Source: Pseudoduganella violaceinigra DSM 15887 (lineage in GTDB: Bacteria > Pseudomonadota > Gammaproteobacteria > Burkholderiales > Burkholderiaceae_D). Taken from it: DNA of 64,000 nucleotides. Positions within the stretch are counted from its first letter, which is position 1; each line of letters starts with the position of its first letter. The stretch covers positions 208,579 through 272,578 of the forward strand of contig NZ_KE384357.1 of assembly GCF_000425385.1 (NCBI RefSeq), written 5' to 3'. The translations under genes and the position numbers were made by a program. Below the pieces are notes generated by a model. The model searched no databases and had not been told where the DNA came from. It saw only the letters and a list, made by a program, of their open reading frames with translations. This document shows, piece after piece, positions 1-64,000 of the stretch.

Positions 1-164
1 ACGACCTCTTTAATACGCTTCGCTATGACCTCATCCAGCAGATCGGAATAAGCGATAGGCTTCGCGCCGCCGGCGATGCTGTGGCTGTCGAATTGCTTGA
101 ACAGCATAAATAGCAGCAAGGCCACAACGACCCATATAGCCGATTTAGAAAACATGTTATTCAC
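1..164 (-). CDS. ftsH: ATP-dependent zinc metalloprotease FtsH, N-terminal fragment
   Basis: This is the 5' end of ftsH; the rest lies beyond the left window edge. FtsH is a membrane-anchored AAA+ protease that degrades misfolded membrane proteins and short-lived regulators. Only the first transmembrane helix (AIWVVVALLLFMLF) and the start of the periplasmic domain are visible, followed by a KQFD stretch typical of betaproteobacterial FtsH. I place the start at a GTG (162-164) because AAGGAG lies 5 nt upstream. The in-frame ATG at 155 would leave a 14-nt gap. The gene follows rlmE on the same strand, the usual order in this group. The AAA and protease domains cannot be checked here. Confidence 0.88.
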   Translation of the reverse strand, partial: MNNMFSKSAIWVVVALLLFMLFKQFDSHSIAGGAKPIAYSDLLDEVIAKRIKEV

Positions 165-319
165 GAAAACTCCTTGGATGCGCAAAGCGCACCAGTTACC
201 TGTAGCAGAAATCAGATTTTACTCGTTAAACCCGGGCCGTGCTACAAACCAGCCCTATGGTGCACACTCCTGCGCCGGATATGTGGGTTTTTCCGGCCAA
301 TTCAAGAGTCAAAATGCCA

Positions 320-967
320 TTATTCCACGGGATTTTTGAGTCCGCGGCCCAATAAGAAAATTTCCGACGATTTATCGCGGCTGGCCTTGGGTTTTTTCTG
401 GACCACGGTCTTGAATTCGCTGCGGAATTTCTCGAGGATCTGACTGAATCCCAGGTCCTTGAAACACTTCACCAATAAAGCGCCGCCCGGTTTCATATGG
501 TGCTGGCTAAACTCGAGAGCGATATCGATCAAGTCTTCCATGCGGGCCGCATCGGCCACCGAGATACCGGATAAATTGGGCGCCATATCGGACAATACAA
601 GGTCCGCCTTGCGGCCATGCAGTACCTCGGCCAATTGGTCCAGCACTTCCTGCTCGCGGAAATCGCCCTGGATAAAGTGCATGTCGGCGATCGGCTCCAT
701 CGGCAGGATGTCCAAGCCGATTATGGTGCCGTTGATGCCCCCACCCTCCTTGCCCGCCAGCTTGCGGCGCACGTACTGCCCCCAGGAACCTGGGGTGCAA
801 CCGAGGTCGACGATGACCTGGCCAGGCTTGATCAGCTTGGCATCCTCATCGATCTCTTTCAGCTTGTAGGCGGCCCTGGCGCGGAAGCCGTCTTTCTGGG
901 CGGCCTTCACATATGGATCGTTAATATGGTCGTGCAACCAGTTTTTGTTTAATTTGTTCTTAGCCAT
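320..967 (-). CDS. rlmE: 23S rRNA (uridine-2'-O-)-methyltransferase RlmE (FtsJ/RrmJ)
   Basis: It methylates the 2'-OH of U2552 in 23S rRNA using S-adenosylmethionine, a late step of 50S assembly. The 215-residue length fits the family. Visible features are the SAM-binding motif DLGCTPGSW near residue 55 and a K-D-K-E catalytic set: K35 in AAYKL, D in VLSDMAP, K in LVKCFKD and E in [10 protein letters not shown]. It lies upstream of ftsH on the same strand, the conserved rlmE-ftsH arrangement, with a 155-nt gap. It is divergent from yhbY, 44 bp away, so both promoters must be in or near 968-1011. No clear T-rich terminator separates it from ftsH, so co-transcription is likely. Confidence 0.95.
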
Positions 968-1011
968 TAGCGTAGAATACTGCCTTTAAGAGAACCTATC
1001 CAAAAATAACT

Positions 1012-1473
1012 ATGCTGAACCTTACCCCTGCCGAACGCAGCGTCCTGCGCGCCGAAGCCCATGGCTTGAAGCCTATCGTCCTCGTTGGCGAAGCCGGCCT
1101 GACCCCTTCCGTCATGAAGGAGATCGAGCTGGGCCTGGATTCCCACGGCTTGATCAAGGTGCGCGTTTTCGGCGATGACCGCGAAGCCCGCATCGAAATG
1201 TACGAAACCATCTGCGAGAAGACCGGTGCGGCGCCGGTCCAGCACATCGGCAAGCTGCTGGTGCTGTACCGCCCGAAAGTCGATGCCGAGAAAGCGTCCT
1301 CCGGCAAGGCTGGCAAGGGCATGCGCATGGTGACCATCGTCAAACCAAGCGCATCCGGCACCAAGAAGCCATCCGTGAGCAAGGTACTGCTGAAGGGTAA
1401 CGAGCGCGTTACGGCCGGCGGCACCATCAAGCGCGTCAAGAAGAAAGTCGGCACCAAGAAGTCGACTGGCTGA
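1012..1473 (+). CDS. yhbY: YhbY family RNA-binding protein (CRM domain)
   Basis: This is a small ribosome-assembly-associated protein. Residues 1-90 form a CRM domain (start LTPAERSVLRAEAHGLKP, then VGEAGLTPSVMKEIELGLDSH), which binds pre-50S RNA in characterised relatives. The protein is 153 residues, longer than the roughly 97-residue E. coli YhbY. The extra C-terminal tail (about residues 95-153) is Lys-rich and basic, ending in RVKKKVGTKKSTG, and probably adds RNA affinity. It is divergent from rlmE, a conserved pairing. Its TGA stop overlaps the first bases of a palindromic repeat (1473-1576) that fills the whole space to the convergent DUF4149 gene. No strong ribosome binding site is visible before the ATG. 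Confidence 0.93.
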   Translation: MLNLTPAERSVLRAEAHGLKPIVLVGEAGLTPSVMKEIELGLDSHGLIKVRVFGDDREARIEMYETICEKTGAAPVQHIGKLLVLYRPKVDAEKASSGKAGKGMRMVTIVKPSASGTKKPSVSKVLLKGNERVTAGGTIKRVKKKVGTKKSTG

Positions 1474-1576
1474 AACCGGTAAACCAGTGTCAGACCCGCA
1501 GGGACTGACACTTATACGCGGCCGCCGCAGGCCAAAGTGTCAGACCCCGCGGGTCTGACACTGAACCACCGGTTTA
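1473..1576. repeat. Double-hairpin intergenic repeat (REP/BIME-like), copy 1
   Basis: Outer borders are AAACCGGTAAACC (1473-1485) and CCGGTTTA (1569-1576). Inside are two hairpins. The first, 1486-1512, has GTGTCAG-A-CCC / GGG-A-CTGACAC with one A·A mismatch. The second, 1536-1562, has perfect 12-bp arms AGTGTCAGACCC / GGGTCTGACACT around a CGC loop. The element fills the gap between convergent yhbY and DUF4149. It contains the last base of the yhbY TGA and the whole DUF4149 TAA, read on the minus strand. Related copies occur at 19942-19989, 40593-40740 and 57801-57827. It probably acts as a bidirectional terminator or mRNA stabiliser. Confidence 0.85.
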
Positions 1577-1987
1577 CTGCCTCCAGAGCAGCCAGCCCGC
1601 CAGCAAACTCTGCACCAAATAAATCCCGCTCGACATCCCATGCAGCTTGCCGAAGCTGCCGTCGCCGGAGGCTTTCGCCGCCGCCATCAGCGGCTGCAGT
1701 CCAAAGTGCGACACCACGGTGCACATCACCATCGCCACCACGATCAGCAGCACCGAGCGGCGCCGCTGCGGCGTCCAGTCGCGCGTGCCGACAAACAGCA
1801 GCACGCCCATGGCGCCGCCGCAGCCCAGCGACAGCATCGCTTCCGCATGGAACAGCATGCCGGCGATCGAGCCGGCCAGCACCCGGTCCAGCGCCATGAA
1901 CAGCGTCGGCGCCACCAGGTAGCCGACCGCCCACAGGCTGCCGGCCCACAGGGCGGCCACCAGGAGGCGGACTTTAGCCAGGATCAT
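1574..1987 (-). CDS. DUF4149 domain-containing integral membrane protein
   Basis: This is a 137-residue protein with about four hydrophobic segments (near residues 7-30, 42-65, 78-97 and 120-136) and little soluble sequence. It matches the DUF4149 (TMEM205-like) family by its WAGSLWAVGYLVAPTLF opening, its FHAEAMLSLGCG second segment, and its position beside greA. The molecular function is unknown. Its ATG overlaps the greA stop (TAATG), so it is translationally coupled and in the carAB-greA transcription direction. Its own stop codon lies inside the palindromic repeat at 1473-1576. Confidence 0.8.
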   Translation of the reverse strand: MILAKVRLLVAALWAGSLWAVGYLVAPTLFMALDRVLAGSIAGMLFHAEAMLSLGCGGAMGVLLFVGTRDWTPQRRRSVLLIVVAMVMCTVVSHFGLQPLMAAAKASGDGSFGKLHGMSSGIYLVQSLLAGWLLWRQ

Positions 1988-2463
1988 TAAACGTAGCGGA
2001 CTTCGAGGATTTCGTATTCGCGCGGGCCGGACGGGGCCTGCACTTCGACCACGTCGCCGGCGTACTTGCCGATCAGGGCGCGGGCGATCGGCGAGGTCAC
2101 CGATACCTTGCTCATTTTCAGGTCGGCTTCATCGGTGCCGACGATCTGGTAGCTCACCTTCTGGCCCGATTCCAGGTCTTCCAGGTCCACGGTGGAAGCG
2201 AACACCACGCGGCCTTCCGCGTCCAGGGTGGTCGGATCGACGATTTGCGCCGAGCTCAGCTTGCCTTCCAGTTCCGCGATACGGCCTTCGACGAAGGCTT
2301 GGCGCTCCTTGGCGGCATCGTATTCGGCATTCTCGGACAAGTCGCCGTGCGAACGCGCTTCGGCGATGGCATCGATGACAATGCGGCGTTCCTTGGTCTT
2401 GAGCTGGTGCAGCTCTTCTTTCAGGAGTTCGGCGCCGAATTTAGTCAGTGGAACGGTATTCAT
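1987..2463 (-). CDS. greA: Transcription elongation factor GreA
   Basis: GreA rescues backtracked RNA polymerase by stimulating cleavage of the nascent RNA 3' end in the secondary channel. The 158-residue length is exact for the family. The N-terminal coiled coil (residues 1-75) carries the acidic tip in GDLSENAEYDAAKERQ, and the C-terminal FKBP-like domain includes the VSYQIVGTDEAD and SPIARALIGK segments. It lies downstream of carB after a strong hairpin (2485-2528). No convincing separate promoter is visible in the 97-bp gap, so it may depend on read-through or on a promoter near 2530-2560. It is translationally coupled to the DUF4149 gene. Confidence 0.97.
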   Translation of the reverse strand: MNTVPLTKFGAELLKEELHQLKTKERRIVIDAIAEARSHGDLSENAEYDAAKERQAFVEGRIAELEGKLSSAQIVDPTTLDAEGRVVFASTVDLEDLESGQKVSYQIVGTDEADLKMSKVSVTSPIARALIGKYAGDVVEVQAPSGPREYEILEVRYV

Positions 2464-2484
2464 GTCTGTCTCTGGTTAAATTGC

Positions 2485-2528
2485 TAAAAAGCACAGAGCC
2501 CGCGCCATGCTGCAGCGCGGGCTCTGTG
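2485..2528 (-). terminator. Intrinsic terminator downstream of carB
   Basis: There are 14-bp arms CACAGAGCCCGCGC (2492-2505) and GCGCGGGCTCTGTG (2515-2528) around a 9-nt loop. On the minus strand the hairpin is followed by CTTTTT (from 2491 down to 2486). This fits Rho-independent termination of carAB before greA. Confidence 0.8.
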
Positions 2529-2560
2529 GTTATATTGTCAAGCGTACTACTTTACGGGTC

Positions 2561-5779
<3,219 letters not shown>

Positions 5780-6943
5780 TTATTTCTTCTCCGCGGCATT
5801 CATCATGTTGATGAAGCGGTCAAACAGGTAGGCGACGTCGGTCGGGCCGGGCGATGCTTCAGGGTGGCCCTGGAAGCAGAAGGCCGGCACGTCGGTGCGG
5901 GCGAAGCCTTGCAGCGAGCCGTCGAACAGCGACACGTGGGTCACGCGGCAGTTGGCCGGCAGCGTAGCCGCATCCACGGCGAAACCGTGGTTCTGCGAGG
6001 TGATCATCACCTTCTTGCTGTCCAGGTCCTGCACCGGGTGGTTGGCGCCGTGGTGGCCGAACTTCATCTTCAGGGTCTTGGCACCGGAGGCCAGCGCCAT
6101 GATCTGGTGGCCCAGGCAGATGCCGAATACCGGGATCTTCTTTTCCATGAAGACTTTAGTCGCTTCGATCGCGTAGTCGCATGGTTCAGGGTCGCCAGGA
6201 CCGTTGGACAGGAACACGCCGTCCGGGTTCAAGGACAGCACGTAGGCGGCGGAAGTCTGCGCCGGCACCACGGTCACCTTGCAGCCGCGCGCAGCCAGCA
6301 TGCGCAGGATGTTGCGCTTGACGCCGAAGTCGTAGGCCACCACGTGGAACTTCGGATCGGCTACCTTGCCATAGCCTTTGCCCAGTTCCCACTCGGTCTC
6401 GGTCCACTCGTAGACTTCCGGTGCGGTGACGACTTTCGCCAGGTCCATGCCGGCCAAGCCGGGGAAGCTGCGCGCCAGTTCCACCGCCTGCTGCGCCGAT
6501 GGTTCCGCGCCCTGCATGCCGGTCACGATGGCGCCGGCTTGGGCGCCCTTCTCGCGCAGGATGCGGGTCAGCTTGCGGGTGTCGATACCGGCGATGGCGA
6601 CGATGTTCTCGGCCTTCAGGTATTCGGACAGCGATTGGTGGGAACGGAAATTCGATGCTACCAGCGGCAGGTCACGGATGATCAGGCCTGCGGCGTGGAC
6701 TTTGGCGGCTTCGACGTCTTCGGTATTGATACCGTAGTTGCCGATGTGAGGGTAAGTCAGGGTGACGATCTGGCGGGAATAACTTGGATCGGTCAGGATT
6801 TCCTGATAACCCGTCATGGAGGTATTGAAAACGACTTCGCCCGTCGTATGACCGGCAGCGCCAATGGAAATACCTTTAAAGATTGTTCCGTCGGCTAGTG
6901 CCAGGATGGCTGGAACGGCAGGGCCAGAAAAAAATGGCGGCAA
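5780..6943 (-). CDS. carA: Carbamoyl-phosphate synthase small subunit CarA
   Basis: This is the glutamine amidotransferase subunit that hydrolyses glutamine and channels ammonia to CarB. The N-terminal CarA-specific domain (ADGTIFKG, then [17 protein letters not shown]) is followed by a class I GATase domain. The nucleophile Cys is in GICLGHQ, and the His-Glu pair is in [11 protein letters not shown] place the start at a TTG (6941-6943) because AGGAG sits 6 nt upstream. An in-frame TTG at 6949 would directly abut that ribosome binding site. The protein is then 387 residues. A 130-nt leader with a long-range stem separates it from its promoter (7088-7116). It is the first gene of the carAB operon. 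Confidence 0.96.
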
Positions 6944-6964
6944 GGGCAACTCCTGATTAAGTTA

Positions 6965-7060
6965 CCGTAGCGACGCCACTCAGACAACCCACGGGACAAC
7001 CGGGCGCAATGCCGGGCTCGCAGGTCAGATGATGATGGATGTGTGAGGTAGGCGCTACGG
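6965..7060 (-). promoter_or_regulatory. Structured 5' leader of carAB
   Basis: Within the predicted carA leader, CCGTAGCG (6965-6972 on the plus strand) is the exact complement of CGCTACGG (7053-7060). Flanking CC/GG and GCC/GGC bases extend the pairing. The stem would enclose about 80 nt, rich in CGAGCCCGGC- and GCCCGG-like sequence, and end about 15 nt before the ribosome binding site. A regulatory role, such as pyrimidine-dependent control, is only inference. Confidence 0.4.
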
Positions 7061-7087
7061 TCGAATGGTAATTGGCTAAACCTTTGA

Positions 7088-7116
7088 ATTATAACCCAAA
7101 CCTCACTTGCCGGCAA
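7088..7116 (-). promoter_or_regulatory. Sigma-70 promoter of carAB
   Basis: On the minus strand, TTGCCG (7116-7111) and a perfect TATAAT (7093-7088) are separated by 17 nt. Transcription would start near 7081, giving a leader of about 135 nt to carA. Confidence 0.7.
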
Positions 7117-7123
7117 GACCGCC

Positions 7124-7777
7124 CTAATCGCGTTTCAGCTGCTTCAGGGCCTCCGCCAAGCGCGGCGCCAGGGCTGCGTGGCGCTTGTTCAGGAACAGGT
7201 AAAGCGGCACCTCTTCCAGCGGCGGCAATAGGCGCTGCAGGTCCGGATCGCGCGCCATCTCCGCCTCCGCTTCCTTGTTGCGCCGGTCCATCAAGGCGAC
7301 GTCGCAGCCGCCCGCCTTCAGCATCCGCAGCAAGGACGCGTCATTGTCCAGGCGCTGGCGCGGCAGGCCGCGCGTGCGCTCATCCGTGAAGTTATAGCCG
7401 CGCCGCACGCACAGCGTATGCCCGCGCAAGGAAGCCCAGCCTCTGGCGACATCGATCGTCTTATAGGAATAGGCGGTCGGCGCGTACTGGAATACCGGCT
7501 CCGGCACCGCCAGCAGCCGGGGGTATTCGCGCGCCGCGAGCATGGTGCGGCCGATGGCGCCGTCCAGTTTGCCCTCGTTCGCCATCAGCATGCCGCGCTC
7601 CGCCGACACGGGCCGCATCTGCACGCCAATCCCGGCGCGTTTCGCGGCCGCCTCGATGGTCTGCCAGGCTTCGAGATGGGCCGGCGTGTCGGGGATGAGG
7701 AAGAGCTGCAAGTCCTGCCCCTGCACAGGCGCCGCAATCAGTGCGCACAGCAAGGTGGCCAGGCGTTTCACGCTCAT
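7124..7777 (-). CDS. Secreted periplasmic-binding-like protein, copy C of three tandem paralogues
   Basis: This 217-residue protein has an N-terminal signal peptide (MSVKRLATLLCALIAAPVQG) and a short fold resembling bacterial extracellular solute-binding family 3 (PBP2-like). It shares a common framework with the next two genes. That framework includes an N-terminal RPVSAERGMLMANEGKLDG segment, a central LRGHTLCVRRG segment, a LLRMLKAGGCDVAL segment with a second Cys that could form a disulfide, and a VPLYLFLNKRHAALAPRLAEAL end. No ABC permease or ATPase genes are adjacent, so transport is not supported. The start overlaps the stop of the preceding paralogue by 4 bp (ATGA). Its ligand is unknown. 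Confidence 0.82.
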   Translation of the reverse strand: MSVKRLATLLCALIAAPVQGQDLQLFLIPDTPAHLEAWQTIEAAAKRAGIGVQMRPVSAERGMLMANEGKLDGAIGRTMLAAREYPRLLAVPEPVFQYAPTAYSYKTIDVARGWASLRGHTLCVRRGYNFTDERTRGLPRQRLDNDASLLRMLKAGGCDVALMDRRNKEAEAEMARDPDLQRLLPPLEEVPLYLFLNKRHAALAPRLAEALKQLKRD

Positions 7778-8451
7778 TCTCCTTCGCCAAGCAATCTGTG
7801 CATGCTGCCGTCGGCGCGCATCTGCCGGAGTGCCGCGGCAAGCTTCGGAACCAGCGCCGCATGGCGCTTGTTAAGGTAAATATACAGCGGCATCACTTCC
7901 ATGGGGGGCAAAAGCCGCTGCAGCCGCGGGTCGGCCTCCATCGCCGCGCGCGCCAGGTTGTTGTTGCGCTCAATGATGGCGACATCGCAACCGCCCGCCG
8001 CCAGCATGCGCAGCATGGCTGCCTCATCGGGCAGCATCTGGCGCTGCACTTCCCGGGTATGCAGCTCGGTCTGGCGCAGTCCGCGGCGGATGCATACCGT
8101 ATGCGAGCGCAGGGACTCCCAGCCGGCCGAAACGTCAAAGCGCCGGTAGGCGAAAGCGGTCGGCGCATAGTGGTAGATCGGTTCAGGAACCCGGACCAGG
8201 CTGGGATAGTGCTGCTCCAGGCCGGATGAGCGCCCGACATCACCGTCGGTCCCGCCTTCATTGGCCAGCACGGCCGAACGCTCGGGCGAGACTTCCCGCA
8301 CCACGGCCTTGACGCCGACGCGCTGGAAGGCCACTTCGGCGGCCCGCCACAGGTCGGCATGCGTATTGCTGCGCGACATGACCGAAAGTTGCAACTCCTC
8401 CGCCCGGGCCGGCAGTGCCAGGCAAATGCAAAGCGCAATGAATACCTTCAT
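7774..8451 (-). CDS. Secreted periplasmic-binding-like protein, copy B of three tandem paralogues
   Basis: This 225-residue protein has a signal peptide (MKVFIALCICLALPARA). It aligns along its whole length with its neighbours, including VREVSPERSAVLANEGGTDGDVGR, LRSHTVCIRRG, LLRML-AGGCDVAI-type and VMPLYIYLNKRHAALVPKLAAAL-type segments. It carries a C-terminal extension (RADGSMHRLLGEGE) like that of copy A. It is the middle gene of a three-gene run, 4 nt after copy A and overlapping copy C by 4 bp. The family resembles bacterial extracellular solute-binding family 3 domains. Such stand-alone copies may be ligand sensors or scavengers rather than parts of an ABC transporter. Confidence 0.82.
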   Translation of the reverse strand: MKVFIALCICLALPARAEELQLSVMSRSNTHADLWRAAEVAFQRVGVKAVVREVSPERSAVLANEGGTDGDVGRSSGLEQHYPSLVRVPEPIYHYAPTAFAYRRFDVSAGWESLRSHTVCIRRGLRQTELHTREVQRQMLPDEAAMLRMLAAGGCDVAIIERNNNLARAAMEADPRLQRLLPPMEVMPLYIYLNKRHAALVPKLAAALRQMRADGSMHRLLGEGE

Positions 8452-8455
8452 GGAT

Positions 8456-9127
8456 TCAATCGTTGAGGATTTTCTGCAGTGTACCGTCCTGCCGCATTTG
8501 CTTCAAAGCTTCCGCGAAGCGCGGCACCAGCCCAGCGTGGCGTTTATGCAAGTAGAGGTAGAGTGGCGTGACTTCCAATGGCGGCTGCAATTGGTACAGC
8601 GGCGGATGCGCCGCCATCTCCGCCTTCACCGCAGGATTGTTCGGCTCCAGCAGCGCCAATTCGCAGCCGCCGCTGCGCAGCATGCGCATGACCGACACCT
8701 CGTCGTCCAGCAACTGGCGGCGCATGCCCCCGGTACGCAATTCGAACAGCTTGATGCCGCGCCGGATGCAGACGGTATGGCCGCGCAAGTCGTCCCAGCC
8801 AGCGCCCACGTCCAGCTTGGTGAGGGCAAAGGCAAACGCCGAGTAGTGGTAGACGGGCTCCGGCACCCGGACCAGGTTGCGGTACTGCTGGTCCAGTCCT
8901 TCGATGCGGCCGACATCGCCGTCGGTGGCGCCGCTATTGGCCAGGGCCAGCGCGCGCTCGGCCGGCACGGCGCGCGCCTGCGCCGGAATGCCGGCCCGCT
9001 GCGCCGCCGCCTGCACCACCCGCCAGACCTCCTCATGCGTAGGGTTGTGCGCGATGACCGACAAGCGCAACCCATCCGCCCACAGCGGAAGCGGCAGGAG
9101 CAGCAGCAAGGCGAGGAACAGCTTCAT
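8456..9127 (-). CDS. Secreted periplasmic-binding-like protein, copy A of three tandem paralogues
   Basis: This 223-residue protein has a signal peptide (MKLFLALLLLLPLPLWA). It is the promoter-proximal copy of the tandem triplet. Conserved blocks are AVPAERALALANSGATDGDVGR, LRGHTVCIRRGI, MRMLRSGGCELAL and VTPLYLYLHKRHAGLVPRFAEAL. The two Cys residues shared by all three paralogues lie in the CIRRG and GGCELAL blocks. A putative promoter at 9137-9165 would put the transcript start only about 3 nt before the ATG, and no Shine-Dalgarno sequence is visible, so the message may be leaderless. It is divergent from the large DUF3857 gene. Confidence 0.82.
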   Translation of the reverse strand: MKLFLALLLLLPLPLWADGLRLSVIAHNPTHEEVWRVVQAAAQRAGIPAQARAVPAERALALANSGATDGDVGRIEGLDQQYRNLVRVPEPVYHYSAFAFALTKLDVGAGWDDLRGHTVCIRRGIKLFELRTGGMRRQLLDDEVSVMRMLRSGGCELALLEPNNPAVKAEMAAHPPLYQLQPPLEVTPLYLYLHKRHAGLVPRFAEALKQMRQDGTLQKILND

Positions 9128-9136
9128 GCTTGAATA

Positions 9137-9165
9137 CTAGTAACATATTTCCACAATTACAAGCA
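9137..9165 (-). promoter_or_regulatory. Putative promoter of the three-paralogue operon
   Basis: On the minus strand, TTGCTT (9165-9160) and TTACTA (9142-9137) are separated by 17 nt. The predicted start site lies about 3 nt before the ATG at 9127. Confidence 0.45.
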
Positions 9166-9210
9166 ATGTGCGCTTTAGCAACATCAGAGCATCTTTACAC
9201 ATTCGCAATC

Positions 9211-9240
9211 TTGCCAAATTAGTCACGTAACACCTACACT
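9211..9240 (+). promoter_or_regulatory. Putative promoter of the DUF3857 gene
   Basis: TTGCCA (9211-9216) and TACACT (9235-9240) have an 18-nt spacer. The predicted transcript start (about 9247) is next to the ATG at 9249, so the mRNA may be leaderless. Confidence 0.45.
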
Positions 9241-9248
9241 GCCCGGCT

Positions 9249-12200
9249 ATGCGAAACCTGTACCTTGCCCTCCTGCTCCTCCCCTGCCTTGCCGGCGCCG
9301 CCAACCGCGAAGACAGCCGCGACACCACCATGACCTATGAGCGCACCGTGGAACGCTGGCACGTCGAGTCCGACGGCAGCTTCGTCGAGGAAATCGAGAC
9401 GACCCTTCGCGTGAATGCTCCGCACGCTGTCGCCGCCGCGGCAACCCGCGCTTTCACCTACAACCCGCCTTTCGGCAACATGCAGATACTCGAGGCATAT
9501 ACCCTGAAAAAGGACGGCCGCAAGCTGCCGGTGGACCTGGCCGCCGTGCGCGAAATACAAACCAATGTTTCGCTGGCCGCGCCCGAGTATGTGGACCAGC
9601 GCCAGAAGCTGGTGCTCTTCCCCGGTGTGGCGGCAGGCGACCGCCTGGTCTACCGCTATCGCAGCCAGTATCGCCAAGCCCTCTTTCCCAATCATTTCGT
9701 TCTTTACTTCCCGGTCGGCACCACAGACTACCGCCAGCGGACGATCGACATCGACCTCCCGGAGACGATGCCCCTCCTGAGCGACAACCGGGGCTTCCGC
9801 GCCGCACCGCCGGTACGGCGCGGCGGGCGCCTGTTTTACCATTGGGACTATGCATCGCATCCGGTAACGCACCACGAGGCAGGCGCCATCAACGGCCTGG
9901 AACTGTACGACCGCCTGTACGTCAGCACCTTCCCGAATTACGCGGCATTGGCCAAAACCTATTTCGACGTGATCGAGCCGGCGGCGCGCGTCACGCCCGA
10001 CATTGAAGAGAAAGCCAGCGCCATCGTCGGCGACGCCAGGAGCGCGCGCAGCAAGGCCGACGCCATCATCGGCTGGGTGCGCAGCAATATCCGCCATGTG
10101 CCGATCGACCTGAACGACGCCAAGCGCCTGGCGCCGCACACGGCCGAAGAAGTGCTGGCCAACCGTTACGCCGACGAACGCGACACCCTGGTCCTGCTGC
10201 GCGCCCTGCTGGCCGCGCAAAAGATCGACTGCACGCCGGCCCTGGTCAACCAGGACGCTGTCGGCAGCTTGCCGCAGGCTCCGTCGCCGGATGTACTGTA
10301 CCGTGCCATTGCTTACCTGCCGAGCCTGGACCTGTACGTGGACCCGATGGAGAACGCCATCGGCACCGGCTACCTGAGCGAGAGCCTGCTGGACAAACCC
10401 GTGCTGCTGGCCTCCACCGGCAAAATCGCCCGCACGCGCGCCTCGCAACGCAGCGTCAGCCTGTATGACAGCACGATCCGCCTGGGCAGCGACGGCGCGG
10501 CCGACCTCAGCACGCGTGCGCGCCACCTTGGGGTGAAAGCGGACCAGCAGCGCGGCGCCCTGCGCGGCGTGCCGGCGGCGCAGCTGGCGCAGCGCCTGAA
10601 GGCGCAATTGGCCGGGCGCGGCTGGTCCGGCACCGGTTCGATCGAGCCCGGCGATGTCAATGGCAACGCGTCTGACTACACCGCCAGTTACCAGGCGCAT
10701 GTCGGAGAATTCGCCGCCTTCCCGGGCAAGGCTGGCATCCCCACCAACGCCGGTATTGTGGGCAGGATCGGCGAATCCATTGCCTATCTGCGCAAGGAGC
10801 CGGTGCGCACCCAGCCTTTTGTCTGTACCGGCGATGAAATCGAAGAGACCACCACCCTCGAACTGGGCGAAGGCGTGGCAGCCGGCGCGCTGCCGCCGGA
10901 TCTGGTCCTGCACAACCGCCAGCTCGAATACAGCTCCAGCTACGCGCGCGAAGGCAGCAAGATCCGCGTCGCACGGCGCCTGCTCTGGCATCCGCCGTCC
11001 CCCGTTTGCACGCCACAAGACCACGCCTCGGCGCGGCCGGCCCTGGACGCGATTGCCGCCGACCTGCGCAAGCAACTGATCGTCGAAAGCAGCGCCGCGC
11101 CGCGCAGCCAGGCGCCCGGTGCCAAGGCAGAGGACGACATGACCAGCACCGCGTATTCGCAGGAAAAGCTCCTGCTGCGCACGGTCCTGAAAGATGACGG
11201 CAGCAGCGACCGGGAAATCGACACCCAGTATTACATTGCCGAATCCAGCGCGATCGCCGGCCTGGCGCGCCACATCATCGCCTACAGCGCCACGTTCGAC
11301 AGCGTGGAAATCAGCGACGCCTGGACCGAGAAAGCCGACGGCCGCCGCGTTCCTGTACCAGTCGCCGCCATCACCGACCAGGAAGGTGGCTACACCGGCG
11401 AGGGCTTGTCCGACACCCGCCAAAAGGTCATCAGCTTCCCGGAAGTCGAGGCGGGCGACCGCGTGCACTACCACGCGCATATTCACAGCCGCGAACAGCA
11501 GCACCCCGGACATCTGGCGTTTCAACTCATGCCCAACCTGGGCGGCCGGGGCGACATCGCCGTCGAAGTCGAGCTTCCGGCAGGCCGTTTCCTGCAAGCC
11601 GAGGCGCGCGGCTTCAGCGCCGACGCGCCGCTACAGCAGGCCGGACGCACGCTGTACCGCTGGACCATGGACCGATTCCCGATGCCGCGCATGGAATCGG
11701 ATGCGGTCGATTACGGGGACTTCGGCAACTCCCTCAGCGTGTCAACCTTCCGCGATTACAGCGAACTGGCGGCGGCCTACCAGGCGCGCGCCAGCGACAA
11801 AGCGCAACCGACGCCGGAAATCGCGGCGCTGGCACGCAAACTCTCCGCCGGCATGAGCGATCCGCGCGCCAAGGCGCTGGCCTTGAGCGAATGGGTGCGC
11901 GCCAATATCCGCTATGTGGCGCAGAACATCGGCACGGGCGGCGTGGTGCCGCGCGCGGCCCGCGACGTCCTGGCCCACCGCTACGGCGACTGCAAGGATC
12001 ACGTCGCCCTGCTGGAAGCCTTGCTGACGTCGGCCGGCATCGGCAGCACGCCGGCCCTGATCAATTACGGCAACGCCTTCCGCCTCCCCAGCGCGCCGCA
12101 AAACCTGAACCACGTCATCACGTATATTCCAGCGCTGGACCTGTACCTTGATTCCACGTCGGCCAACACGCGCGCAGGCCAGTTGCCCCTAGGCGATACC

Positions 12201-12899
12201 GACAAGGACACCCTCCTGACCAAGACCGGCCAACGCGGCCACACCCCGCCCACGATGCTCGACACCCTGAGGGAAAACACGCGCGTGCGCATCGCTGCAA
12301 ATGGCGCAGCCAGGATGGATGGCGAAGTCGTATTCGGCGGCGTGGGGAGCGAGAATGTGCGCAAGGAAGCCGAGGCGATCACGCCCACGGAACGCGGCCA
12401 GCTGTTCCGCAAGCTCCTGCTGCGGGATGATCAGCAGGGGGAAGGCAGGGTCCACTTTGCCTGGAGCAAAGACGAGGAGCACCTCTCCTATCGCGGCAGG
12501 GCGGCCGATTTCGCCGACACCGGCAGTGCCTCCGGGGTGGTGCTCGCCAGTGCGACGCGCAAGCTGCTCGCGCTGGTCGGCAACCTGGCAAGCGAACCTG
12601 TGCGCACCCAACCTTATGTCTGCCTGAACCAGGTGGCCGACGAAGACATCGGCGTCGAACTGCCGGCCGGGATGACGTTCCAGTCGCTGCCTGCGGACCT
12701 GGCGATCCGTACCGGGCAAATGGAGTACCGGGCGCACTACCAGCGCCAGGGCGACGGCGTGCGTGTGCAGCGCCACTTCGAAACGCATTACGACAGAAGT
12801 CAATGTACGCCCGAGCTGTATGCGGCCCTGCGGCCGGAACTCGAGCGGGTGCGGCGCGACCTGGCATCCCAGGCCATCCTGGCGCCGCTCAGCCGCTAA
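9249..12899 (+). CDS. Exported protein with two tandem DUF3857-transglutaminase-like units
   Basis: The 1216-residue protein begins with a signal peptide (MRNLYLALLLLPCLAGA). It is an internal tandem duplication of about 600 residues. Each unit has a DUF3857 beta-rich domain followed by a transglutaminase-like domain. In unit 2 the papain-type triad is intact: Cys915 in YGDCKD, His955 in LNHVITY and an Asp near 968 in LDLYLD. In unit 1 the matching positions are Glu310 (YADERD) and Arg352 (LYRAIAY), so the first transglutaminase fold has lost both Cys and His. Each unit ends in a related block (EPVRTQPYVC- or EPVRTQPFVC-type). The substrate is unknown. It is divergent from the three binding-protein paralogues and convergent with the GlcG-like gene. 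Confidence 0.88.
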   Translation: MRNLYLALLLLPCLAGAANREDSRDTTMTYERTVERWHVESDGSFVEEIETTLRVNAPHAVAAAATRAFTYNPPFGNMQILEAYTLKKDGRKLPVDLAAVREIQTNVSLAAPEYVDQRQKLVLFPGVAAGDRLVYRYRSQYRQALFPNHFVLYFPVGTTDYRQRTIDIDLPETMPLLSDNRGFRAAPPVRRGGRLFYHWDYASHPVTHHEAGAINGLELYDRLYVSTFPNYAALAKTYFDVIEPAARVTPDIEEKASAIVGDARSARSKADAIIGWVRSNIRHVPIDLNDAKRLAPHTAEEVLANRYADERDTLVLLRALLAAQKIDCTPALVNQDAVGSLPQAPSPDVLYRAIAYLPSLDLYVDPMENAIGTGYLSESLLDKPVLLASTGKIARTRASQRSVSLYDSTIRLGSDGAADLSTRARHLGVKADQQRGALRGVPAAQLAQRLKAQLAGRGWSGTGSIEPGDVNGNASDYTASYQAHVGEFAAFPGKAGIPTNAGIVGRIGESIAYLRKEPVRTQPFVCTGDEIEETTTLELGEGVAAGALPPDLVLHNRQLEYSSSYAREGSKIRVARRLLWHPPSPVCTPQDHASARPALDAIAADLRKQLIVESSAAPRSQAPGAKAEDDMTSTAYSQEKLLLRTVLKDDGSSDREIDTQYYIAESSAIAGLARHIIAYSATFDSVEISDAWTEKADGRRVPVPVAAITDQEGGYTGEGLSDTRQKVISFPEVEAGDRVHYHAHIHSREQQHPGHLAFQLMPNLGGRGDIAVEVELPAGRFLQAEARGFSADAPLQQAGRTLYRWTMDRFPMPRMESDAVDYGDFGNSLSVSTFRDYSELAAAYQARASDKAQPTPEIAALARKLSAGMSDPRAKALALSEWVRANIRYVAQNIGTGGVVPRAARDVLAHRYGDCKDHVALLEALLTSAGIGSTPALINYGNAFRLPSAPQNLNHVITYIPALDLYLDSTSANTRAGQLPLGDTDKDTLLTKTGQRGHTPPTMLDTLRENTRVRIAANGAARMDGEVVFGGVGSENVRKEAEAITPTERGQLFRKLLLRDDQQGEGRVHFAWSKDEEHLSYRGRAADFADTGSASGVVLASATRKLLALVGNLASEPVRTQPYVCLNQVADEDIGVELPAGMTFQSLPADLAIRTGQMEYRAHYQRQGDGVRVQRHFETHYDRSQCTPELYAALRPELERVRRDLASQAILAPLSR

Positions 12900-12930
12900 G
12901 GCGCCATCGGCCGCAGCGGCTGGCGGAAGA

Positions 12931-13335
12931 TCAGCCCAGGGCGGCGATGCCGGCCTTGGCGATCTGGGCATCCTCGCTGGATTTCACGCCCGAGACGCCG
13001 ATGGCGCCGATGGTATGGCCGTCGACCACGATGTTGACGCCGCCTTCCAGCGGCGCCTCAACCATCGGCACGCCGACGAAGGAAGTACGGCCGCCATTGA
13101 TCATGTCTTCGTACACCTTGGATTCGCGGCGGCCCAGGGCGGCCACGCGCGCCTTGGCCGGCGCGATATGGGAAGACAGCGGCGCCGCGCCGTCCAGGCG
13201 CTGCAGCCACAGCAGGTGGCCGCCATCGTCGACGATGGCAATGGTGACTGCCCAATTGTTCTTGAGCGCTTCCGCTTCGGCGCCAACGGCGATTTTCTTG
13301 ATGTCGTCCAGGGACAGCACTGGCTTGGTGGTCAT
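12931..13335 (-). CDS. GlcG/HbpS family heme-binding-like protein
   Basis: The 134-residue protein matches the GlcG/HbpS (DUF336) family. It opens with LSLDDIKKIAVGAEAEALKNNW, has VTIAIVDDGGHLLWLQRLDGA, and has a C-terminal GGVNIVVDGHTIGAIGVSG block. Members include GlcG, of unknown role in glycolate operons, and the heme-binding HbpS. No glc genes are nearby, so a specific role is not supported. No signal peptide is present. It lies 19 nt downstream of the patatin-like gene on the same strand and may be co-transcribed with it. Confidence 0.82.
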   Translation of the reverse strand: MTTKPVLSLDDIKKIAVGAEAEALKNNWAVTIAIVDDGGHLLWLQRLDGAAPLSSHIAPAKARVAALGRRESKVYEDMINGGRTSFVGVPMVEAPLEGGVNIVVDGHTIGAIGVSGVKSSEDAQIAKAGIAALG

Positions 13336-13354
13336 TCTTGGTATTTCCTCTTTA

Positions 13355-14338
13355 TCATGGGGCCGGGGTTTCGCGGCGCGCCTTCAGCTTCTGCTTCAGT
13401 TGCGCCATCACGGCCATGGTTGCCTTCTCGCCGGCCTGCATGGCGCCGGTGCGGTTGGTGAATTCAGCGGAGCCCATCTTGCCCAGCGGCGGCTGGATCA
13501 CGATATCGGCATCGCGCAACTCCAGCTGGTTGATGCGCTGGCCCATGATGGAGAAGGTCTGCATGATGACCTCCAGCGAAGACGTGGTGGCCTGGGTATC
13601 GGCCTGGGTCGAGATATTCACCGCGATGATGAACTCCGCCCCCATTTCGCGTGCGAAGCGCACCGGCACCGGCGCCACCAGGCCGCCGTCGACATAGGTA
13701 CGGTCGCCGATCTTCACCGGCTGGAACACGCCCGGCACCGCCGAGCTGGCGCGCACGGCCATGCCGGTATTACCGCGCTGGAACAGGATCGGCTGGCCGG
13801 TCTTCAGGTCGGACGCCACCGCGCCGAACGGGATCTTCAGCTTTTCCAAGGTCACATTATGGACCGCCTTATTGACGAAAGTCTGCAGGGCCTCGCCTTT
13901 CAGCACGCCGGACGACTTGCTGAACAAGGGCAGCGCCCAGTCCGAGATCGCCGACTCGTCCAGCTCAACGGCCATCTTCTGCAGGGCCTTGGCATCGTTG
14001 CCCGCCGCATACAGCGCGCCGACCACGGAACCGGCACTGGTGCCGACCACGATATCGGGCACGATACCCTGGGATTCCAGGGCCTTGATCACGCCGATAT
14101 GGGCGAAGCCGCGCGCGGCGCCGCCACCGAGGGCGAGGCCGATCTTCACCTTGCGCTGGACAGGCGGCGCGGGCGGCTGCACCGGCTGCTGTACAGGAGG
14201 CTCAACGGACACCAGCGGCACATCGGTCGCTTTAACAGGCGGCGGCAGGTCGGTGGATACGGTGGTCGGCGTAGTGGTCTGGCACCCGGCAAGCGCCGCG
14301 GCGGCCAGGATAGCAAAAGCGAAACGTTTCAGCTGCAT
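13355..14338 (-). CDS. Patatin-like phospholipase lipoprotein (RssA/NTE-type)
   Basis: This is a predicted lipid acyl hydrolase. I start it at the ATG at 14338, because that gives a lipoprotein signal peptide with lipobox LAGC (MQLKRFAFAILAAAALAGC) and a 327-residue protein. After a Pro-rich linker (to about residue 58) come the patatin elements: the oxyanion loop GGGAARG, nucleophile Ser in GTSAGS, and catalytic Asp in the DGG of YVDGGLVAP. The patatin fold spans about residues 60-260. Proline/alanine-rich ends suggest the enzyme is held at the outer membrane. It lies downstream of a hairpin that separates it from phoR, so it is probably not part of the Pho operon. Confidence 0.87.
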   Translation of the reverse strand: MQLKRFAFAILAAAALAGCQTTTPTTVSTDLPPPVKATDVPLVSVEPPVQQPVQPPAPPVQRKVKIGLALGGGAARGFAHIGVIKALESQGIVPDIVVGTSAGSVVGALYAAGNDAKALQKMAVELDESAISDWALPLFSKSSGVLKGEALQTFVNKAVHNVTLEKLKIPFGAVASDLKTGQPILFQRGNTGMAVRASSAVPGVFQPVKIGDRTYVDGGLVAPVPVRFAREMGAEFIIAVNISTQADTQATTSSLEVIMQTFSIMGQRINQLELRDADIVIQPPLGKMGSAEFTNRTGAMQAGEKATMAVMAQLKQKLKARRETPAP

Positions 14339-14414
14339 GTAATGGTTGGTCTGCGTGAGAGCTTGAGAATTAGGGCGAGCAGATTTTACCTCAAGGCAGC
14401 GTTTGTCCCACCTG

Positions 14415-14460
14415 GGGTCAGGAAGAAAAGTGGACATTTTTGCAGGAAATGTCCACTTTT
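14415..14460 (-). terminator. Hairpin repeat and terminator downstream of phoR
   Basis: Perfect 14-bp arms AAAAGTGGACATTT (14426-14439) and AAATGTCCACTTTT (14447-14460) enclose a 7-nt loop. On the minus strand the second arm ends in TTTTCTTCC, giving a terminator-like T run just after phoR. GGGGTCA (14416-14422) next to GGACA links it to the repeats at 43935-44083 and 60607-60650. Confidence 0.7.
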
Positions 14461-14481
14461 CGCCCTCGCCAGCGGGGAAAA

Positions 14482-15795
14482 TCAGGCGGCTTGCGCCGGT
14501 TCCATCGTGGTCGACGCCGAGGATTTTGGCAGGCTGACCGTGAACGTACTGCCCTGCCCCGGCTCGGAACTGATATTCAGCTTGCCGCTATGGCGCAGCA
14601 GCACATGCTTGACAATGGCCAGGCCCAGGCCCGTCCCCTGCGTCTCGCGCGAACGGCTCTTGTCGACCCGGTAGAAGCGTTCGGTCAGGCGCGAAATATG
14701 CTCGGGGCTGATGCCGATCCCCGTATCCTGCACCTGGAACTGCACCCCGCTCGGCGTATCCTCCCAGCGCAGGCGGATCGTCCCGCCGGCCGGCGTATAG
14801 CGCACCGCATTCGAGGCCAGATTGCCGAAGGCGCTATGCAGTTCGTCCATATTGCCCATGACATCGCCGCCATTCACTTCCAGCGAAATCTCATGCTTGC
14901 CGCCCGACAGCGCGCGCGCCTCGTGCAGCACACGCTCCAGCAGCGCCGGAATATTGACGTGTTCCGGCCGCATCGGATGGTCGACCGATTCCAGGCGCGA
15001 CAGCGTCAGCATGTCCTCGATCAGGTGCTGCATGCGGTGGCTTTGCTCGGTCATCAGCTTCAGGTGGGCGGCGCGGGTCTCAGGATCGAGCTCCATCGAC
15101 GCGGCGATTTCCAGGAAGCCGGCGATCACGGTCAGCGGCGTGCGCAGCTCGTGCGAAGCGTTGGCGATGAAGTCGCGCCGCATCATCTCGGCACGCTGGG
15201 TCTCGGTGATATCGTGCGTGACCAGGATCTGGCGCCGGTTTTCGAACGGAATGATATGCGCCACCAGCTTGCGGCCCCGGAAATTCAGGGTCAGCGGCTG
15301 GTCGTAGCGGCCCAGGATCAGGTAATCCATGAAGTCGGGGCTGCGCACCAGATTGGTCACCCGCATTCCCTTGTCGCGCGCCTGCTGCAGGCCCAGGTGC
15401 TGCTCGGCCGCCGGATTGCACCATTCCAGGAACAGCACATCGTCCATGATCACCACGCCATCCGGCAGCAGGTGCATGGCCTGGCGGAAGCGCGCCAGCC
15501 ACTCGGTCAATTCGGCCTGGTTCTTCTCGTCGTCGCGGCGCAGGCGGTACAGGCGCGAAAAGATATTGGTCCACTCGCCCCAGCCGTCCGGCAGGCGGCC
15601 CGATTCGGGCTTTTCCAGCCATTCGCTCAGCTGGTACAGGTATTTGAGTTGAATGAAGACCGCCGCCAGCACGCCGGCAAAGGCCGTGGCCACGCCGGCC
15701 GCCAGGCCGAACCACCACCACACCAGGCCGGCGCCGCCCAACAGAAAAGCCAGCCGCAGCGCGACCGGCACCCAGAACACGACTTTTGGATTCAT
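14482..15795 (-). CDS. phoR: Phosphate regulon sensor histidine kinase PhoR
   Basis: This is the membrane kinase that phosphorylates PhoB when phosphate is scarce and is held inactive through PhoU and the Pst transporter. The 437 residues comprise two N-terminal transmembrane helices (about 5-50), a charged juxtamembrane segment and a PAS domain (about 100-200). The HisKA dimerisation domain has the phospho-accepting His in ASHELRTPL, and the catalytic domain shows N (NLASNAVRYTP), G1 (DTGIGISPEH) and G2 (GTGLGLAIVKH) boxes. Its start overlaps phoB by 4 bp (ATGA). It is the last gene of the Pho operon, followed by a hairpin. Confidence 0.96.
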   Translation of the reverse strand: MNPKVVFWVPVALRLAFLLGGAGLVWWWFGLAAGVATAFAGVLAAVFIQLKYLYQLSEWLEKPESGRLPDGWGEWTNIFSRLYRLRRDDEKNQAELTEWLARFRQAMHLLPDGVVIMDDVLFLEWCNPAAEQHLGLQQARDKGMRVTNLVRSPDFMDYLILGRYDQPLTLNFRGRKLVAHIIPFENRRQILVTHDITETQRAEMMRRDFIANASHELRTPLTVIAGFLEIAASMELDPETRAAHLKLMTEQSHRMQHLIEDMLTLSRLESVDHPMRPEHVNIPALLERVLHEARALSGGKHEISLEVNGGDVMGNMDELHSAFGNLASNAVRYTPAGGTIRLRWEDTPSGVQFQVQDTGIGISPEHISRLTERFYRVDKSRSRETQGTGLGLAIVKHVLLRHSGKLNISSEPGQGSTFTVSLPKSSASTTMEPAQAA

Positions 15796-16484
15796 GACTT
15801 CTCGGTCAACATATACCCCACGCTGCGCACGGTCTTGATCAGGTGCTCGGCCTCCTTCAGCGCCTTGCGCAGGCGCAGCACGTGGACGTCCACCGTGCGC
15901 TCCTCAATCACCACATGGTCGCCCCACACCTTGTCCAGCAGCTGGCTGCGCGAGAAGACCCGCTCCGGGTGCGCCATGAAGAATTTCAGCAGCTTGTACT
16001 CGGCATGGCCGATATCGATCTTATTCTCGTGCATCGACACGGTGCAGCTGACCGGGTCCAGCACCACCGGGCCGGCCTTGAGCTGGGTTTCCGCCAGCTC
16101 GGGGCTCTTGCGGCGCAGCAGCGCGCGCGATCGGGCCAGCAGCTCGCGCGGCGAGAACGGCTTGGTGATGTAGTCGTCGGCGCCGCCGTTCAAGCCGGCC
16201 AGCTTGTCCTCTTCCATGCTTTTCGCGGTCAGCATGATGACCGGCACGCCGGCGAAATGGCGGTCGCCGCGGATGCGCGCCAGCAGGCGCAGGCCGCTCT
16301 GGTCGGGCAGCATCCAGTCCAGCAGCACCAGTTGCGGGGTGCGGGTCTGCATGGCTTCCCATGCTTCCTGCGTGCTTTGCGCCACCACGCAGTTCCAGCC
16401 CGCTTCCCGCAGCGAGAACCTGACCAGCTCGACGATCGCCGGTTCGTCTTCAACAATCAGTACTGTCGTTTTATCGGATGCCAT
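15792..16484 (-). CDS. phoB: Phosphate regulon response regulator PhoB
   Basis: This is the DNA-binding activator of the Pho regulon. The 230-residue protein has an N-terminal receiver domain (acidic pocket in EDEP, phospho-acceptor Asp in LLDWMLPDQSG, Lys in MLTAKSMEED). Its C-terminal OmpR/PhoB winged helix ends with the recognition helix region VVIEERTVDVHVLRLRKAL. Its targets here are very likely the Pho boxes upstream of pstS (21088-21116) and ppk1 (21139-21156). It lies 3 nt after phoU and overlaps phoR by 4 bp. Confidence 0.97.
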   Translation of the reverse strand: MASDKTTVLIVEDEPAIVELVRFSLREAGWNCVVAQSTQEAWEAMQTRTPQLVLLDWMLPDQSGLRLLARIRGDRHFAGVPVIMLTAKSMEEDKLAGLNGGADDYITKPFSPRELLARSRALLRRKSPELAETQLKAGPVVLDPVSCTVSMHENKIDIGHAEYKLLKFFMAHPERVFSRSQLLDKVWGDHVVIEERTVDVHVLRLRKALKEAEHLIKTVRSVGYMLTEKS

Positions 16485-16487
16485 TAT

Positions 16488-17186
16488 TTATTTTGCTGCT
16501 TCCTGGGTCGCTGCGTGGGTATGGCGGATATCCCTGCCCTCCACCACGTAGATCACGTATTCGGCGATATTCTTGGCGTGGTCGCCGATGCGTTCGACGG
16601 CCTTGGCCACCCACATCGTATCCAGCGCTGCCGAGATTGTACGCGGATCTTCCATCATGAAGGTAATCAGGTTGCGCATGATGGAGCGGTACTCATGGTC
16701 GATCACCGCGTCCTGGGCGATCAGTTCCAGCGCCTGTTTCTGGTCGCCGCGCGCGAAAGCGTCCAGCGCGTCGTGCAGCAAGTCGCTGGTGGCGGTGGCG
16801 ATGGTGCGCACCATTTCGTAGTGGTTCAGGGTCACGGCGCCGCGCGCGTGCAGGGCCTTGGCGATGCGCGCGATCTTGGCCGCTTCGTCGCCGATGCGTT
16901 CCAGGTCGGTGATCACCTTCAGCGTCGCCATCACGGTGCGCAGGTCGTTGGCGGTCGGCTGGCGTTTTACGATCAAGTGGCTGCACTGGTCGTCCAGCTG
17001 TACTTCCAGCTGGTTGACGTTGCCGTCTTCGGCGATCACGCGCTCGGCGCGCTCCACATTGCCGATGCGGAAGCAGGTCATGGCGTCCAGGAACATGGTC
17101 TCGACCATGCCGCCCATCAGCAGCACTTTGGAACGGATGCCTTCGAGTTCGGTGTCGTAAGCTTTGGAAGAATGTTCGCCCATCAT
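16488..17186 (-). CDS. phoU: Phosphate signalling regulator PhoU
   Basis: This is a helical metal-binding adaptor that links PstSCAB activity to PhoR and restrains Pho signalling when phosphate is plentiful. At 232 residues it has the family's two three-helix repeats. Characteristic blocks are GGMVETMFLDAMTCFRIGNVERAERVIAEDGNVNQLE in the first half and DLERIGDEAAKIARIA / AVERIGDHAKNIAEYVIY, which carry the E-x3-D metal-ligand motifs. Either of two adjacent ATGs could start it. It lies 31 nt downstream of pstB in the same operon. Confidence 0.96.
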   Translation of the reverse strand: MMGEHSSKAYDTELEGIRSKVLLMGGMVETMFLDAMTCFRIGNVERAERVIAEDGNVNQLEVQLDDQCSHLIVKRQPTANDLRTVMATLKVITDLERIGDEAAKIARIAKALHARGAVTLNHYEMVRTIATATSDLLHDALDAFARGDQKQALELIAQDAVIDHEYRSIMRNLITFMMEDPRTISAALDTMWVAKAVERIGDHAKNIAEYVIYVVEGRDIRHTHAATQEAAK

Positions 17187-17217
17187 GGCAGTATCTCTCC
17201 GATATATGTAGTTTTAA

Positions 17218-17982
17218 TTAGCCGAAGCGGCCGGTGATGTAGTCCTGGGTTTCTTTACGCGCAGGATTCATGAAGATCTGGTCGGTTTCGCCGAACTCCA
17301 CCAGCTCGCCCAGGTACATATAGGCGGTGTAGTCGGAGCAGCGCGCCGCCTGCTGCATATTGTGGGTCACGATGGCAATCGTGTAGTCCTCTTTCAGCTC
17401 GGAGATCAGTTCTTCGATCTTGGAGGTGGAAATCGGGTCCAGCGCGGACGTCGGCTCGTCCAGCAGCAGGACGTCCGGCTTCACCGCCACGCCGCGCGCG
17501 ATGCACAGGCGCTGCTGCTGGCCGCCGGACAGCGACAGGCCGCTCTTGGCCAGCTTGTCCTTCACCTCGCCCCACAACGCCGCTTTTTTCAGCGCCCATT
17601 CGACGCGCTCGTCCATCTCGCCCTTCGACAGGTCTTCGTACAGGCGCACGCCGAAGGCGATATTGTCGTAGATCGACATCGGGAACGGGGTCGGCTTCTG
17701 GAACACCATACCCACTTTGGCGCGCAGCATGTTCACGTCCAGGCCTGCTTCCAGGATGTTGCGGCCACGGTAGCGGATGGCGCCTTCGGCACGCTGGCCC
17801 GGGTACAGGTCGTACATGCGGTTCAGGGTGCGCAGCAAGGTGGATTTGCCGCAGCCGGACGGGCCGATGAAGGCGGTCACCTTCTTTTCGTGGATGTCCA
17901 GGTTCACGTTATGCAGGCTGCGGGTCTTGCCGTAGTAGAAATTCAGGCCGGAGATTTCAATGATTTTGCTTGCTTGGGTCAT
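17218..17982 (-). CDS. pstB: Phosphate ABC transporter ATP-binding protein PstB
   Basis: This is the cytoplasmic ATPase that powers phosphate uptake through PstCA. The 254 residues carry Walker [10 protein letters not shown] (near 37-45), the Q-loop [12 protein letters not shown], signature [13 protein letters not shown], Walker [13 protein letters not shown] and the switch His in [11 protein letters not shown]. The order pstS-pstC-pstA-pstB-phoU-phoB-phoR on one strand is the standard Pho cluster. It begins 12 nt after pstA. Confidence 0.98.
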
Positions 17983-17994
17983 GATCTGTACTCG

Positions 17995-18852
17995 TTATTT
18001 TGGTGCTTTTTGCGCGAACACGGTGCGCGACAGGATATTCAGTGCCAGGACGCTAAAGGTGACGATCAATGCGCCGCCCCATGCCAGGGTGCGCCAGTTG
18101 TCGAAGGCGCTCATGGCGAACTGGTTCATCACCACCGGCAGGTTGGCCATGGACTGGTTCATGTCGGCGCTGTAGAACTGGTTGTTGAAGGCAGTGAAGA
18201 GCAGCGGCGCGGTTTCGCCGGTGATGCGGGCCACCGCCAGCAGTACGCCGGTCATGACGCCCGCCTTGACGGCGCGCAGGCGCACCAGCAAGGCCACCTT
18301 CCAGCGCGGCGCGCCCAGGGCGAAGGCCGCTTCCAGCAGGGAGTTGGGCACCAGCTTCAGCATATTGTCGGTCGTGCGCACCACCACCGGGATGGCGATT
18401 AAAGCCAGGGCCAGCGAACCGGCATAGCCGGAGAAGTGCTTGACCTTGTCGACGTAGATGGCCCAGATGAACATGCCGATCACGATCGACGGCGCCGACA
18501 GCATCACATCGGTCACGAAACGGGTGATCTGCGCCAGCTTGCTGTCCTCGCCGTATTCGGCCAGGTAAGTGCCGGCCAGGATGCCGACCGGCGTTGCGAC
18601 CAGGGTCGAAACCCCGACCATCATTAGGCTGCCGACGATGGCGTTGCGCAAGCCGCCGCCCACTGCGTCGGCGGTCGGGGTATCGCCGGTGAAGATGTCG
18701 AGGCTGAGCGCCGCGAAACCTTTGGACAGCAAGGTCGCCAGGATCCAGAGCAAGGCAATCAGGCCGACGGACATGGCGCCCACCGACAGCGCCATGCCGA
18801 CGCGGTGCCAGAACAGGCGTTTGCGGTAGACGGGATTCATTGCTGCATTCAT
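17995..18852 (-). CDS. pstA: Phosphate ABC transporter permease PstA
   Basis: This is one of the two membrane subunits of the high-affinity phosphate transporter. The 285-residue protein has about six transmembrane helices. A binding-protein-dependent permease loop is visible in LLEAAFALGAPRWKVALLVRL (EAA-type motif), which couples to PstB. The N-terminal cytoplasmic stretch RKRLFWHRVGM is typical. Its first base overlaps the end of pstC, showing tight coupling. Confidence 0.96.
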   Translation of the reverse strand: MNAAMNPVYRKRLFWHRVGMALSVGAMSVGLIALLWILATLLSKGFAALSLDIFTGDTPTADAVGGGLRNAIVGSLMMVGVSTLVATPVGILAGTYLAEYGEDSKLAQITRFVTDVMLSAPSIVIGMFIWAIYVDKVKHFSGYAGSLALALIAIPVVVRTTDNMLKLVPNSLLEAAFALGAPRWKVALLVRLRAVKAGVMTGVLLAVARITGETAPLLFTAFNNQFYSADMNQSMANLPVVMNQFAMSAFDNWRTLAWGGALIVTFSVLALNILSRTVFAQKAPK

Positions 18853-19871
18853 TATTTCACGCCCTCCTTGCGGGACATACTCAACAACATCAGCTTGGCG
18901 GCGGACAGGACGACAAACGTAATCACAAACAGGATGAAGGCCAGGGCGTACAGCGAGGACACGTGCAGCTTGCTGGTCGCTTCGGCGAATTCATTGGCCA
19001 GGGTCGAGGTGATGCTGGCGCCAGCCGCGAACAGGGACGGCTTCAGCTCGTTGGCGTTGCCGATCACGAAGGTCACCGCCATGGTCTCGCCCAGGGCGCG
19101 GCCCAGGCCCAGCATGACGCCGCCCACCACGCCGGTCTTGGCGTAAGGCAGGACCACCTTGCGCACCACTTCCCAGCGGGTGCAGCCCAGGCCATAAGCC
19201 GACTCCTTCAGCACGGCCGGCACGATTTCGAACACATCGCGCATCACCGAGGAGATGAAGGGAATGATCATTACAGCCAGGATCACGGCAGCGGTCAGGA
19301 TGCCGATGCCCATGGTCGGGCCCTTGAACAGCATGCCGATCCAGGGCAGCGCGCCCAGGGTCGACTTGAGGAAGGGCTGGACATAGTCGCCGAACAGGGG
19401 GGCGAACACGAACAGGCCCCACATGCCGTAAATGATCGACGGCACGCCGGCCAGCAGCTCGATGGCCGTGCCCAGCGGGCGGCGCAGCCAGACCGGGCAG
19501 ACTTCCGTCAGGAACAGCGCAATGCCGAAGCTGACCGGGAAAGCGATCAGCAGCGCCAGCCCGGAGGTAACCAGGGTGCCGTAAATGGCGATGGCCGCGC
19601 CGAAGTTGTCGTTGACGGGATCCCACTCGACGGTGGTGAAGAAGGCCGGGCCGAAATGCTCAAACGCAGGCCAGGCACCGACCGCCAGGTAAACAATAAT
19701 GCCCGCCAGTACCAGCAGTACGGACAGGGCGAACACCATTGTGATTTTGTGGAAGAACCAATCCTGGATGCGCTGCTTGCGCACCACGGATTGCAGGGCA
19801 GCTACGGATGCACTCATTGTGGCTGGCTCCGGTAACTGGAGGGAGGACGGTGAGGTGATTTCTGCACTCAT
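18852..19871 (-). CDS. pstC: Phosphate ABC transporter permease PstC
   Basis: This is the second membrane subunit, partner of PstA. The 339 residues include an extended N-terminal cytoplasmic region (about 1-45) and about six transmembrane helices. They also include the coupling motif [25 protein letters not shown] and the conserved periplasmic-side segment [27 protein letters not shown]. It is separated from pstS by 127 bp containing a perfect palindromic repeat (19951-19977), which may lower its expression relative to pstS. Confidence 0.97.
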
Positions 19872-19941
19872 GATTTATTGTATGGTTAGCTAACCGGGGA
19901 GGCCTCTCGTAAGCCGCCCCGCTTAACTTCCTCGTACAAAC

Positions 19942-19989
19942 CGGCGAGGTGGTGTCAGACCCTGCGGGTCTGACACCGGTTTACCGGTT
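19942..19989. repeat. Hairpin intergenic repeat between pstS and pstC, copy 2
   Basis: Perfect 12-bp arms GGTGTCAGACCC (19951-19962) and GGGTCTGACACC (19966-19977) surround a TGC loop. Flanking AAACCGG and CCGGTTTACCGGTTT extend the pairing. The core is nearly identical to the hairpin at 1536-1562. Its position inside the pst operon resembles REP sequences that protect an upstream message and reduce downstream expression. Confidence 0.85.
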
Positions 19990-19998
19990 TGCGGAAGA

Positions 19999-21042
19999 TC
20001 AGTACAGCGCCTTGCCGGAAGCATCCTTCAGGTTAGCCTTCCAGGAGGTTTGCACCAGCTTGACAACCGAATCAGGCAGCGGCACGTAGTCCAGTTCCGC
20101 GGCAGCGGCGTCGCCATTCTTGAACGCCCAGTCGAAGAACTTGATGACTTCCTTGCCCTTGACGCCGTCCGCCTGCTGCTTGTGCATCAGGATGTAGGAC
20201 ACGCCGGTGATCGGCCAGGAGGTCTTGCCAGCCTGGTCGGTCAGCACCACGCCGAAGCCCGGGGTCTTGCTCCACTCGGCGTTGGCGGCGGCCGCTTTGA
20301 AGTTGTCGTCGTCCGGCTGCATGAAGTTGCCGTCCTTGTTCTTCAGCTGGGTGTGCGCGATCTTGTTCTTCTTGGCGTAAGCCCATTCCACGTAGCCGAT
20401 CGAACCCTTGATGCGCTGCACATTGGCGGCGACGCCGTCGTTGCCCTTGCCGCCCACGCCGGTGACCCATTTGACCGCGGTGCCGGCACCGATCTTGGTC
20501 TTGAACTCAGGGTTCACTTTCGACAGGTAGTCGGTGAACAGGAAGGACGTGCCGGAGCCGTCCGAGCGGTGCACCACGGTGATTTCGGTCGCTGGCAGCT
20601 TCACGCCTGGGTTCAGGGCAGCGATCGCCGGGTTGTTCCACTCGGTGATTTTGCCCAGGTAGATATCGGCGATGACCGGACCGGTCAGTTTCAGCTGGCC
20701 AGGGGTGACGCCGTCGACGTTCACCACGGTTACCACACCGCCCATGATGGCCGGGAACTGCATCAGGCCGTCGGCATCCAGTTCTTCCGCTTTCAGCGGC
20801 ATGTCGGAGGCGCCGAAGTCCACGGTCTTGGCTTTGATCTGCTTGATGCCGGCGCCGGAACCGACCGACTGGTAGTTCAGGCCGTTGCCGGTGGATGCTT
20901 TGTAGGCTTCAGCCCACTTGGCATAGATCGGATAAGGGAAAGTTGCGCCTGCACCGGTCATGTCCGCTGCGAAAGCGGTCGAGAAGGTCATCGCCGCCGA
21001 AGCGCCAACGACGAAGGAGGTCAACAACTGTTTCATACGCAT
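19999..21042 (-). CDS. pstS: Phosphate ABC transporter substrate-binding protein PstS
   Basis: This is the periplasmic phosphate receptor of the Pst system. The 347-residue protein has a signal peptide (about residues 1-25, ending STAFA). It then has the PstS start ADMTGAGATFPYPIYAKWAEAY, the phosphate-binding loops QSVGSGAGIKQI, DFGASDMPL and HRSDGSGTSFLFTDYLSK, and WPITGVSYILM near the C terminus. It is the first gene of the operon. A three-repeat Pho box lies about 45-75 bp upstream of its start, so induction by PhoB under phosphate limitation is well supported. Confidence 0.98.
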   Translation of the reverse strand: MRMKQLLTSFVVGASAAMTFSTAFAADMTGAGATFPYPIYAKWAEAYKASTGNGLNYQSVGSGAGIKQIKAKTVDFGASDMPLKAEELDADGLMQFPAIMGGVVTVVNVDGVTPGQLKLTGPVIADIYLGKITEWNNPAIAALNPGVKLPATEITVVHRSDGSGTSFLFTDYLSKVNPEFKTKIGAGTAVKWVTGVGGKGNDGVAANVQRIKGSIGYVEWAYAKKNKIAHTQLKNKDGNFMQPDDDNFKAAAANAEWSKTPGFGVVLTDQAGKTSWPITGVSYILMHKQQADGVKGKEVIKFFDWAFKNGDAAAAELDYVPLPDSVVKLVQTSWKANLKDASGKALY

Positions 21043-21087
21043 ATCAAAGGTCCTTTTCAGGGGTTGGGGTGTGAATGCTGCGCAGTC

Positions 21088-21116
21088 TATGACGCCAATA
21101 TGACAGCTTTATGACA
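21088..21116 (-). promoter_or_regulatory. Pho box of the pst operon (three half-sites)
   Basis: On the minus strand, three TGTCATA-type half-sites recur with exact 11-bp spacing: TGTCATA (21116-21110), TGTCATA (21105-21099) and CGTCATA (21094-21088). PhoB dimers bind such direct repeats with an 11-bp period. This is the strongest operator call in the window. Confidence 0.9.
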
Positions 21117-21138
21117 CGTCAAAATTTTGTTTAAAACA

Positions 21139-21156
21139 AGGTCACAAACTTGTCAT
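21139..21156 (+). promoter_or_regulatory. Pho box of ppk1
   Basis: Two half-sites, AGGTCAC (21139-21145) and TTGTCAT (21150-21156), are spaced 11 bp apart in the orientation of ppk1. A possible -10 (TACACT, 21167-21172) follows. It is weaker than the pst box but correctly placed. Confidence 0.65.
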
Positions 21157-21200
21157 ATTTCCCAATTACACTAAATTAAGCCTCTAAAAATAATGCTAAG

Positions 21201-23282
21201 ATGACAAGCATGACGAAGTCCCACGTTTCCTTCCTCGACCGCGAGCTGTCCCAGCTGGCGTTCAACCGCCGCGTCATGGCGCAGGCGGAAGATTCCCAAA
21301 TCCCCGTCCTCGAAAGGCTGCGCTACCTGTGCATCGTCAGCAGCAACCTCGATGAATTCTTTGAAGTCAGAGTCGCTAGCCTGCTGGCCGCCGCCAGCAT
21401 GGACGGCGACCTGGAAAGCAACCCTGTGCTGGCGGCAACGCTGGAACGGGTCAGCAATGAATGTCATGAACTGGTGCGCACCCAGTATGAAATATTCAAC
21501 CGGATGGTATTGCCTGAGTTGCAAGCCCAGGGCATCCGCATCGTGCGGCACAGCGAGCGCAACGAAGCGCAGCGCGCCTGGGTGAAGGAATATTTCGACC
21601 GCGAAGTACGGCCGCTGCTGACGCCGATCGGCCTCGACCCGGCCCACCCCTTCCCCCAAGTCGTCAACAAGAGCCTTAATTTCATCGTGGCCCTGAGCGG
21701 CAAGGATGCCTTCGGCCGCGGCACGGCAATCGCCATCGTCAAGGCGCCGCGCGTGCTGCCGCGCGTGATCCGGCTGCCGGACAGCCTGTCCAAAGACGGT
21801 GTTTCCTTTGTACTGCTGTCTTCCGTCATCCACGCCCATATTTCCGAATTGTTCGCCGGGCGCGACGTCATGGCTTATTCCCAGTTCCGGGTTACCCGCG
21901 ATTCTGACCTGTGGGTGGATGAAGATGAAGTGAAGAACCTGCGCCAGGCCCTGAAGGGCGAGCTGCAGGGACGCGCCTACGGCCGCTCGGTGCGGCTCGA
22001 AGTGGCGAAGAATTGCCCGCCGGAGCTGTCCCAATTTCTGCTGGACCAGTTCAACCTGGACCAAAGCCGCCTGTACCGCGTGGACGGGCCGGTCAACATG
22101 GTGCGGTTGAACGAAATCGTGGAGCAGGCACGCCGTCCCGAGCTGCGCTTCCCGCCCTTCGTGGCCGGCGTGCAGGCCAAGACCGTCAACAACGACATCT
22201 TCGCCACCCTGCGCAAGCATGACATCCTGCTGCACCATCCCTTCCAGAGCTTCCAGACGGTGATCGATTTCATCCGCAGCGCCGCGCTCGACCCGGCCGT
22301 GGTGGCGATCAAGCAGACCGTGTACCGCACCGGCATGAACTCCGACCTGATGGAAGCGCTGATTGCAGCGGCCCGCAGCGGCAAGGAAGTCACCGTGGTG
22401 GTGGAGCTGATGGCGCGTTTCGACGAGGAAGCCAATATCAACTGGGCCGACAAGCTGGAACAGGCCGGCGCCCAGGTGGTGTACGGCGTGGTCGGCCTGA
22501 AGACCCATGCCAAGATCGCCCTGGTGATCCGCCGCGATGAGGGCGGCCTGGGCTACTACGCCCACCTGGGCACCGGCAACTATCATCCGGCCACGACCAA
22601 GTTCTATACCGACTTCGGCTTGCTGACCTGCGCGCCGGCAATCGGCCGCGATGTCAATGAAGTGTTCATGCACCTGACCAGCCTGACCAAGCCGCAGCAC
22701 ATGCAGCACCTGTGGCTGGCGCCGTTTGCCTTGCAGGACCAGGTCATCAAAGCCATTAAGAACGAGGCAAAAATTGCGAAAAGCGGGCGTCCGGGGCGGA
22801 TTATCGCTAAAATCAATGCACTGACCGATGAACCGGTGATCCGCGCCCTGTATGCGGCATCAAAAGACGGGGTCAAGATCGACCTGATCGTACGGGGCGC
22901 CTGCATGCTGAAGCCGGGCGTGCCAGGCTTGTCCGACAATATCCGCGTGCGCTCGATCATTGGCCGCTTCCTGGAACATAGCCGCATCTATTACTTCCGC
23001 AACGACCTGGCGCATGACGTCATGCTCGCCAGCGCGGACTGGATGAACCGCAATCTGCTGCGCCGCATTGAAGTCGCCTTCCCCATCCTGGACCGGGCAC
23101 TCAAACGGCGCGTCGTCGCAGAGGGTTTGACGCCTTACCTGAAGGACAACTCCAACGCCTGGGAGCTGGATACGCAAGGGCACTATCACCGCCGCAAACC
23201 GCGCGGCAAGCAAAAGCTCTTCAGCGCCCAGCAGCACCTGATGGAGTCGCTCGGCACGCCGGCCGACGTGCCAGCGGATTGA
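21201..23282 (+). CDS. ppk: Polyphosphate kinase 1
   Basis: It reversibly transfers the ATP gamma-phosphate onto inorganic polyphosphate. The 693 residues cover the N, head and two C-terminal phospholipase-D-like domains. Active-site elements are QTVYRTG, the autophosphorylated His in GLKTHAKIALVIRR, and the second histidine region in HLGTGNYHPATTKFYTDFG. The C-terminal DLIVRGACMLKPG and FLEHSRIYYFRN blocks match the family. It is divergent from pstS with a Pho box on its side, so polyphosphate synthesis is likely induced with phosphate uptake. An alternative ATG lies 9 nt downstream. sixA follows after 21 nt. Confidence 0.97.
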   Translation: MTSMTKSHVSFLDRELSQLAFNRRVMAQAEDSQIPVLERLRYLCIVSSNLDEFFEVRVASLLAAASMDGDLESNPVLAATLERVSNECHELVRTQYEIFNRMVLPELQAQGIRIVRHSERNEAQRAWVKEYFDREVRPLLTPIGLDPAHPFPQVVNKSLNFIVALSGKDAFGRGTAIAIVKAPRVLPRVIRLPDSLSKDGVSFVLLSSVIHAHISELFAGRDVMAYSQFRVTRDSDLWVDEDEVKNLRQALKGELQGRAYGRSVRLEVAKNCPPELSQFLLDQFNLDQSRLYRVDGPVNMVRLNEIVEQARRPELRFPPFVAGVQAKTVNNDIFATLRKHDILLHHPFQSFQTVIDFIRSAALDPAVVAIKQTVYRTGMNSDLMEALIAAARSGKEVTVVVELMARFDEEANINWADKLEQAGAQVVYGVVGLKTHAKIALVIRRDEGGLGYYAHLGTGNYHPATTKFYTDFGLLTCAPAIGRDVNEVFMHLTSLTKPQHMQHLWLAPFALQDQVIKAIKNEAKIAKSGRPGRIIAKINALTDEPVIRALYAASKDGVKIDLIVRGACMLKPGVPGLSDNIRVRSIIGRFLEHSRIYYFRNDLAHDVMLASADWMNRNLLRRIEVAFPILDRALKRRVVAEGLTPYLKDNSNAWELDTQGHYHRRKPRGKQKLFSAQQHLMESLGTPADVPAD

Positions 23283-23303
23283 AGCCTGGACACGGGAGGA
23301 ATC

Positions 23304-23771
23304 ATGGACCTGATCTTGTGGCGCCACGCAGAAGCCGAACCCGGCCACCCCGGCCTGGACGATATGGAACGCAGCCTGACCTCCAAAGGGCATAAACAGG
23401 CGCGCCGCATGGGCCAATGGCTCGACTCGGTGCTGCCGGAGAATTGCCGCATCCTGGTCAGCCCTGCCACGCGCACCGTGCAGACGGTGGCGGGACTGGG
23501 CCGCAAATACAAGGTGCACCCGGACCTGGCGCCGGGCGCCGATGCCAACGATATCCTGAAAGCGGCCAACTGGCCGTCATCGAAAGAAGCCGTGCTGGTG
23601 GTGGGCCACCAGCCCACGCTGGGCCAGGCGGCCGCCCTCCTGATGATGGGCGACGATGGCGATTGGGAGATGAAAAAAGGCGCGGCCTGGTGGTTTGTGC
23701 AGCGCGAGCCCGGCGACCCGTCCAGCCTGTATTTGAAGGCAGTGATGCAGCCTGACCTCGTTATGAAATAG
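23304..23771 (+). CDS. sixA: Phosphohistidine phosphatase SixA
   Basis: This is a small histidine-phosphatase-superfamily enzyme that dephosphorylates phosphohistidine, for example on ArcB or NPr in enterobacteria. The 155 residues start with the RHG-type motif LILWRHAEAEPGHPG containing the nucleophilic His. They contain ILVSPATRTVQTV, with the phosphate-binding Arg, and the second active-site His in LVVGHQPTLGQAA. GGGAGG precedes the ATG. It is probably co-transcribed with ppk1, a common pairing in betaproteobacteria. Confidence 0.93.
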   Translation: MDLILWRHAEAEPGHPGLDDMERSLTSKGHKQARRMGQWLDSVLPENCRILVSPATRTVQTVAGLGRKYKVHPDLAPGADANDILKAANWPSSKEAVLVVGHQPTLGQAAALLMMGDDGDWEMKKGAAWWFVQREPGDPSSLYLKAVMQPDLVMK

Positions 23772-23807
23772 ATCGCCCGGTTGGCCTTGTAATTGCATCA
23801 CTGCCTG

Positions 23808-23833
23808 CTAGAGTTTAATTGTATCAACTCTAG
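23808..23833 (+). repeat. Inverted repeat between sixA and a small ORF
   Basis: Perfect 8-bp arms CTAGAGTT (23808-23815) and AACTCTAG (23826-23833) have a 10-nt AT-rich loop. No T run follows, so a terminator is not supported. It could be an operator or an RNA structure in the leader of the 38-residue ORF. Confidence 0.4.
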
Positions 23834-23866
23834 GGAGCAGCCTTCGGCAACGCTGGCTGATTTGAT

Positions 23867-23983
23867 ATGTGGGCACTGTTCACCATGGGCATATTCGGCT
23901 GCATGATCGCGCTGATCGTGTATGAAATTATTGCCGAGTATCGCGGCGGACATCATAAGCTGGTCGATCGCTACCACGAGTAG
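23867..23983 (+). CDS. Predicted 38-residue single-pass membrane protein
   Basis: An ATG opens a 38-codon frame with one strongly hydrophobic segment (WALFTMGIFGCMIALIVYEIIAEY, described here as residues 2-25). A charged, His-rich tail follows (GGHHKLVDRYHE). The frame ends just before a strong terminator (24005-24056), which supports a real transcription unit. The ribosome binding site is poor. Codon choice agrees with that of neighbouring genes. The family and function are unknown. Small membrane peptides of this shape often modulate a larger membrane complex. Confidence 0.5.
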   Translation: MWALFTMGIFGCMIALIVYEIIAEYRGGHHKLVDRYHE

Positions 23984-24004
23984 CAAGGCGCTTCTGCAGA
24001 AGCG

Positions 24005-24056
24005 AGGCTCCGCGACAGGTTCGCATCGAACCTGCCGACGGAGCCTTCAATTTTTT
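24005..24056 (+). terminator. Intrinsic terminator after the small ORF
   Basis: A long stem pairs GGCTCCG and CAGGTTCG (from 24005) with CGAACCTG and CGGAGCC (to 24045), around a CAT loop with small internal mismatches. It is followed by TTCAATTTTTT. It ends the plus-strand sixA/small-ORF transcript, convergent with the FliD-like gene. Confidence 0.85.
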
Positions 24057-24061
24057 AAGGA

Positions 24062-25372
24062 TCAGGCCAGCAGGTCAAGCAGGGAGGTCGGGCCGCCCAA
24101 CTGCGCGTCCTGCGTATAGAGGCGCACCAGGGCTTGCGCCTGCACCGTCAGCATTTGCGCCATCGACGAGCGGCGGCTTTGCAGCCCTTCCACTTCGCGG
24201 TCGGCCTGCTTCAACGCAGATGCCACCACGCTACGCTGGCCGGCCAGGCTATCCAGGCGGCTGCCGAGCGAGTCGGCCAGTCCCCTGCCCTCGTTGGTGA
24301 ACAGCTTTGTCACCGCGGCAGGATCGGCGCTGATTGCCGCATTCAGTTTCTCGCTGTCGAGCTTGAGCCGGCCATTGCTATCGACACTCAGACCCGCGCT
24401 GGCGAGCGCTTCGCTGCTGCCGCCGGCCGAACGCACCAGTTGGTCAAGCTGGCTGCGCACCTGGTTCAGCGCCGTGTTCCCTTTCAGCGCCCCCTTGCCC
24501 AGGCTGTCGAAGCGGTCCTGCAAGGCATTGAAGCCTTTGACGAAGGCGTCCACGTTCTTCGCAATCTGGCTGCTGTCGCGCGCGACGGTGACGGTGGTAT
24601 TGCCGGTGGCGGCCAGATTGAGCGTCACCCCTTGAATGGCCGACTCCAGCTTATTGCCGGCGCTACGGATGGACTTGCCATCCACGGTCAGGATTGCGTC
24701 CTGTGCCGCCTGCGTTTGCTCCAGGCCGCCGACCAGGCTGCGGATGGTGGCGTCGCCCGCCACTGTGATGTTGAGCTTGCTGGCCTCGCCGCTGGCACTG
24801 CGCAATTGCAGTGCGGTGCCGGTGCTCGAGCGTACCAGGCTGGCATCGAAGCCCGCGTCCTTGAGTGCGTCGGCAATGCCCTGCAAGCTATTGTTGCGGC
24901 TATCGATGGTGATGGACTTGCTGGTATTGCCGCTGCCGATGCGAATTACCGTCGGCGAACCGGTGCCCAGCGGGGTATTGGCGCTATCGGCCTCGGGGCT
25001 GATGAGAATTTGCTGCTGGGCCAGTTGGCTGACGCGGATGTCGTGCGTGCCGACTTCGGCTTTGGGACCGGATACCGCCCCCAGAACGTTTTTCGCGGAA
25101 CTGCTGGCGCTCGTGCTGAGCCCGCTGCCCGCAAGGCTTTCCGCCACATCCTGGAAAACCGCCAGCGCCGACTGCAATTGCCCCAGGCCGGAAAAGCGCG
25201 CCTGGCTGGCCGTGAAACTTGCATTGAGCTTGGCGGCGGCACCGCGCTGCGGCGCCAGCGCCTGCTCCACCCGCGCCAGCACATCGGTCGACGGGCTGCC
25301 AACCACGCTGGCATTTCCCAATGCCAGCGAGTTTCCGTACATCGTGCTTAGCAGGCTGCTCACATAGTCCAT
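24062..25372 (-). CDS. FliD-like flagellar filament cap protein (orphan)
   Basis: The 436-residue protein resembles flagellar hook-associated protein 2. It has an N-terminal FliD_N region (about 25-125, with coiled-coil character), a DIRVSQLAQQQI block, a flagellin-IN-type repeat region (about 145-290), and a C-terminal FliD_C coiled coil ending QAQALVRLYTQDAQL. FliD normally caps the growing filament and sits with fliC/fliS. Here no other flagellar genes are in the window, and the gene lies 9 nt downstream of a PilZ gene. It may be a secondary cap or an adhesin-like relative. The opening MDYVSSLLSTMYGNS is unusual. Confidence 0.75.
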   Translation of the reverse strand: MDYVSSLLSTMYGNSLALGNASVVGSPSTDVLARVEQALAPQRGAAAKLNASFTASQARFSGLGQLQSALAVFQDVAESLAGSGLSTSASSSAKNVLGAVSGPKAEVGTHDIRVSQLAQQQILISPEADSANTPLGTGSPTVIRIGSGNTSKSITIDSRNNSLQGIADALKDAGFDASLVRSSTGTALQLRSASGEASKLNITVAGDATIRSLVGGLEQTQAAQDAILTVDGKSIRSAGNKLESAIQGVTLNLAATGNTTVTVARDSSQIAKNVDAFVKGFNALQDRFDSLGKGALKGNTALNQVRSQLDQLVRSAGGSSEALASAGLSVDSNGRLKLDSEKLNAAISADPAAVTKLFTNEGRGLADSLGSRLDSLAGQRSVVASALKQADREVEGLQSRRSSMAQMLTVQAQALVRLYTQDAQLGGPTSLLDLLA

Positions 25373-25381
25373 ACACTAATA

Positions 25382-25702
25382 TTAGCGCATGAATCTGGTA
25401 ATTGCTGCGGCCGCTTCGTTATCGAGCGGCAAGAAGACGAAGCCGATCTTGAATTCATTGCCGCTGAAGATGCAATTGTTGACTTTGCCGCGCGTGTTGA
25501 CGATCTGCGGCTTGCCATCGACCAGCATTTCAAACACGACCTGGCCGGTGGCGCCCACCTCCACTTTATTTTCGGAAGTGAGGGAAATGCCCGCCAAGCC
25601 GAGGTCGAACGTACGCGCCGCCATCGGAGCGCCGCCATCCAACACAATCATTGCCCGCACGCGCAGGATCTTGCGCGCTCCTTGCCTTGAATCTAATAAC
25701 AA
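25382..25702 (-). CDS. PilZ domain protein
   Basis: The 106-residue single-domain PilZ protein is a likely cyclic-di-GMP receptor. The N-terminal Arg motif is present (RKILRVRA). The second motif, normally D/N-x-S-x-x-G, reads DLGLAG here, with Gly in place of Ser, so ligand affinity could be altered. The rest, with VNTRGKVNNCIFSGNEFKIGFVFLPLD, fits the PilZ barrel. It is 9 nt upstream of the FliD-like gene on the same strand, suggesting a joint motility or surface role. It is 65 nt downstream of radA. Confidence 0.78.
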   Translation of the reverse strand: MLLDSRQGARKILRVRAMIVLDGGAPMAARTFDLGLAGISLTSENKVEVGATGQVVFEMLVDGKPQIVNTRGKVNNCIFSGNEFKIGFVFLPLDNEAAAAITRFMR

Positions 25703-25767
25703 TTTCTTGTCCGGTAGGGTGTGAGATCAAGGCTGGTATTGTAGCTAATATTTCGTAAAAATCTATA

Positions 25768-27144
25768 TTACTGAAGCTCGCGCAAGCGGTTAAATGCATC
25801 ATCGATGCGCTCCACCGCGATAATTGTCATGCCTTCGATGGCTTGCTTCGGTGCATTCGCTTTCGGAATCATGGCGATCGAGAAGCCCAGCTTGGCCGCT
25901 TCGCGCAAGCGTTCCTGGCCGCGCGGCGCCGGCCGGATTTCGCCCGCCAACCCCACTTCACCAAATACCACAAAGCCGTTCGGCAAGGCCTTGTTACGCA
26001 TCGATGAGTTGATCGCCATCAAAACCGCAAGGTCCGCCGCCGGCTCGGTAATCTTCACCCCACCCACGGCGTTGATGAACACATCCTGGTCGAAGGCCGC
26101 GATGCCGGCATGGCGGTGCAGCACCGCCAGCAGCATGGCAAGGCGATTCTGTTCCAGGCCGACGGACAGGCGGCGGGCGTTGGGCAGATGGCTGGTGTCG
26201 ACCAGGGCCTGCACTTCGACCAGCAGCGGGCGCGTACCCTCCTGGGTCACCATGACGCAGGAACCCGGCACCTGGTTTTCATGGGAAGACAGGAATAAGG
26301 CCGAAGGATTCGACACGCCCTTCAAGCCCTTTTCCGTCATGGCGAACACGCCCAGTTCATTGACCGCGCCGAAGCGGTTCTTGATCGCGCGCACCAGGCG
26401 GAAGCTGGAATGGTTGTCGCCTTCGAAATACAGCACGCAGTCGACGATGTGTTCCAGCACGCGCGGGCCCGCCAGCGCGCCCTCCTTGGTCACGTGGCCG
26501 ACCAGGATGATGGTGGTGCCGCTCGTCTTGGCGACGCGGGTCAGCTGGGCCGCGCATTCGCGCACCTGGGCCACCGACCCCGGGGCGGATGCCAGCGCAT
26601 CCGAATACACGGTCTGGATCGAATCGATCACCGCCACCTGCGGCTTCAGATCGGCCAGGGTGCCGAGGATTTTTTCGAGCTGGATTTCCGCCTGCAGCTT
26701 GAGATCCTTGGCATCGACCGCCAGGCGCTTGGCGCGCAGCGCGATCTGGGCGCCCGATTCCTCGCCGCTGACATACAACACGCTCTTGACCTTGGACATA
26801 TTGGCCAGCGCCTGCAGCAACAGGGTCGACTTGCCGATGCCGGGGTCGCCGCCGATCAGCACCACGCCGCCCGCCACCAGGCCACCGCCCAGCACGCGGT
26901 CGAATTCCTCGATGCCGGTGCCGAAGCGCGGCACGTCCAGCGCTTCGATGTCCTGCAGCGACAGCACGGGCGCGGTCTGCGCCAGCGACTGGTGCTGGGC
27001 TTGCGAGAAGCGGTTGCCGCCGGCGGCTTCGATCACGGTTTCCACCATGGTGTTCCACTGCTGGCAGGACGAGCACTGGCCGGTCCACTTGCTGCTGACG
27101 CCCCCGCATTCGCTGCAGGTGTAATTGGTTTTCGCCTTGGCCAT
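25768..27144 (-). CDS. radA: DNA repair protein RadA
   Basis: RadA is a RecA-like helicase that aids branch migration in recombinational repair. I start it at the ATG at 27144 (MAKAKTNYTC), giving 458 residues. The N-terminal C4 zinc finger is YTCSECGG...GQCSSCQQW. Walker A is GGDPGIGKST, Walker B-like residues follow in VAVIDSIQT, and the RadA-specific KNRFG motif is in AIKNRFGAVNELG. The C terminus is a Lon-like domain (VGGVKITEPAADLAVLMA). It follows alr with only 2 nt between them. Confidence 0.96.
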   Translation of the reverse strand: MAKAKTNYTCSECGGVSSKWTGQCSSCQQWNTMVETVIEAAGGNRFSQAQHQSLAQTAPVLSLQDIEALDVPRFGTGIEEFDRVLGGGLVAGGVVLIGGDPGIGKSTLLLQALANMSKVKSVLYVSGEESGAQIALRAKRLAVDAKDLKLQAEIQLEKILGTLADLKPQVAVIDSIQTVYSDALASAPGSVAQVRECAAQLTRVAKTSGTTIILVGHVTKEGALAGPRVLEHIVDCVLYFEGDNHSSFRLVRAIKNRFGAVNELGVFAMTEKGLKGVSNPSALFLSSHENQVPGSCVMVTQEGTRPLLVEVQALVDTSHLPNARRLSVGLEQNRLAMLLAVLHRHAGIAAFDQDVFINAVGGVKITEPAADLAVLMAINSSMRNKALPNGFVVFGEVGLAGEIRPAPRGQERLREAAKLGFSIAMIPKANAPKQAIEGMTIIAVERIDDAFNRLRELQ

Positions 27145-27146
27145 GC

Positions 27147-28235
27147 TCAAGCCTCGGCCATGCGCACACGCGGCGCCACCGCGCACATCAATTCATAGCC
27201 GATGGTGCCGGCCGCCGCCGCCACATCGTCGATCGGCATGCCCTCGCCCCACAGCACGACCTTGCTGCCGACGCGGGCGTTCGGCACATTGCCAAGGTCG
27301 ACGGTCAGCATGTCCATCGATACACGGCCCACCAGGCGGGTGCGCACGCCGTCCACCAGGACCGGGGTGTCGAGCGGCGCGTGGCGCGGATAGCCATCGG
27401 CATAGCCGCAGGCCACCACGCCGATGCGCATGGCCTGTTCGGCCTTGAAGCGGCTGCCGTAGCCGACATAATCGCCGGGGCCGATTTCCTGCACACCGAT
27501 CAATTCGCTGGACAAGGTCATGGTCGGCTTCAGGCCGAATTCCTCGGCCGTCTTGCCGCCCGGGGTGCCGCCATACAGCATGATGCCGGGGCGGATCCAG
27601 TCCGTCGCCAGCGCAGCGCCCAGCTCCGGCATATGCAGCACGCCGGCCGAGTTGCACAGGCTGCGCGCTCCCGGCAGGCCGGCCGCGGCGGCATTGAAGC
27701 GGCGCACCTGCTCGGCCAGCGGCATGCACGGATGGTGCAGTTCATCGGCGTTGGCGAAGTGGGTCATCAAGGTAATCGTGCCGACATGCGCGATGGCGCG
27801 CAGGCGGGCATGGGCGGCGGCGTAGTCGGCAGGTTTGAAACCGAGGCGGTTCATGCCGGTATTCATCTTCAGGTGCACATTGACCGGACGGGCCAGCGGC
27901 GTACGTTCCAGCATTTCCAGCTGTTCGACGCAATGCACGGCGCCTTCGATATCGTGTTGCGCCATTGCCAGCAGGTCGGCGGAATCGAACCATCCCTCTA
28001 AAAGCAGGATCGGCTTGGTCCAGCCCAGCTCGCGCAGGCGCACCGCGTTGTCCGGCTCGATCAGCGCCAGGCCGTCGGCTGCCGCGAAGCCGCGCATGCC
28101 GCGCGCCAAACCGTGGCCGTAGGCATTAGCCTTGACCACAGCCCAGGCTTGGGCACCCGGTGCGCAGGCTTTGGCACGTTCCAGGTTATGCTGCATCGCA
28201 GCGAGATGGATATGGGCAATGATTGGCCTTGGCAT
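27147..28235 (-). CDS. alr: Alanine racemase
   Basis: It interconverts L- and D-alanine with pyridoxal phosphate, supplying D-Ala for peptidoglycan. I use the ATG at 28235, giving 362 residues ([11 protein letters not shown]). An in-frame TTG at 28250 would add five residues, and neither start has a good ribosome binding site. The PLP lysine is in [12 protein letters not shown]. The catalytic Tyr of the C-terminal barrel is in GYGSRFKA. C-terminal [15 protein letters not shown] and VVLWGEGMP segments are typical. It is upstream of radA and divergent from lplT, a conserved neighbourhood in this family. Confidence 0.95.
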
Positions 28236-28302
28236 GTCAAAAACCGGCAAAAAAAGAATGCGGCATTTTACCTTTTGTGACGGCAGAGTGCAGGCTCAAA
28301 CC

Positions 28303-28331
28303 TTGGGAAACCTTACTTTCCATGGTATAAA
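28303..28331 (+). promoter_or_regulatory. Sigma-70 promoter of the lplT pair
   Basis: TTGGGA (28303-28308) and TATAAA (28326-28331) have a 17-nt spacer. The expected start site is about 25 nt before the first lplT ATG. Confidence 0.65.
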
Positions 28332-28362
28332 GCATCCCGAGATAATAATCTGGCATCCTTGA

Positions 28363-29625
28363 ATGAATCGTGGTTTCTATACCATCATGGCTGCGCAGTT
28401 CTTTTCGTCGCTGGCAGACAATGCTCTGCTTATCGTGGCGATCGACCTGCTGGTGACCATGCAAGCTCCGGCATGGGTTACCCCATTGCTAAAGCTGACT
28501 TTTGTGCTGTTTTACGTGCTGTTGGCAGCATTTGTGGGCGCCTTTGCCGACGCCTTGCCCAAGGGCCGGGTCATGTTTATTTCCAACCTGATCAAGATCT
28601 TCGGTTGCGCGCTGATTTTCTACCACGTGCACCCGCTGGCCGCCTATGCTGTCGTCGGCTTTGGCGCCGCCGTGTATTCGCCCGCCAAGTACGGCATCCT
28701 GACCGAACTGCTGCCGGCGGAAAAACTGGTGGTGGCCAATGGCTGGATCGAAGGCTTGACTGTCAGCTCCATCATCTTCGGCATCGCCATGGGGGGCGCC
28801 CTGATCGGCGGCCCGGTTGCAGCGGCATTGCTCAAATTGGACATCCCCGGCATCGAAACCGGGCTCGATACCACCGGCAAAATCGCCCTGGCCGTGGTCG
28901 GCGTCACCTACCTGCTGGCGGCGCTGTTCAACCTGCGCATTCCCGACACCGGTTATGTGTACGAGCACCAGGAGCGCAATCCGCTGCGCCTGATCAGCGA
29001 ATTCGCCGGCTGCTGCAGCACGCTCTGGCGCGACAAACTGGGCCAGATTTCGCTGGCCGTCACCACCCTGTTCTGGGGCGCCGGCGCCACCTTGCAATTC
29101 ATCGTACTGGAATGGGCCAAGCAATCGCTGGGCATGGCGCTGGACAAGGCAACCAGCACCATCGCCATCGTGGCGGTGGGCGTGGCAATCGGCGCCGGCA
29201 TGTCGGCGCGCTTCATCTCCCTGCGCAAATCGCTGTCCGTCGTGCCGCTGGGCGTGGCGATGGGCGTGATCGTCACGGGCATGATCTTTGTCCACGATGT
29301 GCGCCTGGCCTATCCGCTGCTGCTGGTGGTCGGCCTGCTATCGGGCTTCTTCGTGGTGCCGATGAACGCCTTGCTGCAGCACCGCGGCCACGTGCTCATG
29401 AGCGCCGGCCACTCCATCGCAGTCCAGAATTTCAACGAAAACCTGTCGATCCTGACCATGCTGGCGGTGTATTCGCTGATGGTCAAGCTGCACCTGGGCC
29501 TGAACACCATCATCGTGCTGTTTGGCCTCTTCGTTGCGGGCTCCATGCTGGGCATCATGCGCCTGCATGCCGCCAACCAGCGCCAGCACGACTCACTTAG
29601 CCTGATCGGCGAGCATAAGCACTGA
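28363..29625 (+). CDS. lplT: Lysophospholipid transporter LplT, copy 1 (MFS)
   Basis: This major-facilitator protein has 420 residues and about 12 transmembrane helices. LplT flips lysophospholipids across the inner membrane for re-acylation. Family features seen are MNRGFYTIMAAQFFSSLADNALL at the start, GAFADALPKGRVMFISN (MFS motif A region), PAKYGILTELLPAEKLVVANGWIEGLT and HRGHVLMSAGHSIAVQNFNEN. The usual partner, acyltransferase Aas, is not adjacent. A near-identical paralogue follows after 4 nt, so this is a tandem duplication. Confidence 0.9.
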   Translation: MNRGFYTIMAAQFFSSLADNALLIVAIDLLVTMQAPAWVTPLLKLTFVLFYVLLAAFVGAFADALPKGRVMFISNLIKIFGCALIFYHVHPLAAYAVVGFGAAVYSPAKYGILTELLPAEKLVVANGWIEGLTVSSIIFGIAMGGALIGGPVAAALLKLDIPGIETGLDTTGKIALAVVGVTYLLAALFNLRIPDTGYVYEHQERNPLRLISEFAGCCSTLWRDKLGQISLAVTTLFWGAGATLQFIVLEWAKQSLGMALDKATSTIAIVAVGVAIGAGMSARFISLRKSLSVVPLGVAMGVIVTGMIFVHDVRLAYPLLLVVGLLSGFFVVPMNALLQHRGHVLMSAGHSIAVQNFNENLSILTMLAVYSLMVKLHLGLNTIIVLFGLFVAGSMLGIMRLHAANQRQHDSLSLIGEHKH

Positions 29626-29629
29626 GAGC

Positions 29630-30892
29630 ATGAAACGAGGCTTTTACACCATTATGGCGGCGCAGTTCTTCTCGTCGCTGGCGGACTCCGCGCTGCTGAT
29701 CGTCGCGATCTACATGCTGGGCATCATGAAGTCGCCGGCCTGGATGACGCCGATGCTGAAGGAGACCTTCGTTCTGTTCTACGTGCTGCTGGCGGCCTTC
29801 GTCGGCGCTTTTGCGGACGCCCTGCCCAAGGGCAAGGTCATGCTGATCGGGAACATGATCAAGATCTTTGGCTGCGCCCTGTTCTTCTATGACGTGCACC
29901 CGCTGGCCGCCTACGCTGTCGCCGGGCTGGGCGCCGCGATCTACTCGCCGGCCAAATACGGCATCCTCACCGAATTGCTGCCGCCTGAAAAACTGGTCGC
30001 CGCCAACGGCTGGATCGAAGGCCTGACCGTCAGTTCCATCATCCTGGGCACCGCCCTGGGCGGCGCCCTGATTGGCGGCCCGGTGTCGGCCGCCCTGCTC
30101 GCCTTTGACCTGCGTGGTATCGACACCGGCCTGAATTCGGTCGCAGAGATCGCCCTGGCATGCGTCGGCGTGATCTACCTGCTGGCGACAGTATTCAACC
30201 TGCGCATCCCAGACACCGGCTATGTCTACGAAAAACAGGAGCGCAACCCCTTCCTGCTGGTACGCGACTTCGCGGACTGCTGCACCGTCCTGTGGCGCGA
30301 CAAGCTCGGCCAGATTTCCCTGGCGGTGACCACCCTGTTCTGGGGCGCCGGCGCCACCTTGCAGTTCATCGTGCTGGAATGGGCCAAGCAATCGCTGGGC
30401 ATGCCGCTGAACAAGGCCACCAGCACGGTCGCCATCGTGGTGGTGGGCGTGGCGCTGGGCGCCGTACTGTCCGCGCGCTTCATCACCTTGCGCAAAGCCT
30501 TGTCCGTGATACCGCTCGGCATTGCAATGGGTGTGATTGTGATGTCGATGATCTTCGTGCACGACTTGCGCATCGCTTACGTGCTGCTGCTGGTGGTAGG
30601 CGGCCTGTCGGGATTCTTCGTGGTGCCGATGAATGCACTGCTGCAGCACCGGGGCCACGTGCTGATGAGTGCCGGCCATTCGATCGCGGTGCAGAACTTC
30701 AATGAGAACCTGTCCATCCTGACCATGTTGGCCGTGTATGCGCTCATGGTGAAACTGGGCCTGGGCCTGAACACCATCATCGTGCTGTTCGGCCTGTTCC
30801 TGGCGGGCTCCATGCTGGCCATTATGGCGCTGCATGCGGCCAACCAGCGCGTCCAGGATTCACTCGCGCTGATCGGCGAGCATAAGCACTAG
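29630..30892 (+). CDS. lplT: Lysophospholipid transporter LplT, copy 2 (MFS)
   Basis: It is also 420 residues and collinear with copy 1. The copies share nearly all sequence in the second half (SLAVTTLFWGAGATLQFIVLEW, HRGHVLMSAGHSIAVQNFNENLSILTML) and the same ending (LIGEHKH). Differences cluster around helices 2-3 and the central loop. An ADSALLIVAIYMLG segment replaces ADNALLIVAIDLLV, losing Asn and Asp residues in helix 1. The reading frame is intact, so it is not a pseudogene. The two copies may have different lipid preference. It overlaps the convergent DUF1853 gene by 4 bp. Confidence 0.88.
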   Translation: MKRGFYTIMAAQFFSSLADSALLIVAIYMLGIMKSPAWMTPMLKETFVLFYVLLAAFVGAFADALPKGKVMLIGNMIKIFGCALFFYDVHPLAAYAVAGLGAAIYSPAKYGILTELLPPEKLVAANGWIEGLTVSSIILGTALGGALIGGPVSAALLAFDLRGIDTGLNSVAEIALACVGVIYLLATVFNLRIPDTGYVYEKQERNPFLLVRDFADCCTVLWRDKLGQISLAVTTLFWGAGATLQFIVLEWAKQSLGMPLNKATSTVAIVVVGVALGAVLSARFITLRKALSVIPLGIAMGVIVMSMIFVHDLRIAYVLLLVVGGLSGFFVVPMNALLQHRGHVLMSAGHSIAVQNFNENLSILTMLAVYALMVKLGLGLNTIIVLFGLFLAGSMLAIMALHAANQRVQDSLALIGEHKH

Positions 30893-31866
30893 GCGGGCAA
30901 GTCCCCGTCACGGCGGCGCGCCTGGGCCCGGGCGCGCCAGTCATCCGGCACGACAAAGCCGCGTTCCACTTCTTCCAGCCAGCCGCCTTCCTCCCGCACC
31001 GTTGCCACCATCACCGGGTTCGGATCGGTGGCGAATTTTTCCGCCAGCACGTCCAGCAAGGCCTGGCGCGCGAGCGGCGCGGGCGTCGGCGCATCCTCCT
31101 TGCGTTCGACCGGCGTGCGCAGCGGCGCGAGCCACTGCAGGCGCGGCATGACGATGAACTGCTCGTCGCTCGCCCCGGCTTGCTCGCCCACGGTGCGCCA
31201 ATGGCCGCGACAGTGATCGGGCGAAATGCCTTCGATGCGCGGTGCGGCTTCGGCGGCGTGGTAGAACAGCCAGCCCTTGACCAGCGCCTGCGCCGAGACC
31301 ACCGGCGCGGGCACTAGCTGCTGCGCGGCCGGATGCCGGGACAATTGCAACTGGGACTGGAAGATCTTGCGCATCTTCAGTCCCAGGGTGTCGGCCAGGT
31401 TCGGGCCGACCAAACGGTTGTAGTTGCCGGTATCCGGATCGCCGTCCAACAGGTAGAACTTGGTCGCGAATTCGATATGGCGCAAGCCTTCGCGGCCCTC
31501 CTCGCGCAGCAGGAAGTCGAATTCGCCGATGGTGCCGTTCCTGCCGTCGCGGACTTGCAGGCCGTGCGCGGCGAGCGTGCCATGCGCGGCGAAATAGAAG
31601 GCCATCAGTTTTTCGGCGTACAGGCCAAGGCGCGAGTAAAAGCGGTTGCCGAGCGCCGCATCGAGCGGCGACGGATCCGCATCAAGATCGGCCAGCCAGT
31701 TGGCGACAGCGGGCGATACCGGGCCCAGTGTGGCGATCCTGCCCTGCCAGTGCGGGCTGTGCGGGTCCAGCAGATCGGGCGAATCCAGCAGCCAGGCCAG
31801 CGCGCGGACATGGGGCCGCGCGAGGTGGCCCCACTTTCGATGGAATGAACTAGCGTCGGCCGGCAT
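30889..31866 (-). CDS. DUF1853 family protein
   Basis: The 325-residue cytoplasmic protein matches DUF1853. Conserved-looking blocks are HLARPHVRALAWLLDSPDLL at the N terminus, NRFYSRLGLYAEKLMAFYF, and a nuclease-like GEFDFLLRE...LRHIEFATKFYL (acidic residues followed by E-x-K). The E-x-K arrangement resembles PD-(D/E)XK nuclease cores, so a nuclease fold is possible but unproven. Its start overlaps the uracil-DNA glycosylase gene by 17 bp, making it the last gene of the tsaB-rimI-UDG operon. Confidence 0.82.
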   Translation of the reverse strand: MPADASSFHRKWGHLARPHVRALAWLLDSPDLLDPHSPHWQGRIATLGPVSPAVANWLADLDADPSPLDAALGNRFYSRLGLYAEKLMAFYFAAHGTLAAHGLQVRDGRNGTIGEFDFLLREEGREGLRHIEFATKFYLLDGDPDTGNYNRLVGPNLADTLGLKMRKIFQSQLQLSRHPAAQQLVPAPVVSAQALVKGWLFYHAAEAAPRIEGISPDHCRGHWRTVGEQAGASDEQFIVMPRLQWLAPLRTPVERKEDAPTPAPLARQALLDVLAEKFATDPNPVMVATVREEGGWLEEVERGFVVPDDWRARAQARRRDGDLPA

Positions 31867-32983
31867 GGGCGGCTTTGGCCAGGCACAAGTCCTGCCATGC
31901 CTTGACCTTCTCTTCCGGCTTTTTCAGCAAGTCGGACGGATGGTAGGTGGCCACCACCGGCACGCTGCCGTGCAGCATGATGCGGCCGCGCGCCGCGCCG
32001 CCCAGCAAGCCTTTGCCCGCGGCGTGGCCGAACGCGACGATCACCTTGGCCTGCGTCAGTTCCAGCTCGCGCTGCAGGTATGGCCGGCAGGCTTGTAGTT
32101 CTTCCGGACTGGCTGCGTTCGGGCTGTGGCACTTCACCAGGCTGGTGAGGTAGGCGCCCTGGTCCGTCGTCTGGCCGACGGCTTTCAGCATATTGTCGAG
32201 CAGGTAGCCGCTATCGCCGGCGAATTGGTAGCCCGCGCTGTCTTCCTCCGATCCTGGCGCGGCGTCGAGGGCGATCCAGGTAGCTTGCTCATCGCCCCGG
32301 CCCGGAACGGCCTGCTGGCGGGTTGCGCAGCGCGCGCAACGCGTGCAGCTTGCTACCGCCGCTTGCAGGGCAGGCCAATCCATGTGGGCGATTTCTTCAT
32401 CGGTGGCGCGGCCTGCGCGCGGCTCCGCACGGCGCGCAGCAGCGGGCTGCTCGTCGTCGAACCAGCTTGGCGGCTCGTCCGCCGGCGCGTCGTCGGCCAT
32501 CGCTGGCGGCGGCACGTTTGCGCTTCGGCCTGGCGGCGCAGCCAGTACCGGTTCCGGCGCTGGCGCCACTTTCTTGCGCTGCGGCTTGTATTCGGGCGTC
32601 GGCGCGTCGTCAAACCAGGACATATCTTCGCCGGTCGACGCAATGCTCGGCGTCCCGGGCACGCGCGCCGGCGCGGCTGGCGCCTCGGGAAGCGTTTCGC
32701 GTGCAGCTTCCGCGCCGGCTTGAGGCGCCGAGGCGGGGCGTGGCGCAACAGGCGATGGCGCTTGCGGCGCTAATGCGGGCGCCTCCGGCAGGGCTGCAGG
32801 GGCGTGCGCTGCGGCGGCAGCGACGGGCAGCGGCGGCGCCGGCTCCGGCTCGGCGGCCGGTGCAACGTCAAGCGCAGCAAGGTCGAGCGCAGCAGCGTCG
32901 GCAACCACGGCGCGGCTGCGCAGGCGCCACTGCGGCCCTACGCCCATCTCTTCAAGGAAAACTGCGGAGCGGCGATCGCTCAT
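31850..32983 (-). CDS. Family 4-like uracil-DNA glycosylase with long N-terminal linker
   Basis: This base-excision-repair enzyme has 377 residues. The C-terminal half (about 170-377) is an iron-sulfur uracil-DNA glycosylase. Four Cys ligand candidates are seen (CTRCARC region, VKCHSP and LQACRPY). The water-activating loop is LDAAPGSEED, where family members usually read GE(A/G)PG, and the HPS motif is in ATYHPSD. Residues about 20-165 are Pro/Ala-rich low complexity with an island SWFDDAPTPEYKPQRK and a second WFDDEQP, possibly partner-binding peptides. I start it at ATG 32983, overlapping rimI by 4 bp; the frame continues upstream without supported coding sequence. Confidence 0.85.
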   Translation of the reverse strand: MSDRRSAVFLEEMGVGPQWRLRSRAVVADAAALDLAALDVAPAAEPEPAPPLPVAAAAAHAPAALPEAPALAPQAPSPVAPRPASAPQAGAEAARETLPEAPAAPARVPGTPSIASTGEDMSWFDDAPTPEYKPQRKKVAPAPEPVLAAPPGRSANVPPPAMADDAPADEPPSWFDDEQPAAARRAEPRAGRATDEEIAHMDWPALQAAVASCTRCARCATRQQAVPGRGDEQATWIALDAAPGSEEDSAGYQFAGDSGYLLDNMLKAVGQTTDQGAYLTSLVKCHSPNAASPEELQACRPYLQRELELTQAKVIVAFGHAAGKGLLGGAARGRIMLHGSVPVVATYHPSDLLKKPEEKVKAWQDLCLAKAAHAGRR

Positions 32984-33453
32984 AGTCCAAAACGCATCAC
33001 GATGGCGTCCTCGCGGGTAGAGTCGGCGGCGGGATAGTAGCCTTTGCGGCGGCCGATCTCGGAAAAGCCGAAGCGCTGGTAGATTTCCAGCGCCCGTACA
33101 TTGGACGGCCGCACTTCCAGCAGGATGGACTCCATGCCAAGCCCGCGCGACAAGGCGACAGCCTGGTTCACCAGCAGGCGTCCCACGCCCCGGCCCTGCC
33201 AGTTGCGCGCCACGGCCACATTCAGCAAATGCGCCTCGTCGACGATTCCCATCACCAGGAAATACCCCATCAGCTGGCGGTCCTGCGCGCGCAGGACCCA
33301 GGCGTGATAGCCCTGCGACAGAGAATCGGCAAAATTGACGCGGCTCCAAGGGTAGGGATAAACCTGCTGCTCCACCGCCACCACCTCGTCGAGGTCGGCT
33401 TCCTGCATCGGCTCGTAAATCAGCCGAGCCAGATCCCATAACTGATGCATCAT
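32980..33453 (-). CDS. rimI: Ribosomal protein S18-alanine N-acetyltransferase RimI
   Basis: This GNAT acetyltransferase modifies the N-terminal Ala of ribosomal protein S18. The 157 residues show the acetyl-CoA P-loop in VARNWQGRGVGRLLV, the beta-4 segment HLLNVAV and the RALEIYQRFGF block near the C terminus. RimI genes commonly lie next to tsaB, as here, with start and stop codons overlapping by 4 bp on both sides. Translation across tsaB-rimI-UDG is therefore likely coupled. Confidence 0.94.
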   Translation of the reverse strand: MMHQLWDLARLIYEPMQEADLDEVVAVEQQVYPYPWSRVNFADSLSQGYHAWVLRAQDRQLMGYFLVMGIVDEAHLLNVAVARNWQGRGVGRLLVNQAVALSRGLGMESILLEVRPSNVRALEIYQRFGFSEIGRRKGYYPAADSTREDAIVMRFGL

Positions 33454-34148
33454 GCCTGCGCCGCCTTCATCACTTCCCGTTCAGCCTTGGTATAGGCGAC
33501 CTTGTTGCGCAGGTAGAGCGGCTGCGCCTGGGCGGCGGGCACGGCATGGCCGGCAGCGAAAGCGGCCCGGCCCAGCTGCGCCACCTGGACCGCGTGCGGC
33601 ATGATCGCGCCGTCGGCGCCATCCGCGAATTCCTTGCCGGCGAAAGCCTCGGCGTAAGCGGCAATACCGTTGCCGCAGGCGCGCACCGGGCCCGCGGGGG
33701 CCACATCGCCCGGCGCGGCAAGCGCCGGCGGCAGCACGGCGACCGGCTGGCCGCCGTCAAAGCGGTACTGGGCCCAGTAAACTTCGTTCATGCGAGCGTC
33801 GAGCACCGCCAGGACCTCATCGGAACCGTGGCGCGCAAGGCAGGCCAGGGCCATGGCATCGAGGGTCACCACGGGCAGCAGCGGCAAGCCGGCGCCGAAA
33901 CCGAGACCCTGCGCAATGCCGCAGGCGGTGCGCACACCGGTAAAGGAACCGGGACCCGCGCCATAGGCAATGGCGTCGCAATCGCGCAGAACAATGCCCG
34001 CCTCCGCGAGCAATTCCTGGATCATGGGCAGCACGGCCTGGGAATGGGTGCGCACGCCGGACGATTCGCGAAAATACACGCGCTCCCCGCGCAGCAGGGC
34101 GCAGGAAGCCATTTCGGAGGATGTTTCGATTGCAAGAATAGTAGCCAT
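33450..34148 (-). CDS. tsaB: tRNA threonylcarbamoyladenosine biosynthesis protein TsaB
   Basis: TsaB is the partner of TsaD in forming the t6A37 modification of ANN-decoding tRNAs. I start it at ATG 34148 (MATILAIETSSE), giving 232 residues. The ASKHA-fold elements are ILAIETSSE, the SSGVRTHSQAVLPMIQELL block and IAYGAGPGSFTGVRTACGIAQGLGF, the signature of TsaB. It is the first gene of the tsaB-rimI-UDG-DUF1853 operon and is divergent from the thioredoxin-like gene. Confidence 0.96.
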   Translation of the reverse strand: MATILAIETSSEMASCALLRGERVYFRESSGVRTHSQAVLPMIQELLAEAGIVLRDCDAIAYGAGPGSFTGVRTACGIAQGLGFGAGLPLLPVVTLDAMALACLARHGSDEVLAVLDARMNEVYWAQYRFDGGQPVAVLPPALAAPGDVAPAGPVRACGNGIAAYAEAFAGKEFADGADGAIMPHAVQVAQLGRAAFAAGHAVPAAQAQPLYLRNKVAYTKAEREVMKAAQA

Positions 34149-34188
34149 GGCCGGTATTTTAACCTGTGGCCATGTACAATAGCACCCC

Positions 34189-34611
34189 ATGCACAGTACT
34201 ACCCTACATGCCGACAACCGCGCCGAAGTGGCCGCCGCGCTGGCGCAGGATCACCTGGTCGTGGCCTGCCTGTGCGCCGCCTGGTGCGGCACTTGCGCAT
34301 CCTACCGGGCGGTCTTCGAAGAACTTGCGAGCCGCCATCCGGACAAATACTTCCTGTGGGTCGATATCGAAGACCACGCCGACCTGGTCGGCGACCTCGA
34401 TGTCGAAAACTTCCCCACCCTGCTGATCCAGCGCCACGCGCATGTGGCCTTCTTCGGCACCATGCTGCCCGATCCGAACGTGGCGCATCGCCTGGTCGAG
34501 GCCCAGGCCGAACTCTCCGATGAAGAACTGGCGCGCCAGGCCGCTTCCACCCAGGAGCGCCGTCAATGGCAGCAGGAATGCAACCTGCGCGCCCTGCTAG
34601 GCCAGGCGTAG
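34189..34611 (+). CDS. Thioredoxin-family protein
   Basis: The 140-residue protein has a thioredoxin fold with redox motif WCGTC in CLCAAWCGTCASYR and the cis-Pro in ENFPTLLIQRH. An extra Cys lies two residues before the motif. No signal peptide is seen, so it is cytoplasmic. The C-terminal helix region (about 105-140) is rich in Gln/Glu and Arg. The TACAAT at 34175-34180 is a likely -10 for it. Its last 15 bases overlap the convergent molybdopterin-oxidase gene. The client is unknown. Confidence 0.88.
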   Translation: MHSTTLHADNRAEVAAALAQDHLVVACLCAAWCGTCASYRAVFEELASRHPDKYFLWVDIEDHADLVGDLDVENFPTLLIQRHAHVAFFGTMLPDPNVAHRLVEAQAELSDEELARQAASTQERRQWQQECNLRALLGQA

Positions 34612-36864
34612 CGGCAAGCTGCGCAGGCGCTGGCCGGTCAATGCAAACACCGCATTGGCCACGGCCGGAGCGATCGCCGGGGTGGCCGGTTCCCCGACGC
34701 CTTCCGGCGGCTCGGCACTCAGCATGATCACCGTTTCCACCTGCGGTACCTCATTCATGCGCAGCACCGGATAGTCGGCGAAATTGCTTTGCACGACCTT
34801 GCCATCCTTGATGCTGATCTCCCCGCCCAGGGCCGCCGACAGGCCGTACACCACGCCCGACTCCACCTGCTGCGCGATGATGTTCGGATTGACGGCAATG
34901 CCGCAGTCGATGGCGCATACGACGCGGTGCACGCGGATCTGCTTGTCCTGCAGCGACACTTCCGCCACTTGCGCAACGATGGTGCCGAACGACTGGTGCA
35001 GCGCCACCCCGTGCGCACGCCCTGCCGGCGCCTTGCCGGCCTTGGCGACGGCGGCGTTCAACACCGCCAGGTGGCGCGGATGGTTCAATAGCATGGTGCG
35101 GCGGAACTCCACTGGATCCTTGCCCGCGGCATTGGCCATCTCGTCGACGAAGCTCTCCTTGAAGAAGGCGTTCTGCGAGTGCCCCACCGAGCGCCAGTTC
35201 CCCAGCGGGATGGCGCTGTCCACCACCACGTGGTTGATCTGCTGGTTGGGAATCTCGTACTGCATGTCGTACACGCCTTCGGCGGTGGAGCGGTCCGGCC
35301 CGGCGCCGGGCATGCGCAGGTTGCGCCTGGTGAACTGGTGCGTCAGCGCGCCCCCTGCCGTCTTGGCATCCCAGGAGACGACATTCCCGGCCGCATCCAG
35401 GCCGGCCGTCATGCGCGCCATCGCCGCCGGACGATACACATCATGCGTGGTATCGTCCTCGCGGGTCCAGATCACCTGCACCGGCAAGCCCTTCGCTTCG
35501 CGGGCGATCGCCACCGCCTGCGCCACCATGTCCGCCTCCAGGCGGCGGCCGAAACCGCCGCCCAGCAGGCATTCGTGCAGAACCACATCCGATTCGCCCA
35601 CCCCGGCCACCCGTGCCGCGGCGTTGCGCGCGAAGGTCGGCGCCTGCGTGCCGACCCAGACCGTCACCTTGCCGTCCTTGACCTGGGCCGTGCAATTGAT
35701 CGGCTCCATGCAGGCATGCGCCAGGTAGGGCACCCGGTACACCGACTTGATGGTGCGCAGCGCGCCGGCCGCCAGGGCCATGTCGCCGCGCCGGTGATAA
35801 TTGTCGCCGCCGGTGGACTCCAGGGCGCTGGACAGCGACTGGTAGATCGCCTCGCTCGACAGCTTGGCGTTGGCGCCCTCGTCCCAGCGGACCGGCAGCG
35901 CGGCGGCGGCCTGCTTGGCTTGCCAGTAGCTGCGCGCGACCACGGCAACGCCGGCCCCTGCGCCGTAATTCTCTTCAATGACATTGGAAAAATCGACCAC
36001 CGCCAGCACGCCCGGCATCGTCGCCACCTGCGCCGGCATGATGCCGGCGATTTTGCCGCCCACCACGGGCGACATGCGCACCGCCGCATACACCATGCCC
36101 TCCGGGCGCGCGTCGATGCCGTACATGGCCGCCCCTTCGGACTTGATGCGCGAATCGCGGCGCGGCACTGCGGTGCCGATCAGGCGGAAACTGTGCGGAT
36201 CCTTCAGCGTCACCTTGCCGGGTTGGCCAAGCGCCGCGCGCGCCGCGATGGCGCCGTAGCCGACCGATTGCTTGCTGATGTCGTGATACAGCACGCCGTT
36301 TTCGGCGCGCACCTGCTCCGGCGCCACCTTCCACTCCTGCGCCGCCTGCGCCACCAGCATGGCGCGCGCCGTGGCGCCGGCTTCGCGCATGGCCGACCAG
36401 GCATCCTTGACGCTGGACGAGCCGCCGGTAATCACAATACCCATTTCACGCGCCACCTTGCCCAGCATCCAGCTGGCGAGGGCGCGCGAACGGCCCGTAT
36501 CGTCCGGGTGGAAGGGCAAGGTCTCGCGCATGACCGCCAGATTGGCGTAAATCTTGTCGGCCGGCGCCTGAATCAGCTTGATCGCATCCATGCCGACATC
36601 CAGCTCCTCCGCCACCAGCATGGACAGCGCGGTATGCACGCCCTGCCCCATTTCCGCACGCGGCATGGCCAGCTGCACGGAGCCGTCGGGGGCGATGGCA
36701 ATCCAGCCGTTCAAGGCCACCGCAGCGCCCTCGAGCGGCAGCGGCGCTTTGCCGCGCACGCGCTGGCGCGGCGGCATCACGCCCCAGCCGACCACCATGG
36801 CGCCGGCAACGGCAAGGCCGCTCAGCAGGAAACGGCGGCGGGAAAACTTGTTCGGTTTGAGCAT
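34597..36864 (-). CDS. Xanthine dehydrogenase-family molybdopterin-binding subunit (IorB-like), orphan
   Basis: The 755-residue protein resembles the large subunit of isoquinoline 1-oxidoreductase-type molybdenum hydroxylases. A Tat signal opens it (SRRRFLLSG), so it is likely exported folded with its cofactor. Blocks include GWIAIAPDGSVQLAMPRAEMGQG, EALRGRVTLKDPHSFRLIG-like linker sequence, VWVGTQAPTFARNAAARVAG, LLGGGFGRRLE and the C-terminal VVCAIDCGIAVNPNIIAQQVESG. The [2Fe-2S] small subunit usually encoded next to it is absent here. AGGAG precedes the ATG. It begins 10 nt after the GGDEF/EAL gene and may be co-transcribed with it. Confidence 0.87.
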   Translation of the reverse strand: MLKPNKFSRRRFLLSGLAVAGAMVVGWGVMPPRQRVRGKAPLPLEGAAVALNGWIAIAPDGSVQLAMPRAEMGQGVHTALSMLVAEELDVGMDAIKLIQAPADKIYANLAVMRETLPFHPDDTGRSRALASWMLGKVAREMGIVITGGSSSVKDAWSAMREAGATARAMLVAQAAQEWKVAPEQVRAENGVLYHDISKQSVGYGAIAARAALGQPGKVTLKDPHSFRLIGTAVPRRDSRIKSEGAAMYGIDARPEGMVYAAVRMSPVVGGKIAGIMPAQVATMPGVLAVVDFSNVIEENYGAGAGVAVVARSYWQAKQAAAALPVRWDEGANAKLSSEAIYQSLSSALESTGGDNYHRRGDMALAAGALRTIKSVYRVPYLAHACMEPINCTAQVKDGKVTVWVGTQAPTFARNAAARVAGVGESDVVLHECLLGGGFGRRLEADMVAQAVAIAREAKGLPVQVIWTREDDTTHDVYRPAAMARMTAGLDAAGNVVSWDAKTAGGALTHQFTRRNLRMPGAGPDRSTAEGVYDMQYEIPNQQINHVVVDSAIPLGNWRSVGHSQNAFFKESFVDEMANAAGKDPVEFRRTMLLNHPRHLAVLNAAVAKAGKAPAGRAHGVALHQSFGTIVAQVAEVSLQDKQIRVHRVVCAIDCGIAVNPNIIAQQVESGVVYGLSAALGGEISIKDGKVVQSNFADYPVLRMNEVPQVETVIMLSAEPPEGVGEPATPAIAPAVANAVFALTGQRLRSLPLRLA

Positions 36865-36874
36865 GGCACTCCTG

Positions 36875-39800
36875 TTATGGCAGCCAGCGCTGCAGCAAAT
36901 CCTCCGGCATCACCGGACGGCTGTAATAGAAACCCTGGGCCTGGTTGCAGCCGTGGCGCAGCAGGAAGGCCGCCTGCTCCTCCGTCTCCACGCCCTCGGC
37001 GATGACGGACAGGTTCATGCTGCGGCCCAGCTGGATGATGGCGATGGCGATCGCTTCATCATTGGCATCGGTGGAAATATCCTTGATGAAGGAACGGTCG
37101 ATCTTCAGCGTCTGCACCGGCATCTGCTTCAGGTAGGCCAGCGAGGAATAGCCGGTGCCGAAATCGTCGATGGCCAGCGACACGCCGACCGCGTGCAAAT
37201 CGTTGATGAAGGCCAGCGCATCGCCGGTGTTCATGATCAAGGACTCGGTCACCTCCAGCTGCAGGCGATGCGGCTCCAGGCCGGTTTCGCGCAGGATGTC
37301 GGCCACCTTGGTCACCATGCTGCCGCGCTCGAACTGGCGTGCCGACAGGTTGACCGCCATCTTCGGCACGTTTAGGCCGGCCTCCTGCCAGCGCACCATC
37401 TGGCGGCAGGCCTCATACAATACCCACTGCCCGAGCTGGTCGATGAAACCGGTGTCCTCGGCCAGCGGGATGAAGCGGTTGGGCGGCACCAATCCCAGCT
37501 CCGGATGGTTCCAGCGCACCAGCGCTTCCACGCCCAGCAGCTTGCCGGTATCGATCTCGACCTGCGGCTGGAAGTTGAGGAACACTTCCTCCTTTTCGAT
37601 CGAGCGGCGCAGATAGGTTTCCAGGCGCAGGCGCTCGACGCCCTCGCCCGTCATGGACGGCGAATAGAAGCGGTAACCGTTGCGGCCGCGCGCCTTGGCC
37701 TGGTACATGGCCACGTCGGCATTCCTGATCAGCATATTCAGGTCGCTGGCATCGGTCGGGAACACCGAGATGCCGACCGAGCAGGTCACGAACAACTCGT
37801 GGCCCGCCACCATGAACGGGTTCTCGAACATGGTCACCAGTTTTTCCGCCACCTGGCCGGCGCCGTACTGGCCCTCCACATCCTCCAGCAGCACGATAAA
37901 CTCGTCGCCGCCCAGGCGCGCCAGGGTATCGCCCTCGCGCAGCTTGTCCGACAGCGCGTGCGCCACCTGCTTCAGGAGCTCGTCGCCGATGTGGTGGCCC
38001 AGGGTGTCGTTGACGTTCTTGAAGCGGTCCAGGTCGATGAACAGCAGCGCCAGCTGCTCGTTGGCGCGTGTGGCGCGCTGGATGGCATGGTGCAGGCGGT
38101 CGTGGAACAGCAAGCGGTTCGGCAACTGCGTCAGCGCATCGTGGTGGGCCAGATGGTCCAGCTTCTCCTGCGATTCCTTGACCTGGGTGATATCGCTGAA
38201 AACGCCGACATAGTGGGTGGTAACGCCACGCGTATCGCGCACCGCCGTCAGGGTCACCCACTCCAGGTACAACTCACCGCTCTTGCGCATGCTCCAGATC
38301 TCGCCGCGCCAATATCCATGCTCCACCAGCTCCTTCCACAAGCCGGTGTGGAAGGCTTCGTCATGCCGGCCGGAGCGGGTCAGGCTGCGGTCGTGCCCCA
38401 ATGCTTCGGATTCCGTGTAGCCGGTGATCTGGGTGAACGCCGGATTCACCGCCACGATGGTGCCCTTGTCGTCGATCACCATCACGCCGTCGGCAATGTG
38501 TTCCAGCACGGTGGCCGAGAGGCGCAGCTTCTCCTCCGCCTCCTTGCGCGCGCTGATGTCCGCGTACACCCAGATCGAGCCTTCGTTCGGGCGGTTCTGG
38601 TCGATCGCGCAGCCGGACACCATGCACCAGAACAGCGAACCGTCCTTGCGGCGGTAATTGCGCTCTTCGCTGAAATACTCGCCGCTGCCCAGCGTCGAAT
38701 ACTGGCGCGCACCGGCCGATTCGAAATCGAAGGTGGTCGGGAACACGATGGCGGTCGACGCGCCCAGCATCTGGCCCGGCTCGTAGCCGAACAGCTCCTC
38801 GCAGCGCCGGTTGACCGACACGATCGTGCGATGGCGCACGAACATCACGCCGAACATCACATTGTCCAGGATCGCGCTCTGCTCGGCCAGCAAGGCCTCG
38901 ATGCGCATTTCATTGTGCTTGCGCTGGCTGATATCGGAAATGATACCGTCCACCCATGACGAACCGCCCGCCTCCGCCGCCTGCGGCTGGCCGTTCTCCG
39001 CCACCCAGCGCTCGGTGCCGGTGGAATCGATGATGCGGTATTCGATTTCGTAAGGCTTGCCGTCGTTGATCGCCTGCACCACCACGCGGCGCTGGCGCTT
39101 ACGGTCTTCCGGACAAATCAGGTTGGCCCAGGCATGGGTGGTGCTGCGCATGAACTGCGCCGCGGGATAACCGGAAATCTCCTCGATCGCATCGGACACA
39201 AAATCGATCGGCCCGTCCGGGCGGAAGCGGAACACCGCGCCCGGCACCTGGGTCACGATGGTGCGGAAACGCTCCTCGCGCTGGGCGATATCCTCGAACA
39301 AGTGCTTGATCGCCACGCGCATCTGGTCCAGCTGGCCGGCCAGGCGCCCCAGCTCATCGCTGCCGCGCAGCTCCATGCGGGTTTCGAAATCGCCGTGCGA
39401 CAGGCGGTCGGAAAAGCGCATCAGCTTGCGCAAGGGCTTCAGCAGGCGCTGGTTCAGGAACAGCACGATCAGCAGCAGCGACACGGTCAGCTGGGCGGCC
39501 AACACGAAGACATAGGACAGCTGCTTCTCGCGCAGTTCCTGCTGGCTGCGGGCATCGTCCATTTCGACCATGATGCGGCCGATCTTCTCGCCGCGCACGG
39601 TGATCTCGCGTTCCGCGCGCACCACATTGCCGATGGCGCGCTTGGGCGCTTCCACGTGCATGAACTGGGTATCGGCCTGGCCGGTCACCTGCACCTGCAG
39701 CACAGAACGGTCGCGCATCACGGATTCGACCAGCGAGTGGGCCGATTCCGCGTTCATATTCCACAGGGATTCCTGCATGCCGAGTGCAAGGATGTCGGCG

Positions 39801-39991
39801 TTGCGTTGCAATGCTTCATTCAGCGCAGTCTGTGCCGATTTCTGCTCGTGCACCCCGATCAGCAGATAGGAGCCGATAATGGCCGGAATGACCAGGCCGC
39901 CGAATACCACCAGCAACAAGGCGCCATAAATGGACAAGCCATACAATGCGCTCAGGCGGGACCTTAGTTTGTTATAAAAATTCCGGGCCAT
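36875..39991 (-). CDS. Membrane PAS/HAMP/GGDEF/EAL cyclic-di-GMP signalling protein
   Basis: This 1038-residue sensor makes and/or degrades cyclic di-GMP. Order of parts: transmembrane helix, periplasmic sensing region, second transmembrane helix, HAMP (about residues 175-235), then three or more PAS/PAC units (IVTQVPGAVFRF, AILDNVMFGVMFV and LEHIADGVMVIDDKG). The GGDEF domain follows, with intact GGDEF and an RxxD inhibitory site (REGD) five residues before it. The EAL domain has GVEALVRW, NLSARQFERG and DDFGTGYSSLAYL. Both catalytic motifs look intact. I start it at ATG 39991; an in-frame TTG at 40027 is an alternative. Confidence 0.93.
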   Translation of the reverse strand: MARNFYNKLRSRLSALYGLSIYGALLLVVFGGLVIPAIIGSYLLIGVHEQKSAQTALNEALQRNADILALGMQESLWNMNAESAHSLVESVMRDRSVLQVQVTGQADTQFMHVEAPKRAIGNVVRAEREITVRGEKIGRIMVEMDDARSQQELREKQLSYVFVLAAQLTVSLLLIVLFLNQRLLKPLRKLMRFSDRLSHGDFETRMELRGSDELGRLAGQLDQMRVAIKHLFEDIAQREERFRTIVTQVPGAVFRFRPDGPIDFVSDAIEEISGYPAAQFMRSTTHAWANLICPEDRKRQRRVVVQAINDGKPYEIEYRIIDSTGTERWVAENGQPQAAEAGGSSWVDGIISDISQRKHNEMRIEALLAEQSAILDNVMFGVMFVRHRTIVSVNRRCEELFGYEPGQMLGASTAIVFPTTFDFESAGARQYSTLGSGEYFSEERNYRRKDGSLFWCMVSGCAIDQNRPNEGSIWVYADISARKEAEEKLRLSATVLEHIADGVMVIDDKGTIVAVNPAFTQITGYTESEALGHDRSLTRSGRHDEAFHTGLWKELVEHGYWRGEIWSMRKSGELYLEWVTLTAVRDTRGVTTHYVGVFSDITQVKESQEKLDHLAHHDALTQLPNRLLFHDRLHHAIQRATRANEQLALLFIDLDRFKNVNDTLGHHIGDELLKQVAHALSDKLREGDTLARLGGDEFIVLLEDVEGQYGAGQVAEKLVTMFENPFMVAGHELFVTCSVGISVFPTDASDLNMLIRNADVAMYQAKARGRNGYRFYSPSMTGEGVERLRLETYLRRSIEKEEVFLNFQPQVEIDTGKLLGVEALVRWNHPELGLVPPNRFIPLAEDTGFIDQLGQWVLYEACRQMVRWQEAGLNVPKMAVNLSARQFERGSMVTKVADILRETGLEPHRLQLEVTESLIMNTGDALAFINDLHAVGVSLAIDDFGTGYSSLAYLKQMPVQTLKIDRSFIKDISTDANDEAIAIAIIQLGRSMNLSVIAEGVETEEQAAFLLRHGCNQAQGFYYSRPVMPEDLLQRWLP

Positions 39992-40079
39992 TAAGCGGGT
40001 GTGCTGGAAAAGATTATCCGACAGCAATTATGCACGTAACTTGGTATCATCGCCACTCTATAAACGGAGGAGTTCCCCT

Positions 40080-40595
40080 ATGTCGTTTTCCATGTATTCC
40101 GCATCGATTCCCGTGTTCCGCCAGATTTTGGGCAGCCTGCTGGCCATCCTCGACAAAACCGAAGCCTATGTCGAGGAAAAGAAGATTGATCCCAATGCCC
40201 TGCTGCAATTCCGCCTGTTCCCGGACATGCTGCCCTTTACCCGCCAGATCCAGATTGCCGCCGACTTCGCCAAGGGCGCGGGCGCACGCCTGGCCGGGGC
40301 CGATGTGCCGGCGTATGAAGACACTGAAAAGACCATTGGTGAACTAAAACTGCGCATCCAGCGCACGCTGGCCTTCCTGGATGCGCTGCCGCGCCAGGCA
40401 ATTGAGGATTCGGCGCAACGCTCGGTGACGACCGGCAGCGGGGAAAAGGCCAAGCAATGGGTGGGGCAAGAGTATTTGATGCACTATGCGTTGCCGCATT
40501 TCACTTTCCATGCGACCACCGCGTACAACATCCTGCGCCATAACGGGCTGGAGATTGGGAAGAAGGACTTTATTGGGGCGTGGAAGGCTGAGTAA
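40080..40595 (+). CDS. DUF1993 domain-containing protein
   Basis: The 171-residue cytoplasmic helical protein matches DUF1993, a DinB-like fold family. It starts SFSMYSASIPVFRQILGSLLAILDKTEAY, with RLFPDMLPFTRQIQIAADFAKGA in the middle and YLMHYALPHFTFHATTAYNILRHNG near the end. His residues in the last block may bind metal, but function is unknown. GGAGG lies 10 nt before the ATG and fixes the start. Its TAA stop forms part of the border of the repeat at 40593-40740. Confidence 0.85.
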   Translation: MSFSMYSASIPVFRQILGSLLAILDKTEAYVEEKKIDPNALLQFRLFPDMLPFTRQIQIAADFAKGAGARLAGADVPAYEDTEKTIGELKLRIQRTLAFLDALPRQAIEDSAQRSVTTGSGEKAKQWVGQEYLMHYALPHFTFHATTAYNILRHNGLEIGKKDFIGAWKAE

Positions 40596-40740
40596 ACCGG
40601 TAAACCTGGGTCTGCCCCAAGGGTCAGACCCCGTTTCATCAGCGGCCAAAGGTTCCGGTTGTGTAACCTCAAACCAGGCAGTAGGCCCGGAGACCGTTGG
40701 GGGGCAGACCCTTGGGTCCGACCCCGATTTACCGGTTTCA
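40593..40740. repeat. Paired inverted intergenic repeat, copy 3
   Basis: Borders are TAAACCGGTAAACC (40593-40606) and ATTTACCGGTTTCA (40727-40740). The TAA is the stop of the DUF1993 gene, and TCA is the stop of the convergent DUF1289 gene read on the minus strand. Inside are GGGTCTGCCCC...AGGGTCAGACCCC (about 40607-40634) and the reversed GGGGGCAGACCC...GGGTCCGACCCC (about 40700-40726). They are two palindromic units in opposite orientation around a unique 65-bp spacer, like a BIME. The right unit's internal stem is imperfect. Confidence 0.8.
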
Positions 40741-40935
40741 GGTATTCCGCCGCGGATACCCTTGCGCCAGAATCCGCTCCCACACCTTCTCCTTTTCCTC
40801 CGCGCTCATGGCCACCCAGTGCGCGACCTCGATATACGTCCTGCCGCAACCCCGGCAAATCTCATCAAAGGTAGTGGAGCAAACCGCCACGCAAGGCGTA
40901 TCCGGCCGCTCGGGGACTTTATTTTCCGCCATCAC
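40738..40935 (-). CDS. DUF1289 small zinc-ribbon-like protein
   Basis: The 65-residue protein carries the DUF1289 motif, with Cys residues at CVAVCSTTFDEICRGCGRTYIEVAHW and a C-terminal AEEKEKVWERI helix. The CxxxC...CxxC spacing suggests metal or iron-sulfur binding. Its ATG overlaps the end of the DUF1415 gene by 4 bp, so the two are coupled. Function is unknown; members occur widely in proteobacteria as short stand-alone proteins. Its TGA is embedded in the repeat at 40593-40740. Confidence 0.85.
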   Translation of the reverse strand: MMAENKVPERPDTPCVAVCSTTFDEICRGCGRTYIEVAHWVAMSAEEKEKVWERILAQGYPRRNT

Positions 40936-41492
40936 TTCACCTGCAAGCCCAGCTTGTCCCAGCCCTCATGGCCGAGTTTTTCCATGGTCTCGATATTCTT
41001 CTCAAAGATATCGGCCGCCTCCGGGAACGCCTCCACCGCACGGTCAATCGACGCCTCGCGCAGCAGATGCAGGGTCGGATAAGGCGAACGGTTGGTGTAG
41101 TTCGAGATATCGTTCTTATCGGTATCGGCAAACTGGTAATTGGGGTGGAAGCTGGCCACCTGCAGCTCGCCGTCCAGCTTGAGCTCCTCCAGGGCGGCAT
41201 CGGCCACATCGAGGAATTCGTTGTAATCCTCGAAATCCTGCAGCACCAGCGGATGGACCAGCAAGGTCGTATCCACGATTTCCGGGTCTTCCGCCGCCAG
41301 GAACTCCAGCTCCTTGATCAAGTCTTCCAGCAGCTCTTCCGGCGACGAAGCCTCCGACACCACGTAACGCACCTGCTTTTTCACGTGCACGGCCTTGGCA
41401 AAAGGGCACAGATTCAGGCCAATCACCGCCTTTTCCAGCCATTGCTCGGTCGCCGCGATCACGGCCTCATAATCCACTCGGGTCTTGCTCAT
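40932..41492 (-). CDS. DUF1415 family protein
   Basis: The 186-residue cytoplasmic protein matches DUF1415. Its hallmark NLCPFAKAVHVKKQVRYVVSEA is followed by TTLLVHPLVLQDFEDYNEFLD, VASFHPNYQFADT and NRSPYPTLHLLREASIDRA. The conserved Cys and His residues suggest a catalytic or metal site, but no reaction is known. It is the first gene of a two-gene unit with the DUF1289 protein. It is divergent from the lytic transglycosylase. Confidence 0.85.
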   Translation of the reverse strand: MSKTRVDYEAVIAATEQWLEKAVIGLNLCPFAKAVHVKKQVRYVVSEASSPEELLEDLIKELEFLAAEDPEIVDTTLLVHPLVLQDFEDYNEFLDVADAALEELKLDGELQVASFHPNYQFADTDKNDISNYTNRSPYPTLHLLREASIDRAVEAFPEAADIFEKNIETMEKLGHEGWDKLGLQVK

Positions 41493-41584
41493 TTATACAT
41501 CCAGAAAACGTTATCCAAGACGTCAATTATATAACCTCTTCGACATATTTATCCAAGAAAATCAGATACATAGCGAATTTTTGC

Positions 41585-41613
41585 TTGACGCGACAGGGTT
41601 TCGTCCCTACACT
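41585..41613 (+). promoter_or_regulatory. Sigma-70 promoter of the lytic transglycosylase gene
   Basis: TTGACG (41585-41590) and TACACT (41608-41613) have a 17-nt spacer, about 60 nt before the preferred ATG. Confidence 0.65.
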
Positions 41614-41675
41614 CCGGCCTTAGATAGTCCGTCCGATGTTTCTTGACGACAACAGCGAAACAGCAACGAAATACT

Positions 41676-42983
41676 ATGCAAGCACGAATCAAACAAACTG
41701 TCCTGATCGCCCTGGCGCTGTGCGCCGCGGTCCCGGCAACGCAGGCCCTGGCAGCAACTGAAGCCCCGAAATCCCTGGTGTTACAGCCCGCCGTTGAAGA
41801 ATACAAGGAAACCGACGTCTGGGGCCGCATCCGCTCCGGCTACGCCATTCCCGACGTCAATAACGACCTGGTGAACAAGCATGCCAAATGGTATGCCGAC
41901 CGCCAGGACTACATCGACCGCACCACCGCCCGCGCCTCGCTCTACCTCTACCACGTGGTGGAAGAGCTGGAAAAGCGCGGCATGCCGACCGAACTGGCCC
42001 TGCTGCCCTTCATCGAATCGGCCTTCAACCCGCAAGCCCTGTCCAACGCCAATGCCGCCGGCCTGTGGCAGTTCGTGCCGGGCACCGGCCGCGACTACGA
42101 CCTGAAGCAGAACGCCTTCAAGGATGACCGCCGCTCCGTGCTTGCGTCCACCGACGCCGCCCTGAGCTACCTGCAGCGCCTGTACACCATGTTCGGCGAC
42201 TGGCACCTGGCCCTGGCCGCCTACAACTGGGGCGAAGGCAATGTGCAGAAAGCCGTCCAGCGCAACCGCGCCGCCGGCAAGCCGACCGATTTCGAAAGCC
42301 TGTCCGAGCTGATGCCGGCCGAGACGCGCAACTACGTGCCGAAACTGCAGGCGGTGAAAAACATCGTCGCCAATCCGGCCCAGTACGCCCTGCACCTGCC
42401 GGTGATCGACAACACCCCCTACTTCACCGCGATCGACAAGACCCGCGACATCGACCTGGCGCTGGCCGCCAAGCTGGCCGAAATCTCGGTCGACGAATTC
42501 AAGGCCCTGAACCCGCAGTTCAAGAAGCCCGTCATTACCGGCAACGAGCAGACCAAGATCCTGCTGCCGACCGAAAATGCCGCCAAATTCGCCGCCAACC
42601 TGGCCTCCTGGACCCAAGCCCTGTCGAGCTGGACCACGCACAAGATTTCCAGCGCCCGCGAAAACATCGCCTCCCTGGCCCACCGCTTCGGCACCACCCC
42701 GGATGCACTGCGCCAGGCCAACAATATCCCGCAGAAATCGGTGCTCAAGGCTGGCTCGACCATCCTGGTGCCGAATATTTCCGCCTCGGCCGCGTCGGAC
42801 ATTTCAGCCGACGTGATCGAAAACGCCGTCATGGCCGTCGACAGCGAACGCGCCGGCCCGAAACGCAGCAACTACCGCCAGGCTTCCTCTGCACAGAGCG
42901 ATTCCAAGCCTGCGGTCAGCATGGTCAAGGCACGCGTCAAGCGTGACGAAGCCGGCAAATCCAAAACCCACCGTAGCAACTGA
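41676..42983 (+). CDS. mltD: Membrane-bound lytic murein transglycosylase D-like (MltD)
   Basis: It cleaves the MurNAc-GlcNAc bond of peptidoglycan to form 1,6-anhydro ends. I start it at ATG 41676, which begins a signal peptide (MQARIKQTVLIALALCAAVPATQALA) and gives 435 residues. An in-frame TTG at 41643 would put 11 polar residues before it. The SLT domain (about 90-220) has the catalytic Glu in LLPFIESAFNPQA, then AAGLWQFVPGTGRDY and LALAAYNWGEGNVQKA. One LysM-like repeat follows near 345-385 (IASLAHRFGTTPDALRQANNI). MltD proteins often carry two or more LysM repeats, so this one is short at the C terminus. Confidence 0.9.
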   Translation: MQARIKQTVLIALALCAAVPATQALAATEAPKSLVLQPAVEEYKETDVWGRIRSGYAIPDVNNDLVNKHAKWYADRQDYIDRTTARASLYLYHVVEELEKRGMPTELALLPFIESAFNPQALSNANAAGLWQFVPGTGRDYDLKQNAFKDDRRSVLASTDAALSYLQRLYTMFGDWHLALAAYNWGEGNVQKAVQRNRAAGKPTDFESLSELMPAETRNYVPKLQAVKNIVANPAQYALHLPVIDNTPYFTAIDKTRDIDLALAAKLAEISVDEFKALNPQFKKPVITGNEQTKILLPTENAAKFAANLASWTQALSSWTTHKISSARENIASLAHRFGTTPDALRQANNIPQKSVLKAGSTILVPNISASAASDISADVIENAVMAVDSERAGPKRSNYRQASSAQSDSKPAVSMVKARVKRDEAGKSKTHRSN

Positions 42984-43015
42984 ACGCCGTAAACGCACGC
43001 CAGCCCTTGCCAAAC

Positions 43016-43045
43016 TTGCAGGGGTGGCGTCGCCACGTTTACAAT
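43016..43045 (+). promoter_or_regulatory. Putative promoter of fabI
   Basis: TTGCAG (43016-43021) and TACAAT (43040-43045) have an 18-nt spacer, about 35 nt before the fabI ATG. Confidence 0.55.
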
Positions 43046-43079
43046 CCCGTTCTTGCGGTATAACCCCATTGGAGTAGAT

Positions 43080-43871
43080 ATGGCTTTCTTGCAAGGCAAA
43101 AAAATCCTGATTACTGGCGTCCTGTCGAACCGTTCCATCGCTTACGGCATCGCTAAAGCTGCCCACCGCGAAGGCGCCGAACTGGCTTTCACCTACGTTG
43201 GCGAGCGCTTCAAAGACCGCATCACTGAATTCGCAGCGGAATTCGACAGCAAGCTGGTGTTCGACTGTGACGTTTCCAGCGACGAGCAAATCGCCAACCT
43301 GTTCACCGACCTGGCCAAATCCTGGGATCGCCTGGACGGTTTCGTGCACGCCATCGGCTTCGCCCCGCGCGAAGCGATTGCCGGCGAATTCCTGGACGGC
43401 CTGAGCCGCGAGAACTTCCGCGTAGCCCACGATATTTCGGCTTACAGCTTCCCGGCGATGGTGAAAGCCGCCCTGCCGCTGCTGAAGCCAGGCGCATCCG
43501 TGCTGACCCTGTCCTACCTGGGCGCGGTGCGCGCGATCCCTTACTACAACACCATGGGCCTGGCCAAGGCATCGCTGGAAGCATCGGTGCGCTACCTGGC
43601 GGAGAACCTGGGCAAGCATGGCATCCGTTCCAACGGCATTTCCGCCGGCCCGATCAAGACCCTGGCGGCCTCCGGCATCAAGGACTTCAGCAAACTGCTG
43701 GGCTTCGCTTCGGGCCACGCCCCGCTGCGCCGCAATGTGACGATTGAAGAAGTCGGCAATGCCGCGGCGTTCCTGCTGTCCGACCTGTCCTCGGGCATCA
43801 CCGGCGACATCATGTACGTCGACGGCGGCTTCTCGCACGTGATGGGCCTGAACTCGAGCGACTACGAATAA
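43080..43871 (+). CDS. fabI: Enoyl-[acyl-carrier-protein] reductase FabI
   Basis: This NADH-dependent reductase performs the last step of each fatty-acid elongation cycle. I start it at ATG 43080 with GGAG 8 nt upstream, giving 263 residues. It has the FabI-type Rossmann start [20 protein letters not shown], the catalytic Tyr...Lys pair in [16 protein letters not shown], and [21 protein letters not shown] (substrate loop). It is the target class of triclosan; no unusual residue is obvious. A terminator follows at 43892-43916. Confidence 0.97.
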
Positions 43872-43891
43872 CGTTCGACTTCCGCCTCAGC

Positions 43892-43916
43892 AAAGCCGCC
43901 TCCGGGCGGCTTTTTA
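43892..43916 (+). terminator. Intrinsic terminator after fabI
   Basis: AAGCCGCC and GGGCGGCTT arms surround a short TCC loop, followed by TTTTTATTT. It ends the fabI transcript. Confidence 0.85.
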
Positions 43917-43934
43917 TTTGCCATTTCCGGCAAA

Positions 43935-44083
43935 ATTCGGGGTCAAATTCGGGGTCAAGTCTGTCATTTGGACACGCAACACCATCCTTTGATCTATCTC
44001 AAGACGGAAAAACTGCCGATTTTGCGTATTGATAGGGATCAAAGACTGGCACCGGATGTCCAAATGACAGACCTGACCCCGAC
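43935..44083. repeat. MITE-like palindromic element with 24-bp terminal inverted repeats
   Basis: Left arm 43951-43974 (GGGGTCAAGTCTGTC then ATTTGGACA) pairs with right arm 44057-44080 (TGTCCAAAT then GACAGACCTGACCCC) with one mismatch. Inside, CTTTGATC and GATCAAAG pair again, so most of the 130 bp can fold into one long hairpin. A direct 12-bp duplication ATTCGGGGTCAA occurs at 43935-43946 and 43947-43958, next to the left arm. It lies between fabI and the ECF sigma gene. Confidence 0.8.
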
Positions 44084-44164
44084 TTTTGGCTGGGCTTGCG
44101 TAGAGTCAATGAATTGTCTACAGTGGGCGCCTTGGTTTCGCTCTAGTAGAAGCTGCCCCGCCCT

Positions 44165-44701
44165 ATGCTTATCGAATATTCCGACGACGAACTGATGCTG
44201 CGCTACCGCGATGGCGAGTTGTCGGCTTTCCAGGAGCTGTACCGCCGCCATAGCCGCGGTTTGTACCGTTTCCTGGCCTGGCGCAGCGGGCGTACGGAAT
44301 GGGCCGATGAGGTGGCGCAGGAAACCTGGCTGGCGGTCCATCACGCGCGCGAACGCTATGCTGCGCAAGGTAGCTTCCGCGGTTATCTGTTCCAGATTGG
44401 CCGGAACCGCTTGGCCGACTTGCAGCGCCAGCCCGATATCGACGATTGCGGCGATTTGAGCCATGTGCAGGATTCGGCCGAGGCGTCTGCTTTGGAGCGC
44501 CAGCAAAACCTGGCGCTGCACGCCGCCATCCGCCTCCTGCCAACAGAGCAGAAGGAGGCTTTGGTCTTGCAGCATTTCAGCGGCTTGAGCATCGATGAAA
44601 TCGCGCTGGTGGTGGCGGCGCCGTCGGAGACCGTGAAGAGCCGCCTGCGCTACGCCATGCGCAAGCTGCGCGAGCAATTCAAGCAGGAGGAGACGGCATG
44701 A
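44165..44701 (+). CDS. ECF-type sigma-70 family RNA polymerase sigma factor
   Basis: The 178-residue alternative sigma factor has two regions. Sigma2 is DELMLRYRDGELSAFQELYRRHSRGLYRFL with the promoter-melting segment WADEVAQETWLAVHHARERY. Sigma4 is a C-terminal helix-turn-helix, LPTEQKEALVLQHFSGLSIDEIALVVAAPSETVKSRLRYAM. It overlaps the next gene by 4 bp (ATGA), which is the usual arrangement with an anti-sigma factor. The target promoters are unknown. No ribosome binding site is evident. The MITE-like element lies directly upstream and could influence its expression. Confidence 0.93.
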   Translation: MLIEYSDDELMLRYRDGELSAFQELYRRHSRGLYRFLAWRSGRTEWADEVAQETWLAVHHARERYAAQGSFRGYLFQIGRNRLADLQRQPDIDDCGDLSHVQDSAEASALERQQNLALHAAIRLLPTEQKEALVLQHFSGLSIDEIALVVAAPSETVKSRLRYAMRKLREQFKQEETA

Positions 44702-45486
44702 CGCCTGTCGATAAGGAAGATTTCGAGGACGCTGAACTGGCGCGCCGCCTGTCCGCCATGCGGCAGCCGGAGCCGTCTCCGGAGCTCGATGCGGCCATCT
44801 TCGCCCAGGTGCAAAAGGACCTGGCGCCGGGTCCTGCGGCTGCCAATGATCCGGCTCCGGAACCATTGCGCCGCCCCGGCCTGCTGCACCGTTATCGCGC
44901 GCCGCTGGCGTTCGCGGCCAGCCTGGCCGGCATCGCCATCCTGCTTCCGGTCTGGCGCAGCATGCAGCAGCATGAAGTATCTCCGATCAACGATAGCAAT
45001 ATCATTGTTGATGAAGTGGCTGCACCGGCAGCACCGGCCCCGAATGCCAAGGCGGAGGTGCCACGCGTCTACGATAAGCCGGACAAAAAACTCGATGCTC
45101 CAGTTATGACTGGAAAGCTGACGCCACCGATGCCCAAGCCGGAAATGGCGCCCCGCGCGCCTTCGCCTGCACCCGCTGCGGCTCCGGCGCCGCCTCCACC
45201 GCCGCTCGCGGAGCAAGCCGCTGCGCCGGTGTATGCGCCGCCGCCATCTCCGGCGGCGGATGCAGCCGAGGCGCCGGCAAAGTCGGCGGCGTTGGCGCGG
45301 CCGGCAGCGCCGGCCGACGCCCGCGCTTTCTTTGAGAGCCCGAAGGAATGGCTGCAGGCTATCGAGCGCCTGCTCGATGCTGGCGACGCCCAAGCCGCGT
45401 CCGCGCAGTGGAAGCGCTTCCGTAAGGCCCACCCTGAGTATCCGGTGCCGGATACCCTGGTGGAACGCCTGAAAACGCTGGACTAG
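44698..45486 (+). CDS. Putative membrane-anchored anti-sigma partner with Pro/Ala-rich periplasmic region
   Basis: The 262-residue protein has an N-terminal cytoplasmic part (about 1-60, helical, acidic), one transmembrane segment (about 63-84, APLAFAASLAGIAILLPVW), and a Pro/Ala-rich extracytoplasmic region (about 105-215). A short C-terminal helical domain ends it (ESPKEWLQAIERLLDAGDAQ). Its overlap with the sigma gene and its topology suggest an anti-sigma factor. The classic zinc HxxxCxxC motif is absent, so the call rests on context. The stop is 1 nt from the convergent VIT/VWA gene. Confidence 0.65.
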   Translation: MTPVDKEDFEDAELARRLSAMRQPEPSPELDAAIFAQVQKDLAPGPAAANDPAPEPLRRPGLLHRYRAPLAFAASLAGIAILLPVWRSMQQHEVSPINDSNIIVDEVAAPAAPAPNAKAEVPRVYDKPDKKLDAPVMTGKLTPPMPKPEMAPRAPSPAPAAAPAPPPPPLAEQAAAPVYAPPPSPAADAAEAPAKSAALARPAAPADARAFFESPKEWLQAIERLLDAGDAQAASAQWKRFRKAHPEYPVPDTLVERLKTLD

Positions 45487-45487
45487 C

Positions 45488-48337
45488 CTACTTCGGCTTT
45501 ACTTCGAATTCGCCGACAAGTACGGTGCTGCCCTGCCCTTTCAGGCGCAGGGTCACCATTTTATCGTCGGCCTTTTGCGTGCCGAAGCCGGTGGTGAAGT
45601 GCAGTTGCAGCGTCGTCGCTCCGGTCACGATTTGCTGCGCACTGCCGAAGTAGTTCACTTCCACCCTGTAGATGCCGGGCTTGGCATGCCGCAGCATGAA
45701 TTCCTCCGGACCGTAGCCGCCCGTGAAGTCGAGCGACATGCGTCCGCCCTGGTACGTCAGGCGATGGCCGTAATAGGCGCGCTCGCCGTCCGGATCGATG
45801 ACGTGCAGGTCCATGTCGCTGTTGTCGGCGTCCCAGGTCAGCACCACGCGCAGGTCGACCGGCAGGTTGCGCAGCAGGCGTGAATCCATGCTGCGCGTGT
45901 CGAGCGTGCGGCCGGCCGCCTTGGCGCGCGCCACGATGGCATTCAGTTCGGACAGCGCGATCAGCTCCACGTCCGCGAAGCGCCCGTCCCATGGCCGCAG
46001 CACTACCTGGTACAACTGTTCGATCGCCCGCTGTTCCTGCGCGCTGGCAGCCAGCGCCAGGCCCAGGTCGCGGAAGGATTGCGGCTCTTCTTCGGCCAGT
46101 TCCTGCACGCGCTCCAGCAGGGGGACGGCCAGCTTCGGTGCACTGGCTTCCATCAGGCGATAGGCCAGTACGCGCAGCACGTGGCGGTTCTCCAGTTCCA
46201 TCTCAGCCAGGTTGGACAGCACGCGCAGGCCCAGTTCGCGCTGGCCGCGCTCCAGCATCAAGCCCGCCACGTCCAACAGGAAGGCGCTGCTGCCCACGTG
46301 CGATGGCCGTTCGTCGAGGTAGATGCGGTACATATCGCCCACCGCCGCCTTGCGCATGCGCGCCGTATAGGGTGCGTCCGGCTGCCAGGCCTTCAGCCGG
46401 ACCGTGGCGCCGCCATTGATCGGCGCCGCGTCGGCTTTGTCCATCTTGCCAGCCGGTTCCGCCGCCGCAGCTGACGGGGCCGCCGGCATCCTAGCCATCG
46501 GGGCCGCCAGTGCGGGCGGTGGTGGCGCCATTACCTCGGCCTCAGGCACCATCCGCATATCGTCGCTACCCGATTTTTCCTTCTTCGGTGCGGGTGGGCG
46601 CTCTTTCGGGAATGGCTTTTCCCACCATGCCACCTTCGCCGCGAATTCGCGCACTACGTTATCGAGATGTTTGGCGCGCTGCTCCGCCACCAGGCCGCGG
46701 TTTTCGGCCCGCATCTTTTCAAAGGCGGCGATATATTTTTGCGGCGGCGTCACATCGTGGCGCACATAGTCTTCCAGGCGCTCCAGCACCAGCAGCGAGG
46801 TCTCGCGGGTCGGCAAGCCGAATTCCAGGCCGATGCGCCGGATTGCCGCGCGATTGAGTTCGTAGTTGCCCTCCAGTTGGGCGATGCGCCGGTTGGCCCA
46901 CCACCAAGCGGCCAACGGATGCTGGATGCTGTTGGCGCCGCCGGCTTCGACGACAAGCTCGCTCTTCCTGCCCTGGTTTTCCAGGGCCAGCACCAGCGCC
47001 GCCGTGCCCTGCACCTTGCCGGCTACGCGCAGCAGGCCGGCGGCGGCCTGGCCATCGTCGACCACGATATCACCGGCCGGCATGCCGGAAACGCCGGCCA
47101 CCCGGACGCCTTCGGTAAGCAGTTCTTGCGACGCATGCTGGGCGTCGACCGGGTCGATGGCAATGTAACGACCGCCATTCGCACCTGCCCACGCCGACAG
47201 CCGCGCCGCGTCGGCGCCTGCGCTGGAACTCAGGGTGTATAGGCGGCAAGCTTTGCCCAGTTGCGGGAAAGTGCCGTTGCCGTAGTTGCGCAGGCCATCG
47301 CTGAAGAGCAGGTATTCGTCGACATCGGCTTGCGGCTGCCAGTCCGCCAGCGCACTGGCGCCGTCATAGATGGTCGATTCCAGTTCCTGCACTAGGGTCC
47401 CCGACTGGCCTTTTGCCAGCTTGAATACCTTGACCGGCTCGGCTTTGTCGCGCAGGCGCACCAGGCGCACTTCCACGCTGCCGGCGGCGTCAAGATAGCT
47501 TGCCAGCACGCGCAGTTCCGCAGCCAGTGCGCGGTGCGCGCCGGAGCCGGAGCTGTCCCACAGCACGCCGATCACTTTCGGCAAGGGGCGCGGTTTGCGC
47601 TCGGCCGGCACCGGCACTTCGGCCATGAAGTATTGCTGACCGTTGAATTCCTCGATATAGCTGCGGGGCTTATCCTGCGCCGCCGCTACCCGCACCAGCA
47701 CCTCGCCCTTGGTCTTGGATGCCGCCAGCTGCCAGCCGCCATCGGCCGGCGAGAAGCGCTCCGGCAGGCCAACGGCGACCGGCGCTTCTTCTCCGCCCAT
47801 GACGCGCAGGTCAAGACTCACCGGCACGCTGAAGTGCTTCAGCGGCAGCCGGTAACTCCAGCTCTTTTGCTGGCGGGCCAGCATGGCGGCATATTTCAGC
47901 TCCACCGTCCGCGTGCCGCGGCCAGGAATCGGATAAATGCGCAGCTTGAAGTTGTTGCCCTGGGTTTGCTCCAGCAGGGCCGGGTCGACGCGGCGCCGCT
48001 CTTCCGCTTCCAGGATCTGGCGCCCGCGCTCCTTCCCGACCGGTACCGCCGGCCGCATTTCGCCTTCCACGTCCAGCGAGAAGCCCGTTACCTGCTCGCC
48101 TTCGCCGAGCGGAAACTGCAGGTCGCCCTCAAGCTGGCGCGGGTTGGGATTGTAGAAAACCAGCTTGACGCTGGTTTCGGCCATGCCGCCGGAAATGACG
48201 GTCTGCACGGCGGCGCTTTGCACCTGCACCGGCTTTTCCCCGCCGTTGATATGCGTCCGGATTAACGGCGGCGGCATTTGCGCCAGGGCTGTACCGCAGA
48301 ACAGCATGCACAGCACGAATATGAGCCTTGCCAACAT
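45488..48337 (-). CDS. VIT and VWA domain exported protein with C-terminal DUF2135
   Basis: I start this 949-residue protein at ATG 48337, with GGGAG upstream and a signal peptide (MLARLIFVLCMLFCGTALA). The order is a VIT domain (about 20-145: ISGGMAETSVKLVFYNPNPRQLEGDLQFPL-type block), then a VWA domain (about 245-420) with MIDAS motif DSSGSG in VIGVLWDSSGSG. A basic/Pro-rich linker follows (about 610-660), then TPR-like helices (about 700-790) and DUF2135 (about 840-930, LTWDADNSDMDLHVIDPDG). VIT/VWA proteins bind metal through MIDAS and mediate adhesion or complex formation. It is convergent with the sigma/anti-sigma pair. Confidence 0.85.
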   Translation of the reverse strand: MLARLIFVLCMLFCGTALAQMPPPLIRTHINGGEKPVQVQSAAVQTVISGGMAETSVKLVFYNPNPRQLEGDLQFPLGEGEQVTGFSLDVEGEMRPAVPVGKERGRQILEAEERRRVDPALLEQTQGNNFKLRIYPIPGRGTRTVELKYAAMLARQQKSWSYRLPLKHFSVPVSLDLRVMGGEEAPVAVGLPERFSPADGGWQLAASKTKGEVLVRVAAAQDKPRSYIEEFNGQQYFMAEVPVPAERKPRPLPKVIGVLWDSSGSGAHRALAAELRVLASYLDAAGSVEVRLVRLRDKAEPVKVFKLAKGQSGTLVQELESTIYDGASALADWQPQADVDEYLLFSDGLRNYGNGTFPQLGKACRLYTLSSSAGADAARLSAWAGANGGRYIAIDPVDAQHASQELLTEGVRVAGVSGMPAGDIVVDDGQAAAGLLRVAGKVQGTAALVLALENQGRKSELVVEAGGANSIQHPLAAWWWANRRIAQLEGNYELNRAAIRRIGLEFGLPTRETSLLVLERLEDYVRHDVTPPQKYIAAFEKMRAENRGLVAEQRAKHLDNVVREFAAKVAWWEKPFPKERPPAPKKEKSGSDDMRMVPEAEVMAPPPPALAAPMARMPAAPSAAAAEPAGKMDKADAAPINGGATVRLKAWQPDAPYTARMRKAAVGDMYRIYLDERPSHVGSSAFLLDVAGLMLERGQRELGLRVLSNLAEMELENRHVLRVLAYRLMEASAPKLAVPLLERVQELAEEEPQSFRDLGLALAASAQEQRAIEQLYQVVLRPWDGRFADVELIALSELNAIVARAKAAGRTLDTRSMDSRLLRNLPVDLRVVLTWDADNSDMDLHVIDPDGERAYYGHRLTYQGGRMSLDFTGGYGPEEFMLRHAKPGIYRVEVNYFGSAQQIVTGATTLQLHFTTGFGTQKADDKMVTLRLKGQGSTVLVGEFEVKPK

Positions 48338-48416
48338 GATTACTCCCTTCAAAATGAACGCTCTTGAACAGGAATCGGCCGGGCCCGGAATACGGGGTTA
48401 AACAATCGCAAATAAA

Positions 48417-48456
48417 TTGACAAACTGAAAAAGTGAGACTAAAGTGATATCACTTT
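48417..48456 (+). promoter_or_regulatory. Promoter and palindromic operator of the SPFH operon
   Basis: TTGACA (48417-48422), a 17-nt spacer and TAAAGT (48440-48445) form a promoter. A perfect 16-bp palindrome AAAGTGATATCACTTT (48441-48456) overlaps the -10, a typical repressor position. It lies 25 nt before the SPFH ATG. Confidence 0.75.
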
Positions 48457-48480
48457 GATTTACCCCACATAGGATTGATC

Positions 48481-49341
48481 ATGACCCGCAATGAAAAGCA
48501 GTTCTCGTCTTACAGCGGCTACCTCGCGCTGATCGTGGTGATCACGCTGGCGATTCTCGCCTTCCTCATGCTGCGCGCCTTCCAGCCGGGTCTTGCGGCC
48601 ATCTGCGCGGTGAGCGCCATTTTCATCGCGCCGGGCCTGTACATGCTGCAGCCGAACGAAAGCGCCGTGCTGATGCTGTTCGGCCATTACATCGGCACCG
48701 ACCGCAGCGAAGGCTTGCGCTGGGCCTTCCCGCTCTACCTCAAGAAGCGCCTGTCGCTGCGCGCCCGCAACCTGATCGCGCCCACGCTCAAGGTAAACGA
48801 TAAGCGCGGCAATCCGATCGAGATTTCCGCCGCCATCGTCTGGCGCGTGCGCGACACCGCGCAAGCCATCTTCGATGTGGATGATTTCGAGCGTTATGTC
48901 GCGGTGCAGGCGGAAGCGGCGATCCGCCACCTGGCTTCCCTGTATGCCTACGATGAGGGCGAAGACCTGCGCGGCGGCGAGACCACGCTGCGGTCGGGCA
49001 TGGATGAAGTGGCGCACGCGCTGAAGTCCGAACTGACCGAGCGCATTGCCGCCGCAGGCGTGGAAATCATGGACGCCAAGCTGACCCACCTCGCCTACGC
49101 ACCGGAAATCGCCCAGGTAATGCTGCGCCGCCAGCAAGCCGAAGCCATCATCAGCGCCCGCCAGAAAATCGTGCACGGCGCCGTCAGCATGGTGGAAGCC
49201 GCCCTGAAAGGCCTGGCCGAACGCGATATCGTCGAACTGGATGCGGAACGCAAGGCCGCCATGGTCAGCAACCTGCTGGTCGTCCTGTGCTCGGACAAGG
49301 ACACCCAGCCCATTGTCAACACTGGTACGCTCTACAATTAA
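48481..49341 (+). CDS. SPFH (band 7/stomatin-like) domain membrane protein
   Basis: The 286-residue protein has two N-terminal hydrophobic segments (about 14-31 and 37-56, [16 protein letters not shown] then [18 protein letters not shown]). The SPFH domain follows (about 60-230: [52 protein letters not shown]), then a helical coiled tail. Such proteins form large membrane-ring scaffolds. The start at ATG 48481 follows AGGA. It is followed directly by a ribbon-helix-helix gene (next base after the stop), and a palindromic operator precedes it. Function here is unknown. Confidence 0.88.
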
Positions 49342-49530
49342 ATGGCAAGTCCCGGCAAAAAAGCCTTTCCCCTGAGGATAGACCCGGCGCTGTGGGAGGA
49401 GTTGCAGCGTCTGGCCGCCCAGGATTTGCGCAGTGTGAACGCGGAAATCGAGTTCCTGCTGCGCGAGGCGCTGGCGCACCGGGGCATCAAGCCGAAACCA
49501 GCGAAAGAACGCCCCTCCGCCGAGGAGTGA
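49342..49530 (+). CDS. Arc/ribbon-helix-helix-like small protein
   Basis: The 62-residue protein fits a ribbon-helix-helix DNA-binding fold: a short beta strand (KAFPLRIDPALWEEL), helix A, and helix B (SVNAEIEFLLREALAHRG), followed by a basic tail. It starts on the base after the SPFH stop. RHH proteins are often antitoxins or auto-repressors. A natural candidate site is the 16-bp palindrome at 48441-48456, upstream of this operon. No toxin-like partner is obvious; the SPFH gene is the only close neighbour. Family members are also annotated as toxin-antitoxin HicB/Arc-like. Confidence 0.8.
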   Translation: MASPGKKAFPLRIDPALWEELQRLAAQDLRSVNAEIEFLLREALAHRGIKPKPAKERPSAEE

Positions 49531-49556
49531 AGCGCCCGGCCGAACAGGATTTCACC

Positions 49557-50681
49557 ATGTACATCCGCCGCCTCTGTGTGTGCGCCGCCTTTGCGCTGCC
49601 AGCCGCCGCCTCGGCGGCGCCAATCGAAGTCAAGACCATCGCATACAAAGGCGCGTTGCCCTACGTCGTATCCGACAATCCAAGGCGCGATGCGCGCATC
49701 AACCATGCCATTTATCTGGGTGTGACCGGGCAACCCGCTCCCGCGAAATTCTCGGATGGCGTCAAGGCGCCGGAAGACCAGGACGGCGGCCCCGGCATCT
49801 CGGAAATCAGCTATTCGCTGACGCGCTCCGATGACCGCGTGCTGGCGCTCGAACTCGACTATGAAGGCTGCGGTGCCTATTGCGAGCACCAGTGGGACGT
49901 TTACAACTTCGACGCGGCCACAGGACGCATCATTTTTTATTCGGACCTGTTCACGCCGCAGGGCGGCAAGGCGCTTTTCCAGCAAAACCTCGCGAAACGC
50001 ATCAACGAATACCGCCAGGCCATCGCTGAGCTGAACAAGGAAGCCGCCAGCAGGCGCCGGAAGCAAGGTATTTCCACACCCTGGCCACAGCCCAGGAGCG
50101 ACAGCAAACAGGACGATGAGGAAGCGCGCATCACGGAAACCGTGGACATGTACCAGCGCTGCATCGACTCGATGCGCTCCCCCGAATACGCCAGCTACTT
50201 CACGCGAGAAAATTCCCCGCTGAAGTTGGAGGATTCATCCATCACCTTCCTGTTTGGCCGCTGCAGCAACCACGCCATGCGGGCGCTGGACGAGGTCGGC
50301 GACCAGCAAGTGGTCTATTCGATCGCGGCCCTGGCGCCGCATTTCACCGCATACGCCAAATATCTGCTGATGGGCGGTCCGCCGGCGGCTCCGCGCGCGG
50401 AGCCGTACCAGCAATTCCTGCAGGGACGCGTTGGACAGGCGGCGATCACCTTGCAGTTGTCCCGTCCCGCCAGCGATGGCGCGGTCTCGGGCAACTACTT
50501 CTATAATAAATACCGCAAGCCCATTGCGCTGGGCGGCAAAGTGACCGGCAATGCCATCGAGCTGACCGAAATCGCGAGTGCCGACAGCCCCAAGCCCCTG
50601 ATTCGCGCCACCATCAAGGGCGAGTCGCTTGCGGGCCAATGGATCGGCAAGAAGACGCTCGATTTCCACGTGGGACCCTGA
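49557..50681 (+). CDS. Secreted protein of unknown family
   Basis: The 374-residue protein has a signal peptide (MYIRRLCVCAAFALPAAASA). I do not recognise a family with certainty. The first half has VKTIAYKGALPYVVSDNPRRDARINHAIYLGV and LELDYEGCGAYCEHQWDVYNFDAATGRIIFYSDLF. These resemble the repeated structure of DUF3298/DUF4163-type extracellular domains. The last part (about 280-374) forms a separate beta-rich region. A Cys pair (CGAYCEH) and two later Cys residues suggest disulfides. An in-frame GTG at 49527 overlaps the RHH stop but lacks a ribbon of conserved sequence. It is probably the third gene of the SPFH unit. Confidence 0.75.
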   Translation: MYIRRLCVCAAFALPAAASAAPIEVKTIAYKGALPYVVSDNPRRDARINHAIYLGVTGQPAPAKFSDGVKAPEDQDGGPGISEISYSLTRSDDRVLALELDYEGCGAYCEHQWDVYNFDAATGRIIFYSDLFTPQGGKALFQQNLAKRINEYRQAIAELNKEAASRRRKQGISTPWPQPRSDSKQDDEEARITETVDMYQRCIDSMRSPEYASYFTRENSPLKLEDSSITFLFGRCSNHAMRALDEVGDQQVVYSIAALAPHFTAYAKYLLMGGPPAAPRAEPYQQFLQGRVGQAAITLQLSRPASDGAVSGNYFYNKYRKPIALGGKVTGNAIELTEIASADSPKPLIRATIKGESLAGQWIGKKTLDFHVGP

Positions 50682-50985
50682 GTAATATTGCTTTGCCGCA
50701 AACCAAATCAAAAACTTCCGCGCGGCCGAGATTCCATGTATAATCAAACCCTTGTGCGCTGCACCAATGCCGCAGCTGAAAATAAAAACACAAATAGCAG
50801 CTTCGCAAACCTATCTGCCGCATCCCTGAACATTGGATGCCGCCTTAAAAGCCCCCCCGCCCTGTGTGTCGTAGTCCAATGACACCGTCCCGGCGCAAAG
50901 CTTTTGTGCCGAAATTTCTATACAAAATAGAGTCGTTTCGTAGTGGTTTAGCGTAGCTTTTTTTCGCTTTTTACGAAAGATATAC
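50682..50985 (+). promoter_or_regulatory. 304-bp non-coding 5' leader of the DEAD-box helicase gene
   Basis: No coding sequence is supported in this stretch. A possible promoter (TTCCGC 50716-50721, 17-nt spacer, TATAAT 50739-50744) would give a leader of about 235 nt. The leader contains C-rich (AAAGCCCCCCCGCCC near 50850-50865) and U-rich (GCTTTTTTTCGCTTTTT near 50956-50972) tracts. Long leaders with structured and U-rich parts are common in cold-induced helicase genes. A short reading frame (50688-50882) is not convincing. Confidence 0.5.
50716..50744 (+). promoter_or_regulatory. Putative promoter of the DEAD-box helicase gene
   Basis: TATAAT (50739-50744) is perfect. The -35 TTCCGC (50716-50721) is weak. 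The spacer is 17 nt. Confidence 0.45.
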
Positions 50986-52701
50986 ATGACTTTTGAAGCA
51001 CTTGGTCTCAACACGTCCATCCTCAACGCATTGACCGCAGCCGGCTACACCAAGCCGACCGGCGTCCAGGAGCAGGCGGTGCCTGCGGCGATTACGGGCA
51101 AGGACCTGTTGGTTTCCTCGCAAACGGGCTCCGGCAAGACCGCGGCCTTCATGCTCCCTTCGCTGCACCGCTTGGCCGCCGACGGCTTCTCCGGCAATAC
51201 CGGCAAGACCGCGGCCCAGGAAGCGCAGTCGGCGCGCGCCCGCGGCGAGCGTCCACGCTTCCGCCCTGCCCAGCCTAAGATGCTGGTGCTGACCCCGACC
51301 CGTGAACTGGCCCTGCAAGTCACCACCAACACCGACAAGTATTGCTCGAACCTGCGCCAGATCCGCGCGGTGTCGATCCTGGGCGGCATGCCTTACCCGA
51401 AACAGATGCAACTGCTGGCGAAGAACCCGGAAATCCTGGTCGCCACCCCAGGCCGTCTGATCGACCATATGGAACAAGGCAAGATCGACTTCTCCCAGCT
51501 GCAGATCCTGGTGCTGGACGAGGCAGACCGCATGCTGGACATGGGCTTCATCGAAGACATCGAGAAGATCGTCGCCGCCACCCCTGATTCGCGCCAGACC
51601 ATGCTGTTCTCGGCGACCCTGGACGGCGTGGTGGGCAATATGGCCCGCCGCATCACCAAGGACCCGCTGACCATCCAGGTCAACAGCACCACCACCAAGC
51701 ACGAAAACATCGCCCAGCGCGTGCACTTCGTCGACGACCTGTCGCACAAGAACCGCCTGCTGGACCACCTGCTGCGCGACGAAACCATGGACCAGGCAGT
51801 GGTCTTCACCGCCACCAAGCGCGACGCCGACACCATCGCCGACCGCCTGAACATCGCCGGCTTCTCCGCCGCTGCGCTGCACGGCGACATGCACCAGGGC
51901 GCGCGTAACCGCACCCTGGACGGCCTGCGCCGCGGTAACGTGAAGGTTCTGGTTGCAACCGACGTGGCAGCACGCGGTATCGACGTACCGAACATCACCC
52001 ACGTGTTCAACTACGACCTGCCGAAAGCGCCGGAAGACTATGTGCACCGCATTGGCCGTACCGGTCGTGCCGGCCGTAACGGTATCGCAGTATCGCTGGT
52101 GAACCACGCCGAGAATATGCTGGTGCGCCGTATCGAACGCCTGACCAAGCAGCCGATCCCGGTGGAAGTGATCGAAGGCTTCGAGCCTAAGCGTGCAGCG
52201 TCTGCGCGTTCGGCAACCCGTCCGGGCTGGAAACCGGGCGACGGCCGCAATGCCAAGCCAGGCCAGCGCTCCTTCTCCAATCCGCGCCCGGAAGGCGGCC
52301 ACTACCGCAGCGAAGGCAACCCGTTCGGCGGCGAGCGTAAAGAAGGGGGCTACCGCAACCGCAACGAAGGCGGCTTCCGTGCCGAAGGCGGCTTCCGCAC
52401 TGAGCGCACCGACGGTGGCTTCCGCAACCGTAACGAAGGCGGCGTGCGCAACGACCGCAATGAAGGCGGTTTCCGTTCCGAGCGTCCTGCGGAAGGCGGT
52501 TTCCGTAACCGCGCCGACGGCGGTGGCTTCCGTCCCGAAGGCGGTTTCCGCGCCGAGCGTCCTGCCGAAGGCGGCGTCCGCAAGGAAGGCGGCGGTTTCC
52601 GCGAGCGTGGCGAGAGCACCTTCCGCAACCGCGACCGCGATGCCGGCGGCTTCAAAGGCCCGCGCACCGACGCACCGCGCCGCCCATGGGGCGACCGCTA
52701 A
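50986..52701 (+). CDS. DEAD-box ATP-dependent RNA helicase with RGG-like tail (RhlE/DeaD type)
   Basis: The 571-residue protein unwinds RNA duplexes in ribosome assembly and RNA decay. Core motifs are Q-motif PTGVQEQAVPAAI, I SSQTGSGKT, II VLDEADRMLDMGF, III FSATL, and VI YVHRIGRTGRAGRNG. From about residue 405 to the end is a low-complexity R/G/N/E tail with many GGFR units (EGGFR, DGGFR, AEGGFR, RNEGG). This is an RNA-binding extension like those of many cold-adapted helicases. A weak ribosome binding site (GAAAGA) and a 304-bp leader precede it. A terminator follows at 52721-52757. Confidence 0.93.
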   Translation: MTFEALGLNTSILNALTAAGYTKPTGVQEQAVPAAITGKDLLVSSQTGSGKTAAFMLPSLHRLAADGFSGNTGKTAAQEAQSARARGERPRFRPAQPKMLVLTPTRELALQVTTNTDKYCSNLRQIRAVSILGGMPYPKQMQLLAKNPEILVATPGRLIDHMEQGKIDFSQLQILVLDEADRMLDMGFIEDIEKIVAATPDSRQTMLFSATLDGVVGNMARRITKDPLTIQVNSTTTKHENIAQRVHFVDDLSHKNRLLDHLLRDETMDQAVVFTATKRDADTIADRLNIAGFSAAALHGDMHQGARNRTLDGLRRGNVKVLVATDVAARGIDVPNITHVFNYDLPKAPEDYVHRIGRTGRAGRNGIAVSLVNHAENMLVRRIERLTKQPIPVEVIEGFEPKRAASARSATRPGWKPGDGRNAKPGQRSFSNPRPEGGHYRSEGNPFGGERKEGGYRNRNEGGFRAEGGFRTERTDGGFRNRNEGGVRNDRNEGGFRSERPAEGGFRNRADGGGFRPEGGFRAERPAEGGVRKEGGGFRERGESTFRNRDRDAGGFKGPRTDAPRRPWGDR

Positions 52702-52720
52702 TCCTTAGCGCGCGATAAAC

Positions 52721-52757
52721 AAGGCCGCCCGGGAAACCGGGCGGCCTTTTTCTTTTG
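52721..52757 (+). terminator. Intrinsic terminator after the helicase gene
   Basis: The arms GGCCGCCCGG and CCGGGCGGCC surround a GAAA-type loop and are followed by TTTTTCTTTT. Confidence 0.88.
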
Positions 52758-52804
52758 TTCGCTACCGAACGGAGCAACCTCGCAAACAGCGCGACACTGC
52801 GCCC

Positions 52805-53704
52805 ATGAGAACACCCCTGATTGCCCTTTTGATCGCCAGCACGGGCGCACACGCGGCGGCGGATTCGCCCTCCCCAACCGTGCGCGCCCAGGTGCTGCTG
52901 GACCGGGCCAACTTTTCGCCGGGCGAAATCGACGGCGCCGACGGCGGCAATACGCGCCAGGCGCTGCTCGGCTTCCAGCGCGCCCGCCACCTGCCGCAAA
53001 CCGGCAAGGCGGATGGCGCCACCCTGGCCGCGCTGGACGACGGCCAGCCGGTGCTGGCCGCCTACACCGTGACCGATGCCGATGCCGCCGGGCCGTACGC
53101 TCCGGTCCCCGAGGATATGGCGGCCAAGGCAAAGCTGCCGGCGCTGGCATATGCGAGCGCGGCGGAAGCACTGGGGGAGCGCTTCCACGCCAGCCCGGCG
53201 CTACTGCGCAAGCTCAATCCCGGCAAGGATATCGAGCGCGCGGGCGAGCAGATCATGGTGCCCAATACCGCCGCCGCACCTGCCCTGCCGAAGGCGGCCA
53301 GCATCGTGGTCGACCGCAGCGACAGCACCGTCGTCTTGCTCGATGCGGACGACAAGGTGATTGCGCAAGCACCGGCCAGTTCCGGCAGCGAGCGCGATCC
53401 GCTTCCTGTCGGGCACTGGACGGTGAATGGCGTGGCGCACAACCCGCCCTTTCACTACAACCCGCAACTGTTCTGGGATGCCCGGCAGGGCGAGAACAAG
53501 GCGACCATCGCGCCCGGGCCGAACAATCCGGTCGGCGTCGTATGGATCGATTTATCGAAAGACCATTACGGCATCCACGGCACGCCCGAACCGGGCAAGA
53601 TCGGCAAAACGCAGTCGCACGGCTGCATCCGGCTCACCAATTGGGACGCCGCGCGCATCGCCGCCGCCGTGGGACCGGGAACGCCGGCCGTACTGCAGGA
53701 ATAA
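52805..53704 (+). CDS. L,D-transpeptidase (YkuD domain) with peptidoglycan-binding-like N terminus
   Basis: The 299-residue exported protein (signal peptide [17 protein letters not shown]) likely forms 3-3 peptidoglycan crosslinks or attaches proteins to the wall. Residues about 30-80 form a peptidoglycan-binding-1-like motif ([36 protein letters not shown]). Residues about 115-155 include a LysM-like stretch. The YkuD catalytic site is [25 protein letters not shown], carrying the His and Cys. It is followed by an M23 peptidase gene 10 nt downstream, so the two probably form an operon. Confidence 0.9.
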
Positions 53705-53714
53705 GGAGGCCACC

Positions 53715-54500
53715 ATGCGACCACCAGGCACATTTGGCACCCTGATCATCGGCATCGTGCTGGGCGCCGCCGGCACGCTGTTGCTGATCAGCCGGGTACC
53801 GATCAAGCAACGCGAAACCGCGACAATCACCATGCCCGCCGACCGCCAGGCTCCCGCCTCCGCACCGGCTCCACTAGCCGCAATCGAACCGGCGGCCCGC
53901 CTGGCGCCTGCGCTCACGCCGGCGCAGGCCATGCCCGCCGAGCAGCCCCGCACCGCCAGCGCCGCGGGACCCGCCATACCAGGGCCCGGCAAGGATGCCG
54001 GCGACTCGCTGGCGGGCATGCACCCGGCCGACAGCAGCGGCACGGGCGGCCTGGTTGCCAGCGGCGCCGGCACCTCGCTGCTGATTCCCGTCGCGGGCAT
54101 CAAGTCCGCGCAGCTGCAGGACACCTACAAGCAGCCACGCGGCCTCGAACGGATGCATGAAGCGCTCGATATTCCCGCCCCCGTGGGCACGCCGGTGTAT
54201 GCCGTGGCGGATGGGCGGATCGCCAAGCTGTTCGCCAGCAGACCTGGCGGCCTGACGATCTACCAGTTCGACCCTGCGGAAAAATTCTCCTACTATTACG
54301 CCCACCTGGACCATTACGCCGCTGCCTTGAAAGAAGGCCAGCAGGTAAAACGCGGGGACCTGATCGGCTATGTCGGCGCCTCCGGCAATGCCGACCCGGC
54401 GGCTCCGCACCTGCATTTCGCCATGTTCGAGCTGGGGCCGGAAAAGCACTGGTGGCAGGGCAAGCCGGTCAATCCGTATCCGCTGCTGGCTCACCAGTGA
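53715..54500 (+). CDS. M23 family metallopeptidase, membrane-anchored
   Basis: The 261-residue protein is anchored by an N-terminal transmembrane helix (about 8-27, [17 protein letters not shown]) with an Ala/Pro-rich linker (about 35-110). The LytM/M23 domain (about 150-250) has the zinc ligands in [10 protein letters not shown] (H-x3-D) and HLHFAMF, and YAHLDHY near the active site. It is predicted to cut peptide crosslinks of peptidoglycan. AAGGAGG lies 8 nt before the ATG, fixing the start. The last 10 bases overlap the convergent M15-like gene. Confidence 0.9.
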
Positions 54501-55027
54501 CGCACCCGGCCCGTGTCCATATGCACGAACTGCGAGTCCGGATAGTAGCCGACACCGCCGCCCTTTAACGCCAGCGCGGCCTGGTGCAAACGTTCCAGGT
54601 CGCGGCCCGGGATGCGCACATCGATCGCCTTCCCTTCCATATGCAGGCTATGTTTGGCCACGCCGCCGCTGGACTCGGCCAGCATCTGGTTGCTTTCCGG
54701 CGAGCGGTAGCCGGAAATCACATGGATCACTTCGTGGTTGCTGAACTGGGAACTGACTCGGTCGAGCAGCAACAGCAAGCCGGGATTCATGGCCGCGACC
54801 TTGTCGTTGCGGTGGTCGCGCAGCAGGTGGTTGATGTCTTGCAGCGCTTCGGGAATGAATTGGCCCTCCGCCCAGAACAGGGTGCGCAGGGTTTCGCCAG
54901 TATGCGTATTGTAGAAGCGCAGGCTGCGCTCATGCGGCGCTGCAATGGCGGCGCGCGCCATCGACGGCAGGGCCAGGGCCGATGCCAGCGCCACGGAACT
55001 CTTCAGGAATGACCTGCGCTTATTCAT
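54491..55027 (-). CDS. YcbK-like peptidase M15A / DUF882 exported protein
   Basis: The 178-residue protein has a Tat-type signal ([14 protein letters not shown]). It matches the YcbK/DUF882 family of the peptidase M15 fold. Zinc-ligand candidates are in [16 protein letters not shown] (His and Asp) and [12 protein letters not shown] (His), and [13 protein letters not shown] is the usual loop. It is likely a peptidoglycan L-Ala-D-Glu or D,D-peptidase. It is convergent with the M23 gene, so three cell-wall enzymes lie together. Its promoter must lie in 55028-55125, shared with marR. Confidence 0.88.
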
Positions 55028-55030
55028 GAC

Positions 55031-55056
55031 GTCAGCATAGCGCTGACACCGGTTTC
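55031..55056. repeat. Degenerate fragment of the palindromic repeat family
   Basis: GTCAGC (55031-55036) and GCTGAC (55042-55047) form an inverted repeat, followed by ACCGGTTT. The GCTGACACCGGTTT string resembles the right half of the copy at 19971-19984, so this may be a decayed copy. Confidence 0.4.
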
Positions 55057-55088
55057 ATGTTTTTATGGCGCGCGGCAAGAAGTTTCTA

Positions 55089-55127
55089 TATACTTGACTA
55101 CTCAACCACCTATCAATGATCGATCAT
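55089..55127 (+). promoter_or_regulatory. Promoter and operator candidates of the MarR-MFS operon
   Basis: A -10 (TATACT, 55089-55094) is overlapped by the dyad TTGA-N4-TCAA (TTGACTACTCAA, 55094-55105). A perfect palindrome ATGATCGATCAT (55116-55127) spans the start codon. Either fits autorepression by the adjacent MarR protein. The -35 is weak. Confidence 0.5.
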
Positions 55128-55551
55128 GGAAAACGCACTCGAATTTTGCCTGCGCCTGGCGCGCGCCCACGCCACCATTATTCGCCGCCTGGATACCGTC
55201 CTGGGCGGCCACCATGGCCTGAGCTTCGGCGATTTCATGCTGCTGCAAAGCCTGTCCACCGCCCCGGGCGGCCGCCTGCGCCGCGTGGATCTGGCCGAAC
55301 GCCTGGGCCTGACCGCGTCCGGCGTCACGCGCACCCTGCTGCCGCTGGAAAAGACCGGCTGGGTGGCGCGCCAGGCCGATGAACGCGATGCGCGCGTCGG
55401 CTTCGCCGTCATCACCCCGGCCGGCCATGTCCTGCTGGACAACGCCCTGCGCACCGCCAACGAATATGCGGCCGACCTGCTGCGCCATTCGTCGGATGAG
55501 GAACTGGAGCCGCTGAACGCGGTTCTCGGCAACCTGATAGGACCCCAATAA
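55126..55551 (+). CDS. MarR family transcriptional regulator
   Basis: The 141-residue protein has the winged-helix MarR layout. It opens with ENALEFCLRLARAHATIIRRLDTVL, and its DNA-binding helix-turn-helix is DLAERLGLTASGVTRTLLPLEKTGWVARQADERDARVGFA, with the Asp/Arg wing. It overlaps the MFS gene by one base (TAATG), so it likely represses an efflux operon that includes itself, released by a small molecule. The start fits with a palindrome over the ATG. Confidence 0.92.
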   Translation: MENALEFCLRLARAHATIIRRLDTVLGGHHGLSFGDFMLLQSLSTAPGGRLRRVDLAERLGLTASGVTRTLLPLEKTGWVARQADERDARVGFAVITPAGHVLLDNALRTANEYAADLLRHSSDEELEPLNAVLGNLIGPQ

Positions 55552-56801
55552 TGTCACCCAGCCTTAAAACCAACGCGAACTTCCGCTGGCTGCTGTCCGG
55601 CGCCACCCTTTCCATGCTGGGCGACCAGCTCACGCTCATCGCCCTGCCCTGGCTGGTGCTCAAACTGACCGGCGACCCGCTCTCGCTCGGGCTGGTGCTC
55701 GCCCTGCTCGGCGCGCCGCGCGCCATCTTCATCCTGATCGGCGGTGCGGTGGTGGACCGCTATTCGCCCCAGCGCATACTCATGCTGACCAAGCATGCCA
55801 GTACCTTGCTGGTCGGCGCCCTGGCGGTGCTCACGTTCACCGGAGCGGCGACGCTGCCGCTGGTGTATGCGTTGTCGCTCGGCATAGGCCTGGCACAGGC
55901 ATTCGCTTACCCGTCCGGCAGCTCGATCATGCCGCGCGCCATCCCGCCGCAACTGCTGCAAGCGGCCAACGGCGCCGTCATGGGCGTGCGCCAGGTCGGC
56001 ATGCTGGCGGGGCCGCTGCTGGCCGCGCTGCTGCTGGCCATCGGCGACGCGGGCGGCGCCGATGGCGGCATGCGCGCACTGGGCCTTGCCTTTGCCTTCG
56101 ACGGCCTGAGTTTCGTCGTTTCGGCATGGACCCTGTCGCGCGTGGTGCCGTTGACCAGCGCCGCCCCTTCCGTACCGCAAAACGTCCTGCGTGCCATCGG
56201 CGAAGGCTTGCTGACCGTCTGGCGCGACATCGAAATGCGCACCTGCTTCGCCTACTGGGGCCTGGTATCGGTACTGATCGGCGGCACCATGCAGGTCGCC
56301 CTGCCCGTACTGGCCAAGGAGCGCCTGCACGACGGTTCCGCCTTCGGCATGTTGATGGCGGCGCATGGCGCGGGCATGCTGGCGGGGATGGCGTTTTCAG
56401 GCATGACCGCCAAGCTTAACGCCGGCAAGCCTGTGCGCATCGGCCTGCTCGCACTGTCGGTCGATGCGATGGCCGGTTTGCTGGTCATGCCGCTCGGCCT
56501 GATCACTGCCGCCTGGCAGGGCGGCTTGCTGCTGCTCTCGCTCGGCGCTTTGGTGGGACTGGTGCAAGTCGCCGTGTTCACCTGGCTCCAGAAACGCGTG
56601 CAGCCGCAAATGATGGGCCGCATCATGAGCATCTTCATGTTCATCCTGTTCGGCCTGGCGCCGCTGTCGTCGACCGCCACCGGGTGGATCCTGCAGCAGG
56701 CAACGCTGCCGCAAATGTTCCTCGGTAGTGGCGCTGTGCTGGTGGTTTGCGCTACGCTCGCATTGTTGTTCACACCGATGCGCCGCATTGCAACCGCCTA
56801 G
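55551..56801 (+). CDS. MFS transporter (EntS-like efflux)
   Basis: The 416-residue transporter has about 12 hydrophobic helices. It begins NANFRWLLSGATLSMLGDQLTLIALPWLVLKLTGDPLSLG and contains an MFS motif-A-like loop (AVVDRYSPQRILMLTK). A C-terminal half has VQVAVFTWLQKRVQPQMMGRIMSIFMFILFGLAP. It resembles the MFS_3 (enterobactin exporter EntS-type) group. Its MarR partner controls it, which suggests drug or small-molecule export. No siderophore genes are in the window. Confidence 0.88.
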   Translation: MSPSLKTNANFRWLLSGATLSMLGDQLTLIALPWLVLKLTGDPLSLGLVLALLGAPRAIFILIGGAVVDRYSPQRILMLTKHASTLLVGALAVLTFTGAATLPLVYALSLGIGLAQAFAYPSGSSIMPRAIPPQLLQAANGAVMGVRQVGMLAGPLLAALLLAIGDAGGADGGMRALGLAFAFDGLSFVVSAWTLSRVVPLTSAAPSVPQNVLRAIGEGLLTVWRDIEMRTCFAYWGLVSVLIGGTMQVALPVLAKERLHDGSAFGMLMAAHGAGMLAGMAFSGMTAKLNAGKPVRIGLLALSVDAMAGLLVMPLGLITAAWQGGLLLLSLGALVGLVQVAVFTWLQKRVQPQMMGRIMSIFMFILFGLAPLSSTATGWILQQATLPQMFLGSGAVLVVCATLALLFTPMRRIATA

Positions 56802-56812
56802 GATCACCAAAC

Positions 56813-57775
56813 ATGGAAACAAAATGGCTGGAAGACTTCATCTCCCTGGTCGAAACGAATAGCTTCAGCCGCTCCGCCCAGCTGCGCCATGTGACGCAGC
56901 CGGCGTTCTCGCGGCGCATCCAGTCGCTGGAAAACTGGCTGGGCATGGATCTGATCGACCGCACCTCCTACCCGACGCGCGTGACGCCGGCGGGGCTGGT
57001 GTTCTACGAACAGGCGCTGGAGATGCTAAGCCAGATCAACGGCGTGCGCGAGCTGTTGCGCGGCAAGCGCGCGGCGGCGCAGAACAGCATCGACCTGGCG
57101 GTGCCGCATACGCTGTCGCTGACCTTCGTCCCGAAATGGATCACGCGGCTGGAGGAGGAGTTCGCGCCGATTAATTCGCGCCTGATCGCGCTAAACGTGC
57201 ACGATGCGGTGCTGCAGCTGGTGGAAGGCGGCTGCGACCTGCTGCTTTGCTATCACCATCCGCGCCAGCCGGTGCAGCTCGATCCGGGGCGCTACGACAT
57301 GCTGGTGCTGGGCCGCGAGGCCTTGCGCGCCTACGCCCGCTGCGACAAGGCCAAGCAGCCGGAGTTCGTGCTGCCCGGGCGGAAGACGTCGCCGCTGCCC
57401 TTCCTCTCGTACACCACCAACGCCTACCTGGGGCGCATGGTGGACCTGATCGTATCGGACGCCAAGCAGACTTTGCACCTTGAGACGCACTACGAAACCG
57501 ATATGGCCGAAGGCCTGAAAATGATGGCGCTGGAGGGGCGCGGGATCGCCTTCCTGCCCGAATCGGCGGTGACGCGCGAAGTGAAGCAAAAGCTGCTGGC
57601 GCCGGCCGATGGCGGGCGCGAGGAGTTCGGCATCGAAATGGAGATCCGCCTGTACCGCGAACGGCCAAGCACGGCGCGGCCCGGCAAGGCGATCGTGGCG
57701 CGCCTGTGGGACCACCTGGCGGAAATACAAAAGCCGGCGTCGGCCAAGCGCCGGGTTCCAGCCTCGGACCGTTAA
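56813..57775 (+). CDS. LysR-type transcriptional regulator (HypT/YjiE-like)
   Basis: The 320-residue protein starts at ATG 56813 (METKWLEDFISLVETNSFSRSA). It has the N-terminal helix-turn-helix SAQLRHVTQPAFSRRIQSLENWLGMDLIDR and a periplasmic-binding-like effector domain. The blocks ETKWL-DF, QPAFSRRI, NAYLGRMVDLI and ALEGRGIAFLPESAV resemble the HypT (hypochlorite-responsive) subfamily. The two HypT methionine redox sites cannot be confirmed by eye. A LysR-type T-N11-A palindrome lies 100 bp downstream, before gdhA, and could be its target. Confidence 0.88.
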   Translation: METKWLEDFISLVETNSFSRSAQLRHVTQPAFSRRIQSLENWLGMDLIDRTSYPTRVTPAGLVFYEQALEMLSQINGVRELLRGKRAAAQNSIDLAVPHTLSLTFVPKWITRLEEEFAPINSRLIALNVHDAVLQLVEGGCDLLLCYHHPRQPVQLDPGRYDMLVLGREALRAYARCDKAKQPEFVLPGRKTSPLPFLSYTTNAYLGRMVDLIVSDAKQTLHLETHYETDMAEGLKMMALEGRGIAFLPESAVTREVKQKLLAPADGGREEFGIEMEIRLYRERPSTARPGKAIVARLWDHLAEIQKPASAKRRVPASDR

Positions 57776-57800
57776 AGCCGGCCAATGACGGCCGCGTATC

Positions 57801-57827
57801 GGTGTCTGCCCCTGCGGGTCGGACACC
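57801..57827. repeat. Hairpin intergenic repeat, copy 4
   Basis: GGTGTCTGCCC and GGGTCGGACACC form a 27-bp palindrome with one mismatch and one G·T pair, around a TGC loop. It has the same layout as the hairpins at 1536-1562 and 19951-19977. It lies 25 bp after the LysR gene. Confidence 0.7.
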
Positions 57828-57874
57828 GGGGTACAGCTTTGTAGTTTTAGTTCAAAAGCAATGCCATTCCGACA

Positions 57875-57943
57875 GGTTATGCAAAATTTGCATAACCGGA
57901 TGCGCACTCGGCATTGGCTTCCGGAATTGTGCAGGTCTAAGAT
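57875..57943 (+). promoter_or_regulatory. LysR-type operator and promoter upstream of gdhA
   Basis: At 57875-57897 there are 11-bp arms GGTTATGCAAA and TTTGCATAACC around one A. The core T-GCAAAATTTGC-A matches the T-N11-A LysR box. A promoter follows with TTGGCT (57914-57919), 18 nt and TAAGAT (57938-57943). The dyad would sit near -75 to -50, suited to activation. Confidence 0.6.
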
Positions 57944-57978
57944 TCGCCGCGTTACCGAACAACTGAGCGAGTCACACA

Positions 57979-59262
57979 ATGACCAACCACGCCTTGCCTT
58001 CTTACCTCAACGCCGAAGATCTCGGTCCTTGGGGCCAGTACCTGAAACAGATTGATCGCGTCACCCCTCACCTGGGCAACCTGTCCCGCTGGGTGGAAAC
58101 CCTGAAGCGCCCGAAGCGTATCCTGGTTGTCGACGTTCCGATCGAACGTGACGACGGCACGATCGCCCACTACGAAGGCTATCGCGTTCAGCACAATATG
58201 TCTCGCGGCCCTGGCAAGGGTGGCGTACGCTTCCATCAGGATGTCACCCTGTCGGAAGTAATGGCCCTTTCGGCATGGATGACGGTGAAAAACGCCGCCG
58301 TCAACGTGCCATACGGTGGCGCAAAAGGTGGTATCCGTGTCGATCCGAAGACCCTGTCCAAAGGTGAACTGCAGCGCCTGACCCGCCGCTACACCAGCGA
58401 GATCAGCCTGATCATCGGACCGACCAAGGATATCCCTGCGCCGGACGTCAACACCAACGAACAGGTGATGGCTTGGATGATGGACTCCTACGCCATGATC
58501 GAAGGCAACCTGTCGACTGGCGTTGTGACCGGCAAGCCAATCTCGATGGGCGGCTCCCTGGGCCGTCGTGAAGCAACCGGCCGCGGCGTGTTCGTGACCG
58601 GCCGTGAAGCTGCTGCAAAGCGCGGCGTCGCAATTCCTGGTGCACGCATTGCGATCCAGGGCTTCGGCAACGTCGGCGGTATCGCCGCCAATATGTTCGC
58701 AGAAGCGGGCTCCAAGATCATCGCAGTGCAGGATCACACCGGCACCGTGGTGCACCAGGGCGGCCTGAATGTGGAACAGCTGCACAAGCACGTAGCCGAA
58801 ACCGGCGGCGTGGCAGGCTTCCCGGGCGCTGAAGCAACCCAGGACCGCGATTCCTTCTGGGGCATCGAGTCCGACATCCTGGTTCCGGCAGCACTGGAAC
58901 AGCAGATCACCGCAAAGAACGCGGGCCAGATCCGTACCAAGATCATCCTGGAAGGAGCCAACGGCCCGACCACCCCTGAAGCGGACGACATCCTGAACGA
59001 AAAAGACATCCTGATCGTTCCGGACGTGCTGTGCAACGCCGGCGGCGTGACCGTGTCCTACTTCGAATGGGTGCAGGACTTCTCCTCCTTCTTCTGGAGC
59101 GAGGAAGAGATCAATGCACGCCTGACCCGCATCATGCAGGACGCGTTCAACTCCGTCTGGGAAGTGTCGCAAGAGAAGAAGGTTTCGCTGCGCACCGCAA
59201 CCTTCATCCTGGCATGCACCCGCGTGCTGGCTGCCCGCGAAGTACGTGGCCTGTACCCGTAA
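57979..59262 (+). CDS. gdhA: NAD(P)-dependent glutamate dehydrogenase
   Basis: It interconverts glutamate with 2-oxoglutarate and ammonium. The 427 residues match the 420-residue-type Glu/Leu/Phe/Val dehydrogenase family. Substrate-lysine regions are GGVRFHQDV and [13 protein letters not shown], and [13 protein letters not shown] carries the catalytic Asp. The Rossmann motif is [10 protein letters not shown], followed by an Asp (VQDHTG) that suggests NAD preference. It lies downstream of the LysR gene with a palindromic operator in between. A terminator follows. Confidence 0.95.
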
Positions 59263-59303
59263 TCAAACATCAAGCCGGGCGCCCGCGTAGCGCCCTGCCA
59301 AGC

Positions 59304-59343
59304 ACGCCCGCTCAGGCCATACCGGCTTGAAGCGGGCGTTTTT
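59304..59343 (+). terminator. Intrinsic terminator after gdhA
   Basis: Arms ACGCCCGCT (59304-59312) and AGCGGGCGT (59331-59339) have an 18-nt loop, followed by TTTT. It ends the gdhA message before maeB. Confidence 0.8.
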
Positions 59344-59366
59344 CGCAGAACAAAAGGAGAAGCAGC

Positions 59367-60599
59367 ATGAGCAGTCTTGAACAAAAGGCGCTGGAATACC
59401 ACAAGGCCGGCACGCCGGGCAAAGTGGCTATTGCGGTGACCAAGAGCGTCGCCAGCCAGGACGACCTGGCCCTTGCCTACTCGCCTGGCGTAGCGGCGCC
59501 TTGCGTGGAAATCGCACGCGATCCGGCGCTGGCCTATGAATACACCGCCAAGGGCAACCTGGTTGCCGTGATCACCAACGGCAGCGCGGTCCTGGGCCTG
59601 GGCAATATCGGCGCGCTGGCCGGCAAGCCGGTCATGGAAGGCAAGTCCATTCTGTTCAAGAAATTCGCAGGCATCGACTCCTTCGACATCGAACTGGACG
59701 AATCCGATCCGGATAAGCTGGTCGACATCATCGCCGCCATGCACCCTACCTTCGGCGGCATCAACCTGGAAGACATCAAGGCGCCCGAATGCTTCTACAT
59801 CGAGCGCAAGCTGCGTGAACGCCTGAGCATTCCGGTATTCCACGACGACCAGCACGGCACGGCCATCGTGGTCGGCGCCGGCATGCTGAACGCCGTCGAA
59901 CTGACCGGCCGCGACATCGCCGACGTGAAGATCGTCTGCTCCGGCGCCGGCGCGGCGGCCATCGCCTGCCTGGACCTGCTGGTCGACATCGGCGCGCGCC
60001 GCGAGAACATCTTTGTATGCGACTCCAAAGGCCTGCTGACCAAGGCGCGCAAGCTGACCGGCGAAAAAGCCGACTGGGCGCAGGACACCACGGCCACCAC
60101 CCTGTCGGACATAATGGATGGCGCGGACGTATTCCTCGGCGTATCCGGCCCGGGCGTACTGTCGCAAGCCGACGTGCAGCGCATGAAAAAGCAGCCGATC
60201 GTCTTCACCCTGGCCAACCCGGAACCTGAACTGCGCCCGGAACTGGTGCGCGAAGTGGCGCCCGACGCGATCATCGCCACCGGCCGCTCGGACTATCCGA
60301 ACCAGATCAACAACGCGCTGTGCTTCCCATACCTGTTCCGTGCCGCGCTGGACACCGGCGCCACCACGATCAACCAGGAAATGAAGCGCGCCTGCGTCAC
60401 CGCGCTGGCCGGCCTGGCCCGCAGTGACGTCCGTTTCGGCAAAGACTATGTCGTACCGGGCCTGCTGGACGACCGCATGCTGCCGACCGTCACGCCGAAG
60501 ATCGCCGCCGCCGCAATGCGCAGCGGCGTCGCCCGCAAAGAGCTGGACATGACCGCCTACTTCGAGCGCCTGGAAGCACTGGGCAAGACGCTTCTGTAA
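59367..60599 (+). CDS. maeB: NADP-type malic enzyme lacking the phosphotransacetylase domain
   Basis: It oxidatively decarboxylates malate to pyruvate. The 410 residues include [38 protein letters not shown] and CFYIERKL, the active-site NAD(P)-malic segments. [10 protein letters not shown] is the metal site, and the Rossmann motif follows in [16 protein letters not shown]. MaeB proteins are usually about 750 residues with a C-terminal phosphate-acetyltransferase-like domain; here the frame ends after the malic part. AAAGGAG precedes the ATG. A hairpin repeat (60607-60650) follows the stop. Confidence 0.92.
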
Positions 60600-60606
60600 T
60601 TAAAGC

Positions 60607-60650
60607 CGGGGTCAGCTCTGGCAATCGGACAAATTGCCCGAGCTGCCCCC
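60607..60650. repeat. Palindromic repeat between maeB and the ABC permease
   Basis: GGGGTCAGCTC, then GCAAT, pair with ATTGC, then GAGCTGCCCC, with small internal mismatches (about 60607-60625 and 60633-60650). It carries GGGGTCA and GGACA like the elements at 14415 and 43935. It sits exactly between two convergent stops, so bidirectional termination is likely. Confidence 0.7.
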
Positions 60651-60655
60651 GACTT

Positions 60656-61840
60656 TCAAACACCTAGTACGTATTTCTCGCTGCCCATCCTGCGGGCGGC
60701 GAAGGCCACGGCCGCTGCCGCCAGTACCAGCGGCAAGGCACAGGCCAGCACATAAGGCATAACACCCAGCGACTGTCCCGTCGCCAATGCCTGGAACATG
60801 GTCTGGTTCGACAGCAGCGGCACCGCATACATCCAGTTCTGCGTGCTCAACTCCAGCGCCGGCACGATAAAGACCGGCAGCATTGGGATGAAGGTCACGA
60901 TGCCCGCAGTCGCCTGTGCTTCCTTGAAGGTACGGGAATTCATCGCCATTGCAATCTGCATGGCCCCCACCATCAGGCAAAGCGGCAGCGCAGCCACAAT
61001 CACCAGCAGCAGCGTCGGAATATCGACGCGCCATGACAGGCCGATTTCTTCCAGCGGCAGGTATTTCAGCACCGCGTGCGCGACACTCAGCTCGAACGCC
61101 AGCCCGATTGCCGCCAGCGCAGCCGCCGCCAGCCATTTTCCGGCCACCAGGTCGATGGCCCGCATTGGCTGCGAGATCAGCACTTCCAGAGAGCGGCGTT
61201 CGCGTTCGCCTGCCGTGCTGTCGATGGCTGCCGCCAGGCCGAATATGCACACTGGCACGAAGAACATGCCGAGGAAGATGCCGATGCGCGTATTCGCGCG
61301 GGTCAGGCTGTCCGCCGTGTCGAAGCGCTGCAGGGCCAGGGGCGACAGCGTGGCGGGCGAAACACCGTGGGCCAGCAGGCGCGCACTGGCGATACCGTTG
61401 CCGTAATCGCGCAGCATGGTCTCCAGTTCGCGGCGCTGCGATTGCTTTTCCACCGACGAATCGAACCATATCTCAAGCGGTGCGGGACGCAGGTCGCTAT
61501 AGTATTCGCCGAACTTTTCGCCCAGCTTCAACACTGCCGCAATTTTCTTCTCGGCCAGCATCGCGCCGATTTCGCCTTCACTCATGGCGTCCTTCGCGGT
61601 GATGTTGACGCTATTCTGGCGCAGGTAGCTGACCAGGTTCGGCGCCTGCGCGGCGCCCACCACCACGATGTCGATGCCGCTTCGTTCGGTGCGCGTCGCT
61701 TTCCGGATCTGGGTATGCAGCATGAATCCGACCAGCGCCGGATACATGAACACAAACATGAGCAGCATGTTCAGCGTGCGCTTGTCGCGCAGCGCTTCCT
61801 TCAGCTCCTTGATCATCACAACTACGAATTGCGGCATCAT
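60656..61840 (-). CDS. ABC transporter permease (NatB/ABC-2-like)
   Basis: The 394-residue protein starts at ATG 61840 (MMPQFVVVMIKELKEALRDKRTL). It has an N-terminal transmembrane helix near residues 25-42 (MLLMFVFMYPALVGFML). A large extracytoplasmic domain follows (about 50-190), with KKIAAVLKLGEKFGEYY and TRANTRIGIFLGMFFVPVCI. Four or more C-terminal helices complete it. This matches the NatB-like ABC-2 permease family (sodium export in Bacillus). Its start overlaps the ATPase gene by 4 bp. The substrate is unknown. Confidence 0.87.
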   Translation of the reverse strand: MMPQFVVVMIKELKEALRDKRTLNMLLMFVFMYPALVGFMLHTQIRKATRTERSGIDIVVVGAAQAPNLVSYLRQNSVNITAKDAMSEGEIGAMLAEKKIAAVLKLGEKFGEYYSDLRPAPLEIWFDSSVEKQSQRRELETMLRDYGNGIASARLLAHGVSPATLSPLALQRFDTADSLTRANTRIGIFLGMFFVPVCIFGLAAAIDSTAGERERRSLEVLISQPMRAIDLVAGKWLAAAALAAIGLAFELSVAHAVLKYLPLEEIGLSWRVDIPTLLLVIVAALPLCLMVGAMQIAMAMNSRTFKEAQATAGIVTFIPMLPVFIVPALELSTQNWMYAVPLLSNQTMFQALATGQSLGVMPYVLACALPLVLAAAAVAFAARRMGSEKYVLGV

Positions 61841-62571
61841 GCTGCGATCCCCTCTTCCGTGCCGACCAGGTGGACGAAGGCGTCCTCCAGGTTGGCGATC
61901 CCAGTTTGTTCGCACAGCTGCATTGGCGTACCTTGCGCCACCGTGCGTCCGTTGGCGATGACGATCACGTCGTCGCACAGATTGGTCACTTCCTGCATCA
62001 CGTGGGTTGCCAGGATGATGCTGCAGCCCTCCTCGCGCAGCGTGGCCAGGGCGCGGCGCAGGGCGCGCGTGCTCATAACATCGAGGCCTCGGGTCGGCTC
62101 ATCCAGCAGCAGGTTGCGCGGACGGTGCAGCAGCGTGCGCGCCAATGCGACCTTGATACGCTGGCCTTGCGAGAAGCCTTTGCAATGACGGTCAAGGAAT
62201 TCGCCCAGCCCCAGCAGTTCGGTGACTTCTTCGATGCGGCGCTTGATCGCCGCCTTGTCCATGCGGTTGATCTGGCCGAAGTACTCCAGGTATTCGCGCG
62301 TGGTCAGGCGCTCATACAATCCAAACTGGTCGGTCAACAGGCCGACATTGCGGCGCGCGCCCATCGGGTCGACGTCCGGGTCGATGCCGTCGATGCTGAC
62401 GGCGCCGCGGTCGCGTTTGAGCAGGCCGACCAGGGTGCGCATCAGCGTCGTCTTGCCGGCGCCGTTCGGTCCCAGCAACGCTGTGGCGCGGCCGTCGGCG
62501 ACGCTGAAGCTGACGCCGGCCAGCGCAGGGAAGTCGCCGAAGCTCTTATGGACATTTTCTACGTGGATCAT
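61837..62571 (-). CDS. ABC transporter ATP-binding protein (NatA-like)
   Basis: The 244-residue ATPase has Walker A GPNGAGKTT, a GLLTDQFGLYERLTTREYLEYF region typical of NatA-type ABC-2 exporters, signature FSQGQRIKVALAR, Walker B LLLDEPTRGLD and switch His in LATHVMQE. It forms an exporter with the following permease. It lies 12 nt after the alpha/beta hydrolase gene on the same strand. Confidence 0.9.
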   Translation of the reverse strand: MIHVENVHKSFGDFPALAGVSFSVADGRATALLGPNGAGKTTLMRTLVGLLKRDRGAVSIDGIDPDVDPMGARRNVGLLTDQFGLYERLTTREYLEYFGQINRMDKAAIKRRIEEVTELLGLGEFLDRHCKGFSQGQRIKVALARTLLHRPRNLLLDEPTRGLDVMSTRALRRALATLREEGCSIILATHVMQEVTNLCDDVIVIANGRTVAQGTPMQLCEQTGIANLEDAFVHLVGTEEGIAA

Positions 62572-62583
62572 GTTTCGGTCCTT

Positions 62584-64000
62584 TCAGGGATTGGCGCCGG
62601 CATGGCCAAGCTGGAACGGCATCGCGGCGATTTCGCGCAGGCAGGCCTGGTCGGGCGCCTGTTCCGGCTTGTCCAGGAACTCGCGCATCAGGCGCGGCAT
62701 GCAGCCCAGGCGGGAAACGCCATGGCCGGCGTTGGCGACCACGATCATCCGCGCCTTGCTCATGGCCTTGGCGGCGCTTTCGGCGCGGCGCGGCGGTGTG
62801 ACCGGGTCCTGTGCGCCCGACAACAGCAGGGTCGGCGCGGCGATCGGCGTGACTGCCTGCGCCGGAACGGGGGGCACCTTCAGCAGCGGACAGACGGCGG
62901 CGATGCGGCCGGCGTAGCCGCGCAGGAAGGAGCCCTTCTCATCGGCGGCGCGCGCTTCGTCCGTCAGGCGCGGCATGTCTTCACCGCACACCACGGCCAG
63001 GTAGAGCGGCATGGACAGCAGCCCTTCCGGCGAGTAATCGCTGGCGACATAGGAACGCGCCAGGAACGGCCCCCAATTGCCTTCATAGGCGTTGTGGATG
63101 ATGTAAGGCAGGCGGTTGCCGTCCTGCGGCGAATACAGGGTCGCGTGGATCACCGAGACGAAGCGCAGGTTGGTCAGCGGCAGCTGCACCCGCTTCATTG
63201 TGCGCGGGTGGGCGAAGTCCAGTTTCACAGCGCCGGAATTGACGCGCGCCAGCAGCGTCTCGAATTCCTTCTGCAGCTGGGGATAGGCCTTGGCGCAGGC
63301 ATTGTCCTGCGCGCAGCGCTTGAAGACGCCGTCCAGCGCCTGCTGCGCATCCTGGCCGCCGGCCGGAATCACCTGCTCCGGCGCCGCGACGCCGTCCAGG
63401 ATCAGGGTGCGCACACTGTCCGGGTAGCTGCGCGCATAGTGCTGGCCGAGGCGGGTACCGTAGGATCCGCCGAAGATATTCACTTTGCCGTAGCCAAGCG
63501 CCAACCGCACCTGCTCGATATCGGCCGCCGCATTGGCCGTTGTATAAGCGGCCAGCGGCTGCTTGAGCGCGGCCACGCATTTCACGACCGCCTCGTTCAT
63601 CTGGCTATCGGTGTTGGCGTCGTCGATCTGCGTCCCTTCGCAGCGCAGCTTGCCGGACAGGCCGGTGCCGCGCTGGTCGATAAAGACAATGTCGCGCGTG
63701 GCGCGCATGCGCCTGAAGGTCGAATCCAGTAGCACCACGACGTCGGATCCCGCCTCGCCCGGGCCGCCGGCCAGCACGAATACCGGATCGCTATTGGGAA
63801 CAGGGCGGAAGGCAGGCGCCACCGCCACGTGCAGTTTGAGCTGGCCGGCGTCCTTGCGCTGCGGGTCGAGCGGCACGCTGATATCGTGGCAACGCAAAGC
63901 CTCTTCGCTGCCGCGCAAATGACAGCCGCGCCCCGACTGGGCCGCCGCTTTCGCATCGAGCGCCATCAGCGCCAGCAGCGTAAGGGCGAGCGCCACCCAT
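62584..64000 (-). CDS. Secreted alpha/beta hydrolase (prolyl-oligopeptidase-like, TAP-like C-terminus), 5' end truncated
   Basis: The protein starts outside or at the right window edge. An in-frame GTG at 63996 gives 470 residues, but the preceding codons stay open, so the true start may lie beyond 64000. The N terminus is a signal-peptide-like hydrophobic stretch (LALTLLALMALDAKA). The serine hydrolase core has nucleophile Ser in IFGGSYGTRLG, the oxyanion region FVLAGGPGEAGSD, a catalytic Asp in LLSGAQDPVTPP and His in VANAGHGVSR. The C terminus fits a TAP-like domain. It is likely an aminopeptidase or esterase acting outside the cytoplasm, and it heads the ABC exporter operon. Confidence 0.88.
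   Translation of the reverse strand, partial: WVALALTLLALMALDAKAAAQSGRGCHLRGSEEALRCHDISVPLDPQRKDAGQLKLHVAVAPAFRPVPNSDPVFVLAGGPGEAGSDVVVLLDSTFRRMRATRDIVFIDQRGTGLSGKLRCEGTQIDDANTDSQMNEAVVKCVAALKQPLAAYTTANAAADIEQVRLALGYGKVNIFGGSYGTRLGQHYARSYPDSVRTLILDGVAAPEQVIPAGGQDAQQALDGVFKRCAQDNACAKAYPQLQKEFETLLARVNSGAVKLDFAHPRTMKRVQLPLTNLRFVSVIHATLYSPQDGNRLPYIIHNAYEGNWGPFLARSYVASDYSPEGLLSMPLYLAVVCGEDMPRLTDEARAADEKGSFLRGYAGRIAAVCPLLKVPPVPAQAVTPIAAPTLLLSGAQDPVTPPRRAESAAKAMSKARMIVVANAGHGVSRLGCMPRLMREFLDKPEQAPDQACLREIAAMPFQLGHAGANP

Follow-up and report, generated by a model that had tools for sequence, protein, structure and literature searches.

A REPIN-like hairpin repeat fitted to stop codons in Pseudoduganella violaceinigra and its likely link to a TIRYT-like transposase

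The gap between two convergent genes of Pseudoduganella violaceinigra DSM 15887, encoding a YhbY-like and a DUF4149 protein, is filled by an inverted doublet of REP-like units from a high-copy hairpin repeat family, the copies of which often abut stop codons. We consider it likely that this element is a REPIN-like non-autonomous mobile element, with stems derived from the terminal inverted repeat (TIR) of a TIRYT-type HUH/Y1 transposase encoded beside spoT, and we are fairly confident that it represents a selfish insertion tolerated at gene ends. Coordinates below refer to the window, that is, the whole stretch of 64,000 nucleotides that was analysed. The yhbY-like gene (CRS1_YhbY domain according to Pfam; 1012-1473, plus strand) ends with TGA at 1471-1473, and the DUF4149 gene (Pfam; 1574-1987, minus strand) with TAA at 1574-1576. 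The 100-nt gap separating the two stops consists of element sequence throughout. At yhbY, the C-terminus and the position of the stop match those in the two closest relatives.

The whole element (1473-1575, 103 nt) is an inverted doublet of the REPIN/BIME kind and can also be folded as a single long hairpin. Unit 1 (1471-1521, plus strand) consists of a TGA/AACCGGTAAACC head, the first bases of which are the yhbY stop, and an imperfect hairpin, AGTGTCAGACCC-GCA-GGGACTGACACT (1486-1512, plus strand; 92%, one mismatch in 12); it matches our unit model R1 with 65.4 bits (E 2.1e-16). A spacer (1514-1534) separates the two inverted units. The second hairpin, AGTGTCAGACCC-CGC-GGGTCTGACACT (1536-1562, plus strand), is perfect, with 12 bp and a 3-nt loop, and the head of the inverted unit 2 (1527-1577, minus strand; 49.4 bits, E 5.5e-12) enters the DUF4149 stop. 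The arms of the outer inverted repeat (1473-1513 and 1535-1575) are 41 nt long and 85% complementary. Thus, the original prediction of a palindromic element with one perfect and one imperfect hairpin, bounded by the stops of two convergent genes, was right in sequence and in coordinates. Compared to dinucleotide shuffles, the element folds with z scores of -11.2 and -11.9 for the RNAs of the two strands (none of 200 shuffles folded as well on either strand) and of -10.7 for plus-strand DNA. The core 11-mer GTGTCAGACCC occurs eight times in the window at up to one mismatch (0.78 expected), four times within 1473-1575. No Rfam family reached its gathering score anywhere in the window. Three further copies are present there: a single hairpin matched from both strands (19936-19992; 65.6 bits on the minus and 43.8 bits on the plus strand), a doublet with GGGTC-type stems that begins at the TAA stop codon of a gene that terminates at 40595 (40592-40740), and a single unit (57792-57842, minus strand; 37.5 bits).

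Throughout the 6.11-Mb genome, the exact core 11-mer was found 51 times, compared to two occurrences of the reversed control, and 255 versus 50 times if one mismatch was allowed. Aligned copies define a unit of about 40 nt, composed of the head (A)AACCGGTAAACC followed by a hairpin of the form GGTGTCAGACCC-nnn-GGGTCTGACACC. A covariance model was built from 22 units, with 150 of 2930 first-look candidates scored, and it returned at least 176 unit matches at E≤0.1 in the genome, some of which represent both strands of one hairpin. Our locus counts rest on 149 matches among those listed, with one listed partial row omitted. These fall into 105 loci, namely 42 inverted pairs, 62 single units, and one triple. 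The members of 27 pairs are spaced 53-83 nt and those of five pairs 121-125 nt apart, while the ten pairs with a distance of 6-7 nt are one hairpin matched from both strands. Among the 145 full-length units, 104 have stems of the GTGTC/GTGCC type and 36 of the GGGTC type. No published description of this hairpin repeat family was found in a literature search covering few subscription papers. The core 11-mer as such appears in 25 papers, and judging from their titles the ten of these that were listed have no relation to it.

We next related the copies to the genes around them. Genes surrounding the 105 loci were called with a home-made codon model trained on the window (93% of which it called as coding), and the ends of the 145 full-length units were analysed, four partial units being dropped. 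Eighty ends face the 3' end of a gene and 60 a 5' end, three lie inside called genes, and two have no gene. A stop codon is located within 1 nt of the unit edge at 49 of the 80 ends facing a 3' end: directly before AACCGG in 35 cases, one base inward in ten, and one base outward in four. In 33 of the 35 exact cases, this stop is TAA or TGA. The set of 80 includes two distances, 672 and 716, which are artefacts since the transposase gene described below was missed by the gene caller. The same caller was applied to three related genomes, where 15 of 21 stop-facing ends fit (30 loci of these genomes). Hence, the proposed search for copies and their flanking stops yielded many copies with a strong bias towards gene ends and stop codons, neither a shortage of copies nor a scatter through coding regions was encountered, and the assumption that the element is placed or retained at gene ends held up. 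Stop codons supplied by REP termini are already on record for GTAG REPs (PMC3733652), so the phenomenon as such is known; new with this family is the sharpness of the fit and the use of TAA and TGA.

Such a fit could also arise without any targeting, if insertion were random and only the gaps between a stop and a ribosome-binding site were tolerated, so that the copies merely look fitted. The start-facing ends would agree with this explanation: 32 of 60 are located 11-40 nt from the start and seven closer, as if the ribosome-binding site were spared, and divergent gaps are avoided. We therefore compared the data with a uniform placement of the doublets in the free space left to them, using the 47 stop-facing doublet ends for which both sides were measured and assuming that 12 nt before starts are kept free. 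At 32 of these 47 ends the element lies at the stop, compared to 18.3 expected, and none of 20,000 simulations reached this number. Thirteen of the 47 ends had no other possible place (free space of 0 or 1 nt), as random insertion would have it, and for the remaining 34 the ratio is 19 observed to 5.3 expected. We consequently regard an absence of targeting as somewhat unlikely. The preferred sequence of the target is less clear. T occupies position -3 at 33 of the 60 start-facing ends, where the neighbourhood is T-rich and the base not clearly special, so a target motif is something we only infer. A preference for cleavage at CT dinucleotides is reported for known REP transposases in the accessible part of PMC8266576; CT is present at -4/-3 at 24 of 80 stop-facing and nine of 60 start-facing ends, which is not decisive for such a preference.

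Alternatively, the element could supply its own stop by landing inside the 3' ends of genes, where a head read as TAA AAC CGG TAA provides a new stop codon. GTAG REPs are reported to provide TAG stops often (PMC3733652), the stop of our transposase gene lies within a repeat head, and in two orthologs the frame enters the hairpin. On the other hand, the reading frame continues into the element at only seven of the 80 stop-facing ends, compared to 49 that end at its edge, and the stops look unchanged relative to those of relatives at L147, L150, L152, and W40, as judged by eye. We therefore think it improbable that the copies generally bring their own stops; insertion next to a stop already in place is the reading that we prefer.

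Eight slots were aligned with syntenic tiles of two relatives, and none of them provided a clean empty site. The relatives carry the same family at five (L147, L151, L152, L153, and W40) and another palindrome at two (L149 and L150), and L154 has no clear counterpart. At four of the eight slots (L147, L151, L152, and W40), the stem differs between species by eye, while the place and the A-rich head persist. No transposition event was seen in this comparison of one genome per species, which counts against the mobile reading, as does the lack of a clean empty site. We nevertheless regard the hairpin repeat as probably mobile.

As predicted, the window itself contains no RAYT gene. The genome harbours six Y1_Tnp genes, and one of them, on contig C9, is located between two inverted units of the hairpin repeat (Y1_Tnp, Pfam, 2.6e-13). 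The heads of both units point toward the gene, and its own stop codon is the one within the downstream head. The unit model gave no match at E≤0.01 for the other five genes (L049-L053), four of which can be read as frames of 242-283 residues with NHYH/NHFH motifs. A bracketing test that took in 30 homolog loci and the five other Y1 loci of this genome revealed inverted units on both sides of the enzyme gene in five of five genomes, our own and four relatives, while matches at other homolog loci were weaker and found on one side, on both, or on none. Bracketing units are also present in six named records from Duganella, Pseudoduganella, and Massilia, but the match scores in four of these equal those of the four relatives, so they probably represent the same genomes. 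In two orthologs (L210 and L211), the transposase frame enters the repeat, so that the hairpin encodes its C-terminal residues, GSDPRV.

The distribution of enzyme and repeat among 60 genomes of the genus, taken from a larger group, points in the same direction. The five genomes with a best repeat match below 1e-14 are the five with an enzyme homolog of at least 60% identity. In the other 55, the best-scoring homolog shows at most 50% identity, and the best repeat match is no better than 1e-10. The five repeat-rich genomes are close relatives, so this co-occurrence does not represent five independent events. Weaker matches (E≤1e-4) occur in 24 of the 55 genomes, one to 88 in each (for example G019, G081, G012, G028, and G032), and probably reflect related palindromic families that accompany less closely related TIRYT homologs. 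Among named homologs, those nearest to the transposase come from Duganella and Pseudoduganella, and a plasmid search returned 25 records, every one below 60% identity. A MITE derived from a classical DDE insertion sequence would likewise be short, with inverted ends and many copies. Such an origin is extremely improbable, given the linked Y1/HUH enzyme with the same repeat on both sides in five genomes and six records, a unit made of a hairpin and a head, and the lack of any target duplication noticed by eye in the listed contexts.

The enzyme itself carries the marks of this superfamily. H60, H62, and Y120, the HuH pair and the catalytic tyrosine of Y1/HUH enzymes, are invariant between our gene and its orthologs. 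A search of the PDB by sequence gave no match. The predicted fold of the ortholog from Duganella sp. Root1480D1 (pLDDT 89.7) is most similar to 4er8, the structure of a REP transposase in complex with a REP hairpin (E 5.1e-8; TM 0.73, normalised by target length), and next to IS200/IS605-type transposases (ISDra2 and IS608).

The original prediction of a REP/BIME form is supported by the inverted doublets and the many copies, but in the strict sense the repeat is not a canonical GTAG REP: the GT[AG]G guide is present at the foot of the hairpin, as defined by script, in only five of 145 full-length units, and 31 contain GTAG or CGTC at any position of the unit or of 12 nt of flanking sequence. 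With the RAYT family NF047646 of NCBIfam, the enzyme reaches 69.3 bits, below the curated cut-off of 80. The NHFH and YIELNP motifs of the enzyme, the former being NHVH in three of five orthologs, agree with the subclass 2.1 row in Table 1 of PMC6006769, whereas its W motif, WD, is unlike the W[EQ] or FQ of this subclass; WE is found only in L211 among five orthologs. Pfam recognised Y1_Tnp as the sole domain and did not find the C-terminal helix-turn-helix typical of subclass 2.1. Judged solely by motifs, most of which agree, the enzyme looks TIRYT-like. According to PMC6006769, the TIRYTs are probably represented by subclass 2.1, for which REP-like sequences were not detected. TIRYTs have inverted repeats at their flanks, many with GGGGWSAS in common (PMC3733652, accessible part); among our own copies this motif occurs in 13 of 145, and at the six closest loci only on one flank of one (L259).

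The accessible descriptions of known systems allow the following comparison. REPINs and BIMEs with RAYTs in Pseudomonas, E. coli, and Stenotrophomonas (PMC3116915, PMC2817692) share with our family the inverted palindromic doublet, high copy number, extragenic location, preferred doublet spacings, and a Y1 transposase gene placed between two inverted units; they differ in that our 12-nt head AACCGGTAAACC replaces the GT[AG]G guide, and the NHFH and YIELNP motifs are not the ones listed for the RAYT subclasses that have canonical REPs. TIRtrons and TIRYTs (PMC3733652, PMC6006769) have in common the HuH motif NH[YF]H, the Y-motif YIELNP, and, in distant homologs, flanking repeats with GGGGWSAS. 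Some TIR families are reported there as moderately abundant and dimeric. Unlike these, each terminal repeat of our family is palindromic and has spread to about 105 loci among the matches listed. GTAG REPs that give TAG stops (PMC3733652) also lie in tandem and convergent gaps near 3' ends with termini overlapping stops, whereas here TAA and TGA stops are formed with the A-rich head.

These data suggest the following course of events. The enzyme would recognise the hairpin in single-stranded DNA, cut at the head, and join the product into a single-stranded target. An insertion beside a T(A/G)A-like sequence would merge the A-rich head (AAACCGG) with the stop codon and leave the protein unchanged. 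Selection would eliminate insertions that disrupt genes, ribosome-binding sites, or divergent promoters, and the transcript of each remaining element would form a strong hairpin a few bases from a stop at most. At the yhbY-DUF4149 slot, where other species have other hairpins, the element may thereby have replaced the native terminator.

We then asked how the repeats beside the transposase might have arisen. A transposase tree was computed from 49 of 80 homolog loci, our own gene, and the E. coli gene; the clade with the hairpin repeat comprises seven rows with 100/100 support, six of them palindromic on both sides, while the upstream hairpin of L259 is interrupted. Five other Oxalobacteraceae have a hairpin on the 3' side only, of GGGTC type in all. 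Many of the more distant homologs carry plain repeats. Across 57 of 80 loci, the motif GGGG[AT][CG]A[CG] is present upstream at 38, its reverse complement downstream at 32, and both at 24, compared to two, two, and zero in control regions, for which only loci of sufficient length could be used. At 38 of the 57 loci and in no control, the gene is enclosed by an exact inverted repeat of at least 12 nt; 28 of these are of the (G)GACAGACC type, five are the palindromic REP at close loci, and five are other sequences. The common plain form, GGGGACAGACCACGGTTT, occurs in Rhodocyclales, Nitrosomonadales, Gallionellales, and others (≤49% identity). Stems of 9 bp or more are rare beside these distant homologs, with hairpins on both flanks at six of 59 loci (of 80 loci, 60 were entered, and the flank filter retained 59). 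In the same orientation, the Duganella-clade unit ends with GGGTCAGACACCGGTTT..., at a similar place and, by eye, recognisably related to GGGGACAGACCACGGTTT. The branch of the E. coli outgroup is extremely long, so the direction from plain to palindromic rests on this distribution and not on a firm root.

The neighbourhood of the gene is conserved as well. spoT adjoins the TIRYT gene at 12 of 13 Oxalobacteraceae loci and is 83-99% identical to our own spoT there, the exception being L289; outside this family a spoT match was obtained at a single locus, L275, with 33%. The 12 loci consequently look like one orthologous locus, and the sequences suggest long vertical inheritance of one transposase locus. 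The spoT-linked loci are L254-L259, L268, L273, L279, L300, L324, and L328, and greB is found on the other side in seven loci with a match.

The plain repeat, searched at up to two mismatches in 37 genomes, remained near control in many and was moderately above it in several (for example 25 versus 4, 21 versus 2, and 17 versus 2). Janthinobacterium sp. CG3 (106 versus 9) and Desulfogranum marinum (30 versus 9) stand out, with many head-to-head pairs. Twenty pairs picked from the former (L334-L353; enzyme locus L268) are mostly near-perfect palindromes of about 60 bp made of two repeats, and they seem to form a separate TIR family that became palindromic and multiplied on its own. These observations suggest that the repeat is amplified more readily once it has become a palindrome.

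From the sequences it is possible that the REP family was born from a transposase terminal repeat. REPs have been suggested to derive from the ends of an ancestral IS200-like element (PMC3116915), and TIRtrons to shed light on REP formation (PMC3733652); the accessible texts of both leave the origin of REP and REPIN families as an open question. As a whole, we can imagine a REP family nascent in the Oxalobacteraceae from one vertically kept TIRYT gene beside spoT. Its terminal repeats would have passed from plain GGGGACAGACCACGGTTT to a hairpin on one side and then on both, and the palindromic versions would have multiplied most, at least twice (in this clade and in Janthinobacterium sp. CG3). 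With insertion aimed at stop codons, gene-end slots would become shared landing pads, where rival palindrome families would displace each other and take on the 3'-end function of the site. We offer this combined reading tentatively and doubt it somewhat more than we believe it. One transposase lineage shows both states, the plain terminal repeat and the amplified palindrome; its tree is open to sampling and its enzyme to assays. The fit to stop codons provides a sharp, testable hypothesis on the target site, and different palindromes in the same gene-end slot of related species amount to a natural experiment on selfish hairpins taking over terminator functions.

The yhbY-DUF4149 slot is a case in point. 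The DUF4149 gene was found in 45 of 61 genomes, and the slot was examined in 30 loci, our own and 29 relatives. In 28 of the 30, our own included, the slot contains a strongly folding region (z < -3 relative to mononucleotide shuffles) of one of several different sequences, and some orthologous slots are plainly terminator-like, with T-runs. Our own element is absent from the slot in all 29 relatives, L093 having a bare GGGTC palindrome. In the two closest relatives (G002 and G009; L085, L086, L240, and L247), the slot holds the palindrome ATGGGGTACGTCCCCAT, which touches both stops. We counted 86 matches to this family in G002 (control 0), 51 in G009 (control 1), and three in our own genome (control 2), and as its coordinates indicate, the family brackets a second TIRYT homolog in both relatives (G002:C88 at about 20.0 kb and G009:C42 at about 9.7 kb). 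With different palindromes at the same slots, gene ends appear as landing pads common to rival families. The pattern at this slot fits either stop-codon targeting with turnover or selection for some hairpin.

The second possibility, taken to its end, would make the element primarily a bidirectional terminator or insulator of convergent genes that is under selection, with its repeat nature secondary. The differing but strongly folded slots and their T-runs would fit, as would the fact that the REP is the sole content between the two stops here, and they keep the predicted termination device alive. The prediction did not gain support from the sequence of the element itself: a 20-kb scan recognised no U-tract terminator at 1473-1576, with at most UUU after the outer stem, in a scan that is weak since it gave 17 sites versus 15.7 by chance and allowed loops of up to 8 nt only. 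Furthermore, 69 of the 105 loci lie between tandem genes, where bidirectional termination is not needed, 30 in convergent and two in divergent gaps, two inside genes, and two at an edge. Of 142 other gaps in these loci, 105 are tandem, six convergent, and 31 divergent, and the corresponding numbers for the 56 gaps of the window are 38, nine, and nine. We therefore judge a primary terminator function unlikely and keep to the mobile repeat tolerated at gene ends. A secondary use is another matter. In E. coli, REPs located up to 15 nt from a stop are reported, in the accessible part of PMC12306157 and citing other work, to stall ribosomes; they share the strong hairpin right after the stop with our copies, which belong to another sequence family. 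Since 49 of 80 ends are no more than 1 nt away from a stop, it is plausible by analogy that the copies influence translation or the stability of the 3' end, and it is possible, if doubtful, that the element is used secondarily as a local 3'-end hairpin at the yhbY-DUF4149 slot.

Other hairpins at corresponding slots were also noticed by eye elsewhere in the window. Between tandem minus-strand genes (14339-14481), a palindrome AAAAGTGGACATTT...AAATGTCCACTTTT is present where two relatives carry the ATGGGGTACGTCCCCAT family, and a convergent gap (60600-60655) contains an imperfect hairpin, GGGGGCAGCTC...GAGCTGACCCC, where one relative has this family.
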